A stretch of DNA of 64,000 nucleotides from Sphingobium indicum B90A (GTDB lineage: Bacteria; Pseudomonadota; Alphaproteobacteria; Sphingomonadales; Sphingomonadaceae): contig NZ_CP013070.1 in assembly GCF_000264945.2 (NCBI RefSeq), forward strand, positions 3,366,501 to 3,430,500. The letters are read 5' to 3'. Below the pieces are notes generated by a model. It ran no database searches and was not told the origin of the DNA. It saw only the letters and a list, made by a program, of their open reading frames with translations. This document shows positions 1-64,000 of the stretch, piece by piece. Each line of letters begins with the position of its first letter. Position 1 is the first letter of the stretch. The translations under genes were made by a program, and so were the position numbers.

Positions 1-629
1 ATGTGCTGGGGTCCAGCGGATCGCTGATCCCGCTGTTCCAGCAGCAACTGGCGAACGGCAAGCCGCTGACCGTCACCCATCCCGACATCGAACGCTTCTT
101 CATGACCGTGCAGGAGGCGGTGCTGCTGATCCTGCAAAGCAGCGCCCGCGCATTGGAGACGGATTCGGAACGCGGTACCATCTTCGTCCTCGACATGGGG
201 GAGCCGGTGAAGATCGTGGAGATCGCCCGCCGCGTCATCCGCATGGCGGGGCTGCGGCCGGAGATCGACGTGCCGATCAGGTTCATCGGCCTGCGTCCCG
301 GCGAAAAGCTGTTCGAGGAATTGTTCGACAGCAGCGAGGACAAGATCGAAAGCGCCATTCCCGGCATTTTCGAGGCGATGCCCTCGCCCATCCCGCTGGA
401 GATGCTGGTGGAGGGCTTCGCCCAGCTCGCCCGGCTGATCGCGGCGGGCGACGCGGACGAGCTGGTGCGGCTGACGCACGAGATGGTCGCTGCCTCGGCC
501 AGTTCGCGCTGGGCGGAGATATTGCGGCGGCTGGCGGCGGAAAGTTCCGACACGCTGCTGATGATGCCGCCGCGCCCGGCGGACATTCCGGCCGCCCTGT
601 CCTCGCCGCTGCCGCGCGATGTCGCCTGA
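1..629 (+). CDS. CapD/WbpM-type nucleotide-sugar 4,6-dehydratase, C-terminal part (cut by window edge)
   Basis: The reading frame is open at the left edge; the first complete codons read VLGSSGSLIPLF, and the codon before them ends in AT, consistent with the Asn of the family motif. The text then gives the typical C-terminal half of polysaccharide biosynthesis proteins of the CapD/FlaA1/WbpM group: TVTHPDIERFFMTVQEAV, then the block around GLRPGEKLFEEL. Family members dehydrate UDP-GlcNAc-type sugars at the inner membrane as an early step in making amino-deoxy sugars. The N-terminal membrane segments and Rossmann motif lie outside the window. An aminotransferase starts 16 bases downstream, as expected for a dehydratase/aminotransferase pair. 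The last 60 residues are Ala/Pro-rich and not informative. Exact sugar specificity cannot be told. Confidence 0.9.
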   Translation, partial: VLGSSGSLIPLFQQQLANGKPLTVTHPDIERFFMTVQEAVLLILQSSARALETDSERGTIFVLDMGEPVKIVEIARRVIRMAGLRPEIDVPIRFIGLRPGEKLFEELFDSSEDKIESAIPGIFEAMPSPIPLEMLVEGFAQLARLIAAGDADELVRLTHEMVAASASSRWAEILRRLAAESSDTLLMMPPRPADIPAALSSPLPRDVA

Positions 630-644
630 CCTTCCGGAGGAACC

Positions 645-1883
645 ATGATGCAAGCCGCGCCAGCCCCAGCCCGGATCGCGCCCCGCGCCAGCCCGACCCG
701 CCTCAGCCCGCTCGACCATCCGACGCTGCGCTGGCCGCAGCATGAGGCCGACGAGATCGCGGCGGCGACGCATGTTCTGGAGACCGGGCGGGTGAATTCC
801 ATGGTCCATGGCGAGCAGGGTCGCGCCTTCGAAGCCGAGTTCGCGGCCTTTTGCGGCATGCCCCACGGCATTGCGGTCAGCAACGGCACGGTGGCGCTGG
901 AACTGGCGCTGCGGGCGCTGGGCATCGGCGCGGGCGACGAAGTGATCCTGCCTTCGCGCAGCTTCTTCGCCAGCGCGGCCTGCATCGTCGCGGTGGGCGC
1001 CACGCCGGTCTTCGCCGACATCGATCCGGTCAGCAACAATATCGATCCGGCGTCGGTCCGCCGCATGCTGTCGCCGCGCAGCCGGGCGATAATATGCGTG
1101 CATCTGGCGGGCTGGCCCTGCGACATGGATGCGCTTCGGGCGCTGGCCGATGAAAAGGGGCTGTGGCTGGTCGAGGATTGCGCGCAGGCGCACGGCGCGA
1201 CGCTGCGCGGCCGGCCCGTGGGCGGCTTCGGGGATGCCGCCGCCTTCTCCTTCTGCACCGACAAGATCATGTCGACCGGCGGGGAAGGGGGCATGCTGCT
1301 GCTGCGCGACGAAGCGCATTGGAAGCGGGCCTGGGCCTATAAGGATCATGGCAAGAATCCCGACAAATTCTTCGCGCCCGCCCCGGCCAGCGGCTTCCGC
1401 TACCTGCACGACAGTTTCGGCAGCAACTGGCGGATGACCGAAATGCAGGCCGCCATCGGCCGGGCGCAGCTTGCCAAGCTGCCCGGCTGGCTCGTCCGCC
1501 GCCGCCGCAACGCGCAGGCGCTGATGCCTTTGTTGCGCGCCGTTCCGGGCGTGGAGGTGCCGGAGATACCGGGCCATGTGGGCCATGCCTTCTACCGGCT
1601 TTACGTCACCATCACCGCCGACCGGCTGGGCGAAGGCGGGACCGCGCCGGTCATCGACCGGATGGCGCGCATGGGCATGCCGGTCGGCAGCGGTTCCTGC
1701 GCCGACATGACGCGGGAGGCTGCCTTTGCCGCCATGGATGTGCGCCGGGACGGCATGCTGTCCGTTGCGCAGGATCAGGGCCGCCGCAGCATCGCTTTCC
1801 CGGTCGACCATCTGCTGGACGATGCGGACATGCAGCGGCTCGCCAACTGCCTTGCGATCGCCCTCGCAGAACAGGATCGCTGA
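645..1883 (+). CDS. DegT/DnrJ/EryC1/StrS-family PLP sugar aminotransferase
   Basis: A 412-residue protein of usual length for PLP-dependent sugar aminotransferases, which put an amino group on a keto-sugar nucleotide. Visible motifs: SNGT (79-82, phosphate binding), VEDCAQAHGA (176-185, with the Asp that holds the pyridine nitrogen) and FCTDKIMSTGGEGG (203-216), where Lys207 should form the Schiff base. GGAGG lies just before two ATG codons (645 and 648); the second has the better spacing. It follows the CapD-type dehydratase directly and probably uses its keto-sugar product. Members of this family also include perosamine and bacillosamine synthases; the sequence alone does not separate them. 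Confidence 0.92.
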   Translation: MMQAAPAPARIAPRASPTRLSPLDHPTLRWPQHEADEIAAATHVLETGRVNSMVHGEQGRAFEAEFAAFCGMPHGIAVSNGTVALELALRALGIGAGDEVILPSRSFFASAACIVAVGATPVFADIDPVSNNIDPASVRRMLSPRSRAIICVHLAGWPCDMDALRALADEKGLWLVEDCAQAHGATLRGRPVGGFGDAAAFSFCTDKIMSTGGEGGMLLLRDEAHWKRAWAYKDHGKNPDKFFAPAPASGFRYLHDSFGSNWRMTEMQAAIGRAQLAKLPGWLVRRRRNAQALMPLLRAVPGVEVPEIPGHVGHAFYRLYVTITADRLGEGGTAPVIDRMARMGMPVGSGSCADMTREAAFAAMDVRRDGMLSVAQDQGRRSIAFPVDHLLDDADMQRLANCLAIALAEQDR

Positions 1884-1899
1884 CGAAAGGGAAGAGACA

Positions 1900-2742
1900 A
1901 TGACCAACGACCGCCTGCCGCATTTCGTCATCATCGGCGCCGTCAAGGGCGCGACGACCTGGATCCACAACCAGCTTCAGGACAATCCGGCCATCTACCT
2001 GCCCGCGCCGGAACCGCATTTCTTCAGCCAGGATTTCGATCGTGGCCTCGACCATTATCGCCGTTTCTTCGACGGGGCGCGGCCCGACCAGATGCTGGGG
2101 GAAAAGTCGGCCGACTATCTCGCCCATCCGGACGCGCCCGCCCGCCTTGCCGCCGTCCTGCCCAGGGCGCGGCTGGTGGTGCAGCTTCGCAACCCGGTCG
2201 ACCGGGCCTATTCCGATTACAAGATGCTGTTCCGGCGCGGCACGGTGACGAAGGGGCCGGACCATTATCTGGACGGCCGCCCCAGCGACCACCCGCGCTT
2301 CCTGGAGGATGGGCTTTACGCGAAGCATCTGCGCCGCTGGCTCGCCCATTTCGATGCGGAGCAGATCAAGGTGCTGCTGTTCGAGGATGTGAAGGCCGCG
2401 CCGGAAGCGAGCGTCGCCATCGTCAGCGACCATATCGGCGCGCCCTGCCATTATTCGACGCAGGTGGGCGCCGATCCCCGCAACGACAGCAGCGAAAGAT
2501 TTCTGCCCCTGCCGGTGCGCACCGCGCTGGCGCCGCTGAAGGAGGCGGTGCGGCCCCTGCGCGGCAATGCGGTGTTCGAACGGGTGCGCGGCGCGTTCGC
2601 GCGGCAGATCGCCTATCCGCCGCTCGCCCCGGCGCTGCGCCGGCGCATGGTCGACTATTATGCGCGGGACATTGCCGATCTGGAGGAGCTGATCGGACGA
2701 GATCTCAGCCATTGGCGGCAGGACAGGCGGCTGGCGGCTTGA
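1900..2742 (+). CDS. PAPS-dependent sulfotransferase
   Basis: A 280-residue cytosolic protein. The start is the ATG at 1900, 16 bases after the aminotransferase stop with GGGAAGAG upstream; longer in-frame extensions are not credible. The 5'-phosphosulfate loop is at residues 13-22 (GAVKGATTWI) and the 3'-phosphate motif at about 92-107 (LVVQLRNPVDRAYSDY, with Arg97 and Ser105 in the conserved places). The fold matches the sulfotransferase family that includes heparan-type and NodH-like enzymes, which move sulfate from PAPS to a sugar hydroxyl or amine. Between sugar biosynthesis and export genes, a polysaccharide or its lipid-linked precursor is the likely acceptor. The acceptor is inferred, not shown. 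Confidence 0.88.
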   Translation: MTNDRLPHFVIIGAVKGATTWIHNQLQDNPAIYLPAPEPHFFSQDFDRGLDHYRRFFDGARPDQMLGEKSADYLAHPDAPARLAAVLPRARLVVQLRNPVDRAYSDYKMLFRRGTVTKGPDHYLDGRPSDHPRFLEDGLYAKHLRRWLAHFDAEQIKVLLFEDVKAAPEASVAIVSDHIGAPCHYSTQVGADPRNDSSERFLPLPVRTALAPLKEAVRPLRGNAVFERVRGAFARQIAYPPLAPALRRRMVDYYARDIADLEELIGRDLSHWRQDRRLAA

Positions 2743-2746
2743 CGGT

Positions 2747-2815
2747 ATGGGCTCCTGCGAAGGCAGGAGCCCAGTCCCACCGTCCGAACTGGGCTCCTGC
2801 CTTCGCAGGAGCACG
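2747..2815. repeat. Palindromic repeat, family A, copy 1
   Basis: Two inverted halves, each itself a small palindrome (GCTCCTGCGAAGGCAGGAGC), separated by about 17 bases. Three more copies are at 47895, 50116 and 53884. The paired arrangement resembles REPIN-type intergenic repeats. It lies between the sulfotransferase stop and the exporter gene. Confidence 0.85.
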
Positions 2816-2958
2816 ACATGTCAGGAACGCCTCCTTCGAATCACCCCCAAAGCGCCCCGCCCCTCGCCCCTTTTTGCCCGCCCGCGATCCGTTATTGCCC
2901 GCCCCTGAATCAGCCTAAGGGCTTAAACTTCCGCCCTATCCATCGAGAGGGGACGCAG

Positions 2959-3534
2959 ATGCGCAACCGGCTTCACCATGGCATTTTCCTTGGCTTTTTC
3001 GCCCTGAGCACCGCCTGTTCGAGCGGGCTGTCCGGCCTCGCCAGCCTGCCGCCTGCCCCGACCGTCGCCTATCGCCTGGGCGCGGGGGACGAGGTGCGGG
3101 TGGCGATTCCGGGCCTCAGCGGGGCCGATTCCGGCGAGGGCAGCTACACGATCAACGATCGCGGCCAGATTTCGCTGCCGGTGCTGGGCGATGTCGACGC
3201 GGGCGGCAAGACGGTCCCGGAATTGCAGGCCAGCATCGCCAGCCAACTGACCCAGCGCCAGTTGCTCAATGCCCCGACCGTCAGCGTCCAGCCAGTGAGA
3301 TTGCGTCCCTTTTATGTGCTGGGCGAGGTGAAGAGTCCCGGCGAATATCAATATCGCGCGGGCATGTCGGTGCTGGCGGCGGTGTCGGTGGCGGGCGGAT
3401 ATACCTTTCGCGCCGAACAGGGCAGCGTCGCCATCACCCGCATGGTCGACGGGCGGCAGGTGGTCGGCCGGGCGGGCGAGCGCGACATGATCCAGCCGGG
3501 CGACACGCTGCGCATCTATGAGAAGTGGTTTTGA
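2959..3534 (+). CDS. Wza/GumB-like polysaccharide export lipoprotein (OPX family, short form)
   Basis: A 191-residue protein. The start at 2959 is chosen because GAGGGG sits 8 bases upstream and a hydrophobic signal follows (residues 8-20, ending FALSTAC), with Cys20 as probable lipidation site although the lipobox is weak. Residues about 37-112 are a polysaccharide-export domain (YRLGAGDEVRVAIPG, then INDRGQISLPVLGDV). Residues 115-188 form one SLBB-like domain (YVLGEVKSPGEY, PGDTLRIYEKWF). OPX proteins form the periplasm-spanning or outer-membrane exit for capsule and exopolysaccharide. It overlaps the next gene by one base (TGATG), so the two are probably translationally coupled. The short C terminus suggests it cannot span the outer membrane alone, which fits the partner barrel protein. 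Confidence 0.92.
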   Translation: MRNRLHHGIFLGFFALSTACSSGLSGLASLPPAPTVAYRLGAGDEVRVAIPGLSGADSGEGSYTINDRGQISLPVLGDVDAGGKTVPELQASIASQLTQRQLLNAPTVSVQPVRLRPFYVLGEVKSPGEYQYRAGMSVLAAVSVAGGYTFRAEQGSVAITRMVDGRQVVGRAGERDMIQPGDTLRIYEKWF

Positions 3535-4784
3535 TGGCCCGCCCGGTCTTCGGCCCGGTCCTGGGTCGGGCCTCCGGGGGAGCGGCCGCCCTGTTGCTGA
3601 TGACGGCGCTGCCCGACGCCCATGCGCAGGATATGGACGCCTCCGAACCCTTGCAGGGGGAACCGGCCGCGCTGTTCGAACCGACGCCGCTGTCGCTGGG
3701 CAGCGCGACCGTCAGGATCGGCGGCAGCGCGCGCCTGGAATATGACAGCAACATCTATGCCCAGGCCTTTGGCGAGAAGGACGATTTCCGGCTCCAGTTC
3801 CGCCCCTATGTCGACCTGCTGCGCAAGGGCGGCGCGCTGGAACTGACCGCCCGGGCGGAGGGGGATTTCCGCAAATATTTCCAATATGAGAAGGAAGATG
3901 CGGCCGGCGGGCGCGTCGCCGCCGGGCTGAACTGGAACCCGTCGGCCGCCGACCGGCTGAACGTCGGCGCAAGCTGGCAGCACCTGATAGAGGATCGGGG
4001 CGAGCCGGAGGGCAACACATTGCCCAATATCGGCCCGCGCGAACTCAATCTGGTGGATGGCGACCTGTCCTATCTGCATCAGGGTTCGCGCATCGGATTT
4101 CTGTTCAAGGCGACCGGCGCGCGGATGCGCTACACCCGCGCCATCGACGAGGAGCGCGACCTGGATGCGGTGGGCGGCCTGGCGCGGGTGATGCTGCGCG
4201 TGTCGCCGCTGACGAGCGTCTTCGTGGAGGGCGTCGCGGCGCATCGCGATTTCCGGCTGGCCCCCGCGCCAGGCCAGTTCAACCGCGATGCGTCGACCTA
4301 TGGCGCACGGGTGGGCATCGCCATCGATCCGGGCGGCACGCTGCGCGGCGATGCCGCGGTGGGCGTCTATCGCCTGGACGCCAAGGACAAGCTGATCGAA
4401 TCCCAGACCCGCATGTCGGTGCAGATCGGCCTGACATATGCGCCTCGCCCGCGCACGACCATCACGCTGGACGGCTTCGTCGGCAATGTCGCCACCTACC
4501 GGACCGGCGTGCAGTCCCGTGAGGACATGCGCTTCCGCCTGGGAATAAACCAGGAAATCCGGCATAATCTGACGGGCCGGTTGGGCATTCTCTACCGCCG
4601 CAGCAAATATTTCGGGGTCGACGACACCGACCATCTCTACGGCGTCACCGGCGAGCTGGAATATGCCGTCAACCGCCGGGTCGCCGTCGCGGGGATAGCG
4701 CGCTTTTCCAAACGCGACAGCAGCGTCCCGCTGGACGAATTCGACCGCGTCCGGGGGGGCATCGAACTGCGCATCCATTATTGA
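3534..4784 (+). CDS. Outer-membrane beta-barrel protein of the polysaccharide locus (BBP2-like)
   Basis: A 416-residue protein with a signal sequence ending DAHAQ near residue 31. After it comes a long run of alternating polar/hydrophobic strands rich in Tyr, Arg and Gly, with the entry strand IGGSARLEYDSNIYA and a C terminus IELRIHY ending in an aromatic residue as in outer-membrane barrels. This matches the putative beta-barrel porin 2 family often found beside Wza-like genes in sphingomonads. The ATG at 3534 overlaps the upstream stop; a GTG three codons earlier (3525) is possible but has no better support. It probably supplies the outer-membrane pore for the exported polymer. Confidence 0.8.
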   Translation: MARPVFGPVLGRASGGAAALLLMTALPDAHAQDMDASEPLQGEPAALFEPTPLSLGSATVRIGGSARLEYDSNIYAQAFGEKDDFRLQFRPYVDLLRKGGALELTARAEGDFRKYFQYEKEDAAGGRVAAGLNWNPSAADRLNVGASWQHLIEDRGEPEGNTLPNIGPRELNLVDGDLSYLHQGSRIGFLFKATGARMRYTRAIDEERDLDAVGGLARVMLRVSPLTSVFVEGVAAHRDFRLAPAPGQFNRDASTYGARVGIAIDPGGTLRGDAAVGVYRLDAKDKLIESQTRMSVQIGLTYAPRPRTTITLDGFVGNVATYRTGVQSREDMRFRLGINQEIRHNLTGRLGILYRRSKYFGVDDTDHLYGVTGELEYAVNRRVAVAGIARFSKRDSSVPLDEFDRVRGGIELRIHY

Positions 4785-4918
4785 CGCGCAGCCGTGCCGG
4801 GGCGGGACAGGACTGATCCAAAGGGCCGCCCCCTAACCCCTTCGCGCAATGGACTTGGGATCGCCCGCCAAGGACACTGGCCCGCATAACAGCGTGATCA
4901 TACAGGAACCCCGCCGCC

Positions 4919-6055
4919 ATGCTGGTAAGAGCATCCAGGCCACCCAGACTCGCGTTCGTCCTTCCGGGGCTGGGCGCGGGCGGATCGGAACATATCGTCA
5001 GCCTGCTCTGCAACCATTTCGCGGCGCAGGGCTGGGCGATCAGCCTGATCGCGTTCGAGGAGCCGTCCGCTCCATCCTATTACCCCTATCGTCCCGATGT
5101 GCGGATCGTCAGGCTGGGCATGAAGTCGCGCCGCCGCGCCGCCGCGACCGGCGCGCTGGCGATGCTGCGGCGGCACAGGTTGCTGCGGCGGGCGTTGAAG
5201 GCGGCGCAGCCCGAACTGGTGGTCAGCTTCCTCACCCGCACCAACATCCTGTCCGTGCTTGCCGCATGGCCGCTCCGCATTCCGGTGATCGTGTCGGAAC
5301 GCAACAATCCCGCGCTCCAGACGGTGGGGCCGGTGTGGAGCCGGCTGCGGCGGATGACCTATCCGCGCGCCCTGGGCCTCATCACCATGACCCAGGGGGC
5401 GATGGACTGGTTCCAGGGCGCCATGGACGTGAAGGGATGGGTGATCCCCAATCCGGTGCCGCCCGCCGGCGCCGCGCCGGACCGACGGTCGGACGGCCGC
5501 ACCATCGGCGCGGTGGGGCGGCTGGTGCCGCAAAAGGGATTCGACCTGCTGCTGGACGCCTTCGCCCATGTGGCGCAGCGCATACCTGACTGGAAGCTGG
5601 CGATCTGGGGCGAGGGGCCGGAGCGCGTCGCGCTGGAGCGGCAGCGCGACCGGCTGGGCCTGACGGATCGGGTCAGCCTGCCCGGCGTGACGGAAAGGCC
5701 GGGCGACTGGATTCCCCAAACCGACATCTTCGTCCTCTCCTCCCGCTTCGAAGGCTGGGGCATCGTCGTGGGGGAGGCCATGGGCGCGGGCCTGCCGGTC
5801 GTTTCCTTCGACTGCCAATGGGGTCCGGCCGAAATGATCGAGCATGACCGCAGCGGCCTGCTGGTGCCCAATGGCGACGGCGCGGCGCTGGGGGAAGCGA
5901 TCGTCGCGCTCTGCAACGATCCGGCGCGGCGCGCTGCCCTGGGGCAGGCGGCGCGGGATCGGATGGCGGATTTCGGCCATGACCAGGTGCTCGCCCGCTG
6001 GCAGTCGGTCATCACCAGCATTCTCGACCATCATCGCGTGAGGGCAGGATCATGA
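4919..6055 (+). CDS. Glycosyltransferase, GT4 family (two Rossmann-like domains)
   Basis: A 378-residue GT-B glycosyltransferase. The N-terminal domain opens with LAFVLPGLGAGGSEHIVSLL (residues 10-29, nucleotide-sugar/acceptor loop). The C-terminal domain shows GAVGRLVPQKGFDLLLDAF and the EX7E-type block SRFEGWGIVVGEAMGAGLPVVS. Such enzymes retain anomeric configuration and add sugars to a lipid-linked repeat unit at the cytoplasmic face. It starts a tight run of overlapping genes (4919-10609); the next ORF begins inside its stop (ATGA at 6052). The 134-base gap upstream probably holds the operon promoter, but no clear -35/-10 was seen. Confidence 0.92.
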   Translation: MLVRASRPPRLAFVLPGLGAGGSEHIVSLLCNHFAAQGWAISLIAFEEPSAPSYYPYRPDVRIVRLGMKSRRRAAATGALAMLRRHRLLRRALKAAQPELVVSFLTRTNILSVLAAWPLRIPVIVSERNNPALQTVGPVWSRLRRMTYPRALGLITMTQGAMDWFQGAMDVKGWVIPNPVPPAGAAPDRRSDGRTIGAVGRLVPQKGFDLLLDAFAHVAQRIPDWKLAIWGEGPERVALERQRDRLGLTDRVSLPGVTERPGDWIPQTDIFVLSSRFEGWGIVVGEAMGAGLPVVSFDCQWGPAEMIEHDRSGLLVPNGDGAALGEAIVALCNDPARRAALGQAARDRMADFGHDQVLARWQSVITSILDHHRVRAGS

Positions 6056-6915
6056 ACATGATGTCGCTGAAGGGCGTTGCGCGGGCGATGCGGCGGCGGC
6101 TGCGGGACGAACCGCCATTGCGGCTGGCGGCGGCGCGGGCCGACGCTTTCCTCGTTTCCTACCCCAAGAGCGGGCGGACATGGCTGCGTTACCTGCTCTC
6201 CTGCTATTTCGCGGAAAGCGCGAAGCTGGGCTTCGAGCCCGACCTCACCAGCACCTTCCGCATCCTGCCCAATTTCGACCGCGATCCCGTGCGCGGCATC
6301 GACGCCTTCATCGGGCGGACGGGCGAGGCGGGGCTGCCGCTGATCCTGGTCAGTCACCTGCCCTATCGCGAGCGGCTGTTCCTCGACCGGCCGGTCCTTT
6401 TCCTGGTCCGGGATCCTCGCGACGTGATCGTGTCCGCCTATTTCCACGCGACCCGGCACAAGAAGAGTTTTTCCGGCGACATGGCGGCTTTCCTGGACGA
6501 ACCCAAATATGGGATGGCGGCGCTAACCGCCTATCTGAACGGCTGGGCGGCAGGGCTGGCGGGGCGGCCGCATCACCTGATCAGCTATGAACATATGCTG
6601 GCCGAACCGATGCCTGCCGTGGCGGGCATCCTCGCCTTTCTGGGCGTCGAGCCTCAGCCCGAAATGCTCGCCCGCGCCGTCGCCGCCGCGCAATTCGACC
6701 GGATGCGCGACAAGGAACGCGACGGCGGCATTCCCGGCCATGATTATGACCGCAACGACGACCAGAGCCTGCGCATGCGCAGCGGCAAGGCGGGCGCCTT
6801 CGGCGAGTGGCTGAGGCCCGATCAGGCCGATCTGGTGCTGGAACGCTGCCGGTCCGACCTGTCGCCCCGCGCCCTGGCGCTGCTGGCCGCCACCGGCGTC
6901 GACCTGGCCCGCTGA
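6052..6915 (+). CDS. PAPS-dependent sulfotransferase (second copy, Sulfotransfer_1 type)
   Basis: A 287-residue protein with the textbook 5'-phosphosulfate loop YPKSGRTWLRYLL (residues 37-49) and 3'-phosphate motif RDPRDVIVSAYFH (120-132; Arg120 and Ser128 in the conserved positions). It is not a duplicate of the sulfotransferase at 1900: loop and spacing differ, so the two probably sulfate different positions. The start codon overlaps the glycosyltransferase stop by four bases. Alternative ATG codons at residues 3 and 4 exist. Sandwiched between two glycosyltransferases, it very likely modifies the same polymer. The acceptor is inferred from context. Confidence 0.9.
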   Translation: MNMMSLKGVARAMRRRLRDEPPLRLAAARADAFLVSYPKSGRTWLRYLLSCYFAESAKLGFEPDLTSTFRILPNFDRDPVRGIDAFIGRTGEAGLPLILVSHLPYRERLFLDRPVLFLVRDPRDVIVSAYFHATRHKKSFSGDMAAFLDEPKYGMAALTAYLNGWAAGLAGRPHHLISYEHMLAEPMPAVAGILAFLGVEPQPEMLARAVAAAQFDRMRDKERDGGIPGHDYDRNDDQSLRMRSGKAGAFGEWLRPDQADLVLERCRSDLSPRALALLAATGVDLAR

Positions 6916-6916
6916 G

Positions 6917-8053
6917 ATGCGCATCTGTTCGATCATCACCAGCTTCACGTCGGGCGGGGCGGAAATGCTGGTCTGCAATCTGGCGGAGGCTTTTGCGCAG
7001 GCGGGCCATCAGGCGACAGTCCTCTCGCTCAGCGACGCGGCGCAGGTGGGCAATGCGCCCGATACCGAAGCGGCGATGATGGCGCGGGTGCGGGCGGACG
7101 GCGCCACCGCCCTTTCCCTGGGCCTTGCCAACCGCAACAATCTGCCCGGCGGGGCGCTGGCGCTGCGCCGCGCCCTGCGCGCGATCCGGCCGGACGTGAT
7201 CCACGCCCACACGGCCCGCGCCCTCTTCCCCCTTGCGCTGGCCATGCCCGGCCTGCCGGTGGTGCTGACCCACCATAACAGCCGCCTCTCCTTTCCGCCG
7301 TCGGCCTTCGCCCTCTTCGACTGCATCGTCGACGGCTATGTCGCGATTAGCGACCAGTGCGAGGCGATGCTGCGCGACCATGCCCGCAAGCCGATCCGCA
7401 TGATCCTGAACGCCGCCAGCGCCCGCTTCCAGGCCGGGCGGCCGCGCGACGCCGCCGGGCGCGATCCGACGATCCTCGCCGTGGGCACGGTGTCGGCGCA
7501 GAAGGATTATCCCACCCTGCTCCGCGCCGCCCGCCCGCTGGTGGAGGCGCTGGCGGCGCAGGGCCGCTCCGCCCGCATCCGCATAGCGGGCGGGGGACCG
7601 GAATTCGGCCGGCTTCAGGTGCAGGCCGCTGGCGAACCCGTCGAATTGCTGGGCGCATGCAGCGGCGTCGACGCGCTGATGCGGCAGGCGGACCTGTTCG
7701 TGAACTGCTCGCTGTGGGAGGGTTTTCCCATCGCCATGATCGAGGCGGCGATGAGCGGCCTGCCCATCGTCGCGACCGCGGTGGCGGGCAATCGGGAAAT
7801 GGTCCTGCCCGGCGTCAACGGCCGGCTCGTCCCCCCTTCCGACCCCGCCGCGCTGGCGCGGGCGGTCGTGGAGACGCTGAGCGACGACTCCCAATATGCC
7901 GCCCTGTCGCGGGGCGCGCTGCATGCCGCCCGGCGCTTTTCCCTCGAAAGCTGCGCGACGGCGCATCTCGACCTGTATCGGGAACTGACCCAGTCCCGCC
8001 GCTCCCGCTTCGCTCCGTCCCCTCTGGCCCGCCCGGTGTCGCCATGCGAATAG
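6917..8053 (+). CDS. Glycosyltransferase, GT4 family
   Basis: A 378-residue GT-B enzyme beginning MRICSIITSFTSGGAEMLV, the GGAE loop typical of GT4. The C-terminal half has GTVSAQKDYPTLLRA and the donor-binding block NCSLWEGFPIAMIEAAMSGLPIV. The start lies one base after the upstream stop, and the stop overlaps the next gene by 10 bases. The last 20 residues are basic and Pro-rich. Role: adds one sugar of the repeat unit on the cytoplasmic side; donor and linkage unknown. Confidence 0.92.
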   Translation: MRICSIITSFTSGGAEMLVCNLAEAFAQAGHQATVLSLSDAAQVGNAPDTEAAMMARVRADGATALSLGLANRNNLPGGALALRRALRAIRPDVIHAHTARALFPLALAMPGLPVVLTHHNSRLSFPPSAFALFDCIVDGYVAISDQCEAMLRDHARKPIRMILNAASARFQAGRPRDAAGRDPTILAVGTVSAQKDYPTLLRAARPLVEALAAQGRSARIRIAGGGPEFGRLQVQAAGEPVELLGACSGVDALMRQADLFVNCSLWEGFPIAMIEAAMSGLPIVATAVAGNREMVLPGVNGRLVPPSDPAALARAVVETLSDDSQYAALSRGALHAARRFSLESCATAHLDLYRELTQSRRSRFAPSPLARPVSPCE

Positions 8054-8760
8054 CCGCGCTGACCGACATCCATGCCGCCAGCGATCCGCTGCAACTCGCG
8101 CTCACCGCCGCCCGGCGAGAGGGGTTCGACCGGATGCTCATCCTGGGCGACCTGCTGACCTATGGCGTGCAGCCGCTGGAAACGCTGGAACTGGTGCAGG
8201 GCGCGGCGGTTCGCGACGGGGCGATCCTGATCAGCGGCAATCACGACATGCTCTACCGGGGGTCGGCGGCGGCGGAGGCCTATCGCGCCGCCCTGCCCGA
8301 CTGGCTGCGCGAAAGCGTCGACTGGACCGCCGCCCATATCCCGTCCGACAGCATGACGGCGTTCGACTGGCGCGAAAGCTGGTCGCTGGGGCCGCTGTTC
8401 GCCGCCCATGCCAATCCCTTCGACTATGGCGACTGGCGCTACATCCGCTCGGCGCAGGAGGCGGAGGAAGCCGCCGCCGCGGTCGCGGCGCGGGGCTTTC
8501 TCTACGGCCTGTTCGGTCATGTCCACCGGCATCGCCGCTATGATTGCGACGCCGCCACCATCTTCACCCTCGCCTCGCTCGGCCAGCCGCGAGACGACGG
8601 CGACCGGACGCCGAAATGGGCGATGATCGACATCAGGGGAGATTCTGTGACCATCGAAAGCCGCGACATCGATTTCGATCCGGAGGACCAGATGCACGCC
8701 ATCCGCGCCACCACGCTGTCCGCCGCCACGCAGGAGCGGCTCTGCCGGTTCTTCGCATGA
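8044..8760 (+). CDS. Calcineurin-like metallophosphoesterase
   Basis: A 238-residue protein whose metal-binding signature is complete: D8-x-H10, GD at 35-36, GNHD at 65-68, His122, and GHVH at 158-161. These coordinate two metal ions in enzymes that split phosphomono- or diesters. It has no signal peptide. It starts within the end of the preceding glycosyltransferase and ends in an ATGA overlap with the ATP-grasp gene, so it belongs to the same transcript. In a polysaccharide operon it might remove a phosphate from a sugar or from PAP, the by-product of the two sulfotransferases; that last idea is a guess. Confidence 0.85.
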   Translation: MRIAALTDIHAASDPLQLALTAARREGFDRMLILGDLLTYGVQPLETLELVQGAAVRDGAILISGNHDMLYRGSAAAEAYRAALPDWLRESVDWTAAHIPSDSMTAFDWRESWSLGPLFAAHANPFDYGDWRYIRSAQEAEEAAAAVAARGFLYGLFGHVHRHRRYDCDAATIFTLASLGQPRDDGDRTPKWAMIDIRGDSVTIESRDIDFDPEDQMHAIRATTLSAATQERLCRFFA

Positions 8761-9740
8761 AGATCCTCGTCACCGGAGCCGGCGCGGTGCTGGGACAGGG
8801 CATCGTCAAGGCGCTGCGGCAGTCGGCGCTGGAGTGCCAGGTCATCGCGGCCGACCCCAATCCGCTTTCCGCCGGCCTCTATTGGGCGGACCGCGCCTAT
8901 CGCCTGCCCTTCGCCGATGACCCGGCCTTTGGCGACCGCATTCACCAACTGCTGGACCGGGAACGGCCCGACGCCGTGCTGGTCGGAACCGATGTCGAAC
9001 TGTCCTGGTTCGCCGCCGAGCGCCACCGGCTGGAGGCGTTGTTCGGCACGCATGTGCTGGTCAGCGATCCCCGCGTCGTCGCCATTGCGGACGACAAGCT
9101 GGAGACGGCGCGCTTCTTCGAAAGCGTCGGCCTGCCTCACCCCGCCTCCGCCGCCGGCGAGGATAAGGAAGCGGTCGAGGCGCTGATCGACAGGGTCGGC
9201 TTTCCGCTGGTGGTGAAGCCCCGGATCGGCGCGCGTTCGGTCGGCGTATCGGTGGTGCATGGCCGCGCCGGACTGGCGTCGGCGCTGGAGGGGCGCGGCG
9301 GGCTTGTCGTGCAGCAATGCGTGGGCAGCGCCGATTGCGAATATACCGCCTCCACCCTCGTCTTCGATGGCGAAGTGCAGGCGTCCATCGTGATGCGCCG
9401 CGACCTGCGCGACGGAAACACCTATCGCGCTTATGTCGCCGACTATCCGGAACTGAACGATCAGGTGCGGATGCTGGGCCGGGCGCTGCAACCCCATGGC
9501 CCCGCCAACTTCCAGTTCCGCACCGATGCCGACGGCACCCCCTGCGTGTTCGAGATCAACGCCCGATTTTCCGGCACGACGCCGCTGCGCGCCATGGCGG
9601 GCTTCAACGAGGTGGAGATGTGCGTGCGGAAACTGCTCCACGCCACTCCCATCGTGCAGCCGCCGGTCCGGCCGGGGGTCATCTTGCGCTATTGGGACGA
9701 GATGTTCGTGCCGCAGGAGCGCATCGACGCGGTGCGATGA
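8757..9740 (+). CDS. ATP-grasp ligase (carbamoyl-phosphate-synthase-like)
   Basis: A 327-residue protein. Residues 1-90 form a preATP-grasp Rossmann-like domain (MKILVTGAGAVLGQGIV). The ATP-grasp fold follows, with VVKPRIGARSVGVSVV as the ATP-binding Lys/glycine loop and CVFEINARFSGTTPLR as the Mg-binding block. Such enzymes join a carboxylate to an amine, thiol or similar group through an acyl phosphate. In capsule loci they are thought to attach amino acids or other acids to sugars, but the substrate here is unknown. It overlaps both neighbours by ATGA, indicating coupled translation. Confidence 0.85.
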   Translation: MKILVTGAGAVLGQGIVKALRQSALECQVIAADPNPLSAGLYWADRAYRLPFADDPAFGDRIHQLLDRERPDAVLVGTDVELSWFAAERHRLEALFGTHVLVSDPRVVAIADDKLETARFFESVGLPHPASAAGEDKEAVEALIDRVGFPLVVKPRIGARSVGVSVVHGRAGLASALEGRGGLVVQQCVGSADCEYTASTLVFDGEVQASIVMRRDLRDGNTYRAYVADYPELNDQVRMLGRALQPHGPANFQFRTDADGTPCVFEINARFSGTTPLRAMAGFNEVEMCVRKLLHATPIVQPPVRPGVILRYWDEMFVPQERIDAVR

Positions 9741-10609
9741 ACGGCGTCGGCCCCCTGCTGGCCCTGACCGGCGGTTCGGGCTTTGTCGGCCGCGCTTTCC
9801 GGCCTGCGGTGCGGCGGGCGGGCTGGCGCATCCGCCATCTCGGCCGCCGTCCGCCGCCCGATGCCGATCCGGCGGACGAATGGGGGTTCCTGGACCTGGC
9901 GGCAGTGGAGGATGCGGACCTTTCCGGCTGCGCGGCGCTGGTGCATCTCGCTGCCCATATCCCCACCGACCATGGCGACCCGGCCGAAGCGGAGCGTTGC
10001 TGGCGGATCAACGCGCTCGGCACGCTGAGGCTGGTCGACGCGGCGATCCGGGCAGGGGTGGGGCGGATCATGCAGGCGAGCAGCGCCAACGCCTATGCGC
10101 CGACTGGCCAGCCTCCGGACGAGCGAGCGCCTCTCTTTCCCGGCAGCAGGGGCTATTATCTCGGTTCGAAGGTCTGTCAGGAAATCTACGCGGCGGAACG
10201 TTGCCGGGAGGAGGATGTGCTGCTCCAGACGCTGCGGCTGGCGTCGGTCTATGGGCCGGGTCAGCGGAGCGGCGCGCTGGCCGCGATGGCGCAGGCAGCC
10301 GCGAGCGGCGGGCCGATCCGGGTGCGTGGCGGCGGCGGGTTCGGGGCCGACCTGATCCATGTGGACGATGTGGCGCGGGCCATGCTGCTGTTGCTCGGCA
10401 GCGAGAATGCGGGGGCTTTCAATGTCGGCAGCGGCGTGCGCACGACGATTGCGGAACTGGCGCAACTGCTGGCGGAGCGAACGGGCGCGCCGGTCGTGCA
10501 TGACGACGGCGAGGGGGGAGAGGATTGGGGCTTCCCCGCCCTCAATATCGATCGATTGCGGGCATTGGGCTATCGGCCGATGCGCCTGGCTGACGGCTTG
10601 AAGCTGTAG
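9737..10609 (+). CDS. NAD(P)-dependent nucleotide-sugar epimerase/dehydratase (extended SDR)
   Basis: A 290-residue extended short-chain dehydrogenase. TGGSGFVGRAF (11-21) is the NAD-binding glycine motif, then HLAAHIPTDH, the Ser of SSANAY, and the catalytic pair in YLGSK (Tyr-x3-Lys). LRLASVYGPGQ and IHVDDVARAMLLLL follow as in GalE-like enzymes. It is the last gene of the overlapping run from 4919 and lies beside the ATP-grasp gene, so it may prepare the sugar that the ligase decorates. Precise reaction (epimerase or dehydratase) not determinable. Confidence 0.88.
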   Translation: MNGVGPLLALTGGSGFVGRAFRPAVRRAGWRIRHLGRRPPPDADPADEWGFLDLAAVEDADLSGCAALVHLAAHIPTDHGDPAEAERCWRINALGTLRLVDAAIRAGVGRIMQASSANAYAPTGQPPDERAPLFPGSRGYYLGSKVCQEIYAAERCREEDVLLQTLRLASVYGPGQRSGALAAMAQAAASGGPIRVRGGGGFGADLIHVDDVARAMLLLLGSENAGAFNVGSGVRTTIAELAQLLAERTGAPVVHDDGEGGEDWGFPALNIDRLRALGYRPMRLADGLKL

Positions 10610-10627
10610 CAGCGGCGTGGCTGTTAA

Positions 10628-10760
10628 TCCTCCCTACGCGCAGCGTGGGGAGGGGGACCGTTCGCGAAGCGAATGGTGGAGGGGAAATACGCAGGTCGTG
10701 CCCCATTCCCCTCCACCAGCCTTCGGCTGGTCCCCCTCCCTATCTCTCGATGGGGAGGAA
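10628..10760. repeat. Multi-hairpin repeat, family B, copy 1
   Basis: About 133 bases with several hairpins: an outer pair TCCTCCC/GGGGAGGA, and inner hairpins such as GTTCGCGAAGC and CCAGCCTTCGGCTGG joined by GTGGAGGGGAA-type linkers. Copies at 13659 (opposite orientation) and 42597 (same orientation). It fills the gap between the end of the polysaccharide operon and the convergent bamE-like gene. Confidence 0.85.
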
Positions 10761-10791
10761 TAGGATAGGTCTACCCGACCCGAAACCCGCT

Positions 10792-11304
10792 CTAGCTCCC
10801 GTTCGGGCCGCCGGTGTTGCTGCCGCCGCCCGCGCCGCCCATGCCGCCGGCGCCGACCGCGCCGATATTGCCGAAAATCTCGTCGAACAGGCTGCGATGG
10901 CGGCCCAAAGTCGGCGTCTTGTCGCCAGAGGGGGAGATCTTCGCCACCTGCTCCAGCCCCATGCGGTCCACCGCCACGACATTGCCCGCCGCGTCGAAGC
11001 GGACGTGCAGCACGGTCTGCGACACGGGCTTGGGGCTGGAAAAGGCCAGCGATCGCATGTCGCGCGACACATAATACCAGTCCTGGTCGCCGAACTGCGC
11101 GACGAAGCTCGGCCGGCCCAGCGTGCCTTCCACGGAGGCGCGGTTGTCGATGCCCGGCTGGATCGAATCCACCAGCAGCTTGTCGACCTGATAACCCTGG
11201 TGGGTGCGGATGCGCGAGCAGCCCGACGCGCCCAGCAACAGCGCGCAAAGGCCTGCGCCAAGCAAAATCCGCCCGCTGCGGGATTGGCGGCTGAACTGGC
11301 GCAT
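10792..11304 (-). CDS. bamE: SmpA/OmlA (BamE-like) outer-membrane lipoprotein
   Basis: A 170-residue lipoprotein. The start at 11304 is preferred over longer starts because AGGAG lies 7 bases upstream and the signal peptide then has normal length (RILLGAGLCALLLGASGC, lipobox ASGC). The SmpA/OmlA domain follows, with HQGYQVDKLLVDSIQPGIDNRASVEGTLGRPS as in BamE, the small subunit of the outer-membrane protein assembly machine. The last 30 residues are a Gly-rich tail (GAGGMGGAGGG) not present in short BamE proteins. Divergent from the cytochrome chaperone gene. Confidence 0.88.
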   Translation of the reverse strand: MRQFSRQSRSGRILLGAGLCALLLGASGCSRIRTHQGYQVDKLLVDSIQPGIDNRASVEGTLGRPSFVAQFGDQDWYYVSRDMRSLAFSSPKPVSQTVLHVRFDAAGNVVAVDRMGLEQVAKISPSGDKTPTLGRHRSLFDEIFGNIGAVGAGGMGGAGGGSNTGGPNGS

Positions 11305-11445
11305 GAACTTCTCCTGCGGGGACATGCCCCGGACCTTGCCGAAAAACAAAGCCGCCATTGCATCGGGCGGCTGGCCGATCAATATGGAAATGCGTGGGCC
11401 TCGGCAAGGGGCCGCCTTTCGGTCCAGCCAGGAAACTCATTCGTC

Positions 11446-11961
11446 ATGCCCAGCATCTTCCAGCGCCTGTTCGCGCCGAGCGATCCCAAGGACGCGATGC
11501 GCCCCCTCTACAACGCCATCGTCGCGGAGGGCCGCCGGCCCCATTGGTATGTGGAGGGGCGGGTTCCCGACACGATGGACGGGCGTTTCGACATGATCGT
11601 CGCCATCCTCGCCCAGGCGCTGATGCGGCTGGAGGCGCTGGGCGCTGCGCAGGAAAGCGTCTGGCTGACCGAATTGTTCGTGGACGACATGGACGGCCAG
11701 TTGCGGCAGGAAGGGATTGGCGACGTCGTCGTCGGCAAGCATATCGGCCGCATGGTGAGCGCGCTGGGCGGGCGGCTGGCGGCATACCGCGCCGCATTGT
11801 CGGGCGAAGCGGAACTGGATGAAGCGATCGCCCGCAACCTCTATCGCGGCGCGGCGCCGTCCGCCGACGCGCTGGCGCATGTCGAATCGCATCTGCGGTC
11901 GCGCTGGGTCAGGCTTGGCTGCATCGGCCGCGACGCCCTGATGGCTGGAGACCTTGGATGA
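11446..11961 (+). CDS. Ubiquinol-cytochrome c chaperone (CBP3/UQCC1 family)
   Basis: A 171-residue protein opening MPSIFQRLFAPSDPKDAMRPLYNAIV and carrying the family core HWYVEGRVPDTMDGRFDMIVAILAQAL and LFVDDMDGQLRQEGIGD. Homologues help assemble the cytochrome bc1 complex in mitochondria and alphaproteobacteria. The start at 11446 matches the conserved N terminus; AGGAAA is 11-16 bases upstream. The stop overlaps the DUF177 start (ATGA), an arrangement common in this group. Confidence 0.88.
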   Translation: MPSIFQRLFAPSDPKDAMRPLYNAIVAEGRRPHWYVEGRVPDTMDGRFDMIVAILAQALMRLEALGAAQESVWLTELFVDDMDGQLRQEGIGDVVVGKHIGRMVSALGGRLAAYRAALSGEAELDEAIARNLYRGAAPSADALAHVESHLRSRWVRLGCIGRDALMAGDLG

Positions 11962-12482
11962 GCACGACCCCCGAATTTTCCCGGCCGGTCCGTGTTGACC
12001 AGCTTGCCCGCCATGCCCAGCCAGTGACCATCACTGCCGATGCCGCCGAGCGCGAGGCGTTGGCCAGGCGCTTCCACCTGCTCGCGCTCGACCGGCTGGA
12101 GGCGGATTATGCGCTGAGCGAGGAAAATGGCGCGATCTACGCCAGGGGGCGGGTGCGGGCGGACCTTGCCCAGCCCTGCGTCGCGACCGGCGTTGCGGTT
12201 CCTGAAAGGGTCGATACCGACTTCCTCCTCCGCTTCGTCAGGGAAGGGGAGGATGCGCCCGAAGGCGACGAGCTGGAGCTGGATGCCGAGGATTGCGACA
12301 CCATCGGCTATGACGGCCTGGTCCTCGACATGGGCGAGGCGGTGGCCGAAACGGTGGCGCTGGCCATGACGCCCTATCCGCGCGCTCCGGAAGCCGACAG
12401 CGTCCTGCGCGAAGCGGGCGTGCTGAGCGAGGAGCAGACCAGCCCCTTCGCCGCGCTGCTGTCGCTGAAGGACAAGAAATGA
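11958..12482 (+). CDS. DUF177 (YceD-like) protein
   Basis: A 174-residue acidic protein with DUF177 features: ADLAQPCVATGVAVPERVDTDF and DAEDCDTIGYDGLVLDMGEAVAETVALAM, then a C-terminal SPFAALLSLKDKK tail. YceD/DUF177 proteins are linked to 23S rRNA or ribosomal-protein metabolism, and usually precede rpmF; here rpmF is not adjacent. Two Cys remain of the possible metal site. It is translationally coupled to the bc1 chaperone. Confidence 0.85.
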   Translation: MSTTPEFSRPVRVDQLARHAQPVTITADAAEREALARRFHLLALDRLEADYALSEENGAIYARGRVRADLAQPCVATGVAVPERVDTDFLLRFVREGEDAPEGDELELDAEDCDTIGYDGLVLDMGEAVAETVALAMTPYPRAPEADSVLREAGVLSEEQTSPFAALLSLKDKK

Positions 12483-12565
12483 GGCTGACGCGGGCGCCCG
12501 ATAGCCTGCGCCTGCTGCCACGCTGAGGGCTGCCTTCCGGCTCGCCCTGTGGCATAAGCGCGCCC

Positions 12566-13645
12566 ATGGAAAGCCCGCCGCGCAAGATCATCCATATCGA
12601 CATGGATGCCTTTTACGCGTCGGTCGAACAGCGCGACGATCCCAGCCTGCGGGGCAAGGCGCTGGCGGTGGGCGGCGGCGGTCCTCGCGGCGTGGTCGCC
12701 ACCGCCAGCTATGAGGCGCGCAAATATGGCGTCCGCTCCGCCATGCCGGGCGCCAGGGCGCGGCGGCTCTGCCCCGACCTGCTGTTCGTCCGCCCCCGGT
12801 TCGAGGTCTATCGCGCCGTGTCCGCCCAGGTGCGGGAGATATTCTCGCGCTTCACCGACATCATCCAGCCGCTGTCGCTGGACGAAGCCTATCTGGACGT
12901 CACGCGGAACAAGCCCGGCATCCCCTCCGCCACTCGCATAGCCGAGGAAATCCGCCGCCTGATCCGGGAGGAAACCGGCCTCACCGCATCGGCGGGCGTC
13001 TCCTACAACAAGCTGATCGCCAAGCTGGCGTCGGACCAGAACAAGCCCGACGGCATCTGCGTCGTCCGGCCGCAGGAAGGCGCGGCCTTCATCGCGAAGA
13101 TGCCGGTGCGGCGCATCCATGGCGTGGGGCCTGTGACAGCCAAGCGGATGCAGGCGCTGGGCATAGAGACGGGCGCGGATCTGCGCGCCCGCGACCTGCC
13201 CTTCCTCCAGCATCATTTCGGCAGCGCCGCGCTGTTCTACTATCGCGCATCGCGGGGCGAGGACGACCGTCCAGTCCATGAACGGCAGGAACGCAAGTCG
13301 GTGAGCGTCGAGGATACTTTCTTCGACGATCTGACGGCGGAGGATGCGCTGATCGTGGAACTGGACCGGATCGCGGAGAATCTCTGGGGCCGCATCGAAA
13401 AGAGCGGCGCCTATGGCCGGACAGTGGTGCTCAAGGTCAAGTTCGCGGATTTCCGGATCATCACCCGCTCCAGGAGCTTCGCCGCCCCGCTGCGCTCGCC
13501 CGATCTGCTGGCGGAGACCGGCCGGGCGCTGCTGCGCGCCCAACTGCCGCTGCGCATGGGGGCGCGGCTATTGGGGCTGGGCGTCCATAATCTGGACCAT
13601 GAGGAACCGGAGCAGGCCAACGGTCAACTCAACCTCTCCCTGTAG
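12566..13645 (+). CDS. dinB: DNA polymerase IV
   Basis: A 359-residue Y-family polymerase. Catalytic motifs: IHIDMDAFYASVEQRDD (Asp12 and the steric residues) and PLSLDEAYLDVT (Asp106/Glu107). The helix-hairpin-helix region VRRIHGVGPVTAKRMQALGI and the little-finger domain follow. The protein copies damaged templates with low fidelity. It lacks an obvious C-terminal clamp-binding peptide of the usual QL-x-LF form; the end NGQLNLSL may serve (QLNLSL). No LexA-type box was recognised upstream. Confidence 0.95.
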   Translation: MESPPRKIIHIDMDAFYASVEQRDDPSLRGKALAVGGGGPRGVVATASYEARKYGVRSAMPGARARRLCPDLLFVRPRFEVYRAVSAQVREIFSRFTDIIQPLSLDEAYLDVTRNKPGIPSATRIAEEIRRLIREETGLTASAGVSYNKLIAKLASDQNKPDGICVVRPQEGAAFIAKMPVRRIHGVGPVTAKRMQALGIETGADLRARDLPFLQHHFGSAALFYYRASRGEDDRPVHERQERKSVSVEDTFFDDLTAEDALIVELDRIAENLWGRIEKSGAYGRTVVLKVKFADFRIITRSRSFAAPLRSPDLLAETGRALLRAQLPLRMGARLLGLGVHNLDHEEPEQANGQLNLSL

Positions 13646-13658
13646 GCACGGCTTAAAA

Positions 13659-13795
13659 ATCCTCCCCATCGCAAGATGGGGAGGGGGACCAGCCGCAGGC
13701 TGGTGGAGGGGAATGGGGCACGACCTCCGAATTTCCCCTCCACCATTCGCTTCGCAAATGGTCCCCCTCCCCACGCTTCGCGCAGGGAGGATTTT
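13659..13795. repeat. Multi-hairpin repeat, family B, copy 2 (inverted)
   Basis: Same module as at 10628 but in reverse orientation: CCTCCCCATCGCAAGATGG start, CCAGCCGCAGGCTGG hairpin, linker with GGGGCACGACCTCCG, then ACCATTCGCTTCGC hairpin and an end GGGAGGA. Hairpin tips differ from copy 1 but remain self-complementary. Lies between convergent dinB and the DUF1134 gene. Confidence 0.85.
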
Positions 13796-13816
13796 CAGGC
13801 CCGCGCTCCAAGTCCC

Positions 13817-14626
13817 TCAGAAGGGCAGCCAGTTCCGCTTCTCGGTGAACTTCATGTAACCGGCGTTGACGCCCAGCCGGTACCCGACGCCCAGCCGGAT
13901 CGGGATCAGCACCACGCTGCCCCAGCGCAGATAGCTGGCGGTGAAGCCGCCCACCAGATAGGCGGTGCCCTCCGCCGCCGGGAAGCGGTGATAAAGATCC
14001 TGCGTGTCATAGAGGTTGTAGACCAGCACGAAGGTATTGGCCGCGTTGCCGCCCACGTCGAAGCCGATGGACGGCCCCGTCCAATAGACTTCCCGCTTTC
14101 CCTCCACCTTGTGATTGAGCGTGCCGGACCCGTAGCGCAGGCCGACGACGAAAGCGCCCGACGCCTCGCGCCCGGCGATATAGGCGTTGGGGCGGCCCTG
14201 ATCCTTCAATATCTTCTCGATGATGCCGGCCAGCCCTTCCGCGCCCTTGCCGAACACCCCTTCGGCCGCGCCGATCAGATCGTCTTCCTGATAGGAATCG
14301 CTGGGGGAGATCGCCGCCGGGGGAGAATTGGCCGTCACCGGCGCGCCGGTCGCGGTCGATCCGGTCGCCGTAGACCCCGAACCGGCCGGCGGCGGATCAT
14401 AGGGCGCGCCGTTCCCGGACGGGACGCTGGGGTCCACGCCGGGATCGGTTGGCGTGCCCCCCTGCTGCGGCACGGGCGCCAGGTCGGCATCGATGGCGGT
14501 ATTGGGATCGACGGTGCGCACCTGCGCCTGCGCGGCGACGGGCGCCAGCGTCATGCCGCCCAGGGCGACCGCCAAAGCGCCCGCCCATGCGGCGCGGCCC
14601 GAAAACCGCCGCAAAATCCCGATCAT
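13817..14626 (-). CDS. eipA: DUF1134 envelope protein (EipA-like)
   Basis: A 269-residue exported protein. The start at 14626 has GGGGAG upstream and gives a signal peptide ending PVAAQAQ. Residues about 25-115 are a Pro/Gly/Thr-rich low-complexity stretch (with a STATGSTATGA repeat). Residues 120-269 are the DUF1134 domain: GREASGAFVVGLRYGSGTL, then TGPSIGFDVGGNAANTFVLVYNL. EipA proteins of Brucella and Caulobacter are periplasmic and needed for envelope integrity. The low-complexity part may be a periplasmic linker. Confidence 0.85.
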   Translation of the reverse strand: MIGILRRFSGRAAWAGALAVALGGMTLAPVAAQAQVRTVDPNTAIDADLAPVPQQGGTPTDPGVDPSVPSGNGAPYDPPPAGSGSTATGSTATGAPVTANSPPAAISPSDSYQEDDLIGAAEGVFGKGAEGLAGIIEKILKDQGRPNAYIAGREASGAFVVGLRYGSGTLNHKVEGKREVYWTGPSIGFDVGGNAANTFVLVYNLYDTQDLYHRFPAAEGTAYLVGGFTASYLRWGSVVLIPIRLGVGYRLGVNAGYMKFTEKRNWLPF

Positions 14627-14856
14627 GTCCGCTACTCCCCAAAGAACCCGCTCTTGAACCATATTTCAGATTATCGGGGAACAAGCTGAAACGACAATGA
14701 ACGAACGGCGACCCGAGTCGATTCCGCGCCAGTCCGAATCCGCTTTTCGAAATTGGGGTGATTTTTCTCCGCCGCGAACCGTTGCCATGCATCAAAGCCG
14801 CCGCTATAGGCCGACATCTAGCCACTGCTCACCTTATCCGGTGGGCAAATTCGTGC

Positions 14857-14948
14857 GGAGACGTGGGTGAGTGGCTGAAACCAGCGGTTTGCTAAACCGT
14901 CGTAGCCTTAAGGGGCTACCGAGGGTTCGAATCCCTCCGTCTCCGCCA
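14857..14948 (+). tRNA. tRNA-Ser(GCT), with encoded CCA
   Basis: A full cloverleaf can be drawn: acceptor GGAGACG pairing CGTCTCC, anticodon GCT at 14891-14893 in loop TTGCTAA, a long variable arm (TAGCC..GGCTA) typical of class II tRNA-Ser, T arm GAGGGTTCGAATCCCTC, discriminator G and encoded CCA. It reads AGC/AGT codons. No integrase or att duplication was seen beside it. Confidence 0.97.
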
Positions 14949-14985
14949 CCTTTCCCTCGCTCACAACCGGGCCCACCGCTGAAGG

Positions 14986-15300
14986 TCAGCCCAGGCGATA
15001 GGGCGTGGGGTCGCCCAGTTCCGCGATCAGTTCCTTGCGCGCCTGCGCCCTGCATTCGGCATAGTCCCGCCGCAGCGCCGCCTCTTCCAGGTCGGGGAAG
15101 CGATCGAGCAACCGGCGCAGGATGGATTCATCGTCCCCCAGCGCGATTTCCCCGGCCAGGGCTTGCGGCTCCAGCGCCGCCGACACCCGCGGCGCAAGCA
15201 GCTTCATCGTCCGCGCCCGCTCCCGAAATTCGAAGTCGATCAGCCGGGCGGATTCGAACTCGCCCTTTTTCAGCAAGGCGCGGCGCAAGTCCCAGGCCAT
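14986..15300 (-). CDS. Hypothetical protein, small and charged, beside prfC
   Basis: A 104-residue protein (start MAWDLRRALLKKGEFESARL) with mostly helical, charged sequence (DDESILRRLLDRFPDLEEAALRRDYAECRAQARKELIAEL). The start at 15300 is chosen because AGG/GGCGGCGG precedes it and the longer frame runs into prfC in another frame. It begins 20 bases after the prfC stop, so probably shares its transcript. I do not recognise a family; sphingomonads often carry a similar small ORF here. No membrane segment or metal motif. Confidence 0.6.
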   Translation of the reverse strand: MAWDLRRALLKKGEFESARLIDFEFRERARTMKLLAPRVSAALEPQALAGEIALGDDESILRRLLDRFPDLEEAALRRDYAECRAQARKELIAELGDPTPYRLG

Positions 15301-15319
15301 CTGCCGCCGCCCCTTTTCC

Positions 15320-16885
15320 TCACCGCTCCTTGGTCGCGCTGAACTTGACCTTGGGGTGGCGTTCCTGCTGATAGCCGATGTCCCAGGCGCTTTTCGCCAT
15401 GAAGACCAGATTGCCGTCGCGATCCTTGGCCATGTTAGCGCCGTTGAACGACACCAGATCCCTGATCGCCGCGTCATCGCCGGAAATCCAGCGCGCCGTG
15501 TCGAAGGGGGAAGCCTCCAGCCCGGCCGCCACCTTATATTCCGCCTCCAGCCGGGAGATCAGGACGTCGAGCTGCAACTGCCCGACGACGCCGACGATCC
15601 AGTTGGACCCGATCTCCGGATAGAAGACCTGGATCACGCCCTCTTCGCTCAGGTCGTCCAGCGCCTTGCGAAGCTGCTTCGTCTTGGTGGGGTCTTTCAG
15701 CGCCACGCGCCGCAGGATTTCCGGCGCGAAGTTAGGCAGGCCGGTGAAGCGCACCCCGGCCTTCTCGCTCAGCGTGTCCCCGACCCGCAACGTGCCATGG
15801 TTGGGAATGCCGATGATGTCGCCCGGAAAGGCCTCGTCCGCGATCTCGCGGTCCTGCGCGAAAAAGAGGATAGGGGAATGCACCGCGATCGGCTTGCCGC
15901 TGCCGCTCGGCGTCAGCTTCATGCCCCGCCTGAACTTGCCCGAACAAAGCCGCATGAAGGCGATCCGGTCGCGATGCTGCGGGTCCATATTGGCCTGGAC
16001 CTTGAAGATGAAGCCGGTGACCTCGCTGTTCTCCGGCTCTACCGGCGCGGGTTCGGCGGGCTGGGCGCGGGGCGGCGGCGCGTGGGCGGCCAGCGCGTCG
16101 ATCAACTCGGTGACGCCGAACAGCTTGAGCGCGGACCCGAAATAGACCGGCGTCAGGTCGCCATGGCGATAGGCGGCAAGATCGAAATCGGCATAGCCGC
16201 CCACCGCCAGTTCCGCCTCCTCGCGCAGCCGCGCCAGCCCCTGTCCGGAAAGGTGCCCGGCCAGCGCGTCGTCGTCGATGCCGGAGAAGAAGGCTTCCTT
16301 CCCCTCAAATTCCTTGCTCGCGCCCGAAGGCTGGCGCAGGCGGTTCCGGGCGAAATCGTAGATCCCCTCGAACTCGCCGCCCATGCCGACCGGCCAGCTC
16401 ATCGGGCACACGTCCAGCGCCAGCGCGTCCGCCACTTCATCGAGAAGCGCGAAGGCGTCGCGGCCCTCCCGGTCCACTTTGTTGACGAAGGTGATGATCG
16501 GCACGTTGCGCAGCCGACATACCTCGAACAGCTTGCGCGTCTGCGGCTCGATGCCCTTGGCGGCGTCGATCACCATCACCGCGGAGTCCACCGCCGTCAG
16601 CGTGCGATAGGTGTCCTCGGAAAAATCCTCGTGCCCCGGCGTGTCGAGCAGGTTGAAGGTGATCCCGTCCCGCTCGAAGGTCATGACCGAGCTTGTCACG
16701 GAAATGCCGCGCTGCTGCTCGATCTTCATCCAGTCGGACCGCGCCCGCCGGTTCGCGCCGCGCGCCTTGACCTCGCCCGCCAGATGGATCGCCCCGCCTT
16801 CCAGCAGCAGCTTCTCGGTCAGCGTGGTCTTGCCCGCGTCGGGGTGCGAGATGATGGCGAAGGTGCGGCGGGAAGGAATGGTCAT
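15320..16885 (-). CDS. prfC: Peptide chain release factor 3
   Basis: A 521-residue translational GTPase. G1 is SHPDAGKTTLTEKLL near the N terminus, then the effector-like QQRGISVTSSVM, G3 DTPGHEDFSEDT and G4 NKVDREG. The domain after it (DALAGHLSGQGLARLREE and the C-terminal LQLDVLISRLEAEYKV) separates it from EF-G. RF3 recycles RF1/RF2 from the ribosome after peptide release. The start at 16885 gives the family N terminus MTIPSRRTFAIISHPDAGK; upstream in-frame codons are not conserved. Confidence 0.96.
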   Translation of the reverse strand: MTIPSRRTFAIISHPDAGKTTLTEKLLLEGGAIHLAGEVKARGANRRARSDWMKIEQQRGISVTSSVMTFERDGITFNLLDTPGHEDFSEDTYRTLTAVDSAVMVIDAAKGIEPQTRKLFEVCRLRNVPIITFVNKVDREGRDAFALLDEVADALALDVCPMSWPVGMGGEFEGIYDFARNRLRQPSGASKEFEGKEAFFSGIDDDALAGHLSGQGLARLREEAELAVGGYADFDLAAYRHGDLTPVYFGSALKLFGVTELIDALAAHAPPPRAQPAEPAPVEPENSEVTGFIFKVQANMDPQHRDRIAFMRLCSGKFRRGMKLTPSGSGKPIAVHSPILFFAQDREIADEAFPGDIIGIPNHGTLRVGDTLSEKAGVRFTGLPNFAPEILRRVALKDPTKTKQLRKALDDLSEEGVIQVFYPEIGSNWIVGVVGQLQLDVLISRLEAEYKVAAGLEASPFDTARWISGDDAAIRDLVSFNGANMAKDRDGNLVFMAKSAWDIGYQQERHPKVKFSATKER

Positions 16886-16946
16886 GGGCGGCCCATATAG
16901 CGATTCTTCGCTGCCGCGCCAGTAAGGCCGTTTTTGGCGCGGCGCC

Positions 16947-17837
16947 TCAAATCCAGCCGTCCACCACCGCCACGTCCATCCGGAAGGCCCGTTCCTCCCC
17001 CGGCGCCAGCCGCATGATCCCCTGCTTCTCCCAAACGTCTCCGGCAAAACCCACCAGGTCGGCCATTCCCGCCCAGGGTTCGACGCAGAGATAATGCGCG
17101 CCCGGCTTCTGCCACAGCCCCAGCCAGGGCGTATCGGGAAAGTCGATCCTCAGCCCCCTGCCGCCCGGCACGCCCCAGAACAGGCTGCGGCTCTCCAGCC
17201 GGTCCCAGATCAGCGCGTCGCCCCGGAACGTCGCAGGGGTGGGGGCCAGCACATGGCCCTCGACCGGCGAGGGCGCGCTCTCCAGCGCGATCAGTCCCGG
17301 CTCGTCCCCCACCTTGCGGATCGGCGCGGGCTCCGCCTTTTCGAACAGCACGCGGTGATCCTCCGCCGCTCCGCCATAGGGCAGCGGCCAGGCGAATGCA
17401 GGATGATAGCCGAAGGAAAAGGGCAGGTCGCCCGTCCCCCGATTGACCACCGTCGCGGTCATCCGCAGCGCCGCTCGCTCGACCGCGAAGCGCATGTCCA
17501 GCCGGAAGTCGAAGGGATATACGGCCCGCGTCTCCGCATCCGCCTCCAGCCGGAAGGTCGTGGCCTCGTCGCTGCGTTCGACCACGTCAAAGACCCTGCG
17601 CCGCGCAAAGCCATGCTGCGGCATGGGATAGTCCCGCCCCTCGAAGCGATAGGCGTCCCCCCGCGACCGCCCGACGAAGGGGAAGAGAAGAGGCGCATGT
17701 CCCGTCCACCAGCGCGGATCGGCATCGGTCATGAGTTCGCGCCCTTGCCCGTCTTTCAGCGACCATAGCTCCGCCCCCAGCGGGTTGATGCCGGCGCTGA
17801 GGTCGCCCGAACCGATGGTGATGAATTCGTCCGCCAT
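16947..17837 (-). CDS. Aldose 1-epimerase family protein
   Basis: A 296-residue protein with the galactose-mutarotase fold: LGAELWSLKD, PLLFPFVGRSRGDAYRFEGRDYPMPQHGFARRR (with the HGF block), SFGYHPAFAWPL (catalytic-type His) and CVEPWAGMADLVGF. It is nearer the YeaD/LacX-type branch than classical GalM. It interconverts anomers of a sugar or sugar phosphate. The start at 17837 has AAGGAG 10 bases upstream; a TTG three codons earlier sits too close to the Shine-Dalgarno sequence. Divergent from the secreted protein at 17999. Confidence 0.85.
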   Translation of the reverse strand: MADEFITIGSGDLSAGINPLGAELWSLKDGQGRELMTDADPRWWTGHAPLLFPFVGRSRGDAYRFEGRDYPMPQHGFARRRVFDVVERSDEATTFRLEADAETRAVYPFDFRLDMRFAVERAALRMTATVVNRGTGDLPFSFGYHPAFAWPLPYGGAAEDHRVLFEKAEPAPIRKVGDEPGLIALESAPSPVEGHVLAPTPATFRGDALIWDRLESRSLFWGVPGGRGLRIDFPDTPWLGLWQKPGAHYLCVEPWAGMADLVGFAGDVWEKQGIMRLAPGEERAFRMDVAVVDGWI

Positions 17838-17866
17838 GCGCTGCAATCTCCTTGCCGTCCGGCATA

Positions 17867-17912
17867 GAGCGATTTCCAGGCGATCGGAACCGATCGCTGG
17901 TCAGGAAATCGC
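17867..17912. repeat. Palindromic intergenic element (E type)
   Basis: Nested inverted repeat: outer arms GCGATTTCC (17869-17877) and GGAAATCGC (17904-17912), inner arms GCGATCGG (17880-17887) and CCGATCGC (17890-17897) around AA. It sits in the divergent gap between the epimerase and secreted-protein genes, and may be a repeat rather than an operator. Confidence 0.6.
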
Positions 17913-17998
17913 GGAAAGCAAAGAATCAGGGGCGGCGAACCAGGCGCGGAACCACGCCCTGTCTCAACGGGTTGAAGGAGCAGCAGGGAGAAAATCGG

Positions 17999-18523
17999 AT
18001 GAAATGGATTGGCGTGGCTGCGCTGCTGCTCTGTTCGACGGGCGCCCTGGCGCAGGAACAGGAGAAGAAGGACGACACGCTGAAGAAGGCGGGCACCATC
18101 GCCACCCAGCCGGCGCGGGACGTCGGCATCGACAAGGACAAGATTCCCGACGTGCTCCAGAAGGCGGTCGAAGACCCCTATCGGCGCCCGCCGGTGCGGA
18201 GCTGCAAGGCGCTCAAGACCTCGCTCGAGGAGCTTGACGCGGTGCTCGGCCCCGATTTCACCGTGGGGCAGAAGGCCAATGAGAACCGCACCGGCAAGAT
18301 CGCCGAAGCGGTCGGCAAGACCATCGTCAATTCGATCATCCCCTTTCGCGGCCTGGTGCGGGAGATCAGCGGCGCGGCGCCCGCCGAGCGCCGTCTGGAA
18401 GCCGCCGTCACCGCCGGCATAGCCCGGCGCGGCTATCTGCGCGGCCTGGCCGACGCCAGGGGCTGCAAGATCACGAGTCCGCCTCCGACCGCGCAGGAGA
18501 AGTCGGATGAGGCGAAAAAATAA
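17999..18523 (+). CDS. Hypothetical secreted protein
   Basis: A 174-residue protein with a clear signal peptide (MKWIGVAALLLCSTGALAQ, cleavage after ALA) and CAGGGAG 8 bases before the ATG at 17999. The mature part has a conserved-looking block RDVGIDKDKIPDVLQKAVEDPYRRPP, a pair of Cys (RSCKALKTSL and ARGCKITSP) that could form a disulfide, and a hydrophobic patch IVNSIIPFRGLVREISG. No family recognised. Its 3' end overlaps the convergent DUF4386 gene by 53 bases. Confidence 0.75.
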   Translation: MKWIGVAALLLCSTGALAQEQEKKDDTLKKAGTIATQPARDVGIDKDKIPDVLQKAVEDPYRRPPVRSCKALKTSLEELDAVLGPDFTVGQKANENRTGKIAEAVGKTIVNSIIPFRGLVREISGAAPAERRLEAAVTAGIARRGYLRGLADARGCKITSPPPTAQEKSDEAKK

Positions 18524-19181
18524 GCCATAGGGCAAAGGCCGCCTCCGCCGTCACCGCCACGATGTCTGCCTGAATCACCGTCGCATCGGCCAGGTCCGGC
18601 GCCGTCAGGGCCACCAGGCGCACGGCCGCTTGCAGAGAGCCGCCGAAGATCAGCGCCGCGCCCAGAGCGCGGGGAAACCGCCGCGAACGGAAAACCAGCA
18701 GCCCGGTCAGCAGCAGGTACAGCGCCAGGAAGATGCGGGCTATGCCCTGAACCTGATCCCGCAGCAGCAGCGCCAGTTCCACGAGGGAATAGGTCTGCGC
18801 CATGCCGATGCCCGGATGCGGCGCGCCGTCCAGCAGGACCAGCGGCGCCATGGCCGGAAGGCCGCTGGCCGCCAGCGTCGCGATGCCGATGACGGAAAGC
18901 AGTGCCGCCATCCGCGCAACATGCCTCCCGACCGGCGCGAACAGCGCGTAAAGCAGCACGGTCGCCCCCAGCATGGCGCAGATCATCGCCAGATCGCTCG
19001 CCTCCGCGGCGCGATAGGCCCAGGGGAAGTCCCTTATGTTCCGCGCCGTCTCCCGCCCGGAACCGGGCACGACCAGAGCGGCGCGGATCATGGCCTCACC
19101 CACGCCGCGCAGCGCCATTCCGCCGAGAAGGAAGAGGCCGGCGAGCCGCGCCTTCCCCTGGATCCCGGCGAACAGCCTCAT
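18471..19181 (-). CDS. DUF4386-type integral membrane protein
   Basis: A 236-residue protein with about six hydrophobic helices (for example AGLFLLGGMALRGVGEAM, LAMICAMLGATVLLYALFA, IFLALYLLLTGLLVF). The arrangement and the LSVIGIATLAA and LRDQVQGIARIFLALYLLL blocks fit DUF4386, a membrane family of unknown function. The start overlaps the pheT stop by ATGA, so it is translated from the pheST transcript. The C terminus extends 53 bases into the convergent secreted-protein gene. Confidence 0.75.
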   Translation of the reverse strand: MRLFAGIQGKARLAGLFLLGGMALRGVGEAMIRAALVVPGSGRETARNIRDFPWAYRAAEASDLAMICAMLGATVLLYALFAPVGRHVARMAALLSVIGIATLAASGLPAMAPLVLLDGAPHPGIGMAQTYSLVELALLLRDQVQGIARIFLALYLLLTGLLVFRSRRFPRALGAALIFGGSLQAAVRLVALTAPDLADATVIQADIVAVTAEAAFALWLIFSPHPTSPARSEADS

Positions 19182-21592
19182 CCGCGCAGCGTGCCGCCCA
19201 GCTTTTCCGCCGCCTTCACCACCGCGGCGCTGATCGCGTCCAGTTCTTCCTGGGAAAAGCTTTTTTCGCCGGGTTGCAGCGTGATCTCGACGGCAAGACT
19301 CTTCTTGCCCTCCTCAACGCCCGGCCCGACGAACAGGTCGAACAGCCGCGCATCGACGATCGCCTTCTTGTCCGCGTTCCTGACGGCCCGGACCAGCGTT
19401 TCGGCTTCGACGGCCTCATCGATGACGAAGGCGAAGTCGCGCTTCACCGCCTGCAAGGCCGGCGGCGCATAGGGCGCGCGCATGAAGCCGCTGGCCCGCT
19501 TTGCGGGGATCGCGTCCAGGAAGACCTCTCCCGCGACCACCGTGCCGGTCAGCCCGAACTGCTTGGCGAGGCTCGGATGCAGCACGCCGAATTCCGCCAG
19601 CACGGTCTTCGGCCCCAGCCGCATCGTGCCCGACTGGCCCGGATGATAGGCGCCAGACGCCTCGCCGAAGCTCTGCAGATTGGCGACGGGCGCCCCCGCC
19701 GCCGCCAGCAGCGCGATCACCTCGCTTTTGGCGTCGAAGACGGAGAAGGGCTGCGCCTTCCCCGTCTGCCAGCCCCGCGCCACCTTCTCGCCCGCCAGCA
19801 CGAAGCCGACGGTCGCCCGCTCCCTGTCCGCCAGATAGCGGCGGCCCAGCTCGAACAGCCGCACCGCCGCCGCGCCCCGATCCGCGTTCCGCCGCGTGGC
19901 CGAAAGCAGGCCGGGCAGCAGGGAAGGCCGCATGACCTTCAGATCCTCCGAAATCGGGTTGGCGAGGGTCCATGCCCCGCCGCCGACCGCGGCGGCCTCC
20001 TTCTCCGAAATGAAGGACCAGTTGATCGCTTCGGCCAGCCCGCGCGCCGCCGCCGTCCGGCGCACGCGCCGCTCGACGGCCTGTTCCGGCGTGGCGGTCG
20101 GCTTGGCGACGCCGGGGGCGCGGGGCAGGGGGGTGGAGGGCACCTGATCCAGCCCGACGATGCGCACCACCTCCTCCACGATGTCAGGCCAACCGTCGAC
20201 GTCACGCCGCCAGCTCGGCACCGTCACGGTCCAGTTGGCCGGGGTGGTGACCGGCACGCCGTCCTGATATTCGAAGGTGGCGTCATGGCCCTCCACCGCG
20301 AAGCCCAGGCTTTCCAGGATGCGCTTCTGCTCGGAATCCCCCACGTCCACGCCGGCCAGCGCCAGGCATTGCGCCGGATCGTAGGTCACGGTCTTCGCGG
20401 CCGCCGGCGGACTGCCGGCGCGGGTCGCCTCGCTCGCGCTGCCGCCGCACAGATGCGTCACCAGATAGGTCGCGATCGACAGGCCGTCGTCCAGGAAGGC
20501 GGGGTCCACCCCACGTTCGAACCGTGCGCGGGCGTCGCTGGTCAGCCCCAGCTTCTGCCCCGTCACCGCGATCCGCTCCGGCGTGAAATAGGCGCATTCG
20601 ATCAGCACGTCGGTCGTGGCTTCGGTGGCGCCCGAATGCTCGCCGCCCATGATGCCGCCAATGTCGTGGACTGCCTCGTCGTCGGCGATCACGGTCATGC
20701 TCTCGTCGACGGCGTAGCTCTTGCCGTTCAGCGCCAGCACCTGCTCGCCCGGCCTGCCGCGCCGCGCCACCAGCCCGCCCTTCAGCGTCGCCATGTCATA
20801 GACGTGCAGCGGCCGGCCCAGATCGATCATGATGTAATTGGTGATGTCGACCAGCGTGCTGATCGGCTTCTGCCCGATGGCCTTCAACTGCTTGGCCATC
20901 CATTCGGGCGAACTGCCGTTCCTCACGCCGCGCACTGTCCGCGCGAAGAAGGCGGGACAGCCCTCGGCATCCTCTATCCGCACGTCCGGTCCCGGCCCGG
21001 CCGCCTCGATCACCGGCACGATCAGCGCATTTAGCGTGCCCAGCCCCGCCGCCGCCAGGTCGCGCGCGATGCCGCGCACGCCCATGCAGTCCTGCCGGTT
21101 GGGCGTGATCGACACGTCGATGACCGGATCGTCCAGCCCGGCCCACGCCGCATAGGACTGCCCCACCGGCGCGTCGGCGCTGAGTTCGATGATCCCGTCA
21201 TGATCCTCGCCCAGTTCCAGTTCGCGGAAGGAACACATCATGCCGTTGGATTCGACGCCGCGAATCGCGGTCTTCTTCAGCACCATGCCGTTGGCCGGCA
21301 CCACCGCGCCCTCTGTCCCGAACACGCCGACCAGGCCCGCCCGCGCATTGGGCGCGCCGCAGACGACCTGGATGGCGCCCTCGCCCGCATCCACGGTCAG
21401 CACCTGCAGCTTGTCCGCCTGCGGATGGCGCTCCGCCGTCAGCACCCTGGCGATGCGGAATGCGCCCAGCTTTTCCGCCGGATTCTCCACGCCCTCGACC
21501 TCAAGCCCGATGTTCGTCAGCCCCTTGAGGACCGTCGGCAGGTCCGCATCGGTATTGAGATGCGTCTTGAGCCAGCTCAGCGTGAACTTCAT
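19178..21592 (-). CDS. pheT: Phenylalanyl-tRNA synthetase beta subunit
   Basis: An 804-residue protein starting [18 protein letters not shown]. Residues 40-150 are the tRNA-binding OB domain ([29 protein letters not shown]). Then B3/4 editing ([15 protein letters not shown]), B5 and the pseudo-catalytic domain, and a C-terminal FDX-ACB domain ([20 protein letters not shown]). It forms the alpha2-beta2 enzyme with PheS. The ATG overlaps the pheS stop, and its own stop overlaps the DUF4386 start. Confidence 0.97.
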
Positions 21593-22692
21593 GCGCCCAC
21601 TCCTCCGCTCAGCGTCGGCACGTCCAGCGCCGAAAAGCCGTAATGTTTGAGCCAGCGCAGATCGCCGTCGAAGAAAGCGCGCAAGTCGTTCATCCCATAT
21701 TTCAGCATGGCGAGCCGGTCGACGCCGGTGCCGAAGGCAAAGCCCTGCCATTCGTCCGGATCGAGCCCGCACGCCTCGATCACCCGGCGGTTGACCATGC
21801 CGCTGCCCAGCACCTCCAGCCAGCCGCCGCCCGGCGCGTCGCCGTCGCCGCCGATCACCCGCTGGCCGCCCGCCAGCGTATAGCCGACGTCGACCTCCAC
21901 CGAAGGCTCCGTGAAGGGGAAATAGCTGGGCCGCAGGCGCAGGACGATGTCGTCGCGCTCGAAAAAGGCCTTCAGGAAGGTCTCCAGCGTCCATTTGAGA
22001 TGGCCGAGCGTGATGCCCTTGTCGATCACCAGCCCCTCGATCTGATGGAACATCGGCGTATGCGTCGCGTCGCTGTCCGACCGATAGACCCGGCCCGGCG
22101 CGATGATGCGGATCGGCGGTTCCTGGTTCTTCATCGTGCGGATCTGCACGGGGGAGGTGTGGGTGCGCAGCAGCATCTTCTTCCCGTCCCCATCCTCATC
22201 GCTTGTGTCGGGGAAGTAGAAAGTGTCGTGCATCGCCCGCGCCGGATGCGTCTCGGGAATGTTGAGCGCGGTGAAATTATGCCAGTCGTCCTCGATCTCC
22301 GGTCCCGTCGCCACGGAGAAGCCGAGGTCAGCGAAAATCTCCGCCAGCTCGTCCATCACCTGGCTGACCGGATGCACGGACCCCTGCGGACCGATGTCGG
22401 CGGGCAGGGTCATGTCGATCTTCTCGGCCGCGAGCTTCGCATCGAGCGCCGCCTGCTCCAGCGCCGCCTTCCTTTCCGCCAGCGCCGCCGTCACGCTCTC
22501 CCGCAAATCCTGGATCGGCGGGCCTTTCTCCAGCCGCTCCTCCGGACTCATCGGACCCAGCGTCTTGAGCAGCCCCGTCACCACGCCGTTCTTGCCCAAG
22601 GTGCCGACCCGCAGCGCCTCCAGCGCGTCGAGCGTGTCGGCGGCGGCAATATCCGCGATCAGGCCGGCTTTCAGATTGGCAATCTCAGTCAT
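21589..22692 (-). CDS. pheS: Phenylalanyl-tRNA synthetase alpha subunit
   Basis: A 367-residue class II synthetase. Motif 2 is [12 protein letters not shown] ... [27 protein letters not shown], and motif 3 is [14 protein letters not shown]. The N-terminal coiled coil (residues 1-90) binds tRNA. The start at 22692 ([11 protein letters not shown]) is preferred: the longer frame upstream reads through family C repeat sequence (GSRFRGNDG), a sign of non-coding origin. Normally rplT lies directly upstream; here a nuclease and a LysE gene intervene. Confidence 0.97.
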
Positions 22693-22712
22693 CGAACGTC
22701 GTTCCACTTTCC

Positions 22713-22740
22713 CGTCATTCCCGCGAAAGCGGGAACCCAT
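22713..22740. repeat. Palindromic repeat, family C, left inverted copy beside the GIY-YIG gene
   Basis: 28 bases with core TTCCCGCGAAAGCGGGAA. It is the exact reverse complement of 23077-23104. The nuclease stop codon (TGA on the minus strand, 22715-22717) lies within it, so the repeat provides the C-terminal codons and stop. Confidence 0.9.
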
Positions 22741-23062
22741 CTCCTGCCCTCTCGCGGAGGGGTTCAAAGCCGAAAGCCAGGGCCAGATCATCCCATTCGG
22801 GATTTCCAGCCTCGATCAGCTCGATCTTCCATTGCCTGTTCCATTTCTTGATCCGCTTTTCCCGCAATATCGCGCCATCGATCGCGTCATGCATTTCGAA
22901 CCAGACGAGGCGCTTGACGCCGTAGTCGCTCGTGAAGCCTTCAATCAAGCCGTTTCGATGTTCGTATAGACGCTTTACGAGGTCGGAGGTAACGCCGGTG
23001 TACAGCGTCCCATTTCGGCGGCTCGCCAATATATAGACCGTTGGGCTGATTTCGCGTTTCAT
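22715..23062 (-). CDS. GIY-YIG endonuclease-family protein (stand-alone, repeat-flanked)
   Basis: A 115-residue single-domain nuclease. The GIY and YIG elements read VYILAS and LYTGVT (residues 9-24), followed by the Arg of [12 protein letters not shown] and the [17 protein letters not shown] block with a conserved Glu/Lys set. Proteins of this UPF0213-like group are short, lack a separate DNA-binding domain, and their role is poorly known. The last residues, [11 protein letters not shown], come from the family C repeat. The gene is enclosed by perfect 28-bp inverted repeats and sits between rplT and pheS, where such a gene is not usual. Confidence 0.9.
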
Positions 23063-23076
23063 GCATTCCTCGGGAT

Positions 23077-23104
23077 ATGGGTTCCCGCTTTCGCGGGAAT
23101 GACG
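23077..23104. repeat. Palindromic repeat, family C, right inverted copy beside the GIY-YIG gene
   Basis: 28 bases, exact reverse complement of 22713-22740, 14 bases upstream of the GIY-YIG start codon. Together the two bound a 392-base unit. Related, less perfect copies form the pair at 58620-58711. Confidence 0.9.
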
Positions 23105-23122
23105 AGGCGGAAAAGCGGGGAC

Positions 23123-23743
23123 TTACGCCCGCGCCCCCAGCAACGCCCCGCCGAAGCCGATGAACATCAGCCCCGTTCCCCGATTGAACAACCGCTGCCG
23201 GTTCGCGGGCGCCAGCCAGCGGGCGAGCTTCGCGCCCCCCAGCGCATAGACGCACTGCCAGCCGAATTCGATGGCGACGAAGCTCGCTACCAATATGCCC
23301 AACTGCATCGCAAAGGGCCGGCCGGTATCGATGAACTGCGGAAACAGCGCGGCCGCGAAGATGATGAGCTTGGGATTGCTGAGGCCGGTGAGCAATCCCG
23401 TGCCATAGAGCGCCCGCAGCGACCGCGCCCGCGTGGCGCCCACCTCGCCTGCTTCGCCCACCGGCGCGCGCCAGGCCTTGACGCCCAGCCAGATCAGATA
23501 GGCGACGCCGGCATAGCGCAGCCCGTCGAACAGGCGCGGAGAGGCTTTCAGCAACGCCCCCAGCCCCAGCGCGGAGGCGATCAGGCACAGCAGGATCGCG
23601 CTCATCAGCCCCGCCATGGTGGCGATCGCGCGGCGCGGACCATGATGGATGCTCTGCGTCATCACATGCAGCATGTTCGGTCCCGGCGTGGCCGAGATCA
23701 GGAAAACCGCCGTGACGTAGAGCCACCAGACATGCAGCGACAT
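23123..23743 (-). CDS. LysE/RhtB-family amino-acid exporter
   Basis: A 206-residue membrane protein with about six helices. It has the family signature SATPGPNMLHVM near residue 20 and LGVKAWRAP plus GLSNPKLIIFAAALFPQF at the centre. The family exports amino acids such as lysine, threonine or homoserine lactone; the substrate is not predictable. The start at 23743 has AAGGAG 8 bases upstream (AAAGGAGAAAACCC). It is separated from rplT by a terminator and so is probably transcribed alone. Confidence 0.9.
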   Translation of the reverse strand: MSLHVWWLYVTAVFLISATPGPNMLHVMTQSIHHGPRRAIATMAGLMSAILLCLIASALGLGALLKASPRLFDGLRYAGVAYLIWLGVKAWRAPVGEAGEVGATRARSLRALYGTGLLTGLSNPKLIIFAAALFPQFIDTGRPFAMQLGILVASFVAIEFGWQCVYALGGAKLARWLAPANRQRLFNRGTGLMFIGFGGALLGARA

Positions 23744-23776
23744 GGGTTTTCTCCTTTGCAGGCCAGCGCACAACCT

Positions 23777-23850
23777 TCCGTTCGTGTCGAGCGTGGTCGA
23801 GACACGGACGCCCCTGCTTCCCGGCTGCGCTCGAAGCGAACGGATGAAGG
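23777..23850. repeat. Palindromic repeat, family D, copy 1
   Basis: Ends CCGTTCG/CGAACGG as outer arms, containing GTGTCGAGCGTGGTCGAGAC (an inner palindrome with GTCTCGACC) and GCGCTCGAAGC. It fills most of the gap between the LysE gene and the rplT terminator. Related elements at 37494 and 46435. Confidence 0.7.
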
Positions 23851-23872
23851 GCGATTGGCGCCAATTCCAGGC

Positions 23873-23915
23873 AAAAACAAAAGGGCGCCGAAGGCATCTG
23901 CCCCGGCGCCCCTTT
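23873..23915 (-). terminator. Rho-independent terminator after rpmI-rplT
   Basis: Read on the minus strand: AAAGGGGCGCCG, loop, CGGCGCCCTTTTG followed by TTTTTG. The stem has about 11 pairs with one bulged C, and the U-rich tail corresponds to CAAAAACAAAA on the plus strand. It lies 26 bases after the rplT stop. Confidence 0.85.
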
Positions 23916-23940
23916 GGACGATCTTGCGATCGTTCTAAGT

Positions 23941-24303
23941 TCAGGCCGCGGGCAGCGCAGCCTTCGCCTGGGCGATGATGGCGCTGAACGCCTCGCCCTC
24001 GTGCATCGCGATGTCGGCCAGAACCTTGCGGTCCAGTTCCACGCCGGCCAGCTTCAGGCCGTGCATGAACTGCGAATAGGTCAGGCCCTCGGCGCGGACG
24101 CCGGCGTTGATGCGCTGGATCCACAGGCCGCGGAAGGTCCGCTTCTTGACCTTGCGGTCGCGATAGGCATACTGGCCGGCCTTTTCGACGGCTTGGCGGG
24201 CGATGCGGATCGTGTTCTTGCGACGGCCATAATAGCCCTTCGCCTGATCCAAAATCCTCTTATGCTTCGCCTTGGTGGTCGTACCACGCTTGACACGTGC
24301 CAT
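23941..24303 (-). CDS. rplT: 50S ribosomal protein L20
   Basis: A 120-residue protein starting [18 protein letters not shown] and showing the L20 core [35 protein letters not shown], then [23 protein letters not shown]. It binds 23S rRNA early in 50S assembly. It follows rpmI by 14 bases as usual. The infC gene that often starts this operon is not next door; the divergent AsmA gene is. Confidence 0.97.
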
Positions 24304-24317
24304 TGGTCAGCCCTCCC

Positions 24318-24521
24318 TTACTTCAGGCCATAGGGCGCCCAGAGGCGCACATGGGCCACGTCGGCGTCGGACATGACCGAGGTGCCGCGATTCTGGCGGA
24401 TATATTTCGCATTGTGGCTGATCAGGCGGTGACGCTTGCCAGCGACGCCGTGCTTGACCTTGCCGGAAGCGGTGAACTTGAAGCGCTTTTTCACACCGCT
24501 CTTGGTCTTGAGCTTGGGCAT
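24318..24521 (-). CDS. rpmI: 50S ribosomal protein L35
   Basis: A 67-residue basic protein, [22 protein letters not shown], then [19 protein letters not shown], which is diagnostic for L35. AAAGGAGAC sits 4-12 bases before the ATG (TGTAAAAGGAGACGAAAATG). First gene of the rpmI-rplT transcript. Confidence 0.97.
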
Positions 24522-24679
24522 TTTCGTCTCCTTTTACAGCGCGACGATTACGGACAGCCACGGCAGCCCTAGATAGCCGGGCGGTCCTTCTTGAATATCG
24601 CGAAGGGCGGCCCATAGTCGCAAGCATCCCGGAACGCAAGCGATTCGGACCCAAAAAGGCGGACCGGCGTTCAACCGCC

Positions 24680-26848
24680 ATGGCCGACGCAGATCCCCTC
24701 CGGCCGGATAGGCCGGCGAGCGAGCCGCCGCATCCTCGCGGCGCGGGCCACCATGTCCAACGCATGCGCCAGGGCTGGCGAAGGCTGCCCCTGCCGGTGC
24801 GCATCCTGCTCTGGATCGTCGGCATCCTCTTCGCGCTCTGGCTGATCCTCTTCATCACCAAGGGCCGCTTCCTCAAGCATCCCTTCGAACGGATGCTCGG
24901 CAGCCGCCTGGAACGCACCGTGCGCGTCGGCGGCGATTTCCAGCTTTATTTCGATCCCATCGCCATCAAGTTCCGCGCAGAACATATGGCCATCGCCAAT
25001 ACGCCCTGGGCCAGCCGCCCCGACTTTTTCCGCGCCGACCTGATCGACAGCCGCATCGCGCCGCTCAGCCTGATGTTCGGCGACAAATACAAGCTGGGCT
25101 GGCTGGAACTGCGCAACGCCGCCGTTGACCTCGAATGGTCGCGGGACGGCAGGAGCAACACGTGGACCTTCGGCGATCCGGACAGGAAGGGCGAACCGCT
25201 CAACCTGCCGCTGATCCGCCGCGCTCTCCTGGCCGGCACGACGCTGCGCTATCGCGATCCCCGCATGCAACTCGCCGCCGACCTGGGCTTCGAGACGGTG
25301 AAGGCGCGGGACACCCGCTTCGCCGGCGACGTGCGCTTTTCCGGCACCGGGACGATGCGGGCCCGTCCCTTCACGCTGCGCGGCGGCCTGCTTTCGCCCG
25401 ATGAAACGGTGACGGGCGGCAGGAACCAGCTTGCCCTCCAAGCGGAGGCGGGCGCGACCGTGCTGGAGGTCAGCGGCACGCTGCCCGGCGCGACCGAGAT
25501 CGAGGGCGCGGACCTGCGCCTGCTGGCCCACGGCCCCAATCTAGCCCGGCTGTTCGATTTCCTGGGCGTCGCCATTCCCGAAACCCGCGCCTATCGCTTC
25601 ACCTCCGCCCTGACCAAGGCGGGCGGCGAATGGCGGTTCACCCATCTCAAGGGCCGCTTCGGCGACAGCGACCTGGCTGGCCGCCTGACCGTGTCGCTGC
25701 CCGACGATCGGCTGTTGCTGAAGGCCGACCTCGCCACCCAAAGCCTCGACATAATCGATGTCGGTCCCTTCATCGGCTACGATCCCGAACGGCTGGCGCG
25801 GCAGGGCAAGGCGGGCGCGATCCGGACGGTCGGCGGCGCGCCGCGCATCCTGCCCGACGCGCCGCTGCGGGTGGAGGCGCTGCGCAATTTCGATGCGCGG
25901 GTCCGCTACGACGTCCGCCGCATCCGCGCCGACAATCTGCCTGTGTCCAACATCGGCCTGACGCTTTCGCTGGACCGCAGCCTGCTCACCTTGTCGCCGC
26001 TGACCTTCGACATGTCGGGCGGCCATGTCAGTTCCGACATCAGCATCGATGCCCGCGTGCAGCCGGTCCGCACCGTCTACGACATCCGCCTGTCGCCCAC
26101 GCCGATGGGAAAGCTGCTCGCCCGCTGGGGCGTCGAGGAATCCGGCACCACCGGCACGATCAAGGCGCGGGTCCAGATGACAGGCCTCGGCAACACGCTG
26201 CACGATTCGCTCGGCGCGTCCAACGGCCGCATCGCGGTGATCCTGCCGGCCGGCTCCATGTGGGCGCGCAATGTGCAACTGTCGGAACTCGACATCGGCA
26301 CCTTCATCACCAAGATGTTCCAGAAGAAGCTGAAGGATCCGGTGGAGATCAATTGCGGCCTGATCGCCTTCACCGTGCGCGACGGCGTGGCGGCCGCCGA
26401 TCCGATCATCATCGATACGCGCAAGAATGTGATGCTGGGCCGGGGCGGCTTTTCCTTCCGCAACGAGAGCCTGGACCTCGCCTTCCGCGCCGACGGCAAG
26501 AAGTTCAGCCTGTTTTCCGGCCAGTCGCCTGTCGGCATCGGCGGCACTTTCGCCAGGCCGGGCATCGACGTGATCAGCCCCGAACTGGTCGCGCGCGGCG
26601 GCGCGGCGGCGGCGCTCGGCATCGCGGCCACGCCGCTCGCCTCGGTGCTTGCCTTCGTCGATGTCGGCGACGCCAAGAGCGCCGCCTGCGGCCCGGTCCT
26701 CGCCGGCGCGACCGCCGCCGCCCAGCGCACCAGGGGCGGCAAGCCCCGCGACGATGTCGGCCGCGGCACCACGGCCAAGGACGAGGCCGGCAGGGGCACC
26801 GCCCGCGAAAACAGGAGCCAGGAAAAGAAATTCCTGGGCATCTTCTGA
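24680..26848 (+). CDS. AsmA-family inner-membrane/periplasmic protein
   Basis: A 722-residue protein. A Pro/Arg-rich cytoplasmic N terminus (1-40) is followed by one membrane helix (VRILLWIVGILFALWLILF). The long periplasmic part has AsmA-type repeats: VRVGGDFQLYFDPIAIKFRAEHMAIAN near the start, and at the C-terminal end the AsmA_2-like block LGNTLHDSLGASNGRIAVILPAGSMWARNVQLSELDIG and DPIIIDTRKNVMLGRGGFSFRNESL. AsmA proteins are thought to bridge the periplasm for lipid transport. The last 70 residues are Ala/Gly/Arg-rich and probably unstructured. Confidence 0.88.
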   Translation: MADADPLRPDRPASEPPHPRGAGHHVQRMRQGWRRLPLPVRILLWIVGILFALWLILFITKGRFLKHPFERMLGSRLERTVRVGGDFQLYFDPIAIKFRAEHMAIANTPWASRPDFFRADLIDSRIAPLSLMFGDKYKLGWLELRNAAVDLEWSRDGRSNTWTFGDPDRKGEPLNLPLIRRALLAGTTLRYRDPRMQLAADLGFETVKARDTRFAGDVRFSGTGTMRARPFTLRGGLLSPDETVTGGRNQLALQAEAGATVLEVSGTLPGATEIEGADLRLLAHGPNLARLFDFLGVAIPETRAYRFTSALTKAGGEWRFTHLKGRFGDSDLAGRLTVSLPDDRLLLKADLATQSLDIIDVGPFIGYDPERLARQGKAGAIRTVGGAPRILPDAPLRVEALRNFDARVRYDVRRIRADNLPVSNIGLTLSLDRSLLTLSPLTFDMSGGHVSSDISIDARVQPVRTVYDIRLSPTPMGKLLARWGVEESGTTGTIKARVQMTGLGNTLHDSLGASNGRIAVILPAGSMWARNVQLSELDIGTFITKMFQKKLKDPVEINCGLIAFTVRDGVAAADPIIIDTRKNVMLGRGGFSFRNESLDLAFRADGKKFSLFSGQSPVGIGGTFARPGIDVISPELVARGGAAAALGIAATPLASVLAFVDVGDAKSAACGPVLAGATAAAQRTRGGKPRDDVGRGTTAKDEAGRGTARENRSQEKKFLGIF

Positions 26849-26954
26849 CCCGCCCTCAAAACCGCTGCCTTTTTTTGGCACCCGCTGGTCATGGGCGTGA
26901 TCGTCATGAGAGGCAGGAGAGCGGTGGCGACGGCGCCCCTACCGGCCTGACCGT

Positions 26955-27437
26955 TCAAATCTTGCCATATTTCGCTTCGAAACCGGCCAGGTCTCCGGCG
27001 GCGAGATATTTGGCCTGGTCGATCCACTGGTCGCGCACCGGGCGGCCCTTGAAATTGCCTAGCCTGGCATCGATGGCGGCTATGTCGGCATCGCTCCAGC
27101 CGGCGATCTGGGCATAGCGGGTGACGCCCAGATCGAGCAGCAACGCGTTGAGCTTCGGCCCCACGCCCTTCAGCTTCAGCAGGTCGTCGGCATCGCCGGG
27201 CGACGCGGGGGCCGCAGGTTGCGCCGAAATAGGGGCAGCGGCGACAGGTCCGGGAGCGGCCGGCTCTGCTGGGTCGGCAACGGGCGGAGCGGCAACGGGA
27301 GCGGCGGGCTTCTTCGTCTCCACGGGCGCGGCCGGCTCGCCCGCCCGGTTGCGCCCGGACAGCAGGAATATGACGCCTATGATGACCAGCAGCGCGATCA
27401 GCAGCCACAGGCCATAGTCCATGAAAAATTCCTGCAT
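26955..27437 (-). CDS. Membrane-anchored helix-hairpin-helix protein
   Basis: A 160-residue protein with an N-terminal membrane anchor (YGLWLLIALLVIIGVIFLLSG), a Pro/Ala-rich linker (residues 32-82), and a C-terminal HhH-type domain: LKLKGVGPKLNALLLDLGVTRYAQIAGWSDADIAAIDARLGNFKGRPVRDQWIDQAKYLA. The same C-terminal domain is attached to NuoE- and L21-like proteins in alphaproteobacteria. Its ligand is unknown; a HhH suggests nucleic acid, yet the anchor places it at the membrane. It may be translated alone; purD lies 64 bases further on the same strand. Confidence 0.75.
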   Translation of the reverse strand: MQEFFMDYGLWLLIALLVIIGVIFLLSGRNRAGEPAAPVETKKPAAPVAAPPVADPAEPAAPGPVAAAPISAQPAAPASPGDADDLLKLKGVGPKLNALLLDLGVTRYAQIAGWSDADIAAIDARLGNFKGRPVRDQWIDQAKYLAAGDLAGFEAKYGKI

Positions 27438-27501
27438 CGCTCGTCCCTCCCTGTCCGAATTCGCCCTATTTAAAGATGGTTGAACGCGCGCCGCAAGGGG
27501 A

Positions 27502-28785
27502 TCAGCGCGCCTCCTCCTCCCGCGCGACTTCCCTCCATCCGATGTCGCGGCGGCAGAAGCCGGTCGGGAAGCCGATGGCGTCGACCGCCTTGTAGGCTGC
27601 CTGCTGCGCCGCCTTTACCGTGTCGCCGGTCGCGGTGACGTTCAACACGCGGCCGCCATTGGCGACAATCGCGCCGTCCTTGTCCGCCGTCCCCGCATGG
27701 AAAACCCGCGCCCCTGCGGCTTCCGCCGCGTCGATGCCCGTGATCGCGCCGCCCTTCTCCGGCGTGCCGGGATAGCCGTTCGCCGCCATGACGACGGTCA
27801 GCGCGGCGCGCTCAGCCAGTTGCACCGGCCCCTGACCGGCCAGCCGCCCCTCCGCCACCGCCAGCAGCAATTCGACCAGATCGCCGTCGAAACGCATCAT
27901 CAGCACCTGGCATTCGGGATCGCCGAAGCGGGCATTATATTCGATCAGCTTCGGTCCCTCGTCGGTCAGCATCAACCCGGCATAGAGAACGCCGCTATAG
28001 GGCGTCCCCTCGGCCGCCAGCGTGTCGACGGTGGGGCGGACGATCTTCTCGATCACCTCCGCTTCCAGTTTCGGGGTCAGCACGCGGGCCGGGCTATAGG
28101 CCCCCATGCCGCCGGTATTGGGGCCGGTGTCGCCGTCGCCGACCCGCTTGTGATCCTGCGCCGATCCGAAGGGCAGGATCGCGCTCCCGTCGGTCAGGGC
28201 GAAGAAGCTGGCCTCCTCCCCGGTCATGAACTCCTCCAGCACCGCTTCCGCGCCCGCCGCGCCGAAAGCGCCGGAGAACATGTCCTCGATCGCCTCGACC
28301 GCCTGTTCACGCGTTTCCGCGATGATGACGCCCTTGCCCGCCGCCAGCCCGTCGGCCTTGATCACCACCGGCAGCGCGAAATCGTCCAGCGCGGCGATGG
28401 CGCCGTCCTTGCTGGCGACGCGCTCATAGGCGGCGGTGGGGATATTGGCGCGCTTGCACAGATCCTTGGTGAAGCCCTTGGAGCCTTCCAGTTGCGCCGC
28501 CTTCTTGCCGGGACCGAACACAGGATAGCCCTTGACCCGCAAATTGTCCGCCAGCCCGTCGACCAGCGGCGCTTCCGGCCCGATCACCACCAGCCCGATG
28601 CTGTGGCGCAGGCAGAAATCCACGACGGCGCGATGATCCGTGGCATCCAGGTCGACCAATGTCGCATGCTGGGCTATGCCGGGGTTGCCGGGCGCGGCAT
28701 AAAGGGTGGCAAGGGCGGGCGATTGCGCCAGCTTCCACGCCAGCGCATGTTCGCGGCCGCCGCCGCCCAACAGAAGGATGTTCAT
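27502..28785 (-). CDS. purD: Phosphoribosylamine-glycine ligase
   Basis: A 427-residue ATP-grasp enzyme of the purine pathway: it joins glycine to 5-phosphoribosylamine. The N terminus [22 protein letters not shown] is diagnostic. Further signatures: [40 protein letters not shown] and [12 protein letters not shown] use the ATG at 28785 because the family begins here. An ATG three codons upstream (28794, MGEMNIL) is possible and would overlap the xseA start. Divergent from xseA with essentially no intergenic DNA. Confidence 0.96.
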
Positions 28786-28792
28786 TTCGCCC

Positions 28793-30292
28793 ATGTCCCC
28801 GGAATATGAAGCTGGATATGATGTGTCGGGGCGCCTGTTAGCCGAGGAACGCTCAGGGGACAACGCGCCGCCGCTCAGCGTGAGCGAATTGTCGGCCCTG
28901 CTGAAGCGCACGGTGGAGGACCGTTTCGGCCATGTCCGCCTGCGCGGCGAGATTTCCGGGTTCAAGCGGGCCGGGTCCGGCCACATCTATCTCTGCCTTA
29001 AGGACGACAATGCCGTGATCGACGGCGTGATGTGGAAGGGCGGGGCGGCGCGCCTGCCCTTCGCGCCGCAGGACGGGGTGGAGGTGATCGCCACCGGCAA
29101 GCTCACCACCTATCCGGGCCGCTCCAAATATCAGATCGTGATCGATCGGATGGAACTGGCGGGCGAAGGCGCGCTGATGGCGCTGCTGGAAAAATTGAAG
29201 CAGAAACTCGCCGCCGAAGGGCTGTTCGACCGATCCGCCAAGCGCCGCCTGCCCTTCATGCCCCGCGTCATCGGCGTCGTGACGTCGCCCACCGGCGCGG
29301 TGATCCGCGACATTCTCCACCGTCTGGAGGATCGCTGCCCGACGCAGGTGCTGCTCTGGCCGGTGCTGGTGCAGGGGCAGGGCGCGGCGGAACAGGTGGC
29401 GCGGGCGGTGCGCGGCTTCAGCGCGATGCAGCCGGGCGGCCCCATTCCCCGGCCCGACCTGGTGATCGTGGCGCGGGGCGGCGGATCGATAGAGGATCTG
29501 TGGAGCTTCAACGAGGAAATCGTCGTCCGCGCCGTGGCCGAATGCTCCATCCCGATCATCTCCGCCGTGGGGCATGAAACGGACACGACGCTGTGCGACT
29601 ATGCCGCCGACATGCGCGCCCCCACGCCCACCGCCGCGGCGGAAATGGCCGTGCCGGTTCGCGCCGAACTGATGGCGATGCTGACCGAACAGGGGCTGCG
29701 CATGGACCGGGCCGTGCGGCGCGGCGCGGCGCAGGCCCGCGAACGGCTGGACATGCAGGCGCGGCTGATGCCCACGCCCGACACGCTGCTTGCGCCCCAG
29801 CGCCAACGGCTCGACCAATTGTCCGATGGCATTGCCAGCGCCCTGCGGCACCGCATCGCCGATGCCCGCACGCATCTGGGCCAGGCGGGCGGCGCGCTGC
29901 GCCCCGCGCTGCTGCGCCAATATGTCAACCGCGCCGCCGAGCGCGTGGCCCGGCTGCAACTGCGCCCCGATTATCTGGAGCGCGTCTATCGGGACCGGGC
30001 GACAGCCTTCGACCGGGTGTCGCGGCTGTTCACCTCGGTCAATCCCGACCTGCCGCTGCAACGCGGCTTCGCGCGGGTGATGGCGGGCGACCGGCTGGTC
30101 AAATCCGTGGCGGATGCGCAGGCGGCGGGGGCGGTCAGCCTGCACTTCCGCGACGGCGCGGTGGGCGCGACCATCGAAGGCGGCACGCCCCTTGAGAAGC
30201 CGCCCGCCGAAGCTATATCGAACCCGTCACGCCCCCCGCGCAAACCCCGCGAGGGCAAGGAAGCGGGCCAACCGGACCTGTTTTCCCGATGA
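28793..30292 (+). CDS. xseA: Exodeoxyribonuclease VII large subunit
   Basis: A 499-residue protein with an OB-fold domain ([31 protein letters not shown]; residues about 28-120) and the Exonuc_VII_L core ([23 protein letters not shown], then [22 protein letters not shown] and [29 protein letters not shown]). It degrades single-stranded DNA with XseB, which is not in view. The start at 28793 gives ten residues beyond the conserved region; a GTG at 28826 is an alternative. The C terminus (about 25 residues) is basic and Pro-rich. Confidence 0.95.
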
Positions 30293-30323
30293 CGCCGCTG
30301 CGCAAGAAAGGCCGAGTGATCCC

Positions 30324-30533
30324 ATGCTGATGTCCAACCGCGACCGCCCGGCCCGGCTGCACTATATGGCCTACAGCTTCCGCGTGCTCCAGGCGGGCGA
30401 CCATGTGCTCTGCGCCGTCAGCGGGCGGAAAATCCCGCTGGAGGATCTGCGCTACTGGAGCATCGCCCGGCAGGAACCCTATGCCAGCGCCGAAATCTCC
30501 GCCCAGGCCGAATTAAAGGCGCGTGGCCTGTAA
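30324..30533 (+). CDS. DUF2093 protein
   Basis: A 69-residue protein with the family pattern RPARLHYMAYSFRVLQAGDHVLCAVSGRKIPLEDLRYWSIARQEPYASAE. DUF2093 is a small alphaproteobacterial family of unknown function that commonly follows xseA, as here (31 bases after its stop). An internal ATG two codons later is the alternative start. The single Cys is conserved in the pattern as I recall it. Confidence 0.88.
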   Translation: MLMSNRDRPARLHYMAYSFRVLQAGDHVLCAVSGRKIPLEDLRYWSIARQEPYASAEISAQAELKARGL

Positions 30534-30548
30534 GATGCCGGGTCGTCC

Positions 30549-31376
30549 ATGAAGGGTTGGATCGCCGCCGCCGCGCTGGCGACGATCGCCATGGCGGCTG
30601 AGGCTCCCCCTCCCGCGCAACTGATGCTGACTGGCGCGCCCGTCCAGGGCGGCGTCCTGCTGGGCACGGCGCCCAAGGGAATAGTCGAACTGCGCCTCGA
30701 CGGACAGCTGGTGCCGGTCGATGCCGACGGCCGTTTCCTGATCGCCTTCGACCGCGACGCGCAGCCGCAGGCCTGGCTGACCGGACGCCTGGCCGACGGC
30801 ACCCCGCTCGACCGCGCCCTCGCCGTCGCGCCCCGCGACTGGCGGATCGAGCAGGTGAATGCGCCGCTGCGCCCGACGAAAAGCACCGAAGCCTTCCTCG
30901 CGCTGCGCAAGCCCGAACTGGAACGGATCGCCGCTGCGCGCAATGTCGTGACGGACGCGCAGGGCTGGCGCCAGCGCTTCATCTGGCCGCGCATCGGCCG
31001 CATCTCCGGCCTGTTCGGATCGCAGCGCGTCTATCAGGGCCAGCCGGGCGCCTATCATGGCGGCGTCGACATAGCCGGCGCGCCGGGCGAGCCCGTCGTC
31101 GCGCCAGCCGATGGGGTAGTGATCCTGGCCGCCGACCGCCCCTTCACGCTGGAGGGCAATCTGCTGATGATCGACCATGGACATGGATTGAACAGCGCTT
31201 TCCTCCATCTCTCGCGGATCGACGTGATTCCCGGCCAACATGTGGTCCAAGGACAGCGCATCGGCGCGATCGGCGCCACCGGCCGGGCCACCGGGCCCCA
31301 TCTTCACTGGGGCATGAAATGGAATGATGCGCGGATCGACCCCCTCCTGCTGGCGGGGCCGATGCCGCAAAGTTGA
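30549..31376 (+). CDS. M23-family metallopeptidase (LytM domain)
   Basis: A 275-residue exported protein. The signal peptide is MKGWIAAAALATIAMAAEA. The C-terminal half is an M23 domain with the zinc ligands in YHGGVDIAGAPGEPVVAP (HxxxD) and HLHWG. It cuts peptidoglycan cross-links or is an inactive regulator; since both zinc motifs are intact, activity is likely. It starts 15 bases after DUF2093 and may be in the same transcript as xseA. Confidence 0.9.
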   Translation: MKGWIAAAALATIAMAAEAPPPAQLMLTGAPVQGGVLLGTAPKGIVELRLDGQLVPVDADGRFLIAFDRDAQPQAWLTGRLADGTPLDRALAVAPRDWRIEQVNAPLRPTKSTEAFLALRKPELERIAAARNVVTDAQGWRQRFIWPRIGRISGLFGSQRVYQGQPGAYHGGVDIAGAPGEPVVAPADGVVILAADRPFTLEGNLLMIDHGHGLNSAFLHLSRIDVIPGQHVVQGQRIGAIGATGRATGPHLHWGMKWNDARIDPLLLAGPMPQS

Positions 31377-31696
31377 AGCAATATTTCACGGAACTATAAT
31401 TTTATTCGTTCGTTTCGCCGCGCCGAAACGCAAAATTTTCTCCCAAAACTCAGGCCTGTAACAATGTTGTTAAACGGGCGTTCAATCTCCTTTTCTCGGT
31501 CTGTGGCATAATTGCTACAGTGCCGGTCAAATGCGATTTTCGACCTTCCACTCTGCTTTACACTCATAAAACGACTGCGCAGAGTATCGCGCAGCACGTG
31601 TGAAGAGGGTTTGCTGTCGGGCTCCTTTCGCCCTCTTCACCCGTCAAGAAAAGTGCGCGGGGCAATCCGCGGACCTCCAGAGCAAGGGACTGGATA
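31377..31696 (+). promoter_or_regulatory. 320-base leader/promoter region of the TonB-dependent receptor gene
   Basis: No credible gene. It is distinctly AT-richer than its surroundings. It contains an inverted repeat CTGTGGCA-TAAT-TGCTACAG (31501-31520, 7 of 8 arm pairs) that could be an operator, and several AT-rich hexamers, but no single convincing -35/-10 pair. AAGGGA lies about 9 bases before the GTG start of the next gene. Confidence 0.4.
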
Positions 31697-34600
31697 GTGA
31701 AGACCATAACCAAGATCGGGCTGCGCGGTGGCGCGGCTCTTCAGGCGTTGACGCTCGTCAGCGCCGGCCTCGCGGCCTTCTCCGCACCCGCTTTCGCACA
31801 GGATGCTGCACAGGGTGCCAATGCGGATGAGGGCGATGTCATCGTCGTCACCGGTTCTATCATCCGCCGCACCGATGCAGAAACGCCGTCGCCGGTTACG
31901 ACCGTCTCGGTTGAAAGTCTCGATAAGCGGGGCATCAGCACCGTTCAGGAAGGCCTACAGCGCATCGCGGCCAATAACGGTCCGGCGCTGACCAACAGCT
32001 TCTCTGCCAACGGCGCGTTTGCTGCCGGTGCTTCGGCCGTGTCGTTGCGCGGTCTGTCGACCAACTCGACTCTGGTCCTGTTCGACGGCTTGCGTGCGGC
32101 CTATTATCCGCTGTCGGATGACGGCACGCGCAACTTTGTCGACCTCAACACCATTCCCGATGACATTGTCGACCATATTGAAGTACTGCGCGACGGCGCC
32201 TCTTCCAGCTACGGCGCGGACGCGATTGCGGGCGTGGTCAACGTCATCACCAAGAAGAATTTCAAGGGCATTTCCGGCCGTGTCGAAAGTGGCATCTCCA
32301 GCCGCGGCGATGGCCAGCAATATCGTCTGTCGCTGACCGCCGGCACCGGCGATCTGGAGGACAATGGCTACAACGCCTATGTCAGCGGCTTCTACTACAA
32401 CAGCAAGCAGCTGAAGAACGACCAGCGCCGCTATCCCTACAACAGCGACGATTATCGCAACATCTGCCATGATGGCGTGTGCGGTCCAAACAATGTCGTT
32501 GACGGTCTGGACGCCGACGGCGCCTATCCGGGGTTCAGCCCGGTCGTGACCAACACCGGAAGCACCCTGTTCGTGCGTCCGGCCGATGCGCTGACCGGCA
32601 CGCAGAGCGGCCGTTATCAGTTGCTCAATCCGGCCGTCGCTTGCCAGCGCGGCTCCCTTTACAATCTGACCGCCGCTGAACTGGCCGATGCGGCCAATGC
32701 TGCCGCGCCCACCACCGTTTGCCAGGAAGACCTGACCAAGAATTATGGCGTCATCAACCCGGATATTGAACGTTACGGCCTGTCGGCCCGCTTCACCGCC
32801 CGCGTCGGCGATTCGAGCGAAGCCTATGCAGAATTCAACTTCCTGACGACCAAGGTCGCCTATGACGGCCTGCCCAGCACGCTCCGCGCGAACGCGCCGG
32901 CGCCTTTTTACTTCCCGCGCTATTCGACCTCGGGCAACGTCGCCTATTATGGCAACAACAATATCCTGCAGCTACCGGTCTATGTCTGCCCGCGCGGCAC
33001 GACCGTGGCCTGCACGGCCGCCAATGGCACGCTAAACCCGAACAACCCGTTCGCGGCATCCGGGCAGAATGCGGCGCTCATTGGCCGTTTGCCCAACTCG
33101 ATCGAACATGATGAATCGCGCACCCGCGCCTATCGCGGCGCGTTGGGCATCAAGGGGCCGATCAACGACAAGTGGAACTATCAGGTCGACGCGACCGCGA
33201 TGCACATGGATCTGCGTCGTAAGTCGGACGGCTATGTCTACATCCAGCATCTGCTGGACGTGATCGCGGACGGCAGCTTCAATTTCCTCAATCCGAACGC
33301 CAACAGCCAGGCGACGATGGATTATCTGATGCCGACGGCGATTGCCAATTCGACGTCGGATATGGTGCAGGTGCAGGCGAACGCCAGCGGTGATCTGCTC
33401 GACCTGCCGGGTGGTCCCTTGCAGCTCGGTGTTGGTGTGTCGTTCCGTTATGAGGCGATCGACTCGCCGTCGATCAACTCCGACATCAACGGCGGTACGG
33501 AACGCTATTACCGTCTGAACGGCTTCGCCGTGAAAGGCGATCGCCGCGTCTATTCGGCCTATGCGGAACTGAATGCGCCGATTTTCGACCAGCTCGAAGT
33601 CAACGCATCGGGACGTTACGACCGTTATTCCGGCGGCCTCGACAATTTCTCGCCCAAGATCGGCGTGAAGGTGAAGCCAATCAAGGAAGTGTTGCTGCGC
33701 GGCACCTATTCGCGCGGTTTCCGCGTTCCCAGTTTCGGTGAAGCCAACGCAACCTTCCCGACCACGGGTTTCGTGACCAACAACCAGAGCCTGTTCAACG
33801 ACACTTATCTGGCTCAATATGGTTGCACGGTCGCTACGTTCAGCGCATGCCCCCAATATATCCGCAGCGGCAGCTATGGTCAGACCTCGCTTGCCAATCC
33901 GGAGTTGAAGGCTGAAAAGTCGCGCAGCTTCACGGCGGGCATCCTTGTCGAACCGATGCGGGGCCTGTCCTTCTCCGTCGATTATTACAATATCAAGAAG
34001 ACGGGTGCGATCACGACCGCCGACAATACCCCGGCACTGCAGGCCTATTATGCCGGTCTGCCGATCCCGGCGGGCTTCAACGTCATCGAAGACGTGCCCA
34101 TTGCGCCGGGCGATCCGCGCCAGCCGCGCGTTGCGTTCGTGCAGTCGGGCTTCATCAACGCGAACACCATCAAGTCGGAAGGTCTGGATTTCGCCGCGAA
34201 TGTCGACCTGCCGATCAGCGATGGCATCCGTTGGTCGAGTTCGCTTGAGGCCAGCTACATCATGCGGCTGGAAACCGAATTCCCCGACGGCTCGGTGGAA
34301 CGTTATGACGGCACTCTCGGCAACTTCAACCTGACGGCCGGCTCGGGCACGCCAAAATGGCGCGGCACGTGGACCAACACGCTGGACTTTGGTGGCTTCG
34401 CACTCAGCGGTACGGCCAACTTCTTCGGCGGGTACGACACGTCGGCGATGGACCAAGGCACGGGCTACAAGGATTGCGGCCTGAACGACGGTTCGCTGCC
34501 TTGTCGGGTGAAGGACTATATCACCTTCGATCTCAACGCGCAGGTCAAGGTGACGGATCAGTTCACTTTCTACGCCAACATGCTGAACGTGTTCGACAAG

Positions 34601-34711
34601 CTGCCGCCGATCGACACGATCACCTATGGCGCCCATGCCTACAACCCGGTTCAGGGTGGGGAAGGTATTCTCGGGCGCTATTTCCGCATCGGTGCGAAGT
34701 TCAATTACTGA
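31697..34711 (+). CDS. TonB-dependent outer-membrane receptor
   Basis: A 1004-residue protein with a signal peptide ending SAPAFAQ (about residue 35). A plug domain follows (VTGSIIRRTDAETPSPVTTVSVESLDKRGI, then IEVLRDGASSSYGADAIAGVVNVITKKNFKG), then a large barrel ending GRYFRIGAKFNY with the C-terminal aromatic. Size and the ETPSPV/LDKRGI plug place it with the IroN/OmpA-like 'TonB-dependent receptor' group of sphingomonads that take up oligosaccharides or plant compounds; the substrate is unknown. The start is GTG at 31697. Third codon positions are less GC-rich than in neighbouring genes, seen by eye. Confidence 0.93.
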   Translation: MKTITKIGLRGGAALQALTLVSAGLAAFSAPAFAQDAAQGANADEGDVIVVTGSIIRRTDAETPSPVTTVSVESLDKRGISTVQEGLQRIAANNGPALTNSFSANGAFAAGASAVSLRGLSTNSTLVLFDGLRAAYYPLSDDGTRNFVDLNTIPDDIVDHIEVLRDGASSSYGADAIAGVVNVITKKNFKGISGRVESGISSRGDGQQYRLSLTAGTGDLEDNGYNAYVSGFYYNSKQLKNDQRRYPYNSDDYRNICHDGVCGPNNVVDGLDADGAYPGFSPVVTNTGSTLFVRPADALTGTQSGRYQLLNPAVACQRGSLYNLTAAELADAANAAAPTTVCQEDLTKNYGVINPDIERYGLSARFTARVGDSSEAYAEFNFLTTKVAYDGLPSTLRANAPAPFYFPRYSTSGNVAYYGNNNILQLPVYVCPRGTTVACTAANGTLNPNNPFAASGQNAALIGRLPNSIEHDESRTRAYRGALGIKGPINDKWNYQVDATAMHMDLRRKSDGYVYIQHLLDVIADGSFNFLNPNANSQATMDYLMPTAIANSTSDMVQVQANASGDLLDLPGGPLQLGVGVSFRYEAIDSPSINSDINGGTERYYRLNGFAVKGDRRVYSAYAELNAPIFDQLEVNASGRYDRYSGGLDNFSPKIGVKVKPIKEVLLRGTYSRGFRVPSFGEANATFPTTGFVTNNQSLFNDTYLAQYGCTVATFSACPQYIRSGSYGQTSLANPELKAEKSRSFTAGILVEPMRGLSFSVDYYNIKKTGAITTADNTPALQAYYAGLPIPAGFNVIEDVPIAPGDPRQPRVAFVQSGFINANTIKSEGLDFAANVDLPISDGIRWSSSLEASYIMRLETEFPDGSVERYDGTLGNFNLTAGSGTPKWRGTWTNTLDFGGFALSGTANFFGGYDTSAMDQGTGYKDCGLNDGSLPCRVKDYITFDLNAQVKVTDQFTFYANMLNVFDKLPPIDTITYGAHAYNPVQGGEGILGRYFRIGAKFNY

Positions 34712-34738
34712 TCTTCACTGGTCCGAAAGGGTATAAGG

Positions 34739-34774
34739 AAAGGGCGCTTCCCTCAGGAAGCGCCCTTTCTTTTT
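34739..34774 (+). terminator. Rho-independent terminator after the TonB receptor gene
   Basis: Perfect 13-pair stem AAAGGGCGCTTCC / GGAAGCGCCCTTT around CTCA, followed by CTTTTT. It lies 27 bases after the receptor stop and 26 bases from the convergent clpB stop; it may also work weakly for clpB. Confidence 0.93.
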
Positions 34775-34800
34775 GGCCTGTCCGGTCTGGTTGAGGGCGA

Positions 34801-37380
<2,580 letters not shown>

Positions 37381-37430
37381 CAGAGTCCTCTCTTGCAATT
37401 TGGCCCTTCGTGAAGCTGGTCACGATGTAA

Positions 37431-37448
37431 TGTTGCATAAAAGCAACA
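37431..37448 (-). promoter_or_regulatory. Inverted repeat upstream of clpB
   Basis: TGTTGC, six bases, GCAACA: a perfect 6-bp inverted repeat 50-70 bases upstream of the clpB start. It may be an operator or leader hairpin. A neighbouring CTTGTG could be part of a sigma-32-type -35, but no matching -10 was convincing. Confidence 0.3.
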
Positions 37449-37493
37449 CAAGAGGCCCTACGCAAATATCCCTAGGGCGCTCCTCCGTTCACC

Positions 37494-37562
37494 CTGAGCG
37501 AAGTCGAAGGGGCGGGGCTGAGCTTGTCGAAGCCCTTAGCTACGCCCAGCCCGAACGGATGA
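37494..37562. repeat. Palindromic repeat, family D, copy 2
   Basis: Outer arms CCGTTC / GAACGG, internal TGAGCGAAGTCGAAGG and CTGAGCTTGTCGAAGCCC. It sits between clpB (upstream side) and the end of the M28 gene. Same family as 23777 and 46435. Confidence 0.8.
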
Positions 37563-37577
37563 GAGCTTATCCCGTTC

Positions 37578-39212
37578 CTACCGCTTCACCGCCTTGTGCG
37601 CATCCGGCGCGAAGGCATCCCCGAAGAAATCGCCCTTGTACCAGAGCGGCGCCTGCGGCTCGTCCGCGATCTCGCGGGCGATGGCATAGTTCACCTTGGC
37701 GAACTTGGCCGCCGCCTCCCAGTGAAAGGGCAGGCTCATCTGGTCCGACGGCTGGTGATAGTCGGTTTTCAGGAAATGTTCGAACGCCTCTTTCCCCGGC
37801 CCGGCGAAGCCGGTCATCAGGAACACGGCGGGCACCCCCTCCTGCACGAAGCGGTAATGGTCGGACCGGGTGAACAGCCCCTCGGCGGGCAGAGGATCGG
37901 GCGAAAGCGAAACGCCCTCGGCCTTCGCCGCCTTCTCGACGATAGGCCCCAAAGTCGAATGATCGGCCCCGAAAGCGATCACGTCCTGAAAATCATAGGT
38001 CAGGATCGGCATGTCGAGATTGACCACGCCGACCAGCTTGCCGCCGGCCGGCAGGACCGGGTTCCTCGCCAGATATTGCGACCCCAACAGCCCGTCTTCT
38101 TCCGCCGTCACCGCCGCGAACAGGATGGATCGTTTCGGCCGCTCCCCGCTTTCGATAAAGGCTTTCGCCACCGCCAGCATGGTCGCCACGCCGGACGCAT
38201 TGTCCATCGCGCCATTATAGACCTTGTCCGGTCCCTTGGCGCTTTCCCTGACGCCCAGATGGTCGAGATGCGCCATCAGCAGCACATATTCATCCGAAAG
38301 CGCCGGGTCGGAACCGGGCAGCACCGCCAGCACGTTGCGGCTGGGCGCGGTCGCCACGCTGCTGGCGCGGTCGATGCGGACGGCGGGCTTCAGCGCGAAG
38401 CCCCTGGGCCGGGCGCCCTCCTTCTCGGCCTGGGCGCGGATCGCGGCGACGGTCTTGCCCGATCCGGCGAACAGCGCGTCGGCGGCGGCCCCGTTCACCG
38501 TGCCGGTGCCCCGGATCGCGGGCGTGCGGATATAGGGCTGCCCCTCCTTGTCCAGCCAGCTCACCGCCGGATGCTGCGCCCGGTCGCGCACCTTCTCCCA
38601 CGGAGTGCGATTGAGATAGCTGGTGGTGGGAATGGTGATCAGGCCGATGGCTCCGGCCTGCTGCGCCGCCAGTGACTTTTCGGCGGCCAGATGCGCGCCG
38701 ATCTCGCTCGGCATGCCGACGGGCGAGCCGGACAGCGCGACCGCGAACTTGCCCTTCAGGTCAAGCCCGGCATAGTCGTTTATCTTCTCCCGGTCCGATT
38801 TCAGGCCATAGCCGACGAACACTGCCTGCGCCTCGATGCTCTGCTTCGGCTCGCGGCCGAAGGCGGCGATCGCGACGTCATCGCCATTGGCGAAGCGCCT
38901 GCCGCCGATGGTCATTGCGGGGGAGGAGTCCTTGTCGAGTTGGGCGACGGCCAGCGTCACGGGCTGATACCAGCTATCCTGCACGGCCTGCCGCAGGCCC
39001 AACGTCTCGAACCGCGCGGCGACATAGCGGGCGGCGATGTCATAGCCCCGTGTGCCCGCGTCGCGCCCCTCCAGCAGGTCGTCGGCCAGGAAGCCGATGT
39101 CTGCGCGGATCGCTTCCCCGGTGATGGCAGGCGAGGGTTCGGCCAAGGCGAGGCCGGGGGTGGCGAGGACAAGGGCGAAGGTGGAAGCGAAGGCGAAGGA
39201 ACGAAGGCGCAT
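37578..39212 (-). CDS. M28-family zinc aminopeptidase with PA domain
   Basis: A 544-residue exported protein (signal ending TPGLALAEP). Residues about 130-240 form a protease-associated insert ([30 protein letters not shown]). The M28 catalytic core has MAHLDHLG (His), [11 protein letters not shown] (Asp), [10 protein letters not shown] (Glu pair), NLDMP (Asp) and TDYHQPSD (His), so all five zinc ligands are present. It probably trims peptides in the periplasm. No partner gene in the same direction is close. Confidence 0.92.
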
Positions 39213-39343
39213 CGGGTGCGAAACCTCTTATGGTTGAAGGTCAAGCCTATCGCGCCCGCCCGGCCTGTCCAGCGGAAAGCGTATTGCACGGCTAAAACGC
39301 CCCGCTATGCTGCCTGCCGATCCATGACCATCATGAGGCGCTC

Positions 39344-42214
39344 ATGACCTTCTCCCCCCATTCCCGCCGCTTGGCCCTGATGCTCGGCCTGTCCTCGCTC
39401 GCGCTGGTGCCCACGATGCAGGCCGTCGCGGCGCCCAGGGCGGCCAGCGCGGCCGCGCCCGCGCCGCTCTCCAGCCTCGTGTCGGCGGTGGACATCCCCT
39501 ATGAACAATTCTCGCTGAAGAACGGCCTGCGCGTCATCGTCCACACCGACCGCAAGGCCCCCGTGGTCGGCGTGTCGATCTGGTATCATGTCGGCTCCCG
39601 CTTCGAACCGGCGGGCAAGACCGGCTTCGCCCATCTGTTCGAGCATCTGATGTTCTACGGCTCCGAAAATGCCGACGGCCCCTTCTTCGGGCGGCTGGAG
39701 GATATCGGCGCGACCGACTGGAACGGCACGACCTGGTTCGACCGCACCAATTATTTCGAAACGGTGCCGACCGGCGCGCTCGACCGGGCGCTGTTCCTGG
39801 AATCCGACCGCATGGGCCATCTGCTGGGCGCCGTGACGCAGACCAAGCTCGATACGCAGCGCGGCGTCGTTCAGAATGAAAAGCGCATGGGCGAGAATGA
39901 GCCCTATGGTCTCGTCGAATATGCGCAACTGGCCGCGATGCTGCCGGAGGGGCATCCCTATCGCCACTCCACCATCGGCTCGATGGCGGACCTGAACGCC
40001 GCCAGCCTGGCCGACGTGCAGACATGGTTCCGGACGCATTACGGCCCGAACAACGCCGTGCTGGTGCTGGCGGGCGACATAGACGTGCCGACCGCGAAGG
40101 CGAAGGTCGAAAAATGGTTCGGCGCTATCCCCGCCGGTCCCGCGCCCCAGGATGTCGACGCGACCGTGCCCACCCTCGACAAGGATGTCGAGAAGGTGAT
40201 GCACGACAATGTCGCCGCCACCCGGCTCTACCGCAACTGGATCGTGCCGGGGGTGAATTCGGACGATCTGACCCAGCTCGATCTCGCCATGTCGGTGTTC
40301 GGCGGGCTGGGGTCGTCGCGGCTCGACAATATATTGGTGCGGGGGGAGAAGGTCGCCGTGGCCGCCAAGGCCAGCATCCAGCCCTTCGAGAAACTCTCCA
40401 TCGCGGAGATCACCGTGGACGTGAAGCCGGGGCAGGACGCGGCGGCGGTGGGCAGGCGGCTGGACCAGCTTCTGGCCGACTATCTCGCCAAGGGGCCGAC
40501 GGCGGACGAGGTGCAGCGCGCCGCGACGGCGCAGCTTTCCGGCACCATCGGCGGGCTGGAGAAGGTGGGCGGTTTCAGCGGCAAGGCGGTGACGCTGGCC
40601 GAGGGAGCGGTCTATTCCAACGATCCGGCCAAATATAAGAAGGATCTGGCCGCCTATGCCGCCGCCACGCCGCAATCGGTGAGCGAGGCGGCCCGCAAAT
40701 GGCTGTCGCGGCCGGTGTTCCGCCTGACCGTCGCGCCGGGCGAGCGTTCGGCGGAGGATAATGCGCTGGCGGGCAACGCTACCCATCGTCCCGCCTATTT
40801 CCGCGATCCCAAAAAGCCCGCTCCCGTGGCCGCCACCCCGCCGCCGCCGACCAAGGTCGCCGAACCGGGCATAGAGCCGGTGAAGGATCTGGAATTCCCC
40901 ACGGTCGAGCATGCGAAGCTCAAAAACGGCATCCCCATCGTCTTCGCCCGCCGCGCCACGGTGCCGGTGGTGCGGGTGTCCGTGTCCTTCGACGCGGGCA
41001 ACGCCGCCGACGACAAGGCGAAGCTGGGCACGGCCGGGCTGACCGCCGCGCTGCTGGACGAGGGCACGACCACGCGCAGCTCCATCCAGATCGCGGAGGA
41101 ACAGGAAAGGCTGGGCGCCTCGATCAGCGCGGGCAACGGCATGGACGCCACAAATGTCGGCCTCTATGCGCTGAAGCCCAATCTGGACGCCTCGCTGGGC
41201 CTGCTGGCCGACGTGATCCGCAACCCCGCCTTCGCCCCGGCGGAGGTCGAACGCCTGCGCGGCCAGGTGCTGACCCGCATCGCGGCGGAAAAGACCGAAC
41301 CCATGCCCATCGCGCAGCGCCTGCTGCCGCCGCTTCTCTATGGGCAGTCGCATCCCTATGGCATTCCCTTCACCGGCTCCGGCACGGAAAGCGGCGTCAA
41401 GGCAGTGACGCGGGCCGATCTGGTCGCCTTCCACGACACATGGCTGCGGCCCGACAATGCGACCATCTTCGTCACCGGCGACACGACGCTGGCCGACGTG
41501 ATGCCGCTGCTGGAAAAGCGGTTCGGCGACTGGAAGGCGCCCAAGGCAGCGAAGGGCGCAAAGCTCTTCCGCATGGACCGCATGATGCGGCCCTCCCGCA
41601 TCATCCTGGTCGACAAGCCGCAAAGCCCGCAGTCGATGATCCTCGCCGGCCTGCTCACCAACAAGGCGGGCACCGACAATCCGGTGACGCTGCTGACGGC
41701 CAACGAAGTGCTGGGCGGCAGTTCCACTTCCCGCCTGATCATGGACCTGCGGGAGACGAAGGGCTGGGCCTATTATGCGGGCAGCGCGCTGCCGGGCGTC
41801 AAGGAGACGATCCCGCTGCTGGTCTATGCCCCGGTGCAGACGGACAAGACGGGCGAATCCATCGTCGCGGCGCGCAAGGACATCGGCGACTTCCTGACCG
41901 CCAAGGGCACGACCGAGGCGGAACGCAACCAGACGATCAACAGCCAGATATTGTCGCTGCCGGGCAGCTTCGAAACCTCGTCCGACCTGCTGGCCGCGAT
42001 GATGCGCAATCGGATGCTGGGGCGGCCGGACGATTATTATGAGACGCTTCCGGGCGTCTACCGGGCGATGACGGCGGCGGACCTGGACAAGGCGGCGCGG
42101 GAGGCGATCGATCCCGCCCGGCTGATCTGGGTCGTGGTGGGCGACGCGAAACTGGTGAAGCCGCAGCTTGACGCGGTCGGCCTGCCGGTGGAAATGGGCA
42201 CATTGGCCGATTGA
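39344..42214 (+). CDS. M16-family zinc protease, double-length
   Basis: A 956-residue exported protein (signal up to about AVAA, residue 30). The first half has the inverted zinc motif HLFEH (97-101) and the distal Glu in QRGVVQNEKRMGENEPYG. The second half (from about 520) repeats the M16 fold without the zinc motif, as in two-domain pitrilysin-type enzymes. It likely degrades peptides in the periplasm. No RBS stronger than GAGGCGCTC is visible. A compact 100-residue gene follows after 23 bases. Confidence 0.92.
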   Translation: MTFSPHSRRLALMLGLSSLALVPTMQAVAAPRAASAAAPAPLSSLVSAVDIPYEQFSLKNGLRVIVHTDRKAPVVGVSIWYHVGSRFEPAGKTGFAHLFEHLMFYGSENADGPFFGRLEDIGATDWNGTTWFDRTNYFETVPTGALDRALFLESDRMGHLLGAVTQTKLDTQRGVVQNEKRMGENEPYGLVEYAQLAAMLPEGHPYRHSTIGSMADLNAASLADVQTWFRTHYGPNNAVLVLAGDIDVPTAKAKVEKWFGAIPAGPAPQDVDATVPTLDKDVEKVMHDNVAATRLYRNWIVPGVNSDDLTQLDLAMSVFGGLGSSRLDNILVRGEKVAVAAKASIQPFEKLSIAEITVDVKPGQDAAAVGRRLDQLLADYLAKGPTADEVQRAATAQLSGTIGGLEKVGGFSGKAVTLAEGAVYSNDPAKYKKDLAAYAAATPQSVSEAARKWLSRPVFRLTVAPGERSAEDNALAGNATHRPAYFRDPKKPAPVAATPPPPTKVAEPGIEPVKDLEFPTVEHAKLKNGIPIVFARRATVPVVRVSVSFDAGNAADDKAKLGTAGLTAALLDEGTTTRSSIQIAEEQERLGASISAGNGMDATNVGLYALKPNLDASLGLLADVIRNPAFAPAEVERLRGQVLTRIAAEKTEPMPIAQRLLPPLLYGQSHPYGIPFTGSGTESGVKAVTRADLVAFHDTWLRPDNATIFVTGDTTLADVMPLLEKRFGDWKAPKAAKGAKLFRMDRMMRPSRIILVDKPQSPQSMILAGLLTNKAGTDNPVTLLTANEVLGGSSTSRLIMDLRETKGWAYYAGSALPGVKETIPLLVYAPVQTDKTGESIVAARKDIGDFLTAKGTTEAERNQTINSQILSLPGSFETSSDLLAAMMRNRMLGRPDDYYETLPGVYRAMTAADLDKAAREAIDPARLIWVVVGDAKLVKPQLDAVGLPVEMGTLAD

Positions 42215-42237
42215 CGGTTACGTAAAGGAGAAGTGCT

Positions 42238-42540
42238 ATGGCAGCAGTGGACGGCGCCTATGATTGCGTGGCGAAGACCCCGATGGGCGACCAGAACGGC
42301 GTGCTGACCGTCATCAGTTCCGGGGACAGTTTCCACGGCACCTTCGCGGGCATGATGGGTTCGCTCGACGTGGCGGACGGCAAGGTCGACGGCAACAGGC
42401 TGGTTTGGAAGATGAACATGACCATCCCCATGCCGATGACGCTGGAATGCGAGGCGGAGGTGAGCGGCGACAGCATCACCGGCACGATGCAGCTCGGCGC
42501 CTTCGGCGCAGCGGGCTTTTCCGGCACGCGCCGGGCCTGA
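42238..42540 (+). CDS. Hypothetical small beta-rich protein
   Basis: A 100-residue protein without a signal peptide, preceded by AAAGGAG. It has regular alternation DGAYDCVAKTPMGDQNGVLTVISSGDSFHGTFAG then LDVADGKVDGNRLVWKMNMTIPMPMTLECEAEV, suggesting a single beta barrel/sandwich (lipocalin-like), and ends GAAGFSGTRRA. The family is familiar as a conserved hypothetical in sphingomonads and other bacteria, function unknown. It could be co-transcribed with the M16 gene. Confidence 0.75.
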   Translation: MAAVDGAYDCVAKTPMGDQNGVLTVISSGDSFHGTFAGMMGSLDVADGKVDGNRLVWKMNMTIPMPMTLECEAEVSGDSITGTMQLGAFGAAGFSGTRRA

Positions 42541-42556
42541 CGATTCGATAGCGACA

Positions 42557-42594
42557 GGAAGGGGGCGGGGAACAGAATTTCCCCGCCCCCTTCC
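42557..42594. terminator. Strong hairpin after the small beta-rich gene
   Basis: GGAAGGGGGCGGGG and CCCCGCCCCCTTCC form a perfect 14-bp stem with a 10-base loop. There is no U tract, so it may be a terminator of the weaker type or an mRNA-stabilising hairpin. Confidence 0.55.
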
Positions 42595-42596
42595 TA

Positions 42597-42731
42597 TTCC
42601 TCCCCATGCATGCATGGGGAGGGGGACCGCCGCCGAAGGCGGTGGTGGAGGGGAAATTCGGAGGTCGCGCCCCATTCCCCTCCACCAGCCTTCGGCTGGT
42701 CCCCCTCCCCATCTCCCGATGGGGAGGAATA
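42597..42731. repeat. Multi-hairpin repeat, family B, copy 3
   Basis: Same orientation as the copy at 10628. Hairpin 1 is ACCGCCGCCGAAGGCGGT, hairpin 2 CCAGCCTTCGGCTGG, outer arms TCCTCCCCATG / TCCCGATGGGGAGGA. It lies just upstream of the marR promoter. Confidence 0.85.
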
Positions 42732-42741
42732 ACAATATCCC

Positions 42742-42770
42742 TTGACGCATAATATTAGTTAGCTATCTAA
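42742..42770 (+). promoter_or_regulatory. marR promoter with overlapping operator palindrome
   Basis: TTGACG (42742-42747) and TATCTA (42764-42769) are 16 bases apart, a good -35/-10 pair. The palindrome TTAGTTAGCTATCTAA (42755-42770; 7 of 8 pairs) covers the -10. Predicted transcription start is near 42776, the A of the ATG, and no Shine-Dalgarno precedes it, so the marR message may be leaderless. A bound MarR dimer would block the polymerase. Confidence 0.7.
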
Positions 42771-42775
42771 GAAAA

Positions 42776-43225
42776 ATGTCCCGATCTGAACTCAAGCGCA
42801 TCCTCGCGCACAAGCTGCCCCAGGTATCGCGCCAATGGCGGCAACTGGCCGATCTGGCGCTGGCGGAATTCGGCGTGTCCAACAGCGCGGGCTGGTGCCT
42901 CATCTATCTCGACCGGCTCGGCCCGGATGCGCGGCAGGCCGACCTGGCGGAGGAATTGGGCATCGCCCAGCCCTCGCTGGTGCGCACGCTGGACCAGTTG
43001 CAGGCGGCGGGCCTTGTCGAGCGCGTGCCCAACCCCGACGATCGCCGCTCTAACCGCGTCGCCTTCACGGCGGAGGGGAAGGAACTGGTGGGCCAGATCG
43101 AGGCCCGGCTGGCCAATTTGCGGCGCGAACTGCTGGAGGGCGTGCCCGACACCGCCATCGAAATCCTCGTCAACCTGCTGGGCCTGCTGGAACGGCGCAT
43201 GGCCGAACGGCGGGGGCAGTGCTGA
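42776..43225 (+). CDS. MarR-family transcriptional regulator of the efflux operon
   Basis: A 149-residue winged-helix repressor: AEELGIAQPSLVRTLDQLQAAGLVERVPNPDDRRSNRVAFTAEGKELV holds the recognition helix and wing. Local MarR/SlyA proteins sense phenolic or aromatic compounds. It begins at the first ATG without Shine-Dalgarno; its operator is proposed at 42755-42770. One base separates its stop from the FUSC start, so it heads the operon it probably regulates. Confidence 0.9.
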   Translation: MSRSELKRILAHKLPQVSRQWRQLADLALAEFGVSNSAGWCLIYLDRLGPDARQADLAEELGIAQPSLVRTLDQLQAAGLVERVPNPDDRRSNRVAFTAEGKELVGQIEARLANLRRELLEGVPDTAIEILVNLLGLLERRMAERRGQC

Positions 43226-43226
43226 C

Positions 43227-45286
43227 ATGAAGGCCTTTGGCGAGCGCATCGGCTGGCCGGCCGCGCTCTTCTCCCTCAAATGTTTCGCGGCGGCGATGCT
43301 GGCGCTCTATGCGGCGCTCAGCATCGGGCTGGAACGGCCCTATTGGGCCTTCCTCACCAGCTATATCGTCGCCCAGCCGCTGGCGGGCGCGGTGATTTCC
43401 AAGGCGGTGTTCCGCACCATCGGCACGCTGACCGGCGCGGTCTTTTCGGTCGCCGTCGTGCCGCCGCTGGTCAATTCCCCCGAATTGCTGTCGCTGGCCA
43501 TGGCCTCATGGGTGGCGGCCTGCGTCTATATCTCCCTGCTCGACCGGACGCCGCGATCCTATATGTTCGTGCTGGCGGGCTACAGCGCCTGCCTGATCGT
43601 CTTTCCCGACGTCGACACGCCCCAGGCCATCTTCACCGTGGCCACGCTGCGCGTACAGGAAATCACCCTGGGCATCCTGTGCGGCAGCCTGGTCCACGGC
43701 GTCGTCTTCCCCGGCTCCATCACCGACCTGCTGCTCGCGCGGGTGCAGGCGATTCTGCGCGACGCCGAACGCTGGTCCCATGACGCCATCGCGCTGGAGC
43801 CGGTGGAGGGGCTGGCGCAGGAACGCCGCCGCCTGGCGCAGGACATCACCGAACTGCACCAGATGTCGGTGCACCTGCCCTTCGACATCAGCCGCCTGGC
43901 CCCCGCGTGCGCACGGTGCGGGCGATGCAGGACCAGCTTTCCCTGCTGCTGCCGCTGGGCGCGGCGGTGGAGGACCGGCTGGCGATGCTGAAGGCGGCCA
44001 GCGGCGGAAAGGTGCCGCCGCCGGTCCGGAAGCTGATCGCCGACATCCGCGCCTGGATCGTCGACCCTGGCGAGGATATCGCCGCCCGCACGGCGGCGGC
44101 GGACGCGCTGATCGCCCGCTGCGCCGCGCTGGAGCCCGCGGCGCGGGAGGAGATGGGCTGGGCGGAGATGATGCGCCTCAGCCTGTTCGCCCGGCTGGCC
44201 ACGCTGATCGCGGCGCATCGCGACTGCCGCGACCTTTACGACCAGATGGTGACGCACAGGCGCGAGGCGGTGAGTCCCCGCGTCGGCGAATTGCTGGAGG
44301 GACGGCGCAACCGCGAACTGCACAGGGATCATGCCGGGGCGGCGCGCGGCGCCTTCGGCGCCTTCGTCACCATCGCATTGGGTTGCGCCCTGTGGATCGG
44401 CAGCGGGTGGAGGGACGGCGGCACGGCTGTGATGCTGGCGGGCGTGTTCCTCTCCCTGTTCGCCGGGTCGGACAATCCGCTGGCCCCGCTCAAGGGCTTC
44501 ATGATCGGCACCATCGCCGCTTCGCTGATCGGCGCGGTCTATGGCTATGTCATCATGCCGCGCCTGGACGGGTTCGCCATGCTGGCCGCTGCCTATGCGC
44601 CGGTGCTGCTGCTGCTGGGCACGATGATGGCGTCGCCGCGCTGGATGGGCATCGCCCTGCCGACATTGCTGGGGCTGGGCAGCCCGGTGCTGCTGTCGGA
44701 CCGTTATCGGGACGCCTTTGCCGCCTATGCCAACGGCACGGTGGCGCAGTTGGTCGGCCTCTGGTTCGCCATCGTCATGGCCGGGCTGTTGCAGTCGGCG
44801 GGCGTCGAGCGGGCGATCCGGCGCACGGTGCGGGCGGGCTGGAACGACATCGCCAATCGCGCCACGCTGATGACGCCGCCCGACGTGCGCGGCTGGATCA
44901 ACCGGATGCTGGACCGCATCGCCTTGCTCGCCCCCCGTCTGGCGGCGACCCGGTCGGACAGCGGGCGACCGCTCTACGATGCGTTGCGCGACCTGCGGAC
45001 CGGGGTCGCCATCGGCGAGTTGCGGCAATTGCGGCTGGACCTGCCCGCCGATGAAGCCGCGCCGCTGGCCGATGTGCTGACCGGGGTGGGCGCGCATTAT
45101 CGCGGGCTGGACCCGGACGCGCCGGCACCCGCTCGCCCGGCCCTGCTCGCCGACATCGACCATGCGATCGGCGACCTGTCCCGCAATCGCAGCGCCGCGA
45201 TCCGGCGGCAGGCGATCCTCGCGCTGGTCAGCCTGCGCCGCAACCTGTTCCCGGAGAGCGAAGGCTATCGGAGGGCCACTGCATGA
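43227..45286 (+). pseudogene. FUSC/AaeB-like efflux membrane protein, broken by a one-base deletion
   Basis: Two frames together encode one FUSC-family protein of about 687 residues (typical for AaeB/MdtO). Frame one (43227-43991) gives the N-terminal membrane block MKAFGERIGWPAALFSLK to SRLAPA. Frame two (43907-45286, first codon GTG) continues VRTVRAMQDQLSLLLPLGAAVEDRL through the second membrane block GGTAVMLAGVFLSLFAG. The codons meet at 43905-43909 where GCG-GTG has lost one G (GCGTGC). The frame-one text after this point (CARCGRCRTSF) is nonsense. Real pseudogene, sequencing error or programmed shift remain open. Neighbouring genes are intact. Confidence 0.85.
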
Positions 45287-45498
45287 CCGGAGAAATCGCC
45301 CTGGGCGGCGTCTATGTCCCGACGCTTTTATTGTTGGCGCTGGTCGCGCTGGTCCTGAGCTGGGGGGTGACCCGGCTGATCGGCGCCTTCGGCCTCTACC
45401 GTTTCCTCGCCTATCGGGCGGCGGTCGACCTCAGCATCTTCGTGCTGATGCTGGGCGCGCTCGCCATCCTCGTCCCCACCCTTGGAATCCGCCTATGA
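45283..45498 (+). CDS. DUF1656 small membrane protein (AaeX-like)
   Basis: A 71-residue protein with two hydrophobic helices (PTLLLLALVALVLSWGV and AVDLSIFVLMLGALAILV). The N-terminal EIALGGVYVP matches the DUF1656/AaeX group, which accompanies FUSC pumps. It overlaps both neighbours by ATGA and so is translated with them. Role in the pump unproven. Confidence 0.88.
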   Translation: MTGEIALGGVYVPTLLLLALVALVLSWGVTRLIGAFGLYRFLAYRAAVDLSIFVLMLGALAILVPTLGIRL

Positions 45499-46409
45499 AC
45501 CGCCGCTTTTCAACATTGGCCGCCACGCTGGGCCGCAGCGCCGCCACCATCGTCATCGTCATCGCCGCGCTGCTGGCGGCCATATGGATGTGGAATCACT
45601 ATGAGCGCAGCCCCTGGACCCGCGACGGGCGGGTGCGCGCCGATGTGGTGCGGGTGACGCCCGACATTGGCGGGCTGGTGACGTCCGTCGCCGTGCACGA
45701 CAATCAGGCGGTGAAGGCGGGCGACCTGCTGTTCGTGATCGACCGGCCGCGCTATGCGCTGGCGGTGGAGCAGGCGGAGGCGCGGATCGCCAGCGCCAAG
45801 GCGACCTTGGGCCAGGCCCGGCGGGAGGCGACCCGCGACGTCGCGCTGGGCGATCTGGTGGCGAAGGAAGCGCATGAACAGAATGTCGCCCGCGTCGCCA
45901 CGGCGCAGGCCGCGCTGGCCGAGGCGATGAGCGCGCGGGACGCCGCCGCCCTCAACCTGAAACGGACGCAGGTGGTGGCTTCGGTCAACGGCGTGGTCAC
46001 GAACCTGGACCTGCATCCGGGCGATTTCGTCGCCGCGGGGCAGCAGGCCATGGCGCTGGTCGACCGCGACAGCCTGCGCGTCGAGGGCTATTTCGAGGAA
46101 ACCAAGCTGCCGCTGGTCTGCATCGGCGCGCCGGTGACGGTCCGGCTGATGGGCGAGGCGCAGGATCTGCACGGGCGGGTCGACAGCATCGCCTATGGCA
46201 TCAACGACAGCAGCCGTTCGGATTCGGGCAATCTGCTGCCGACCGTCGAGCCGACCTTCTCCTGGGTGCGCCTGGCCCAGCGCATCCCGGTGCGGGTGAA
46301 GCTGACCCACATACCGGCGGAGGTGAAGCTGATCGCCGGTCGCACCGCCACCGTGACCATCGAACCGGCGCGGAAGAACGCAAAGCCGGGACAGTGCCGC
46401 CATGCGTAA
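45495..46409 (+). CDS. HlyD/EmrA-family periplasmic adaptor (AaeA-like)
   Basis: A 304-residue adaptor with one N-terminal helix (TIVIVIAALLAAIWMW). The two halves of a lipoyl domain are VTPDIGGLVTSVAVHDNQAVKAGDLLFVID and VVASVNGVVTNLDLHPGDFVAAGQQ, separated by a helical hairpin (residues 90-160). It links the inner-membrane FUSC protein to the outer-membrane factor. It ends in RHA; the NodT start lies inside its last codons (46402). Confidence 0.93.
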   Translation: MNRRFSTLAATLGRSAATIVIVIAALLAAIWMWNHYERSPWTRDGRVRADVVRVTPDIGGLVTSVAVHDNQAVKAGDLLFVIDRPRYALAVEQAEARIASAKATLGQARREATRDVALGDLVAKEAHEQNVARVATAQAALAEAMSARDAAALNLKRTQVVASVNGVVTNLDLHPGDFVAAGQQAMALVDRDSLRVEGYFEETKLPLVCIGAPVTVRLMGEAQDLHGRVDSIAYGINDSSRSDSGNLLPTVEPTFSWVRLAQRIPVRVKLTHIPAEVKLIAGRTATVTIEPARKNAKPGQCRHA

Positions 46410-47886
46410 CATTTCCTCTTCCGGCACCTTTTCCCCGTTCGGGCTGAGCCTGTCGAAGCCCTTTCCTTTCTTGGGAAGCCGCCAGCCCTCACCAGAAGAA
46501 AGCAGGCCCAGGACAAAGATATGCGCGCCCCTGATGGCCCTCGCGCTGACCGCCTGCGCCACCGCAGGCCCGGACTATCGCCCGCCGGAAAAATCCGCCG
46601 CAACCGCCCCCGCCGCGCAGGGCGCCTTCCTGTCGGCGCAGGACGCCCGCTTCAGCAATGCCGAACTGCCCGGCCATTGGTGGCGGCTCTATGACGATCC
46701 CCGGCTGGACGCGCTGGTCGAACAGGCGCTCGCCGCGAACACCGACCTGCGCGTGGCCGACGCCAACCTCAGCGCGGCGCAGGTCGGGCGGACCGTCGGC
46801 ACCAGCCTCGGCGGCGGAGCCACTCTTGCCCGGCCCTCCGGCACGGCGGAGAGCCTGCCGGGCGTGGTCGGCTATGATCTGGGCCTTTCCGCCTCCTATC
46901 CGCTCGACCTCAACGGCCGGATCAGGCGCGCCATAGAGGCGAGCGCCGCCGATGTCGAAGCCGTGGCGGCCGCGCGCGACTATGTGCGGGTCGGCGTGGC
47001 GGCGGCGACGGCCAGGGCCTATGCGCAGGTCTGCGCCGCCAACTATTCGCTGGCCGTCAACCGCCGCGTCGTGGCCCTGCAAAGGGAAACTCTCAACGCC
47101 ACCCAGCGGCTGTTCAAGGGTGGTCGCGGCACCGCCTTCGACGTCAGCCGCGCGCAGGCGGCGGTCGACGCCAGCGAGGCGGGATTGCCCGCCTTCGCGG
47201 CGCAGCGGCAGGGCGGGCTATATCTGCTGGCGACCCTGCTGGGCCGCGCCCCGGCGGATTATCCGAAGGACGTGGAGGATTGCACGACCCTCCCGATGCT
47301 GCACGCGGCCCTGCCCATGGGCGACGGCGCGGCGCTGATCCGGCGGCGGCCCGACATCCGGCAGGCGGAACGCGGCATCGCCGCCGACACCGCCCGCGTC
47401 GGCGTGGCGACGGCCGACCTCTATCCGCAGATCGGCATCGGCGGATCGCTGGGCATCGGCGGCCCGCTCAGGAGCTTCGGGTCCGGCACCAGCTTCGGCA
47501 TGAGCCTGGGGCCGCTGCTGAGCTGGAGCTTCCCCAACCGCCCCGTCGTCAGGGCGCGGATCGCGCAGGCCGACGCGCAGGTGCAGGCCGATCTCGCCCG
47601 CTTCGACGGAACGGTGCTGGAGGCGTTGCGCCAGACCGAGACCGCGCTGGAAAGCTACCGCCGCCATGCCGACCAGACGGCGGCGCTCGACCGGGCGCGG
47701 GACAGCGCGGGCATCTCGGCGGCGCAGGCGGGCAAGCTGTTCCGCTTCGGACGCGGCGATTTCCTGTCCCTGCTGGACGCGCAACGCTCGCTCGCCAATG
47801 CGGAGGCGTCGGCGGCGGCGGCGCGGGTGCAACTGGTGCAGGACCAGATCGCGATCTTCCTCGCGCTTGGCGGCGGCTGGTCCTGA
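46402..47886 (+). CDS. NodT-type outer-membrane efflux lipoprotein
   Basis: A TolC-like outer-membrane factor. The lipoprotein signal KICAPLMALALTAC with lipobox LTAC and the start of the mature part ATAGPDYRPP are classical for NodT/OprM. Two OEP repeats follow (ELPGHWWRLYDDPRLDALVEQALAAN; LIRRRPDIRQAERGIAADTARVGVATADLYPQIG). The only good start is ATG 46402, inside the HlyD tail, but the first 40 residues (RNISSSGTFSPFGLSLSKPFPF) are encoded by a family D repeat. The original start was therefore probably displaced by the repeat; whether the long N terminus allows export is uncertain. Confidence 0.88.
   Translation: MRNISSSGTFSPFGLSLSKPFPFLGSRQPSPEESRPRTKICAPLMALALTACATAGPDYRPPEKSAATAPAAQGAFLSAQDARFSNAELPGHWWRLYDDPRLDALVEQALAANTDLRVADANLSAAQVGRTVGTSLGGGATLARPSGTAESLPGVVGYDLGLSASYPLDLNGRIRRAIEASAADVEAVAAARDYVRVGVAAATARAYAQVCAANYSLAVNRRVVALQRETLNATQRLFKGGRGTAFDVSRAQAAVDASEAGLPAFAAQRQGGLYLLATLLGRAPADYPKDVEDCTTLPMLHAALPMGDGAALIRRRPDIRQAERGIAADTARVGVATADLYPQIGIGGSLGIGGPLRSFGSGTSFGMSLGPLLSWSFPNRPVVRARIAQADAQVQADLARFDGTVLEALRQTETALESYRRHADQTAALDRARDSAGISAAQAGKLFRFGRGDFLSLLDAQRSLANAEASAAAARVQLVQDQIAIFLALGGGWS
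46435..46470. repeat. Palindromic repeat, family D, copy 3, inside the NodT reading frame
   Basis: GTTCGGGCTGAGCCTGTCGAAGCCC core, same as in the 37494 copy. It lies in the first 25 codons of the NodT gene and encodes FGLSLSKPF. Confidence 0.8.
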
Positions 47887-47894
47887 ATCGAGCC

Positions 47895-47959
47895 GTGTTC
47901 CTGCGCAGGCAGGAACCCAGTTCGACGTTGAAACTGGACTCCCACCTGCGCAGGAGCAT
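47895..47959. repeat. Palindromic repeat, family A, copy 2 (diverged)
   Basis: GTTCCTGCGCAGGCAGGAAC ... CTGCGCAGGAGCA: same two-part design as the other A copies but with sequence drift (GCGCAGG in place of GCGAAGG). Lies after the NodT stop, before the pal terminator. Confidence 0.75.
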
Positions 47960-47973
47960 GTCGCGCTTCCCCC

Positions 47974-48011
47974 AAAAAAAGAAAACCCGCCGATCCCAGG
48001 GACCGGCGGGT
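47974..48011 (-). terminator. Rho-independent terminator after pal
   Basis: On the minus strand ACCCGCCG ... CGGCGGGT with a CCCAGGG inner stem, then TTTTCTTTTTTT. It starts 34 bases after the pal stop. On the plus strand it also lies after the NodT gene. Confidence 0.88.
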
Positions 48012-48045
48012 CATGAAGCTGGCGCGACCCCAATGCTTCACAGGA

Positions 48046-48558
48046 TCAATATTGGACGGTGACCGTCACCGCGCGCCGGTTCTGCGCCCAGGCGGCCTCG
48101 TCCGAACCCAGCGCGGCGGGGCGTTCCTTGCCGTAGCTGACGGTGGTGATGCGCCCCGCGTCGATGCCCAGCGAAGCGAGATAGTTCTTCGCGGCATTGG
48201 CCCGGCGCTCGCCCAGCGCGATGTTGTAGTCGCGGGTGCCGCGCTCGTCGGCATGCCCTTCGATGGTCACGCGGACATTGGGGTTCTGCTGCAACCAGGC
48301 GGCCTGGCTCTGCAATATCTGCTGGTCCTGCGCGTCGACATCATATTGGTCGGTGTCGAACAGGATGCGGTCCGACGATACGGAGGCGACGAAATCCTCC
48401 TGGCTGCCCTTGACCGGGCCGGAGGGCGTGGCCGGCCCGCCGGTCTGCGCGGAAGCATCGCCGCCGGGCGCGGGCGGCAGTTCCTGCGGCGGCTTCTTCG
48501 AGCAGGCGGCAAGAGCCACGATGGCGGTCGCCATCAGCAAGGGACGGGAAAGTTTCAT
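48046..48558 (-). CDS. pal: Peptidoglycan-associated lipoprotein Pal
   Basis: A 170-residue outer-membrane lipoprotein with signal [11 protein letters not shown] (Cys24 or so as lipid anchor), an acidic linker and an OmpA-like peptidoglycan-binding domain: [49 protein letters not shown]. It anchors the Tol system to peptidoglycan. The start at 48558 has GAGGAG 8 bases upstream. It is downstream of tolB as usual, but a MITE-like element has been inserted between them. Confidence 0.95.
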
Positions 48559-48632
48559 CGGGTTGCTCCTCAACACAGGGTCTAAAGTCGTTACGCAGTC
48601 AGGACGTTTCGGTTCCGATCTGATGCAGATTA

Positions 48633-48773
48633 GGATGTGTGGGCATCTGGCTCAGGGTGGAGCGAAAATGGTGGAATTCGAGAACCGGCGCGCAGCGTAC
48701 TTTAGTACGTGAGCACCGGAAGCGCAGAAGTCCGCCATTTGCAGCCCGCCCTGAGTTAGATGACCGCGCATCC
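48633..48773. mobile_element. MITE-like imperfect palindrome at the tolB stop, TA flanked
   Basis: A 141-base sequence that folds on itself almost end to end. The outer 25 bases GGATGTGTGGGCATC... pair with ...GACCGCGCATCC; counting by hand, 37 of the outer 50 positions (including the flanking TA) match, and several differences are G-U compatible. It is flanked by TA on both sides (48631-48632 and 48774-48775), the target duplication typical of IS630/Tc1-type elements. No transposase is inside, so it would be non-autonomous. The tolB stop TAG is the flanking TA plus the first G of the element. Confidence 0.7.
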
Positions 48774-50107
48774 TAGGGCAGCAGCGGCCCCCAGGCCGGG
48801 TCGGAACCGCTGAGCGGCGTCGGGATGCGCCGTTCGTTCACCCCGGTCAGGTCGACCTGCCACACCTGGCTGCTCCCCTCCCGGCCCGGCGTGGTGCGGA
48901 AGAATTGCAGCACGCGGCCATTGGGCGACCAGCTCGGCTGTTCGTCCTGCCAGCCATTGGTCAGGATGCGCTCATTGTCGCCGCTGGGGGTCATCACCGC
49001 GATCTTGAAGTCGCCGGAAATCTTGGTGAAGGCGATCAGGTCGCCGCGCGGGCTCCATTCCGGCGTCGCATAGCGGCCGCCGCCATGGCTGATCCGGCGC
49101 TGGCCCGAACCGTCGGCGTTCATCACATAGATTTGCTGGCTGCCCGAACGGTCGCTTTCGAAGACGATCTGGCGGCCGTCCGGCGAATAGCTGCCGCCGA
49201 CGTCGATGCCCGGCGCGGTGGTCAGGCGTTGCGGCGCGCCGCCGCCGGACGATACGCGATAGATGTCGGTATTGCCCGCGATGGCCATGGAAAAGAGGAT
49301 GTTGCGCCCGTCGGGCGACCAGCGCGGCGCGAAGGTCGCATTGCTGCTCTCCGTCACCAGCCGCTGCTTGCCCGTGCCGATGTCGTAGACATAGATGCGC
49401 ACCCGGTTGTTCAGGTAGCTCACATAGACGATCGACTTGTAATCGGGCGAGAAGCGCGGCGTCAGCGCGATCGACTGGCCATTGGTGATGAAGCGGTGGT
49501 TTGCGCCGTCCGAATCCATAATGGCCAGGCGCTTGGTGCGGTTCCCCTTGGGTCCGCTCTCCGCGATATAGGCGATGCGGCTGTCGAAGAAGGGGCTTTC
49601 GCCCGACAGGCGCGCATAGATGGCGTCGGCGCATTTATGCGCGGCCCGCCGCCAGTCGCGGGGCGCGACGACATAGCCCTGCCGCGTCAGTTCCTGCTTC
49701 AACGCCACGTCGTAGAGATAGCAGCCGACGGTAATGTCCGCTTCTCCCCCCGTGGTGCGCACGAAACCCTGCACCAGCGCCTGATAGGCGCCCCATTTTT
49801 CATAGGCGGGGTTGGTGACTTCGGGAAAGGCGATGGTCGGGATGCCGTTCGGCCCGGAAGGATCGAACAGGCCCGACCCCTTGAGGTCGGCGGCAATCAC
49901 CTCCGCGATCTTGCGCCCCAATTCGGTCGAGGAACCGGCGGGCGTGGAAACCTCCGCCTGCGCGGGCAGCGCGGGAACCACGATCTTGAGGCTGCTGTCG
50001 ATGTCCCCGGTCACGTCGACCGACAATTGGGCCAGAGCGGGGGTCGCTCCCAGAAGAAGCCCCGCCGCGAGCGAGGCGAGGCCCCGCAAGCGGCGCGACC
50101 GGATCAT
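48773..50107 (-). CDS. tolB: Tol-Pal system protein TolB
   Basis: A 444-residue periplasmic protein. An N-terminal TolB domain (LSVDVTGDIDSSLKIVVPALPA to about 160) precedes a beta-propeller of repeats such as SPDGRNILFSM, YSPDGRQIVFESD and WSPNGRVLQFF. I start at 50107 (MIRSRRLRGL, signal ending TPALAQ) with GAGGGAGG directly upstream. A longer frame from 50215 (MNSLKLWLK), coupled to the tolA stop by ATGA, exists, but its codons 12-36 are a family A repeat; that may be the ancestral start interrupted by the repeat. The stop TAG sits on the edge of the 48633 element. Confidence 0.95.
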   Translation of the reverse strand: MIRSRRLRGLASLAAGLLLGATPALAQLSVDVTGDIDSSLKIVVPALPAQAEVSTPAGSSTELGRKIAEVIAADLKGSGLFDPSGPNGIPTIAFPEVTNPAYEKWGAYQALVQGFVRTTGGEADITVGCYLYDVALKQELTRQGYVVAPRDWRRAAHKCADAIYARLSGESPFFDSRIAYIAESGPKGNRTKRLAIMDSDGANHRFITNGQSIALTPRFSPDYKSIVYVSYLNNRVRIYVYDIGTGKQRLVTESSNATFAPRWSPDGRNILFSMAIAGNTDIYRVSSGGGAPQRLTTAPGIDVGGSYSPDGRQIVFESDRSGSQQIYVMNADGSGQRRISHGGGRYATPEWSPRGDLIAFTKISGDFKIAVMTPSGDNERILTNGWQDEQPSWSPNGRVLQFFRTTPGREGSSQVWQVDLTGVNERRIPTPLSGSDPAWGPLLP

Positions 50108-50115
50108 CCTCCCTC

Positions 50116-50182
50116 GTGCTCCTGCGAAGGCAGGAGCCCAGTCCCGAACTCCGAACTGGGCTCCTGCCTTCGCAGGAGCACG
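50116..50182. repeat. Palindromic repeat, family A, copy 3, at the tolB 5' end
   Basis: GTGCTCCTGCGAAGGCAGGAGC ... GCTCCTGCCTTCGCAGGAGCAC with a 20-base centre. It lies between the tolA stop and the likely tolB start and reads in frame with tolB as APAKAGAQ ... WAPAFAGA. Confidence 0.88.
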
Positions 50183-50211
50183 ATTCCCCTTAAGCCAGAG
50201 CTTCAAGCTGT

Positions 50212-51132
50212 TCATCGTGCCTTCCTCGCATAGACTCGCAGTGGGCTGAGCCACTTCCATTGTTCATAATATTCAGTCGGCAGTCCCTTGAACGGGGACG
50301 CCCGCAACACCGCCTGAACCGCGCGTTCCTTGTAGATCGAGACCTGGGGCCGATTGCTGGCATTGATGCCCTGGACGTCGATGACCTCAGGCGTTCCGAT
50401 CACGCGGCCATTGCGGTCCAGCTTGACGTCCAGAAACGCCACCAGCAATTCCACGTCCGCGCCAGATGGAAGGTTCAAATATCGATATATCTGATCGCCG
50501 ATCAAACGGTCCAGCGCGGCCTTCTGCGCCGGTCCCATGGCGGCGGCGGGCGGCGGCGCGGGCTTGCGCGGCGCGTCGGCCTCGGTATCGATGCCTTTCA
50601 GGAAATCCTTGCCCAGCAGCGAACCCCTGGGCTTTTCCGCCTTGCCCTGACCCGAGGCGCGAGCGGGGGCATTGGGCTTGGCCGCGGGCTTTTGCGACGC
50701 TTTGACAGGCGCGGCGGCGGCGGGCTTCGGTTTCTCCGGCGCCGGCCTGGGCTTGGGCTTGGCAGCGGGCACGTCCCTTTTCGGCGGCGCGGGCGTCGGT
50801 TTGGCGGGCGCAGGCTTCGCCACCGGCTTGGGCGGCGCGTACCTGGGTGCGGGCGGGGCGGGCGTCGGCCGGGGCGCGGGTTCAGGCTCCGGCGCGGGCG
50901 CGGCGTCCTCGGTCGGGCCTTGCTCCGGCGCGGCGCTGGGCGGCGGTGGCTGCGTCGACACCTGCGGCGCGGTCGATTTCAGCGCCACCTCGTCCACCAG
51001 GCTGACGTCCATCGGCGGCGAGTTCAATTTCAGCGGGTTGGGAGTGGCCAGAAAACCGGACGACAGCAGGCCGAACAGCAGCACATGTCCCGCCGTCGCC
51101 ACCCCCAGGCCGATTTTCTCCGCGCGATCCAT
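50212..51132 (-). CDS. tolA: TolA-type Tol system protein (TonB-like C terminus)
   Basis: A 306-residue protein with one N-terminal membrane helix (VATAGHVLLFGLLSSGFLA), a long Pro/Lys/Ala-rich linker (about residues 55-195) and a C-terminal TolA/TonB-type domain (VELLVAFLDVKLDRNGRVIGTPEVIDVQ, then KERAVQAVLRASPFKGLP). It connects TolQR to TolB/Pal. The ATG at 51132 is used; a TTG two codons earlier is possible. Its stop overlaps the ATG of the longer tolB frame. Confidence 0.9.
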   Translation of the reverse strand: MDRAEKIGLGVATAGHVLLFGLLSSGFLATPNPLKLNSPPMDVSLVDEVALKSTAPQVSTQPPPPSAAPEQGPTEDAAPAPEPEPAPRPTPAPPAPRYAPPKPVAKPAPAKPTPAPPKRDVPAAKPKPRPAPEKPKPAAAAPVKASQKPAAKPNAPARASGQGKAEKPRGSLLGKDFLKGIDTEADAPRKPAPPPAAAMGPAQKAALDRLIGDQIYRYLNLPSGADVELLVAFLDVKLDRNGRVIGTPEVIDVQGINASNRPQVSIYKERAVQAVLRASPFKGLPTEYYEQWKWLSPLRVYARKAR

Positions 51133-51150
51133 TGCCAAAGCCTATGGCCC

Positions 51151-51609
51151 CTATTCTGAACCGCTGCTTGCAGCGTCGGAGCCGGTGCTGACCAGCGCGA
51201 CCTTGTTCAGGCCCGCCCGGTTCAACTCGCCCATGACCAGCATCACCCGGCCATAGTCCAGCCCCTTGTCGGCGCGCAGGAATATCTGCGGCGGATCGGC
51301 CTTGCCCGCATTGGCGGACATGATCTCCGCCAGACGGCCGGGCAGTTCCGCGTCGCTGATCTGCGCGTCGTCGACGAAGACGCCCCCGTCCCGGTCGATG
51401 GAAACGACGGTCGGCTTCTGGTCCTGGTCCAGCCCCTTGGCGCGGGTTTCGGGCAGGTTCACCGGCACGCCCGTCACCAGCAAAGGCGCCGTCACCATGA
51501 AGATGATCAGCAGCACCAGCATCACGTCGACCAGCGGCGTGACGTTGATGTCCGCCATCGGCGCGCGCCCGCGCCCGCGACGCGCGGAGGGAGGTCCGGA
51601 CATGGCCAT
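51151..51609 (-). CDS. tolR: TolR-type protein (ExbD/TolR family)
   Basis: A 152-residue protein: MADINVTPLVDVMLVLLIIFMVTAPLL carries the conserved membrane Asp, followed by the periplasmic domain VVSIDRDGGVFVDDAQISDAELPGRL. It makes the proton channel with TolQ. It follows tolQ by 22 bases on the same strand. The C-terminal DAASSGSE tail is variable. Confidence 0.95.
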   Translation of the reverse strand: MAMSGPPSARRGRGRAPMADINVTPLVDVMLVLLIIFMVTAPLLVTGVPVNLPETRAKGLDQDQKPTVVSIDRDGGVFVDDAQISDAELPGRLAEIMSANAGKADPPQIFLRADKGLDYGRVMLVMGELNRAGLNKVALVSTGSDAASSGSE

Positions 51610-51631
51610 CAGCGCGCTTCCCTTTCACCCG

Positions 51632-52351
51632 TCACCGCTGCGCCTCCAGTTCCCGGCTCAGCGTCGAATAGAAGCCGTCGGCAAAGCGCGTCAGCCCCGA
51701 TTCCATCCGGTTGATGCCATGGCTGAAGCGGTTGTACGCAATCACCGCCGGAATCGCCGCGAACAGGCCGATGGCGGTGGCGAACAGCGCCTCCGCAATG
51801 CCCGGCGCGACGACCGCCAGGCTGCTGTTCTGCTCCGCCGCGATGCTGGTGAAGGCGCGCATGATGCCCCACACCGTGCCGAACAGCCCGACGAAGGGCG
51901 CGACCGACCCGATGGTGGCCAATATGTTCAGCCGGTCCGACAGCCGGTCGACCTCCGCCGCGATGGTGCTGGACATGGCGGTCGACAGCCGGTCGCGGGT
52001 GCCCTCCCGGTCGATCACCTTCTGCGCGGTGGAGCGGCGCCATTCGGTGACGCCCGCGGCCATCACCCTGGCGGCGGGGAATTCGGACTTGCCCCGCGCC
52101 TCGTAGAAGCGGTCGATATCCTCCGCCTTCCAGAAATCCTGTTCGAAGGCGCGGCTTTGTCTGCTCGCCTTGCGCAGCGTGAAGCTGAAGCCGATGATCA
52201 TCGCCCAGGTCCAGATGCTGGCCAGCAGCAGGCCCAGCATCACCACCTTCACGACGATGTCGGCCTGAAGGAACAGGGCCAGCGGCGAAATGGTGGCGGC
52301 TTGCGCGGCACTGCCGACAGCAAGGCCAACGTCGGGCATCGAAAGGCTCAT
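51632..52351 (-). CDS. tolQ: TolQ-type proton channel (MotA/TolQ/ExbB family)
   Basis: A 239-residue protein with three membrane helices: VVKVVMLGLLLASIWTWAMIIG, LNILATIGSVAPFVGLFGTVWGIMRAF and IAEALFATAIGLFAAIPAVIAYN, the last two with the conserved Thr/Gly pore residues. The start overlaps the ybgC stop by ATGA. Confidence 0.95.
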   Translation of the reverse strand: MSLSMPDVGLAVGSAAQAATISPLALFLQADIVVKVVMLGLLLASIWTWAMIIGFSFTLRKASRQSRAFEQDFWKAEDIDRFYEARGKSEFPAARVMAAGVTEWRRSTAQKVIDREGTRDRLSTAMSSTIAAEVDRLSDRLNILATIGSVAPFVGLFGTVWGIMRAFTSIAAEQNSSLAVVAPGIAEALFATAIGLFAAIPAVIAYNRFSHGINRMESGLTRFADGFYSTLSRELEAQR

Positions 52352-52818
52352 GGGCGGATGTCTTCCCCTCTCATCAAACGGCTGAAAATGTCGATCCAGG
52401 GCTTGGGTTGCCGGCGCGGGCGGCCCTGGGGCGTCAGGAAGGCGACGGAAACATCGCCCTCCGTCAGTAATTCCTCACCGCGCATGACCCTCTGATGAAT
52501 AGAGCATGAAGCGGCGCCCACCTTCGTGACGCGGCTCACCACCATCAGGTCGTCGTCCAGCCGGGCCGGGCGGCGATACTGCAATTGCAGGTCGGTGACG
52601 GCATAGACGCCCTCGCCCCCCTCCAGATTGCCGCGCTGGTCGATCCCGGCGATGCGCAGCATGTCCGACCGCGCCCGCTCCATATAGCGCAGATAATTGG
52701 CGTGATAGACCAGCCCCGAAAGATCGGTGTCCTCGAAATAGACGCGCAGCGGGAAGTGATGCTCGGCGGCGATGAACCTTCCGGTTGCCGGCGCGGGCAG
52801 CGGGTCTGAAACGGACAT
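52348..52818 (-). CDS. ybgC: YbgC-family acyl-CoA thioesterase of the Tol-Pal operon
   Basis: A 156-residue hot-dog thioesterase: RVYFEDTDLSGLVYHANYLRYMERARSDML contains the catalytic-type Asp in EDTD and the HANY block. YbgC hydrolyses acyl-CoAs linked to phospholipid metabolism and regularly heads tol-pal operons. The start at 52818 (MSVSDPLPAP) is chosen; an ATG six codons earlier (52836) is possible, neither has a strong Shine-Dalgarno. Confidence 0.9.
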   Translation of the reverse strand: MSVSDPLPAPATGRFIAAEHHFPLRVYFEDTDLSGLVYHANYLRYMERARSDMLRIAGIDQRGNLEGGEGVYAVTDLQLQYRRPARLDDDLMVVSRVTKVGAASCSIHQRVMRGEELLTEGDVSVAFLTPQGRPRRQPKPWIDIFSRLMRGEDIRP

Positions 52819-52995
52819 GCCGGGGCTTTTAACCATCAAGCAGGCAGGGCGCAAAGCGGGAAATCGCAGAAATCGGCACTCCGCCGACCGTCCGGGGCTT
52901 TCCGTCCGCTTTCCCGCCGCGCGGAAGCTCTGGCGGCCTGCCCGCCATGGCGCTAGGGGGCTGGCGAAGAGGATTCGGCAGGAGGGTTTTCGGCG

Positions 52996-53874
52996 ATGAA
53001 GGATATTCGGACCGTGGGCGTGATCGGCGCGGGCCAGATGGGCGCGGGCATCGCGCAGGTGGCGGCGCAGGCGGGATATGAGGTGATCCTGTCGGACGTC
53101 GACCTGCCGCGCGCGCAAAAGGGCCGCGACGACATCATCCGCCTGCTCGCCAAGGCGGTGGAGAAGGGCAAGCTGGCGCAGGCCGACGCCGACGCCGCCA
53201 TCGCCCGGATCGCGCCGGCGGGCGACATCGCCCCGCTGGCCGCCTGCCAGTTGGTGATAGAGGCCGCGACCGAACGGGAAGAGATCAAACGCACCATCTT
53301 CGCCAATGTCGGCGCGCTGCTGGCGCAGGACGCGATCCTGGCGTCCAACACCTCCTCCATCCCGATCACCCGGCTGGCGCAGGCCGCCCCGGATGCGGGC
53401 CGCTTCGTCGGCGTCCATTTCTTCAACCCGGTGCCGGTGATGGCGCTGGTGGAGGTCATTCGCGGCCTCGCCACCAGCCCTGAAACGGTGACGGCGGTGG
53501 AGGGCTTCGCCGCCAGCCTGGGCAAGCAGGTGGTCCACGCATTCGACGCGCCGGGTTTCGTGGTGAACCGCATCCTGCTGCCGATGCTGAACGAAGCGAT
53601 CTTCGCGCTGGGCGAAGGCGTGGGCAGCGTCGTCGACATCGACAAGGGCGTGATGCTGGGCCTCAACCATCCCATGGGCCCGCTGACGCTGGCGGATTTC
53701 GTCGGCCTGGATACCTGCCTGGAGATCTGCAAGGTGCTTCAGGGCACGACCGGCGACCCCAAATACCGCCCCGCGCCGCTGCTGGTGAAATATGTCGAGG
53801 CAGGCTGGCTCGGCCGAAAGACCGGCAAGGGCTTCTACGACTATTCCGGCGCAGAACCCGTGCCGACGCGGTGA
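52996..53874 (+). CDS. 3-hydroxybutyryl-CoA dehydrogenase
   Basis: A 292-residue protein with the NAD fold [24 protein letters not shown] (residues 7-30), the catalytic His in [11 protein letters not shown], Ser/Asn of SNTSSIPIT, and C-terminal HCDH domain ([41 protein letters not shown]). It oxidises (S)-3-hydroxyacyl-CoA, or acetoacetyl-CoA in reverse, in butyrate/PHB or fatty-acid metabolism. It is a single gene between tol-pal and psp. Confidence 0.93.
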
Positions 53875-53883
53875 TGAAGGGCC

Positions 53884-53953
53884 ACGTGCTCCTGCGAAGG
53901 CAGGAGCCCAGTTCGGAGGGCAGGACTGGGCTCCTGCCTTCGCAGGAGCACGT
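53884..53953. repeat. Palindromic repeat, family A, copy 4
   Basis: CACGTGCTCCTGCGAAGGC ... GCCTTCGCAGGAGCACGTAG, 70 bases with a 20-base centre CAGTTCGGAGGGCAGGACTG. It lies between convergent hbd and pspF. The outer CACGTG/CACGTAG extends the palindrome. Confidence 0.88.
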
Positions 53954-53957
53954 AGCG

Positions 53958-54974
53958 CTACCCCGCGCTCAACCCATGCTTCTTCATGCAATGGCGAAGC
54001 TGGTCATAGCTCAGCCCCAATCCCTTCGCCGTGGCCCGCTGGTTGTAGCGATACCGCTCCAGCGCCGCCCGCACGATCGCCGCCTCATGCGCGTCGACCG
54101 CCGATTTCAGGTCCGTGACCGCCTCATGCCCGTTCGCCGCCGCCACCGATGACGGCGCCGGAGCCATCTCGACCTTCGCAACCGTCATGGGCCTCGGCTT
54201 CCACGGCGAGGCGAAGGGATCGAACATGATCGCCGCGACCGGCCGCCCCGGCTCGTTCCAGCGATAGACGGCCCGCTCCACCACATTGCGCAGTTCGCGC
54301 ACATTGCCGGGCCACGCATGCGCCTCCAGTTCGGCCATGCAGGCGGCGGAAAAGCCCGGCCATTGCGGCCAGCCGATCTCGGCCGCCATGCGCCGCCCGA
54401 AATGATCCGCCAGCACCGCCACATCCCCCTCCCGCGCCCGCAGCGGCGGCAGGGTGATGACCTCGAAACTCAGCCGGTCCAGCAGGTCGGGCCGGAACCG
54501 CCCGGCATCGGCGGCGGCGGGCAGGTCTTCGTTGGTCGCCGCGACGATCCGCACGTCGACGGTCATGGGTTTGGACGCGCCGATCCGCGTCACCTCCCCA
54601 TATTCGATCACGCGCAGCAACCGCTCCTGCGCCGCCATGGACAGCGTGCCCAGTTCGTCCAGGAACAATGTGCCGCCGTCCGCCTCCTCGAACCGTCCCG
54701 CCCGCGCCCGCGCCGCGCCGGTGAAGGCGCCCTGCTCATGGCCGAACAGTTCCGCCTCGATCAGCGTTTCCGGCAAGGCGGCGCAGTTCATCACGATCAG
54801 CGGTTCGCCCCAGCGCGGCGACAGGCGATGAAGGCGCTCGGCGATCAGTTCCTTGCCCGTCCCGCGCTCCCCGATGACCAGCACCGGCCGGTTGAGTTCG
54901 GCGGCGCGCCCGGCCTGCTCGACCGCATCCAGAAAGGCCAGCGACTGGCCGACGAACTGGGTATTTTTCTCCAT
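53958..54974 (-). CDS. pspF: PspF-type sigma-54 activator
   Basis: A 338-residue AAA+ activator without a receiver domain, as in PspF. Walker A GERGTGKELIAERLHRL, the sigma-54-contact loop GAFTGA (in GHEQGAFTGAARAR), Walker B GGTLFLDELGTL and a C-terminal Fis-type HTH (YNQRATAKGLGLSYDQLRHCMKKHG). It drives pspA transcription from the promoter at 55064 and is normally held off by PspA. The start at 54974 (MEKNTQFVGQS) is used; TTG at 55010 gives 12 more residues. The repeat A copy lies directly after its stop. Confidence 0.95.
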   Translation of the reverse strand: MEKNTQFVGQSLAFLDAVEQAGRAAELNRPVLVIGERGTGKELIAERLHRLSPRWGEPLIVMNCAALPETLIEAELFGHEQGAFTGAARARAGRFEEADGGTLFLDELGTLSMAAQERLLRVIEYGEVTRIGASKPMTVDVRIVAATNEDLPAAADAGRFRPDLLDRLSFEVITLPPLRAREGDVAVLADHFGRRMAAEIGWPQWPGFSAACMAELEAHAWPGNVRELRNVVERAVYRWNEPGRPVAAIMFDPFASPWKPRPMTVAKVEMAPAPSSVAAANGHEAVTDLKSAVDAHEAAIVRAALERYRYNQRATAKGLGLSYDQLRHCMKKHGLSAG

Positions 54975-55063
54975 GCCCAACTTATGGTGAAATTTCCCAC
55001 CTTTCGGCAAGCCTTATTCTTGAACGCCCGTAAAAAACCGCGAAATTCCGCCATTTCCAGAAA

Positions 55064-55080
55064 TTGGCACGGCTTCTGCA
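55064..55080 (+). promoter_or_regulatory. Sigma-54 promoter of the psp operon
   Basis: TTGGCACGGCTTCTGCA: GG at 55066-55067 and GC at 55078-55079 with exactly 10 bases between, matching TGGCAC-N5-TTGCA except for one base. Transcription should start near 55091, 59 bases before the small ORF at 55150. The gap to pspF (about 90 bases) can hold enhancer sites for PspF. Confidence 0.85.
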
Positions 55081-55149
55081 ATATCGAATGCCGAAGCCGC
55101 TGATCGATCAAGCGGCACGATATGAAGGCCAAGGTTCAGGAGTTTCATC

Positions 55150-55323
55150 ATGGAAAAGCAAAGCAACAGCGTCCGCGAAATCGGCCAGTTCCTGTCCGTC
55201 GCCATCGCCTCCGTCCTGTTCGGATCGACCCTGATCCTTTCGGCGGTCGGCCCGGCGCGCGCCAGCGAAACGCCGCTGCTCGTGAACCCCGAATGCCCCG
55301 CGGCCTTGCACTATCTGGCGTAA
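55150..55323 (+). CDS. Small membrane/exported protein, first gene of the psp operon (57 aa)
   Basis: A 57-residue protein, MEKQSNSVREIGQFL start, with a strong Shine-Dalgarno AGGAG 8 bases upstream. One hydrophobic helix follows (FLSVAIASVLFGSTLILSAV, 14-33), then GPARASETPLL, a possible signal-peptidase site, and a short tail NPECPAALHYLA with one Cys. It is the first gene after the sigma-54 promoter and 38 bases before pspA. It is too short for most gene calls. I do not recognise the family; it may be a small Psp component of sphingomonads. Confidence 0.75.
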   Translation: MEKQSNSVREIGQFLSVAIASVLFGSTLILSAVGPARASETPLLVNPECPAALHYLA

Positions 55324-55361
55324 GGCCCGCCACACAAGTTCGTACCAGGAGTGAAGTTCAA

Positions 55362-56030
55362 ATGGGTATTTTCTCCCGCACCCGCGACATCATCGCCGCC
55401 AATGTCACCGACCTGCTCGACCGGGCGGAAGATCCGTCGAAGATGATCCGCATGATCATCCTCGAAATGGAGGAGACGCTGGTGGAGGTGCGCGCCTCCG
55501 CCGCCCGCACCATCGCCGACCAGAAGGAGATGCGCCGCCACATCGCCAAGCTGGAGGGCTTGCAGCATAGCTGGACGGAAAAGGCCCAGCTCGCGCTGAG
55601 CAAGGACCGCGAAGACCTCGCCAAGGCCGCGCTGGTCGAAAAGCAGAAGGCGGCCGACATGGCCGAACAGCTTTCGCACGAAATCGCGGTGCTGGACGAA
55701 GCCCTGCATGCCTCCGAAGAGGATATCGCCAAGCTCCAGGCCAAGCTGCGCGAGGCCCGCGCCCGCCAGAACAGCCTTGTGACCCGGATGGAAAGCGCCC
55801 AGAATCGCCTGCGCGTCCGCGAAGCCTATGCCGGAGAAAAGGTGAACGACGCCTTCGCCCGCTTCGACATGCTGGAACGGCGGGTCGACATGGCCGAAGG
55901 CCGCGCCGATGCCGCGACCCTGGGCCAGCAGCCCAAGACGCTGGAGGAGGAGATTGCCGAGTTGCAGGCGTCCGACAAGGTCGACGCCGAACTCGCCGCC
56001 CTGAAAGCCAGCATGCAGAAGGGAGAATGA
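55362..56030 (+). CDS. pspA: Phage-shock protein A (PspA)
   Basis: A 222-residue coiled-coil protein of the PspA/IM30 family: MGIFSRTRDIIAANVTDLLDRAEDPSKMIRMIILEMEETLVEVR, with amphipathic N-terminal helix and about 150 residues of heptad-like helices (QKEMRRHIAKLEGLQHSWTEKA). It binds damaged inner membrane and inhibits PspF. CAGGAG is 11-16 bases before the ATG. It lies in the psp operon after the 57-residue ORF. Confidence 0.96.
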   Translation: MGIFSRTRDIIAANVTDLLDRAEDPSKMIRMIILEMEETLVEVRASAARTIADQKEMRRHIAKLEGLQHSWTEKAQLALSKDREDLAKAALVEKQKAADMAEQLSHEIAVLDEALHASEEDIAKLQAKLREARARQNSLVTRMESAQNRLRVREAYAGEKVNDAFARFDMLERRVDMAEGRADAATLGQQPKTLEEEIAELQASDKVDAELAALKASMQKGE

Positions 56031-56033
56031 CGC

Positions 56034-56300
56034 ATGGAGGACGTGTTCCTGCCCATCATGATCTGCGGCATGCTGTTCATCGGCATGCCCTGGCTGATCT
56101 TCCACTATGTCACCAAGTGGAAGCAGGCGCCCAAGATCACCGATGAGGATGAGCGGCTGCTGGACGAGCTTCACCTGCTCGCCCGGCGGCTGGAGGAGCG
56201 GCTGATGACGGTCGAACGGATCGTCGCCGCCGACAATCCCGATTTCCGCCCTTCGCGTCCGCAGGAGACGGACGATTACAGCTTCGACCGGAGGAACTGA
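56034..56300 (+). CDS. pspB: Phage-shock protein B (PspB)
   Basis: An 88-residue protein: one N-terminal membrane helix (FLPIMICGMLFIGMPWLIFHYVTKW) and a cytosolic coiled coil ending in the PspB-like core LARRLEERLMTVERIVAADNPDFR. It senses stress with PspC and relieves PspA inhibition. Starts 3 bases after the pspA stop. Confidence 0.92.
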   Translation: MEDVFLPIMICGMLFIGMPWLIFHYVTKWKQAPKITDEDERLLDELHLLARRLEERLMTVERIVAADNPDFRPSRPQETDDYSFDRRN

Positions 56301-56301
56301 C

Positions 56302-56676
56302 ATGAGCGCCCGCCGCACCAAATTCTACCTCGACAAGCAGAACGGCAAGTTCATGGGCGTTTGCGCCGGAATCGCCGACTATACCGGGATCGACGTGGTC
56401 TGGGTCAGGGTCGCGATGTTCCTGTCCTTCTTCATCATCGGCTGGACGCTGCTCGCCTATTTCGCCATCGGCGTGATCGCGGACAACAAGCCGTCGGGCC
56501 TCTATGCCGACCGGGACGACGAGAAATTCTGGCAGGGCGTGCGCGCCAATCCGGCGCGCTCCACCCGCGACGTGCGGTCCAAGTTCCGCGACATCGACCG
56601 GCGCCTGGCGGACATCGAAACCTACTACACCAGCCGCAACACCCGGCTGGCGGAAGAGATCGACAGCCTGCGCTGA
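56302..56676 (+). CDS. pspC: Phage-shock protein C (PspC)
   Basis: A 124-residue protein with the PspC domain: FYLDKQNGKFMGVCAGIADYTGIDVVWVRV, then one membrane helix AMFLSFFIIGWTLLAYFAIGVIA (39-61) and a charged C-terminal coiled coil (FRDIDRRLADIETYYTSRN). It works with PspB as inner-membrane sensor. Directly follows pspB with one base between. Confidence 0.93.
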   Translation: MSARRTKFYLDKQNGKFMGVCAGIADYTGIDVVWVRVAMFLSFFIIGWTLLAYFAIGVIADNKPSGLYADRDDEKFWQGVRANPARSTRDVRSKFRDIDRRLADIETYYTSRNTRLAEEIDSLR

Positions 56677-56806
56677 CGGAATTGCGCGCCCCACGCCGTT
56701 TATCGAACAGGCTGGGGAGCCCGTCGAAAAATCGGCCGATTTGTCTGAGAAATCGAACATCTGATAGGCCGCGCCCATTGGGGGAGCGGAAGGAGGGAGG
56801 TCTGCC

Positions 56807-56989
56807 ATGCCGGAACGAAACGCCCGGCTTCGCGCCGAACTCGGATCGATGAAGGACAGGCTGGCCGTGGTCGAGCGCATCGTGACCGATGAAAGTCACG
56901 CATTGAACAGGGAAATCGAGCGTCTGCGCGGCCCCGCCAACTGGAGGGCCCCCCGCTCAGCAAGGGAAAAAAGTCATGAATCCGTTTGA
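56807..56989 (+). CDS. Small coiled-coil protein with PspB-like core, psp operon
   Basis: A 60-residue soluble, charged protein with GGAGGGAGG upstream. Residues 15-41 (MKDRLAVVERIVTDESHALN...) are the same helix as in the next ORF (17 of 27 identical by hand count) and resemble the C-terminal core of PspB (EERLMTVERIVAAD). It has no membrane segment. It overlaps the next gene by 14 bases. Likely a free PspB-type coiled coil; function unknown. Confidence 0.7.
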   Translation: MPERNARLRAELGSMKDRLAVVERIVTDESHALNREIERLRGPANWRAPRSAREKSHESV

Positions 56990-57227
56990 AATGGTCGTCG
57001 CCATCGTCGCCATAGCGGCAATCGCCAGCGTCGTTCGCGCCAAATATGGCATCGTCCGCCGCCACAAGGGCGAGGAACTGGTCCAGCGCGGCCCCGATCC
57101 GGAAGCCGAACGGCTCCGGGCGGAGGTGAAGGCGCTCAAGGACCGGGTCGCCGTACTGGAACGGCTGGCGACGGACAGCAGCACCGCGCTGGAGCGCGAA
57201 TTCGACAGGCTTCGGGACCGCGACTGA
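56976..57227 (+). CDS. Small membrane protein with PspB-like coiled coil (paralogue), psp operon
   Basis: An 83-residue protein: N-terminal helix (FEMVVAIVAIAAIASVVRA), a basic loop, then LKDRVAVLERLATDSSTALE (54-73 and on to 80), paralogous to residues 15-41 of the preceding ORF. The design, one helix then the LxERV/LERI coil, is that of PspB. AAGGG precedes the ATG. Co-directional and overlapping with neighbours, so part of the psp transcript. Confidence 0.75.
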   Translation: MNPFEMVVAIVAIAAIASVVRAKYGIVRRHKGEELVQRGPDPEAERLRAEVKALKDRVAVLERLATDSSTALEREFDRLRDRD

Positions 57228-57255
57228 CGCGGCCCATCATCACAGGGAGGACGAT

Positions 57256-57489
57256 ATGCAGGACCCCCTCATCACCTTGACATTGGCGGTCGCGGCCCTG
57301 ACCGGGCTTGCCATCGTGGCTGCCACCGCCCTGCGCGGCTGGAACGGCTGGCTGGACCTCAAGCGGGCGGAACTCGCCCGCGGTTCGGATGACGCCGCGC
57401 CGCCCTCCACCGCGACCCGGATCGAGGTGGCCGACCTCAAGGAACGCATCCGCAAGCTGGAAGCCATCGCCGCCGGCGTCGATCTATAA
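57256..57489 (+). CDS. Small membrane protein with short coiled coil, end of psp operon
   Basis: A 77-residue protein: hydrophobic segment ITLTLAVAALTGLAIVAATAL (6-26), a linker with SDDAAPPSTATR, and a C-terminal IEVADLKERIRKLEAIAAGV that again resembles the DLKERI/LEAI coil of the preceding genes. GGGAGGA lies 6 bases before the ATG. Last gene before the family E hairpin. Function unknown; could be a third PspB-like member. Confidence 0.65.
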   Translation: MQDPLITLTLAVAALTGLAIVAATALRGWNGWLDLKRAELARGSDDAAPPSTATRIEVADLKERIRKLEAIAAGVDL

Positions 57490-57500
57490 TCCCAAATATT

Positions 57501-57524
57501 CCCCCTCCCGCAAGCGGGAGGGGG
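57501..57524. repeat. Palindromic hairpin repeat (E type)
   Basis: CCCCCTCCCG-CAAG-CGGGAGGGGG: a perfect 10-bp stem, followed by CCAGGGGGTGGGC as in a widespread alphaproteobacterial repeat. It may also end the psp transcript, though it lacks a U tract. Confidence 0.65.
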
Positions 57525-57628
57525 CCAGGGGGTGGGCGCGAGCGCAGCGAGCCATCCCCCCCCTCCGGACAGCACCCACCCGGCGGGATAATGCTTCCCC
57601 CACCCGATTTTCCCCCTATATGGCGGCC

Positions 57629-58042
57629 ATGAGCCAACCGCCCGTCCTTGCCGATCTGGTCGAAGAATATGAATTTCTCGACGCCGACGACCGCTATCGC
57701 CTGCTGATCGACCTGGGCAAGGCGCTGGAACCCATGCCCGACGCGCTCAAGACCGATGCGACGCTGGTGCGCGGCTGTTCGGCGGCGGTGTGGGTCTATC
57801 CGACCGTGCTGGAGGACGGACGCCTCCATTTCCTGGCCGACAGCAACGCCGCGATCACCAAGGGGATCATCTCCCTGGTGCTGCTGACCGTGCAGGACCA
57901 GCCGCCCGCCGCCATCGCCCAAACCGACATCGAATCCGCGCTCGCGCCGTTCGACCTGCGCAACCAGCTCAGCTCCAACCGGACGCAGGGCATCCCCAAC
58001 ATGATCGCGCTGATCCGGGAAACCGCCGCCCGCTATCGCTGA
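57629..58042 (+). CDS. SufE-family cysteine desulfurase activator
   Basis: A 137-residue protein with the SufE core LADLVEEYEFLDADDRYRLLIDLGKAL, then LVRGCSAAVWVYPTV containing the sulfur-accepting Cys, and NRTQGIPNMIALIRETA at the C terminus. It hands sulfur from SufS to the scaffold. ATG 57620 (three codons earlier) is the alternative start; no strong Shine-Dalgarno. The main suf operon begins some 5 kb away (63382). Confidence 0.9.
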   Translation: MSQPPVLADLVEEYEFLDADDRYRLLIDLGKALEPMPDALKTDATLVRGCSAAVWVYPTVLEDGRLHFLADSNAAITKGIISLVLLTVQDQPPAAIAQTDIESALAPFDLRNQLSSNRTQGIPNMIALIRETAARYR

Positions 58043-58106
58043 GCGGAAGGAAACCCCGCCGCGCCGACGCGTTCTCCTCCCGTAACGACGGGCAAGGAGA
58101 GAAGAG

Positions 58107-58601
58107 ATGCGCACCCTTTGGGCACTGGCCGCCATGGGACTGGTCGCGGCCTGCTCCTCGCCGGAGGACAAGGCGCCGACGCAGCGCGACCGGATCGGCC
58201 AGGTCTGGAAATATGAGGGCGGCGAGGGCGGAAAGCCCAAGGTCGCCTATATCGGCAGCGCCAACAGCGTGCAGACCATGACGGCGGCCGACACTTTCTC
58301 CGTCCTGCTGGTCCAGCCGATGGAAAAGGGGGAGGCCGACGTCACCGTCAAGCTGGTCGGCGCGCCCTTCACCTGCGACCTGTCGGACTGCAAGGTCATG
58401 GCGATCACGGATGACGGCAAGACCCATGAATGGAAAGGCCGGATGACGGAGAACAAGGATGGCATCGAAATCCTGCCCGCCGCCAGACCCTATGACGCGA
58501 TCAAGGACGGCAAGATGCTCAAGGTCAATCTGGTCATAGGCCCGAAGGACAAGACATTTCCCTTCATATTCAACGTCGCCGGGCTGGATTTGAAGGGGTG
58601 A
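58107..58601 (+). CDS. Hypothetical lipoprotein
   Basis: A 164-residue protein with signal MRTLWALAAMGLVAAC (lipobox VAAC) and AAGGAGAGAAG before the ATG. The mature part has two Cys in FTCDLSDCKVM and otherwise beta-rich sequence (SANSVQTMTAADTFSVLLVQPMEKGEADVTVKLVG). I do not recognise a family. It follows sufE by 64 bases; function unknown. Confidence 0.8.
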   Translation: MRTLWALAAMGLVAACSSPEDKAPTQRDRIGQVWKYEGGEGGKPKVAYIGSANSVQTMTAADTFSVLLVQPMEKGEADVTVKLVGAPFTCDLSDCKVMAITDDGKTHEWKGRMTENKDGIEILPAARPYDAIKDGKMLKVNLVIGPKDKTFPFIFNVAGLDLKG

Positions 58602-58619
58602 TTCCCCATAAAAATCGCC

Positions 58620-58711
58620 CGTCGTTCCCGCGCAGGCGGGAACCCATCTCCCGACCGTCCGGCTTGAGGCTTCTTATGGGAGATGGATCCCCGCCTCCGC
58701 GGGGATGACAG
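58620..58711. repeat. Inverted pair of family C repeats (REPIN-like)
   Basis: Left half CGTCGTTCCCGCGCAGGCGGGAACCCATCTCC (58620-58651), right half the rough reverse complement GGGAGATGGATCCCCGCC ... GGGGATGACAG (58678-58711), 26 bases between. Both halves match the 28-bp copies at 22713 and 23077, but no gene lies between them. Between a lipoprotein gene and the convergent ggt gene. Confidence 0.85.
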
Positions 58712-58718
58712 TATATTC

Positions 58719-60419
58719 TTACTCCTGCAACGAAACCCCCGGACTGCGCGGATCGGCGCCGCCGACCCAATGCCCATCCGCCATCCGCTCCGCCGCATTG
58801 GCCTTCAATCCGAAGCGGCTGATCGACACCTTGTGCCCCATCTTCTCCAGCGGCGCCTTCATCGCCTCCAGCGACGTGCCCTGCTCCAGCACCAGCCCCT
58901 CCTTGTCGAAGAACTGGAACCCCAGCGCGATCGAATCCTGCGCCGACAGCCCCCAGTCGAAATGCGCGATCAGCGCCTTCACCACCTGCATGATGATGGT
59001 CTTCCCCCCGGCCGCGCCGACAGTGAAGACCGGCGTCCCCGCCGCGTCATAGACGATGGTCGGCGACATGGAAGATAACGGCCGCTTGCCCGGCTCGACC
59101 CGGTTGGCGACCGGCGCGCCGTCCTTTTCCGGCGTGAAGCTGAAATCGGTCAGTTCATTGTTCAGGATCACGCCATTGGCGATCAACTGACTGCCGAAGA
59201 AGCTCTCTATGGTGGATGTCCAGGCGGCGATGTCGCCATTCCTGTCCACCGCAACGAAATGGCTGGTGCCCGATTCGGGCTGGGGCAGGGCGGCGGTGCG
59301 CTTCTCCGCCCCCGGCGGCGTGCCGGGACGATAGTCGTTCAGCGCCCTGCCCATGGAAATCAGCGCAGACCGCTGCTTCAGATAATCCCGGTCGATCAAC
59401 CCGCTGATCGGCACGGACACGAATTCCGGATCGCCCAGCCATGTCTCCCGGTCGGCATAGGCGAGCCGCATCGCCTCCCCGATGACATGCCAGGACCGGG
59501 GATCGTCCTTGCCCCATTGCGCCAGCGGGAATCGCTCCACCATGCCCAGCACCTGCAGCACGGTGATCCCGCCCGCCGAAGCCGGTCCCATGCCGCAGAC
59601 CGTATAGGCGCGATAGGGGCCGCAGACCGGCTTGCGCGGCTTGGCCCGATAGCCCGCCAGATCGGCCTCCGTCATCGGCACCGGATTTTTCGGCGCATTG
59701 CTGACCGTCTCCGCGATCATCCGGGCATTCTCGCCCAGATAGAAGGCGTCCGGCCCCTCCGCCGCGATCCGCTTGAACAGGGCGGCCAGCGGCGGGTTCT
59801 TGAGGACCGTTCCCATCGGTGCAGGCTTCCCGTCGATCCAGAAAAATTTCTGGATTTCCGGAAAATCGGCCCACACCGCCGCCACCGCCTTCATCGCCGT
59901 GTCGAGCCTCTGCCGCACCTCGAACCCCTGTTCGGCATAGCGGATGGCCGGCTGGAACAGATCGGCCCAGGGCAGCTTGCCCCATTTGCGGTGCGCGTCC
60001 CAGGCCAGCCGCACATTGCCCGGCACGCCGACCGAATAGCCGCCCGGCCACGCCTGGCGGAAGGGCAAAGGCTGGCCGTCCGCCCCCATGAATCGGTCGG
60101 GCCGCGTCGCCGCCGGAGCCGCCTCCCGCCCGTCGATCGACTCCAGCACGCCGGTCCGCCCGTCATGATGCATGATGAATCCGCCGCCGCCGATGCCGCT
60201 ATTATGCGGCTCCACGACGTTCAGCGTCAGCATCATGGCGATGGCGGCGTCCGTGGCGCTGCCGCCCTTGCGCAATATCTCCTGCCCGGCCTCGGCGGCG
60301 CGGGGATCGGCGGCGGACACGGTGGCGTTGACCGAAACCGGCTCCCGCGCCGCGAGCGGGGCGGGAAGGAGGGCGAAAAGGGCGAGGGGAGCCAACAGGC
60401 CGGAAAGGCGAGAAATCAT
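58719..60419 (-). CDS. ggt: Gamma-glutamyltransferase
   Basis: A 566-residue precursor with signal ending PAPLAAREP. The Ntn-hydrolase nucleophile is the Thr in PESGTSHFVAVDRNGD, where autocleavage makes large and small chains; the EPHNSGIGGGGFIM and GPASAGGITVLQVLGMVERF blocks are in place. It hydrolyses or transfers the gamma-glutamyl group of glutathione in the periplasm. Start at 60419 (MISRLSGLL); a GTG three codons upstream is possible. Its stop lies 7 bases from the family C pair. Confidence 0.95.
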   Translation of the reverse strand: MISRLSGLLAPLALFALLPAPLAAREPVSVNATVSAADPRAAEAGQEILRKGGSATDAAIAMMLTLNVVEPHNSGIGGGGFIMHHDGRTGVLESIDGREAAPAATRPDRFMGADGQPLPFRQAWPGGYSVGVPGNVRLAWDAHRKWGKLPWADLFQPAIRYAEQGFEVRQRLDTAMKAVAAVWADFPEIQKFFWIDGKPAPMGTVLKNPPLAALFKRIAAEGPDAFYLGENARMIAETVSNAPKNPVPMTEADLAGYRAKPRKPVCGPYRAYTVCGMGPASAGGITVLQVLGMVERFPLAQWGKDDPRSWHVIGEAMRLAYADRETWLGDPEFVSVPISGLIDRDYLKQRSALISMGRALNDYRPGTPPGAEKRTAALPQPESGTSHFVAVDRNGDIAAWTSTIESFFGSQLIANGVILNNELTDFSFTPEKDGAPVANRVEPGKRPLSSMSPTIVYDAAGTPVFTVGAAGGKTIIMQVVKALIAHFDWGLSAQDSIALGFQFFDKEGLVLEQGTSLEAMKAPLEKMGHKVSISRFGLKANAAERMADGHWVGGADPRSPGVSLQE

Positions 60420-60467
60420 GTCCGGCACCCTAATCGCTGCGTTGCGGTCTGCAACCCACAGGACGGA

Positions 60468-61517
60468 TCAAGCGTCGATACCCACTATCTCGCTGATATT
60501 CTTCACCCCATCCCGCGCCATCAGCGCCTTCAGGCCGGCATTGATCCGTTTGGCCAGATACGGCCCTTCATAGACCAGCGCGCTGTAAAGCTGGATCAGG
60601 CTGGCCCCGGCGCGGAGGCGGGCATAGGCCTGTTCCGCATCGGCGATCCCCCCCACGCCGATCAGCGGCAGCCGCGTGCCCAGCGCCTTGCGGAAATCGC
60701 GCAGCCTTTGCAGCGCCGGATCGTGCAGCGGCGCGCCCGACAGGCCGCCTGCTTCCCCCGCCAGCGGAGACCGCAGCGAAGGCCGGGAAATGGTGGTGTT
60801 GGACACGATCAGCGCATCGATCCTGTGGTCGATGCAGGCGGCGGCAATATCCTCGACATCGGCCGGCTCCAGGTCCGGGGCGACCTTCAGGAAGATCGGC
60901 GTGCGATCCGTCCCCCGCGCCGCCATGACCGCGCCCAGCAACTGGTCCAGCGCCGCCCGGTCCTGAAGCGCGCGCAGGCCCGGCGTGTTGGGGGAGGAGA
61001 TGTTGACCGTCAGATAATCGGCCAGCGGTGCCATGCAGGCGACGCCGGTCGCATAGTCCGCGATCCGGTCGGCCGCGTCCTTGTTGGCGCCGATATTGAT
61101 GCCGATGACGGGAGTTTGTCCGTTGCTGCCCGCCCGCCGGCGCGTCGCGATCCGCTCCGCCGCCGCGGCCTGGCCGCCATTGTTGAACCCCATGCGGTTG
61201 ATCACCGCCCGGTCCTCGGCCAGGCGGAACAGACGGGGCAGGGGATTGCCGGGCTGCGGCAGGGGGGTCAGCGTCCCCAATTCGGCGAAACCGAAACCCA
61301 GGCCGTGCATCTTGTGCGCGACCAGCCCCTCCTTGTCGTAACCCGCCGCCAGGCCCACCGGATTGGGAAAGGCGATGCCGGCCACCGTCTGCGCCAGCAT
61401 CGAATCGGCTTCCGGCATGGGCGGCGCCGGCATCAGGCGCAGCAATGCGATGGACAGGTTATGGGCGCGCTCGGCATCCAGCGCGAAGAAAAGGGGGCGG
61501 ATCAGGCGATAGGACAT
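60468..61517 (-). CDS. pyrD: Dihydroorotate dehydrogenase (quinone), class 2
   Basis: A 349-residue FMN enzyme. The N-terminal membrane helix region MSYRLIRPLFFALDAERAHNLSIALLRL marks class 2. FMN/active-site blocks: PVGLAAGYDKEGL, NRMGFNNGG, VNISSPNTPGLR (catalytic Ser) and LIGVGGIADAEQAY. It oxidises dihydroorotate with quinone in pyrimidine synthesis. Start at 61517 is set by the conserved N terminus. The ggt gene follows 48 bases further on the same strand. Confidence 0.95.
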   Translation of the reverse strand: MSYRLIRPLFFALDAERAHNLSIALLRLMPAPPMPEADSMLAQTVAGIAFPNPVGLAAGYDKEGLVAHKMHGLGFGFAELGTLTPLPQPGNPLPRLFRLAEDRAVINRMGFNNGGQAAAAERIATRRRAGSNGQTPVIGINIGANKDAADRIADYATGVACMAPLADYLTVNISSPNTPGLRALQDRAALDQLLGAVMAARGTDRTPIFLKVAPDLEPADVEDIAAACIDHRIDALIVSNTTISRPSLRSPLAGEAGGLSGAPLHDPALQRLRDFRKALGTRLPLIGVGGIADAEQAYARLRAGASLIQLYSALVYEGPYLAKRINAGLKALMARDGVKNISEIVGIDA

Positions 61518-61667
61518 GGCGGCGCTATGCCAGCGCAGGGCCGTCCCGTCGAGTCGCTGTTGCAGCGCGGCAACAGTAAGGAAGGAACCACATTTCTTAA
61601 CAAGATTCCCCGAGATTCGTCCCGTTTTGATCCGACCGATGTCCGATCCATCCAATAAAATTTCCCC

Positions 61668-61768
61668 GATTCGGACGTAAGAGAGTCTCGCGACCCGAAG
61701 GCTCTAGGCCATTTGGCTGACGAGACCTTTTCCTGACCCGGCGGTGAAAACCGCCGGGTCATTTTTTT
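61668..61768 (+). ncRNA. Candidate small RNA ending in a strong terminator
   Basis: About 100 bases. Hairpin one: GTCTCG ... CGAGAC closing a CGACCCGAAGGCTCTAGG loop region. Hairpin two: the terminator GACCCGGCGGT-GAAA-ACCGCCGGGTC followed by A and seven T. No plus-strand protein gene lies upstream for more than 2 kb, so the terminator needs another transcript. The 5' end is a guess; conservation and expression are unknown. Confidence 0.5.
61735..61768 (+). terminator. Rho-independent terminator with GAAA tetraloop
   Basis: Perfect 11-bp stem GACCCGGCGGT / ACCGCCGGGTC, loop GAAA, then ATTTTTTT. It is as strong as the receptor terminator at 34739 but has no upstream protein gene on its strand. 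Confidence 0.9.
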
Positions 61769-61878
61769 CCGGGAACCGCCTGTTCATCGCCTTGGAACGA
61801 GACGGAAAATGGCGTTCCGTCCAGCATAGCCCCTTGCACCCCCACCCCGTTGGCGAGTATTGCATTCCGGGGTGAAAT

Positions 61879-62817
61879 ATGGGGTCGCATAAAGGCGAGG
61901 CGCCCGGGGGGGCTTCGAATATCACGGTAAGAGATGGTCATGCTCCGCTGTCCTATACCGTGGACGCGGCGCAGGGGTCCGTTCGGTTGCGCTATTTCGC
62001 GCCGCCCGAACAACTCAACGCCTATTTCGGCTCGCTCTACATCTTCACTGAAACGGCCGACCAATATTCCGACGTGACCCGCGCGGACGTGCCCCAACTT
62101 CGCTTCATGCTGGACAATAGCGGCGATTATCATTTCCATGACGGAACGATTTTGCCGACGCCGGAGGTGTGCCTGCTGGGGCCGACCATGGGCGCGACGC
62201 GCTTCGACCTGAGGGGGGCGGGCCGGGTGGTCGGCATTTCGCTGCTGCCCGCCGGGTGGATCGCGCTGCATGGCGGCGATGCCAGTATCCTTACCGACCG
62301 CGTGCAGGAAATGGTCGACCTTCCCGGCTATCGGGATCTTCTCGAACAGCTCCGCGCCACCGACGATGCGGAGGAGATGGCGGCGCTCTGCTGGCCCTTC
62401 CTGCTGGAAAGGCTGGTGCCGTTGCCCGAATCGACATGGCGGCTGCTGGAGGCGGTGGACGGCTGGCTGATGGACGAAGGCTCCCCGCGGATCGAGACGC
62501 TGGCCGACATCACCGGCCTGTCGCCGCGCCAGCTCGCCCGGCTCACCAACAAATATTATGGCTGCCCGCCTAAGCTGCTGGCGCGCAAATACCGGGCGCT
62601 GCGGTGCAGCGCGCGGATCGCGCTCGACCATGAAAGCTGGCAGGCGCTGTGCGACGACGGGCGCTTCTACGACCAGTCGCATTTCATTCGGGAGATCAAG
62701 CATTTCATCGGCCTGACCCCGCACCAGTTGCAGACCGAACCCAGCGCCGTGGCGCAACTTACCCTGCTGCGCCGCTCGCTGGGCGGGGACGTGGCCGTGA
62801 TCAACCGTTTCAGCTAA
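61879..62817 (+). CDS. AraC-family transcriptional regulator
   Basis: A 312-residue protein. Residues about 200-300 are a two-HTH AraC domain: IETLADITGLSPRQLARLTNKYYGCPPKLLARKYRALRCSARI, then FYDQSHFIREIKHFIGLTPHQLQTEP. The N-terminal 190 residues (YFAPPEQLNAYFGSLYIFTE) form a ligand/dimer domain of unknown specificity. GGGGTG lies 5-9 bases before ATG 61879. It is alone on its strand; the target is unknown, possibly a neighbour. Confidence 0.88.
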   Translation: MGSHKGEAPGGASNITVRDGHAPLSYTVDAAQGSVRLRYFAPPEQLNAYFGSLYIFTETADQYSDVTRADVPQLRFMLDNSGDYHFHDGTILPTPEVCLLGPTMGATRFDLRGAGRVVGISLLPAGWIALHGGDASILTDRVQEMVDLPGYRDLLEQLRATDDAEEMAALCWPFLLERLVPLPESTWRLLEAVDGWLMDEGSPRIETLADITGLSPRQLARLTNKYYGCPPKLLARKYRALRCSARIALDHESWQALCDDGRFYDQSHFIREIKHFIGLTPHQLQTEPSAVAQLTLLRRSLGGDVAVINRFS

Positions 62818-62870
62818 GCCGCCTCCAGCAAAAATGCCTTGATTCCACCCGCAGGCGGGACCACATGCGC

Positions 62871-62909
62871 AATCGGATTGATTCGATCCGATTTGAGAAT
62901 GGTTCGCAA
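62871..62909 (+). promoter_or_regulatory. Operator region upstream of rrf2-suf: 8-bp inverted repeat and Fur-like site
   Basis: AATCGGAT (62871-62878) and ATCCGATT (62886-62893) form a perfect inverted repeat with a 7-base spacer. Directly after it TTGAGAA-TGG-TTCGCAA (62893-62909) matches an inverted repeat at 6 of 7 positions and resembles alphaproteobacterial Fur/Irr-type sites. Both lie in the 100 bases before the rrf2 ATG, where iron and Fe-S control of suf is expected. Confidence 0.5.
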
Positions 62910-62920
62910 GACATAGGGTC

Positions 62921-63385
62921 ATGAGGCTTTCGAGTTTCGCAGATTATGCCGTGGTGCTGATGTCCGCCGCCGCCCGCCATTGCGGTGTGGCGAAGATGAA
63001 CGCGACCACGCTTTCCGCCGAAACCGGAATCCCGCTGCCCACCGCGCAGAAGCTGGTGAGCCGCCTCTCGGCCGCGGGCCTGCTCGAATCGAGCCGGGGA
63101 ACCGGCGGCGGCGTCCGCCTCAGCCGCCCGCCCGCCGCGATCACGCTGGCCGATGTGGTGGAGGCGGTGGAAGGCCCCATCGCCATGACCGCGTGCAGCG
63201 AAATGGGCGCGCATGACTGCGCGCTGGAGCAGGATTGCCGAATCCGCCCGCATATGAATGTGGCGAACAATGCGATCCGGTCGGCGCTCGCGGGCGTCAC
63301 CATCGCCAGCCTTGCCAGAGAAGTCACCCCGCCTCCGTTCGTTTCGGGCGAGGTCGAGAAACGAGTTGCAGAGCAGACGCTATGA
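62921..63385 (+). CDS. Rrf2-family regulator of the suf operon
   Basis: A 154-residue winged-helix protein: MRLSSFADYAVVLMSAAARHCGVAKMNATTLSAETGIPLPTAQKLVSRLSAAGLLES, then three Cys in ACSEMGAHDCALEQDC (spacing C-x7-C-x5-C) suited to an Fe-S cluster. Members such as IscR or the SUF-type regulator sense cluster status. It overlaps sufB by ATGA, so it is probably the first gene of the operon and autoregulated. AGGG precedes the ATG. Confidence 0.93.
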   Translation: MRLSSFADYAVVLMSAAARHCGVAKMNATTLSAETGIPLPTAQKLVSRLSAAGLLESSRGTGGGVRLSRPPAAITLADVVEAVEGPIAMTACSEMGAHDCALEQDCRIRPHMNVANNAIRSALAGVTIASLAREVTPPPFVSGEVEKRVAEQTL

Positions 63386-64000
63386 CCGAAGAAGCCACCA
63401 CCGTCCGCAACCTGGAAGCGCATGAGGCGGCCGAGCGCGCCTCCGCCTATGAACATGGCTGGTCCTCCGCCATCGAGCAGGATTTCGCGCCCAAGGGGCT
63501 GAACGAGGATACGGTCCGCTTCATCTCCGCCAAGAAGAAGGAGCCGGAATGGCTGCTGGAATGGCGGCTGAAGGCGTTTGCGATGTGGCAGCAGATGGAG
63601 GCGCCCGACTGGGCCAAGCTCAACATCCCGCCGATCGACTATCAGGACGCCTATTATTACGCCGAGCCGAAGAAGAAGGCGGAACTGGAGTCGCTGGACG
63701 AACTCGATCCGGAAATCCGCGCCACCTATGAAAAGCTGGGCATCCCCATCGCCGAACAGGAGGTGCTGGCCGGGGTGAAGAACAGCCGCAAGGTCGCGGT
63801 CGACGCGGTGTTCGACAGCGTCTCGGTCGCCACCACCTTCCGCAAGGAACTGGAGGAAGCGGGCGTCATCTTCCGCTCCATCAGCGAGGCGGTGCGCGAA
63901 TATCCCGACCTGGTGAAGAAATGGCTGGGGAAGGTCGTGCCGATGCACGACAATTATTTCGCCACGTTGAACTGCGCCGTCTTTTCCGACGGCACCTTCG
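63382..64000 (+). CDS. sufB: Fe-S assembly scaffold SufB, N-terminal part (cut by window edge)
   Basis: 206 codons are visible, open at the right edge. MTEEATTVRNLEAHEAAERASAYEHG leads into the SufB core WSSAIEQDFAPKGLNEDTVRFISAKKKEPEWLLEWRLKAF and SVATTFRKELEEAGVIFRSISEAVREYPDLVKKWLGKVVP, which is diagnostic. SufB receives sulfur (through SufE/SufS) and assembles the cluster with SufC and SufD. Upstream Rrf2 overlaps by four bases. The remainder lies outside. Confidence 0.95.
   Translation, partial: MTEEATTVRNLEAHEAAERASAYEHGWSSAIEQDFAPKGLNEDTVRFISAKKKEPEWLLEWRLKAFAMWQQMEAPDWAKLNIPPIDYQDAYYYAEPKKKAELESLDELDPEIRATYEKLGIPIAEQEVLAGVKNSRKVAVDAVFDSVSVATTFRKELEEAGVIFRSISEAVREYPDLVKKWLGKVVPMHDNYFATLNCAVFSDGTF

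What the first reader, a model, noticed from the sequence alone, without database searches (positions are those of the whole stretch)
22713..23104. GIY-YIG nuclease gene between perfect 28-bp palindromic inverted repeats: possible nuclease-driven mobile unit
The 392-base unit holds only a 115-residue GIY-YIG protein. Both ends are exact reverse complements and each is itself palindromic (core TTCCCGCGAAAGCGGGAA). The same repeat without a gene occurs as an inverted pair at 58620-58711. This mirrors the RAYT/REPIN arrangement (a nuclease gene flanked by the repeats it may move), but with a GIY-YIG enzyme. The unit sits between rplT and pheS, where no gene is expected, and the nuclease stop codon lies inside one repeat.
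Basis: partly seen in the sequence, partly recalled or inferred. Interest (0 to 1): 0.8.

Follow-up and report, generated by a model that had tools for sequence, protein, structure and literature searches.

The report
GIY-YIG nuclease paired with palindromic repeats
Small GIY-YIG DNA-cutting enzymes in many bacteria sit between matching pairs of short hairpin repeats, each enzyme lineage with its own repeat family, which suggests that they are the missing partner enzymes of the CGTC class of bacterial palindromic repeats.

Summary
In detail: a 115-residue GIY-YIG ORF lies between exact 28-bp inverted palindromes. The palindrome fits the CGTC-tagged REP superfamily, which its describers said apparently lacks a dedicated transposase (PMC3733652). 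The pairing is general and lineage-specific. Of 106 sampled GIY-YIG genes of the genus and order, 92 are flanked by inverted repeats, against 7 of 624 control intervals; in further samples 101 of 130 against 8 of 520, mostly Proteobacteria, with a few other phyla. Paralogs in one genome carry different repeats, and repeat family follows the protein tree (19 changes; lowest of 500 shuffles 58). Across 94 genomes two repeat families each track their own nuclease lineage (p=3e-11, 9e-10), independently of Y1/RAYT transposases, which the host lacks. Corrected for phylogeny the trend stays but is underpowered (median p=0.06). Repeat pairs seem to insert at pyrimidine-purine steps without target duplication (one clean site, one with indels). 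Best reading: a REPIN/RAYT-like system built on a GIY-YIG nuclease; that the nuclease moves the repeats is inferred. Ten library searches found no paper linking the two.

The parts
22713..22740 (+). CGTC-tagged REP, 3' side of the nuclease gene; tag CGTC outward, hairpin TTCCCGC-GAAA-GCGGGAA, tail CCCA; holds the gene's TGA stop
   Evidence: sequence; exact reverse complement of 23077-23104 over 28 nt
22715..23062 (-). GIY-YIG nuclease gene (115 aa; small GIY-YIG protein, COG2827-like by recall)
   Evidence: catalytic residues Y10, Y21, G23, R31, H35, E68, N87 at 99-100% in 186 relatives without internal stop
23077..23104 (-). CGTC-tagged REP, 5' side of the nuclease gene; tag outward
58620..58710 (.). 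gene-free REP pair (REPIN-like dimer) of the same family: REPs 58620-58646 (+) and 58684-58710 (-)
2788..2818 (-). single REP of the CTCCTG family; nuclease genes with that family of repeats lie at C1:577810 and C1:47658 of this genome, outside the window
21589..22692 (-). pheS (name recalled), the neighbour used to find filled and empty sites
23123..23743 (-). LysE-like transporter ORF (name recalled), the other neighbour

Best explanation
CGTC-type REPs and small GIY-YIG nucleases form cognate pairs that work like RAYT transposases and REPINs. Each nuclease lineage recognises the hairpin (or the cruciform made by the pair) of its own REP family. The gene-bearing unit (REP - nuclease - inverted REP) is the autonomous form; the roughly 88-bp gene-free REP pair is its non-autonomous derivative. 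Shown: the flanking, the lineage-to-repeat matching, the copy-number dependence within the genus, intact catalytic residues, polymorphic presence, and independence from Y1 transposases. Inferred: the nuclease nicks the hairpin or cruciform formed at the REPs (as Slx1-like GIY-YIG enzymes cut branched DNA), and the freed element is joined, with no target duplication, at a pyrimidine^purine step, helped by replication or repair enzymes. Occasional failed events would leave half-REP scars.
For: Flanks: 92 of 106 genes against 7 of 624 control intervals; 101 of 130 against 8 of 520; 0 of 45 window ORFs. Cognate matching: of ten GIY-YIG genes of the host genome that were read, nine score 14 or more and one 13, with at least five different palindrome families; the repeat label changes 19 times on the protein tree, lowest of 500 shuffles 58 (163 of 233 genes labelled), and 7 against 17 within the genus (60 genes, second subfamily left out). 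Dosage: TTCCCGC copies follow the window lineage (p=3e-11) and not clearly the ruvAB lineage (p=0.07); GCTGAA copies follow the ruvAB lineage (p=9e-10), more weakly the other (p=0.002). Independent of Y1/RAYT: none in the host; REP counts unrelated to Y1 (p=0.74, 0.91); the association holds in 71 Y1-negative genomes. Phylogenetic pairs: the cognate repeat goes the same way in 5.5 and 5.9 of 10 pairs, against it in 0.0 and 0.3. Element form: 13 REP pairs of 86-90 bp with variable middle (arms identical by selection); 17 of 17 pairs have a pyrimidine before and a purine after; empty sites without duplication. Enzyme: catalytic residues at 99-100% of 186 proteins; predicted fold closest to UPF0213, UvrC N-domain and Slx1, with weak scores.
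Against: No cleavage or movement was observed. Some repeat-rich genomes lack a detected cognate gene (ten genus genomes with 10 or more TTCCCGC copies, G034 with 58; eight with 10 or more GCTGAA copies, G091 with 43; G154 of the phylum set with 88), although loss of the gene after spread, or a gene below the cut-off, would explain this. 14 of 106 and 29 of 130 genes lack a clear flanking pair. The phylogenetic sign test has median p=0.06. The gene tends to stay at few sites (pheS, ruvA-ruvB), more like a resident gene than an active transposon. The lineage cut-offs were set after seeing the flanks. Of the filled/empty comparisons only one is clean, at about 78% identity, and one has small indels at the junction.
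Confidence: 0.6

Rival explanations
1. The GIY-YIG enzyme is a housekeeping guard or resolvase of REP hairpins: it cuts cruciforms or hairpins that REPs form, limiting their harm, and has coevolved with them, while another enzyme spreads the repeats.
For: GIY-YIG nucleases of the Slx1 and ANKLE1 type cut branched DNA (starts of abstracts seen in the listing); the gene is often at fixed operon sites such as pheS and ruvA-ruvB; half-REP scars fit cutting in the hairpin.
Against: A guard should suppress copies, yet copies are high where the cognate gene is present and low without it. It does not explain why the guard itself sits inside the same repeat pair. No other mover was identified; Y1 transposases do not correlate.
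Confidence: 0.18
2. Homing-like selfish gene: the nuclease cuts empty REP pairs and the gene-bearing unit is copied into them by recombination; REPs are its target sites and not its cargo.
For: GIY-YIG enzymes are classical homing nucleases (PMC1564403, passages seen); the gene unit has the same outline as a REP pair with the gene as spacer; at least 17 changes between filled and empty at pheS on the pheS tree of 88 genomes.
Against: Homing should put many gene copies into the dozens of REP pairs of a genome; the counts show 0 to 8 matches per genus genome, and the listed ones are mostly of different lineages; sampled genes cluster at a few sites. It does not explain the spread of gene-free pairs that depends on the gene.
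Confidence: 0.1
3. CGTC REPs are moved by RAYT/Y1 transposases or an unknown transposase, and GIY-YIG genes are passengers that REPs happened to bracket.
For: REPINs with RAYTs are an established system (PMC3116915, listing); I recall, unchecked, that Neisseria genomes hold RAYTs.
Against: No Y1 gene in the host, and in the 71 of 94 genus genomes without one the association still holds. A passenger would not carry the repeat family matching its own protein lineage. Di Nocera et al. found CGTC repeats not associated with transposase genes.
Confidence: 0.06
4. Co-inheritance only: gene and repeats are both old and vertically inherited, so genomes that kept one kept the other.
For: Genomes of one genus are not independent; with phylogenetic pairing the sign test is only borderline (median p=0.06).
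Against: Specific dissociation of two lineages in the same genomes; cognate pairs go the same way 5.5-5.9 to 0-0.3, non-cognate 2.5-2.7 to 1.0-1.3; the flanking itself is not explained.
Confidence: 0.06

Closest known systems
RAYT (TnpA-REP) and REPIN system
   Same: Small single-domain nuclease gene flanked by inverted REPs; gene-free REP pairs dispersed in the genome; repeat family matched to enzyme lineage (RAYT side: PMC3733652 section 16).
   Different: Enzyme is GIY-YIG, not an HUH Y1 transposase; repeats carry CGTC, not GTAG, tags; host genome has no Y1 gene.
CGTC-tagged REP superfamily (Di Nocera et al. 2013; includes Neisseria dRS3 and Rickettsia RPE-4/6)
   Same: CGTC/TGTC tag, short stem, 4-5 nt loop, CCA-like tail, head-to-head pairs (section 6 read).
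   Different: That paper states that CGTC repeats are not associated with transposase genes and does not contain the word GIY-YIG (count 0); here a cognate nuclease is found.
GIY-YIG homing endonucleases
   Same: Same catalytic domain; selfish-looking unit.
   Different: The gene lies between two whole ORFs and the protein has no second Pfam domain; paired with dispersed palindromes instead of one allelic target.
UPF0213 (BH0048, 1zg2; EF2693, 1ywl) and Slx1-like GIY-YIG proteins
   Same: Nearest solved relatives by sequence (UPF0213) and by predicted fold.
   Different: The two structures are hypothetical proteins of Bacillus and Enterococcus; whether their genes are repeat-flanked was not tested.

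Membership tests
GIY-YIG nuclease superfamily | GIY-YIG domain above Pfam cut-off | tested here: met
   54.3 bits against 22.6
GIY-YIG nuclease superfamily | catalytic Tyr, Tyr, Arg, Glu, Asn | tested here: met
   Y10, Y21, R31, E68, N87 at 99-100% in 186 proteins without internal stop; roles of the residues recalled
GIY-YIG nuclease superfamily | nuclease activity | not testable with these tools
   needs purified protein
CGTC REP superfamily | CGTC or TGTC tag, CCA-like tail | tested here: met
   window arms; C before the selected GTCAT.. core in 13 of 13 REP pairs of G027, G after it in 12 of 13
CGTC REP superfamily | 8-9 bp stem, 4-5 nt loop | tested here: inconclusive
   uninterrupted stem 7 bp in the window copy; of 69 flanking arms 42 have 8, 22 have 7 and 5 fewer; loops fit
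CGTC REP superfamily | mostly head-to-head pairs | tested here: met
   flanking pairs scoring 14 or more: tag outward in 56, inward in 1, unclear in 12 (69 genes); 72, 16 and 13 of 101; both counted
RAYT / REPtron | HUH Y1 transposase (PF01797) | tested here: not met
   0 matches in the host genome, 23 of 94 genus genomes have one, unrelated to repeat number
RAYT / REPtron | gene flanked by its own REP family | tested here: met
RAYT / REPtron | GTAG tag | tested here: not met
   tag is CGTC
Insertion sequence / MITE with DDE transposase | target-site duplication | tested here: not met
   none at two filled/empty comparisons, one clean and one with small indels
Homing endonuclease | encoded in an intron, intein or free-standing gene that interrupts its own cut site | tested here: inconclusive
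   gene lies between two whole ORFs; cut site unknown

The most novel reading that the evidence does not exclude
The small GIY-YIG nucleases are the transposition enzymes of the CGTC REPs: a new class of mobile-element enzymology in which a GIY-YIG nuclease releases hairpin-ended elements and inserts them at pyrimidine^purine steps with no target duplication. Many diverged nuclease lineages each drive their own repeat family, with several such systems living side by side in one genome, in a range of bacteria from Proteobacteria to some other phyla.
Probability: 0.45. Interest if true: 0.92.

Novelty: new variant of a known kind. Interest (0 to 1): 0.84.

Why it matters
CGTC REPs reside mainly in alphaproteobacteria, with members in Neisseria (dRS3) and Rickettsia, and in 2013 they were said apparently to lack a dedicated transposase (PMC3733652). 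A cognate nuclease gives them a candidate enzyme and makes the question testable at once by adding or deleting one gene. It would also be a second, independent version of the REPIN-RAYT way of life with an unrelated enzyme fold, and would give a role to poorly understood small 'UvrC-like' GIY-YIG proteins (three copies of the COG2827 domain were noted in Caulobacter, PMC1839093, passages seen). The matched lineages are a natural specificity panel for a tiny, perhaps structure-specific, nuclease.

Tried and rejected
Laying the whole host genome in the Python box was not given. Taking top Pfam hits first mixed in another subfamily, and a too-narrow hairpin pattern seemed to show few flanking repeats; printing the flanks showed that the paralogs have palindromes of their own. 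The idea that four G036 matches prove transposition was dropped: they are contig ends sharing a 438-bp identical stretch longer than the unit, so two or more copies are likely but the move is not clean. The pheS site was rejected for target analysis: loci without the unit carry a conserved segment of about 70 bp that filled ones lack, so the event is old or a replacement. Several candidate empty sites (L299, L301, L305, L307, L312) aligned too poorly to read a junction; the L310 site in G106 and G008 holds a truncated REP, not an empty site. A third repeat family (CGTTCGCCCTGAGC..) was only counted (85 of 94 genomes, 17 copies in the host); its gene presence per genome was not measured, so no test was made.

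Samples and dropped rows: the 106 genes come from loci L001-L108 (best Pfam matches, host genes, best 30 and 40 further listed matches, whose list was cut), after removing identical genes. Before the tree test 70 of 233 genes without a clear repeat label were dropped and 6 with two labels were put in the CTCCTG class. In one search six of 94 genomes were not used: G075, G095, G105 and G113 not fetched, G005 and G026 with a split or cut pheS. Two of the 12 Pfam GIY-YIG matches of the host were not examined.

Literature: ten library searches; searches returned no paper. Two listed papers that hold both 'GIY-YIG' and 'rayt' were opened for passages (PMC10928387, PMC7263005): the second word is part of an author's name. 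Seen further: PMC3733652 (abstract; passages; sections 6 and 16 whole, part 1 of 2 of section 17) and passages of PMC12306157, PMC1839093 and PMC1564403; all other papers only as search listings. Subscription journals and preprints are not held, so this is not proof of absence.

Full report
1. What is there. The window unit 22713-23104 holds one ORF (22715-23062, minus strand, 115 aa) that matches Pfam GIY-YIG, between two exact 28-nt inverted copies of CGTCATTCCCGCGAAAGCGGGAACCCAT. Each copy is a hairpin with a 7-bp stem and a GAAA loop, tag outward. The TGA stop lies in the tag of the downstream copy. A gene-free pair of the same family lies at 58620-58710. None of 45 non-overlapping ORFs of at least 300 nt in the window has an inverted-repeat match of score 14 or more in its flanks; the GIY-YIG gene has 25.

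2. The repeat is known, its enzyme was not. Di Nocera et al. 2013 (PMC3733652; abstract, sections 6 and 16 and part of 17 read) describe CGTC-tagged REPs: CGTC or TGTC tag, 8-9 bp stem, 4-5 nt loop, CCA-like tail, mostly head-to-head pairs, most in alphaproteobacteria, including Neisseria dRS3. [quoted passage not shown] The window repeat fits this description, apart from its 7-bp uninterrupted stem.

3. The same genome holds a set of such units. Ten GIY-YIG genes of the host were read with their flanks (two more of the 12 Pfam matches were not examined). Nine score 14 or more for inverted flanking repeats and one scores 13. The palindromes differ between paralogs: TTCCCGC..GCGGGAA, ATGCTGAAC..GTTTCAGCAT, ATGCCAGC..GCTGGCAT, GTGCTCCTGC..GCAGGAGC (two genes), CACCCCGG-like (two genes), and, for a second GIY-YIG subfamily, CCGTTCGCCCTGAGC..GTCGAAGGGC and variants. 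The TTCCCGC, GCTGAA and CCCTGAGC families have 18, 14 and 17 copies in the host by the patterns used.

4. The flanking is general. A flank test that does not know the repeats (best ungapped match between about 250 bp upstream and the reverse complement of about 250 bp downstream) gave 92 of 106 sampled genes at score 14 or more in genus and order relatives, against 7 of 624 random intervals of the same loci: 69 of 79 in the main subfamily and 23 of 27 in the second. In loci from the phylum and from named genomes, chosen by protein similarity and not by repeats, it gave 101 of 130 against 8 of 520: 34 of 50 unnamed and 67 of 80 named. Among the named: 33 of 37 Alphaproteobacteria, 17 of 18 Gammaproteobacteria, 6 of 7 Betaproteobacteria, 2 of 2 other Pseudomonadota, 3 of 3 Myxococcota, 1 of 1 in Cyanobacteriota, Nitrospirota, Rifleibacteriota and Caldisericota, 1 of 2 in Planctomycetota and Omnitrophota, 0 of 3 Chloroflexota, 0 of 1 Elusimicrobiota and 0 of 1 Ignavibacteriota. 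The Neisseria gonorrhoeae gene lies among several dRS3-type repeats, but dRS3 repeats are mostly in large clusters there, so one case proves little.

5. Repeat family follows protein lineage. On a FastTree of 233 GIY-YIG proteins, 163 with a clear repeat label, the label changes 19 times; 500 shuffles never fell below 58 (mean 64). Without the second subfamily it is 18 against a minimum of 37 (141 genes); within the genus, also without it, 7 against 17 (60 genes). So genes of different species but one lineage tend to share a repeat, and paralogs in one genome do not.

6. Repeat number depends on the cognate gene. Over all 94 genus genomes, TTCCCGC REPs: 43 genomes with the window lineage have median 18 copies, none zero; 51 without have median 1, 23 zero (p=3e-11); no clear effect of the ruvAB lineage (p=0.07). 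GCTGAA REPs: 26 genomes with the ruvAB lineage have median 12, none zero; 68 without have median 1, 26 zero (p=9e-10); a weaker effect of the window lineage (p=0.002). Genomes with only the window lineage (25) have medians 19 and 3, those with only the ruvAB lineage (8) medians 0.5 and 10. Lineage presence was read from the exponent of the best E-value (36 or more, 41 or more); these cut-offs were chosen after seeing flanks. Exceptions: ten genomes have 10 or more TTCCCGC copies without the window lineage (G034 has 58) and eight have 10 or more GCTGAA copies without the ruvAB lineage (G091 has 43). On a pheS tree of 88 genomes, with copies cut at 8, in 10 independent pairs on well-supported branches the cognate repeat goes with the gene in 5.5 and 5.9 on average and against it in 0.0 and 0.3; non-cognate 2.5 to 1.3 and 2.7 to 1.0. 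The sign test has median p=0.06, because few pairs are informative. Across 299 genomes of the phylum the single TTCCCGC pattern is only moderately associated (5 or more copies in 23 of 74 with a gene and 23 of 225 without, p=5e-5); 11 genomes have 10 or more copies without a detected gene, several of them incomplete, but one is 99% complete with 88 copies.

7. It is not RAYT in this genus. The host has no Y1 transposase; 23 of 94 genus genomes have one, repeat numbers do not differ with it (p=0.74, 0.91), and the gene-repeat association holds among the 71 without (p=2e-8 and 1e-5). RAYTs were not searched outside the genus.

8. How the elements look and insert. Thirteen GCTGAA pairs of G027, chosen because both arms match one 25-nt core exactly, are 86-90 bp long with a variable middle; outside the core a C precedes in 13 of 13 and a G follows in 12 of 13. 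Over these and four host pairs the base before is a pyrimidine in 17 of 17 and the base after a purine in 17 of 17 (these two may belong to the element's tag); the six flanking bases are 78% pyrimidine left and 75% purine right, against 46% and 43% in the sequence 20-60 bp away. Flanks of 14 pairs joined and searched in the genus gave two readable empty sites. At host C1:2507209 empties (G070, G011, G090, G101, G066; about 75-78% identity) read ..T^G.. with no duplication; a 3-nt gap lies a few bases to the right, and G010 aligns differently. At G027 C9:112656, G012 and G063 read ..C^G.. with a 4-nt or 5-nt gap at the junction. Two other 'empties' (G106, G008 at the L310 site) keep CGTCATGCTGA, and pheS loci of G070 and G011, and more degenerate G003, keep a half REP: scars with one end in the hairpin.

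9. The gene-bearing unit. Before pheS it is present in 32 fetched loci (31 genomes; L025 and L062 are one place); 58 fetched loci lack it, 36 of them with a short lysE-pheS gap of 66-107 bp. On the best pheS tree presence changes at least 17 times in 88 genomes (30 filled). Most of the empty loci have a conserved promoter-like segment that the filled ones lack, so insertion was old or came as a replacement. The 105 genus genes fall into 24 site clusters; the GCTGAA lineage lies between ruvA and ruvB in 14 of 23 loci. Tandem copies exist (three at 467-bp period in G107).

10. The enzyme. Residues Y10, Y21, G23, R31, H35, E68 and N87 are at 99-100% in 186 proteins without internal stop. AlphaFold2 gives a confident core (mean pLDDT 84.7); best structural matches are UPF0213, the UvrC N-domain and Slx1, all weak by E-value (best 1.1e-3), and by sequence only 1zg2 and 1ywl.

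11. Reading. Flanking, cognate matching and dosage together are the marks of the REPIN-RAYT relation, here with a GIY-YIG enzyme and the CGTC repeats. The simplest mechanism is that the nuclease acts on its REP hairpins and so spreads them. Cutting and movement were not observed. A guard or resolvase role and a homing-like role remain as rivals.

Noticed in passing
L034 and relatives (G000:C1:3209668 and others): The GCTGAA-lineage nuclease unit lies between ruvA and ruvB in 14 of 23 loci examined, inside the Holliday-junction operon (gene names recalled).
   Followed up: partly
L036, L032, L033: Other units of the host sit between housekeeping genes: before lpdA, before era, before dnaG (names from my reading of the neighbour ORFs; tblastn grouping).
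   Followed up: partly
pheS upstream region, L109-L151 against L039-L068: Most loci without the unit share a conserved promoter-like segment CCTTTCCTTG..CTAAGGC before pheS that filled loci lack.
   Followed up: partly
L048 and L052 (left REP); also near rplT in L073: A second palindrome holding CCGAGTCACGTGCCTCGG is nested in the tail of the REP.
   Followed up: no
L041 (left REP) and L369: REP copies whose loop is enlarged by a nested stretch holding GACCCGAAGGGCGGC.
   Followed up: no
L372 (G107:C1:659000-662200): Three tandem copies of a GIY-YIG unit with 467-bp period, each with CCCCGGGCTTGACCCGGGG-type REPs.
   Followed up: no
L368-L371 (G036 contig ends): Four contigs end in an identical 438-bp stretch holding a GIY-YIG unit, so the unit is probably present at least twice.
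   Followed up: partly
second subfamily (genes scored 'sub2'): Its repeats begin CCGTTCG, without a CGTC tag: apparently a separate repeat superfamily with its own GIY-YIG subfamily.
   Followed up: partly
G000:C1:42511 (L038): A broken GIY-YIG gene (stop inside) still bracketed by CACCCCGG-type repeats.
   Followed up: no
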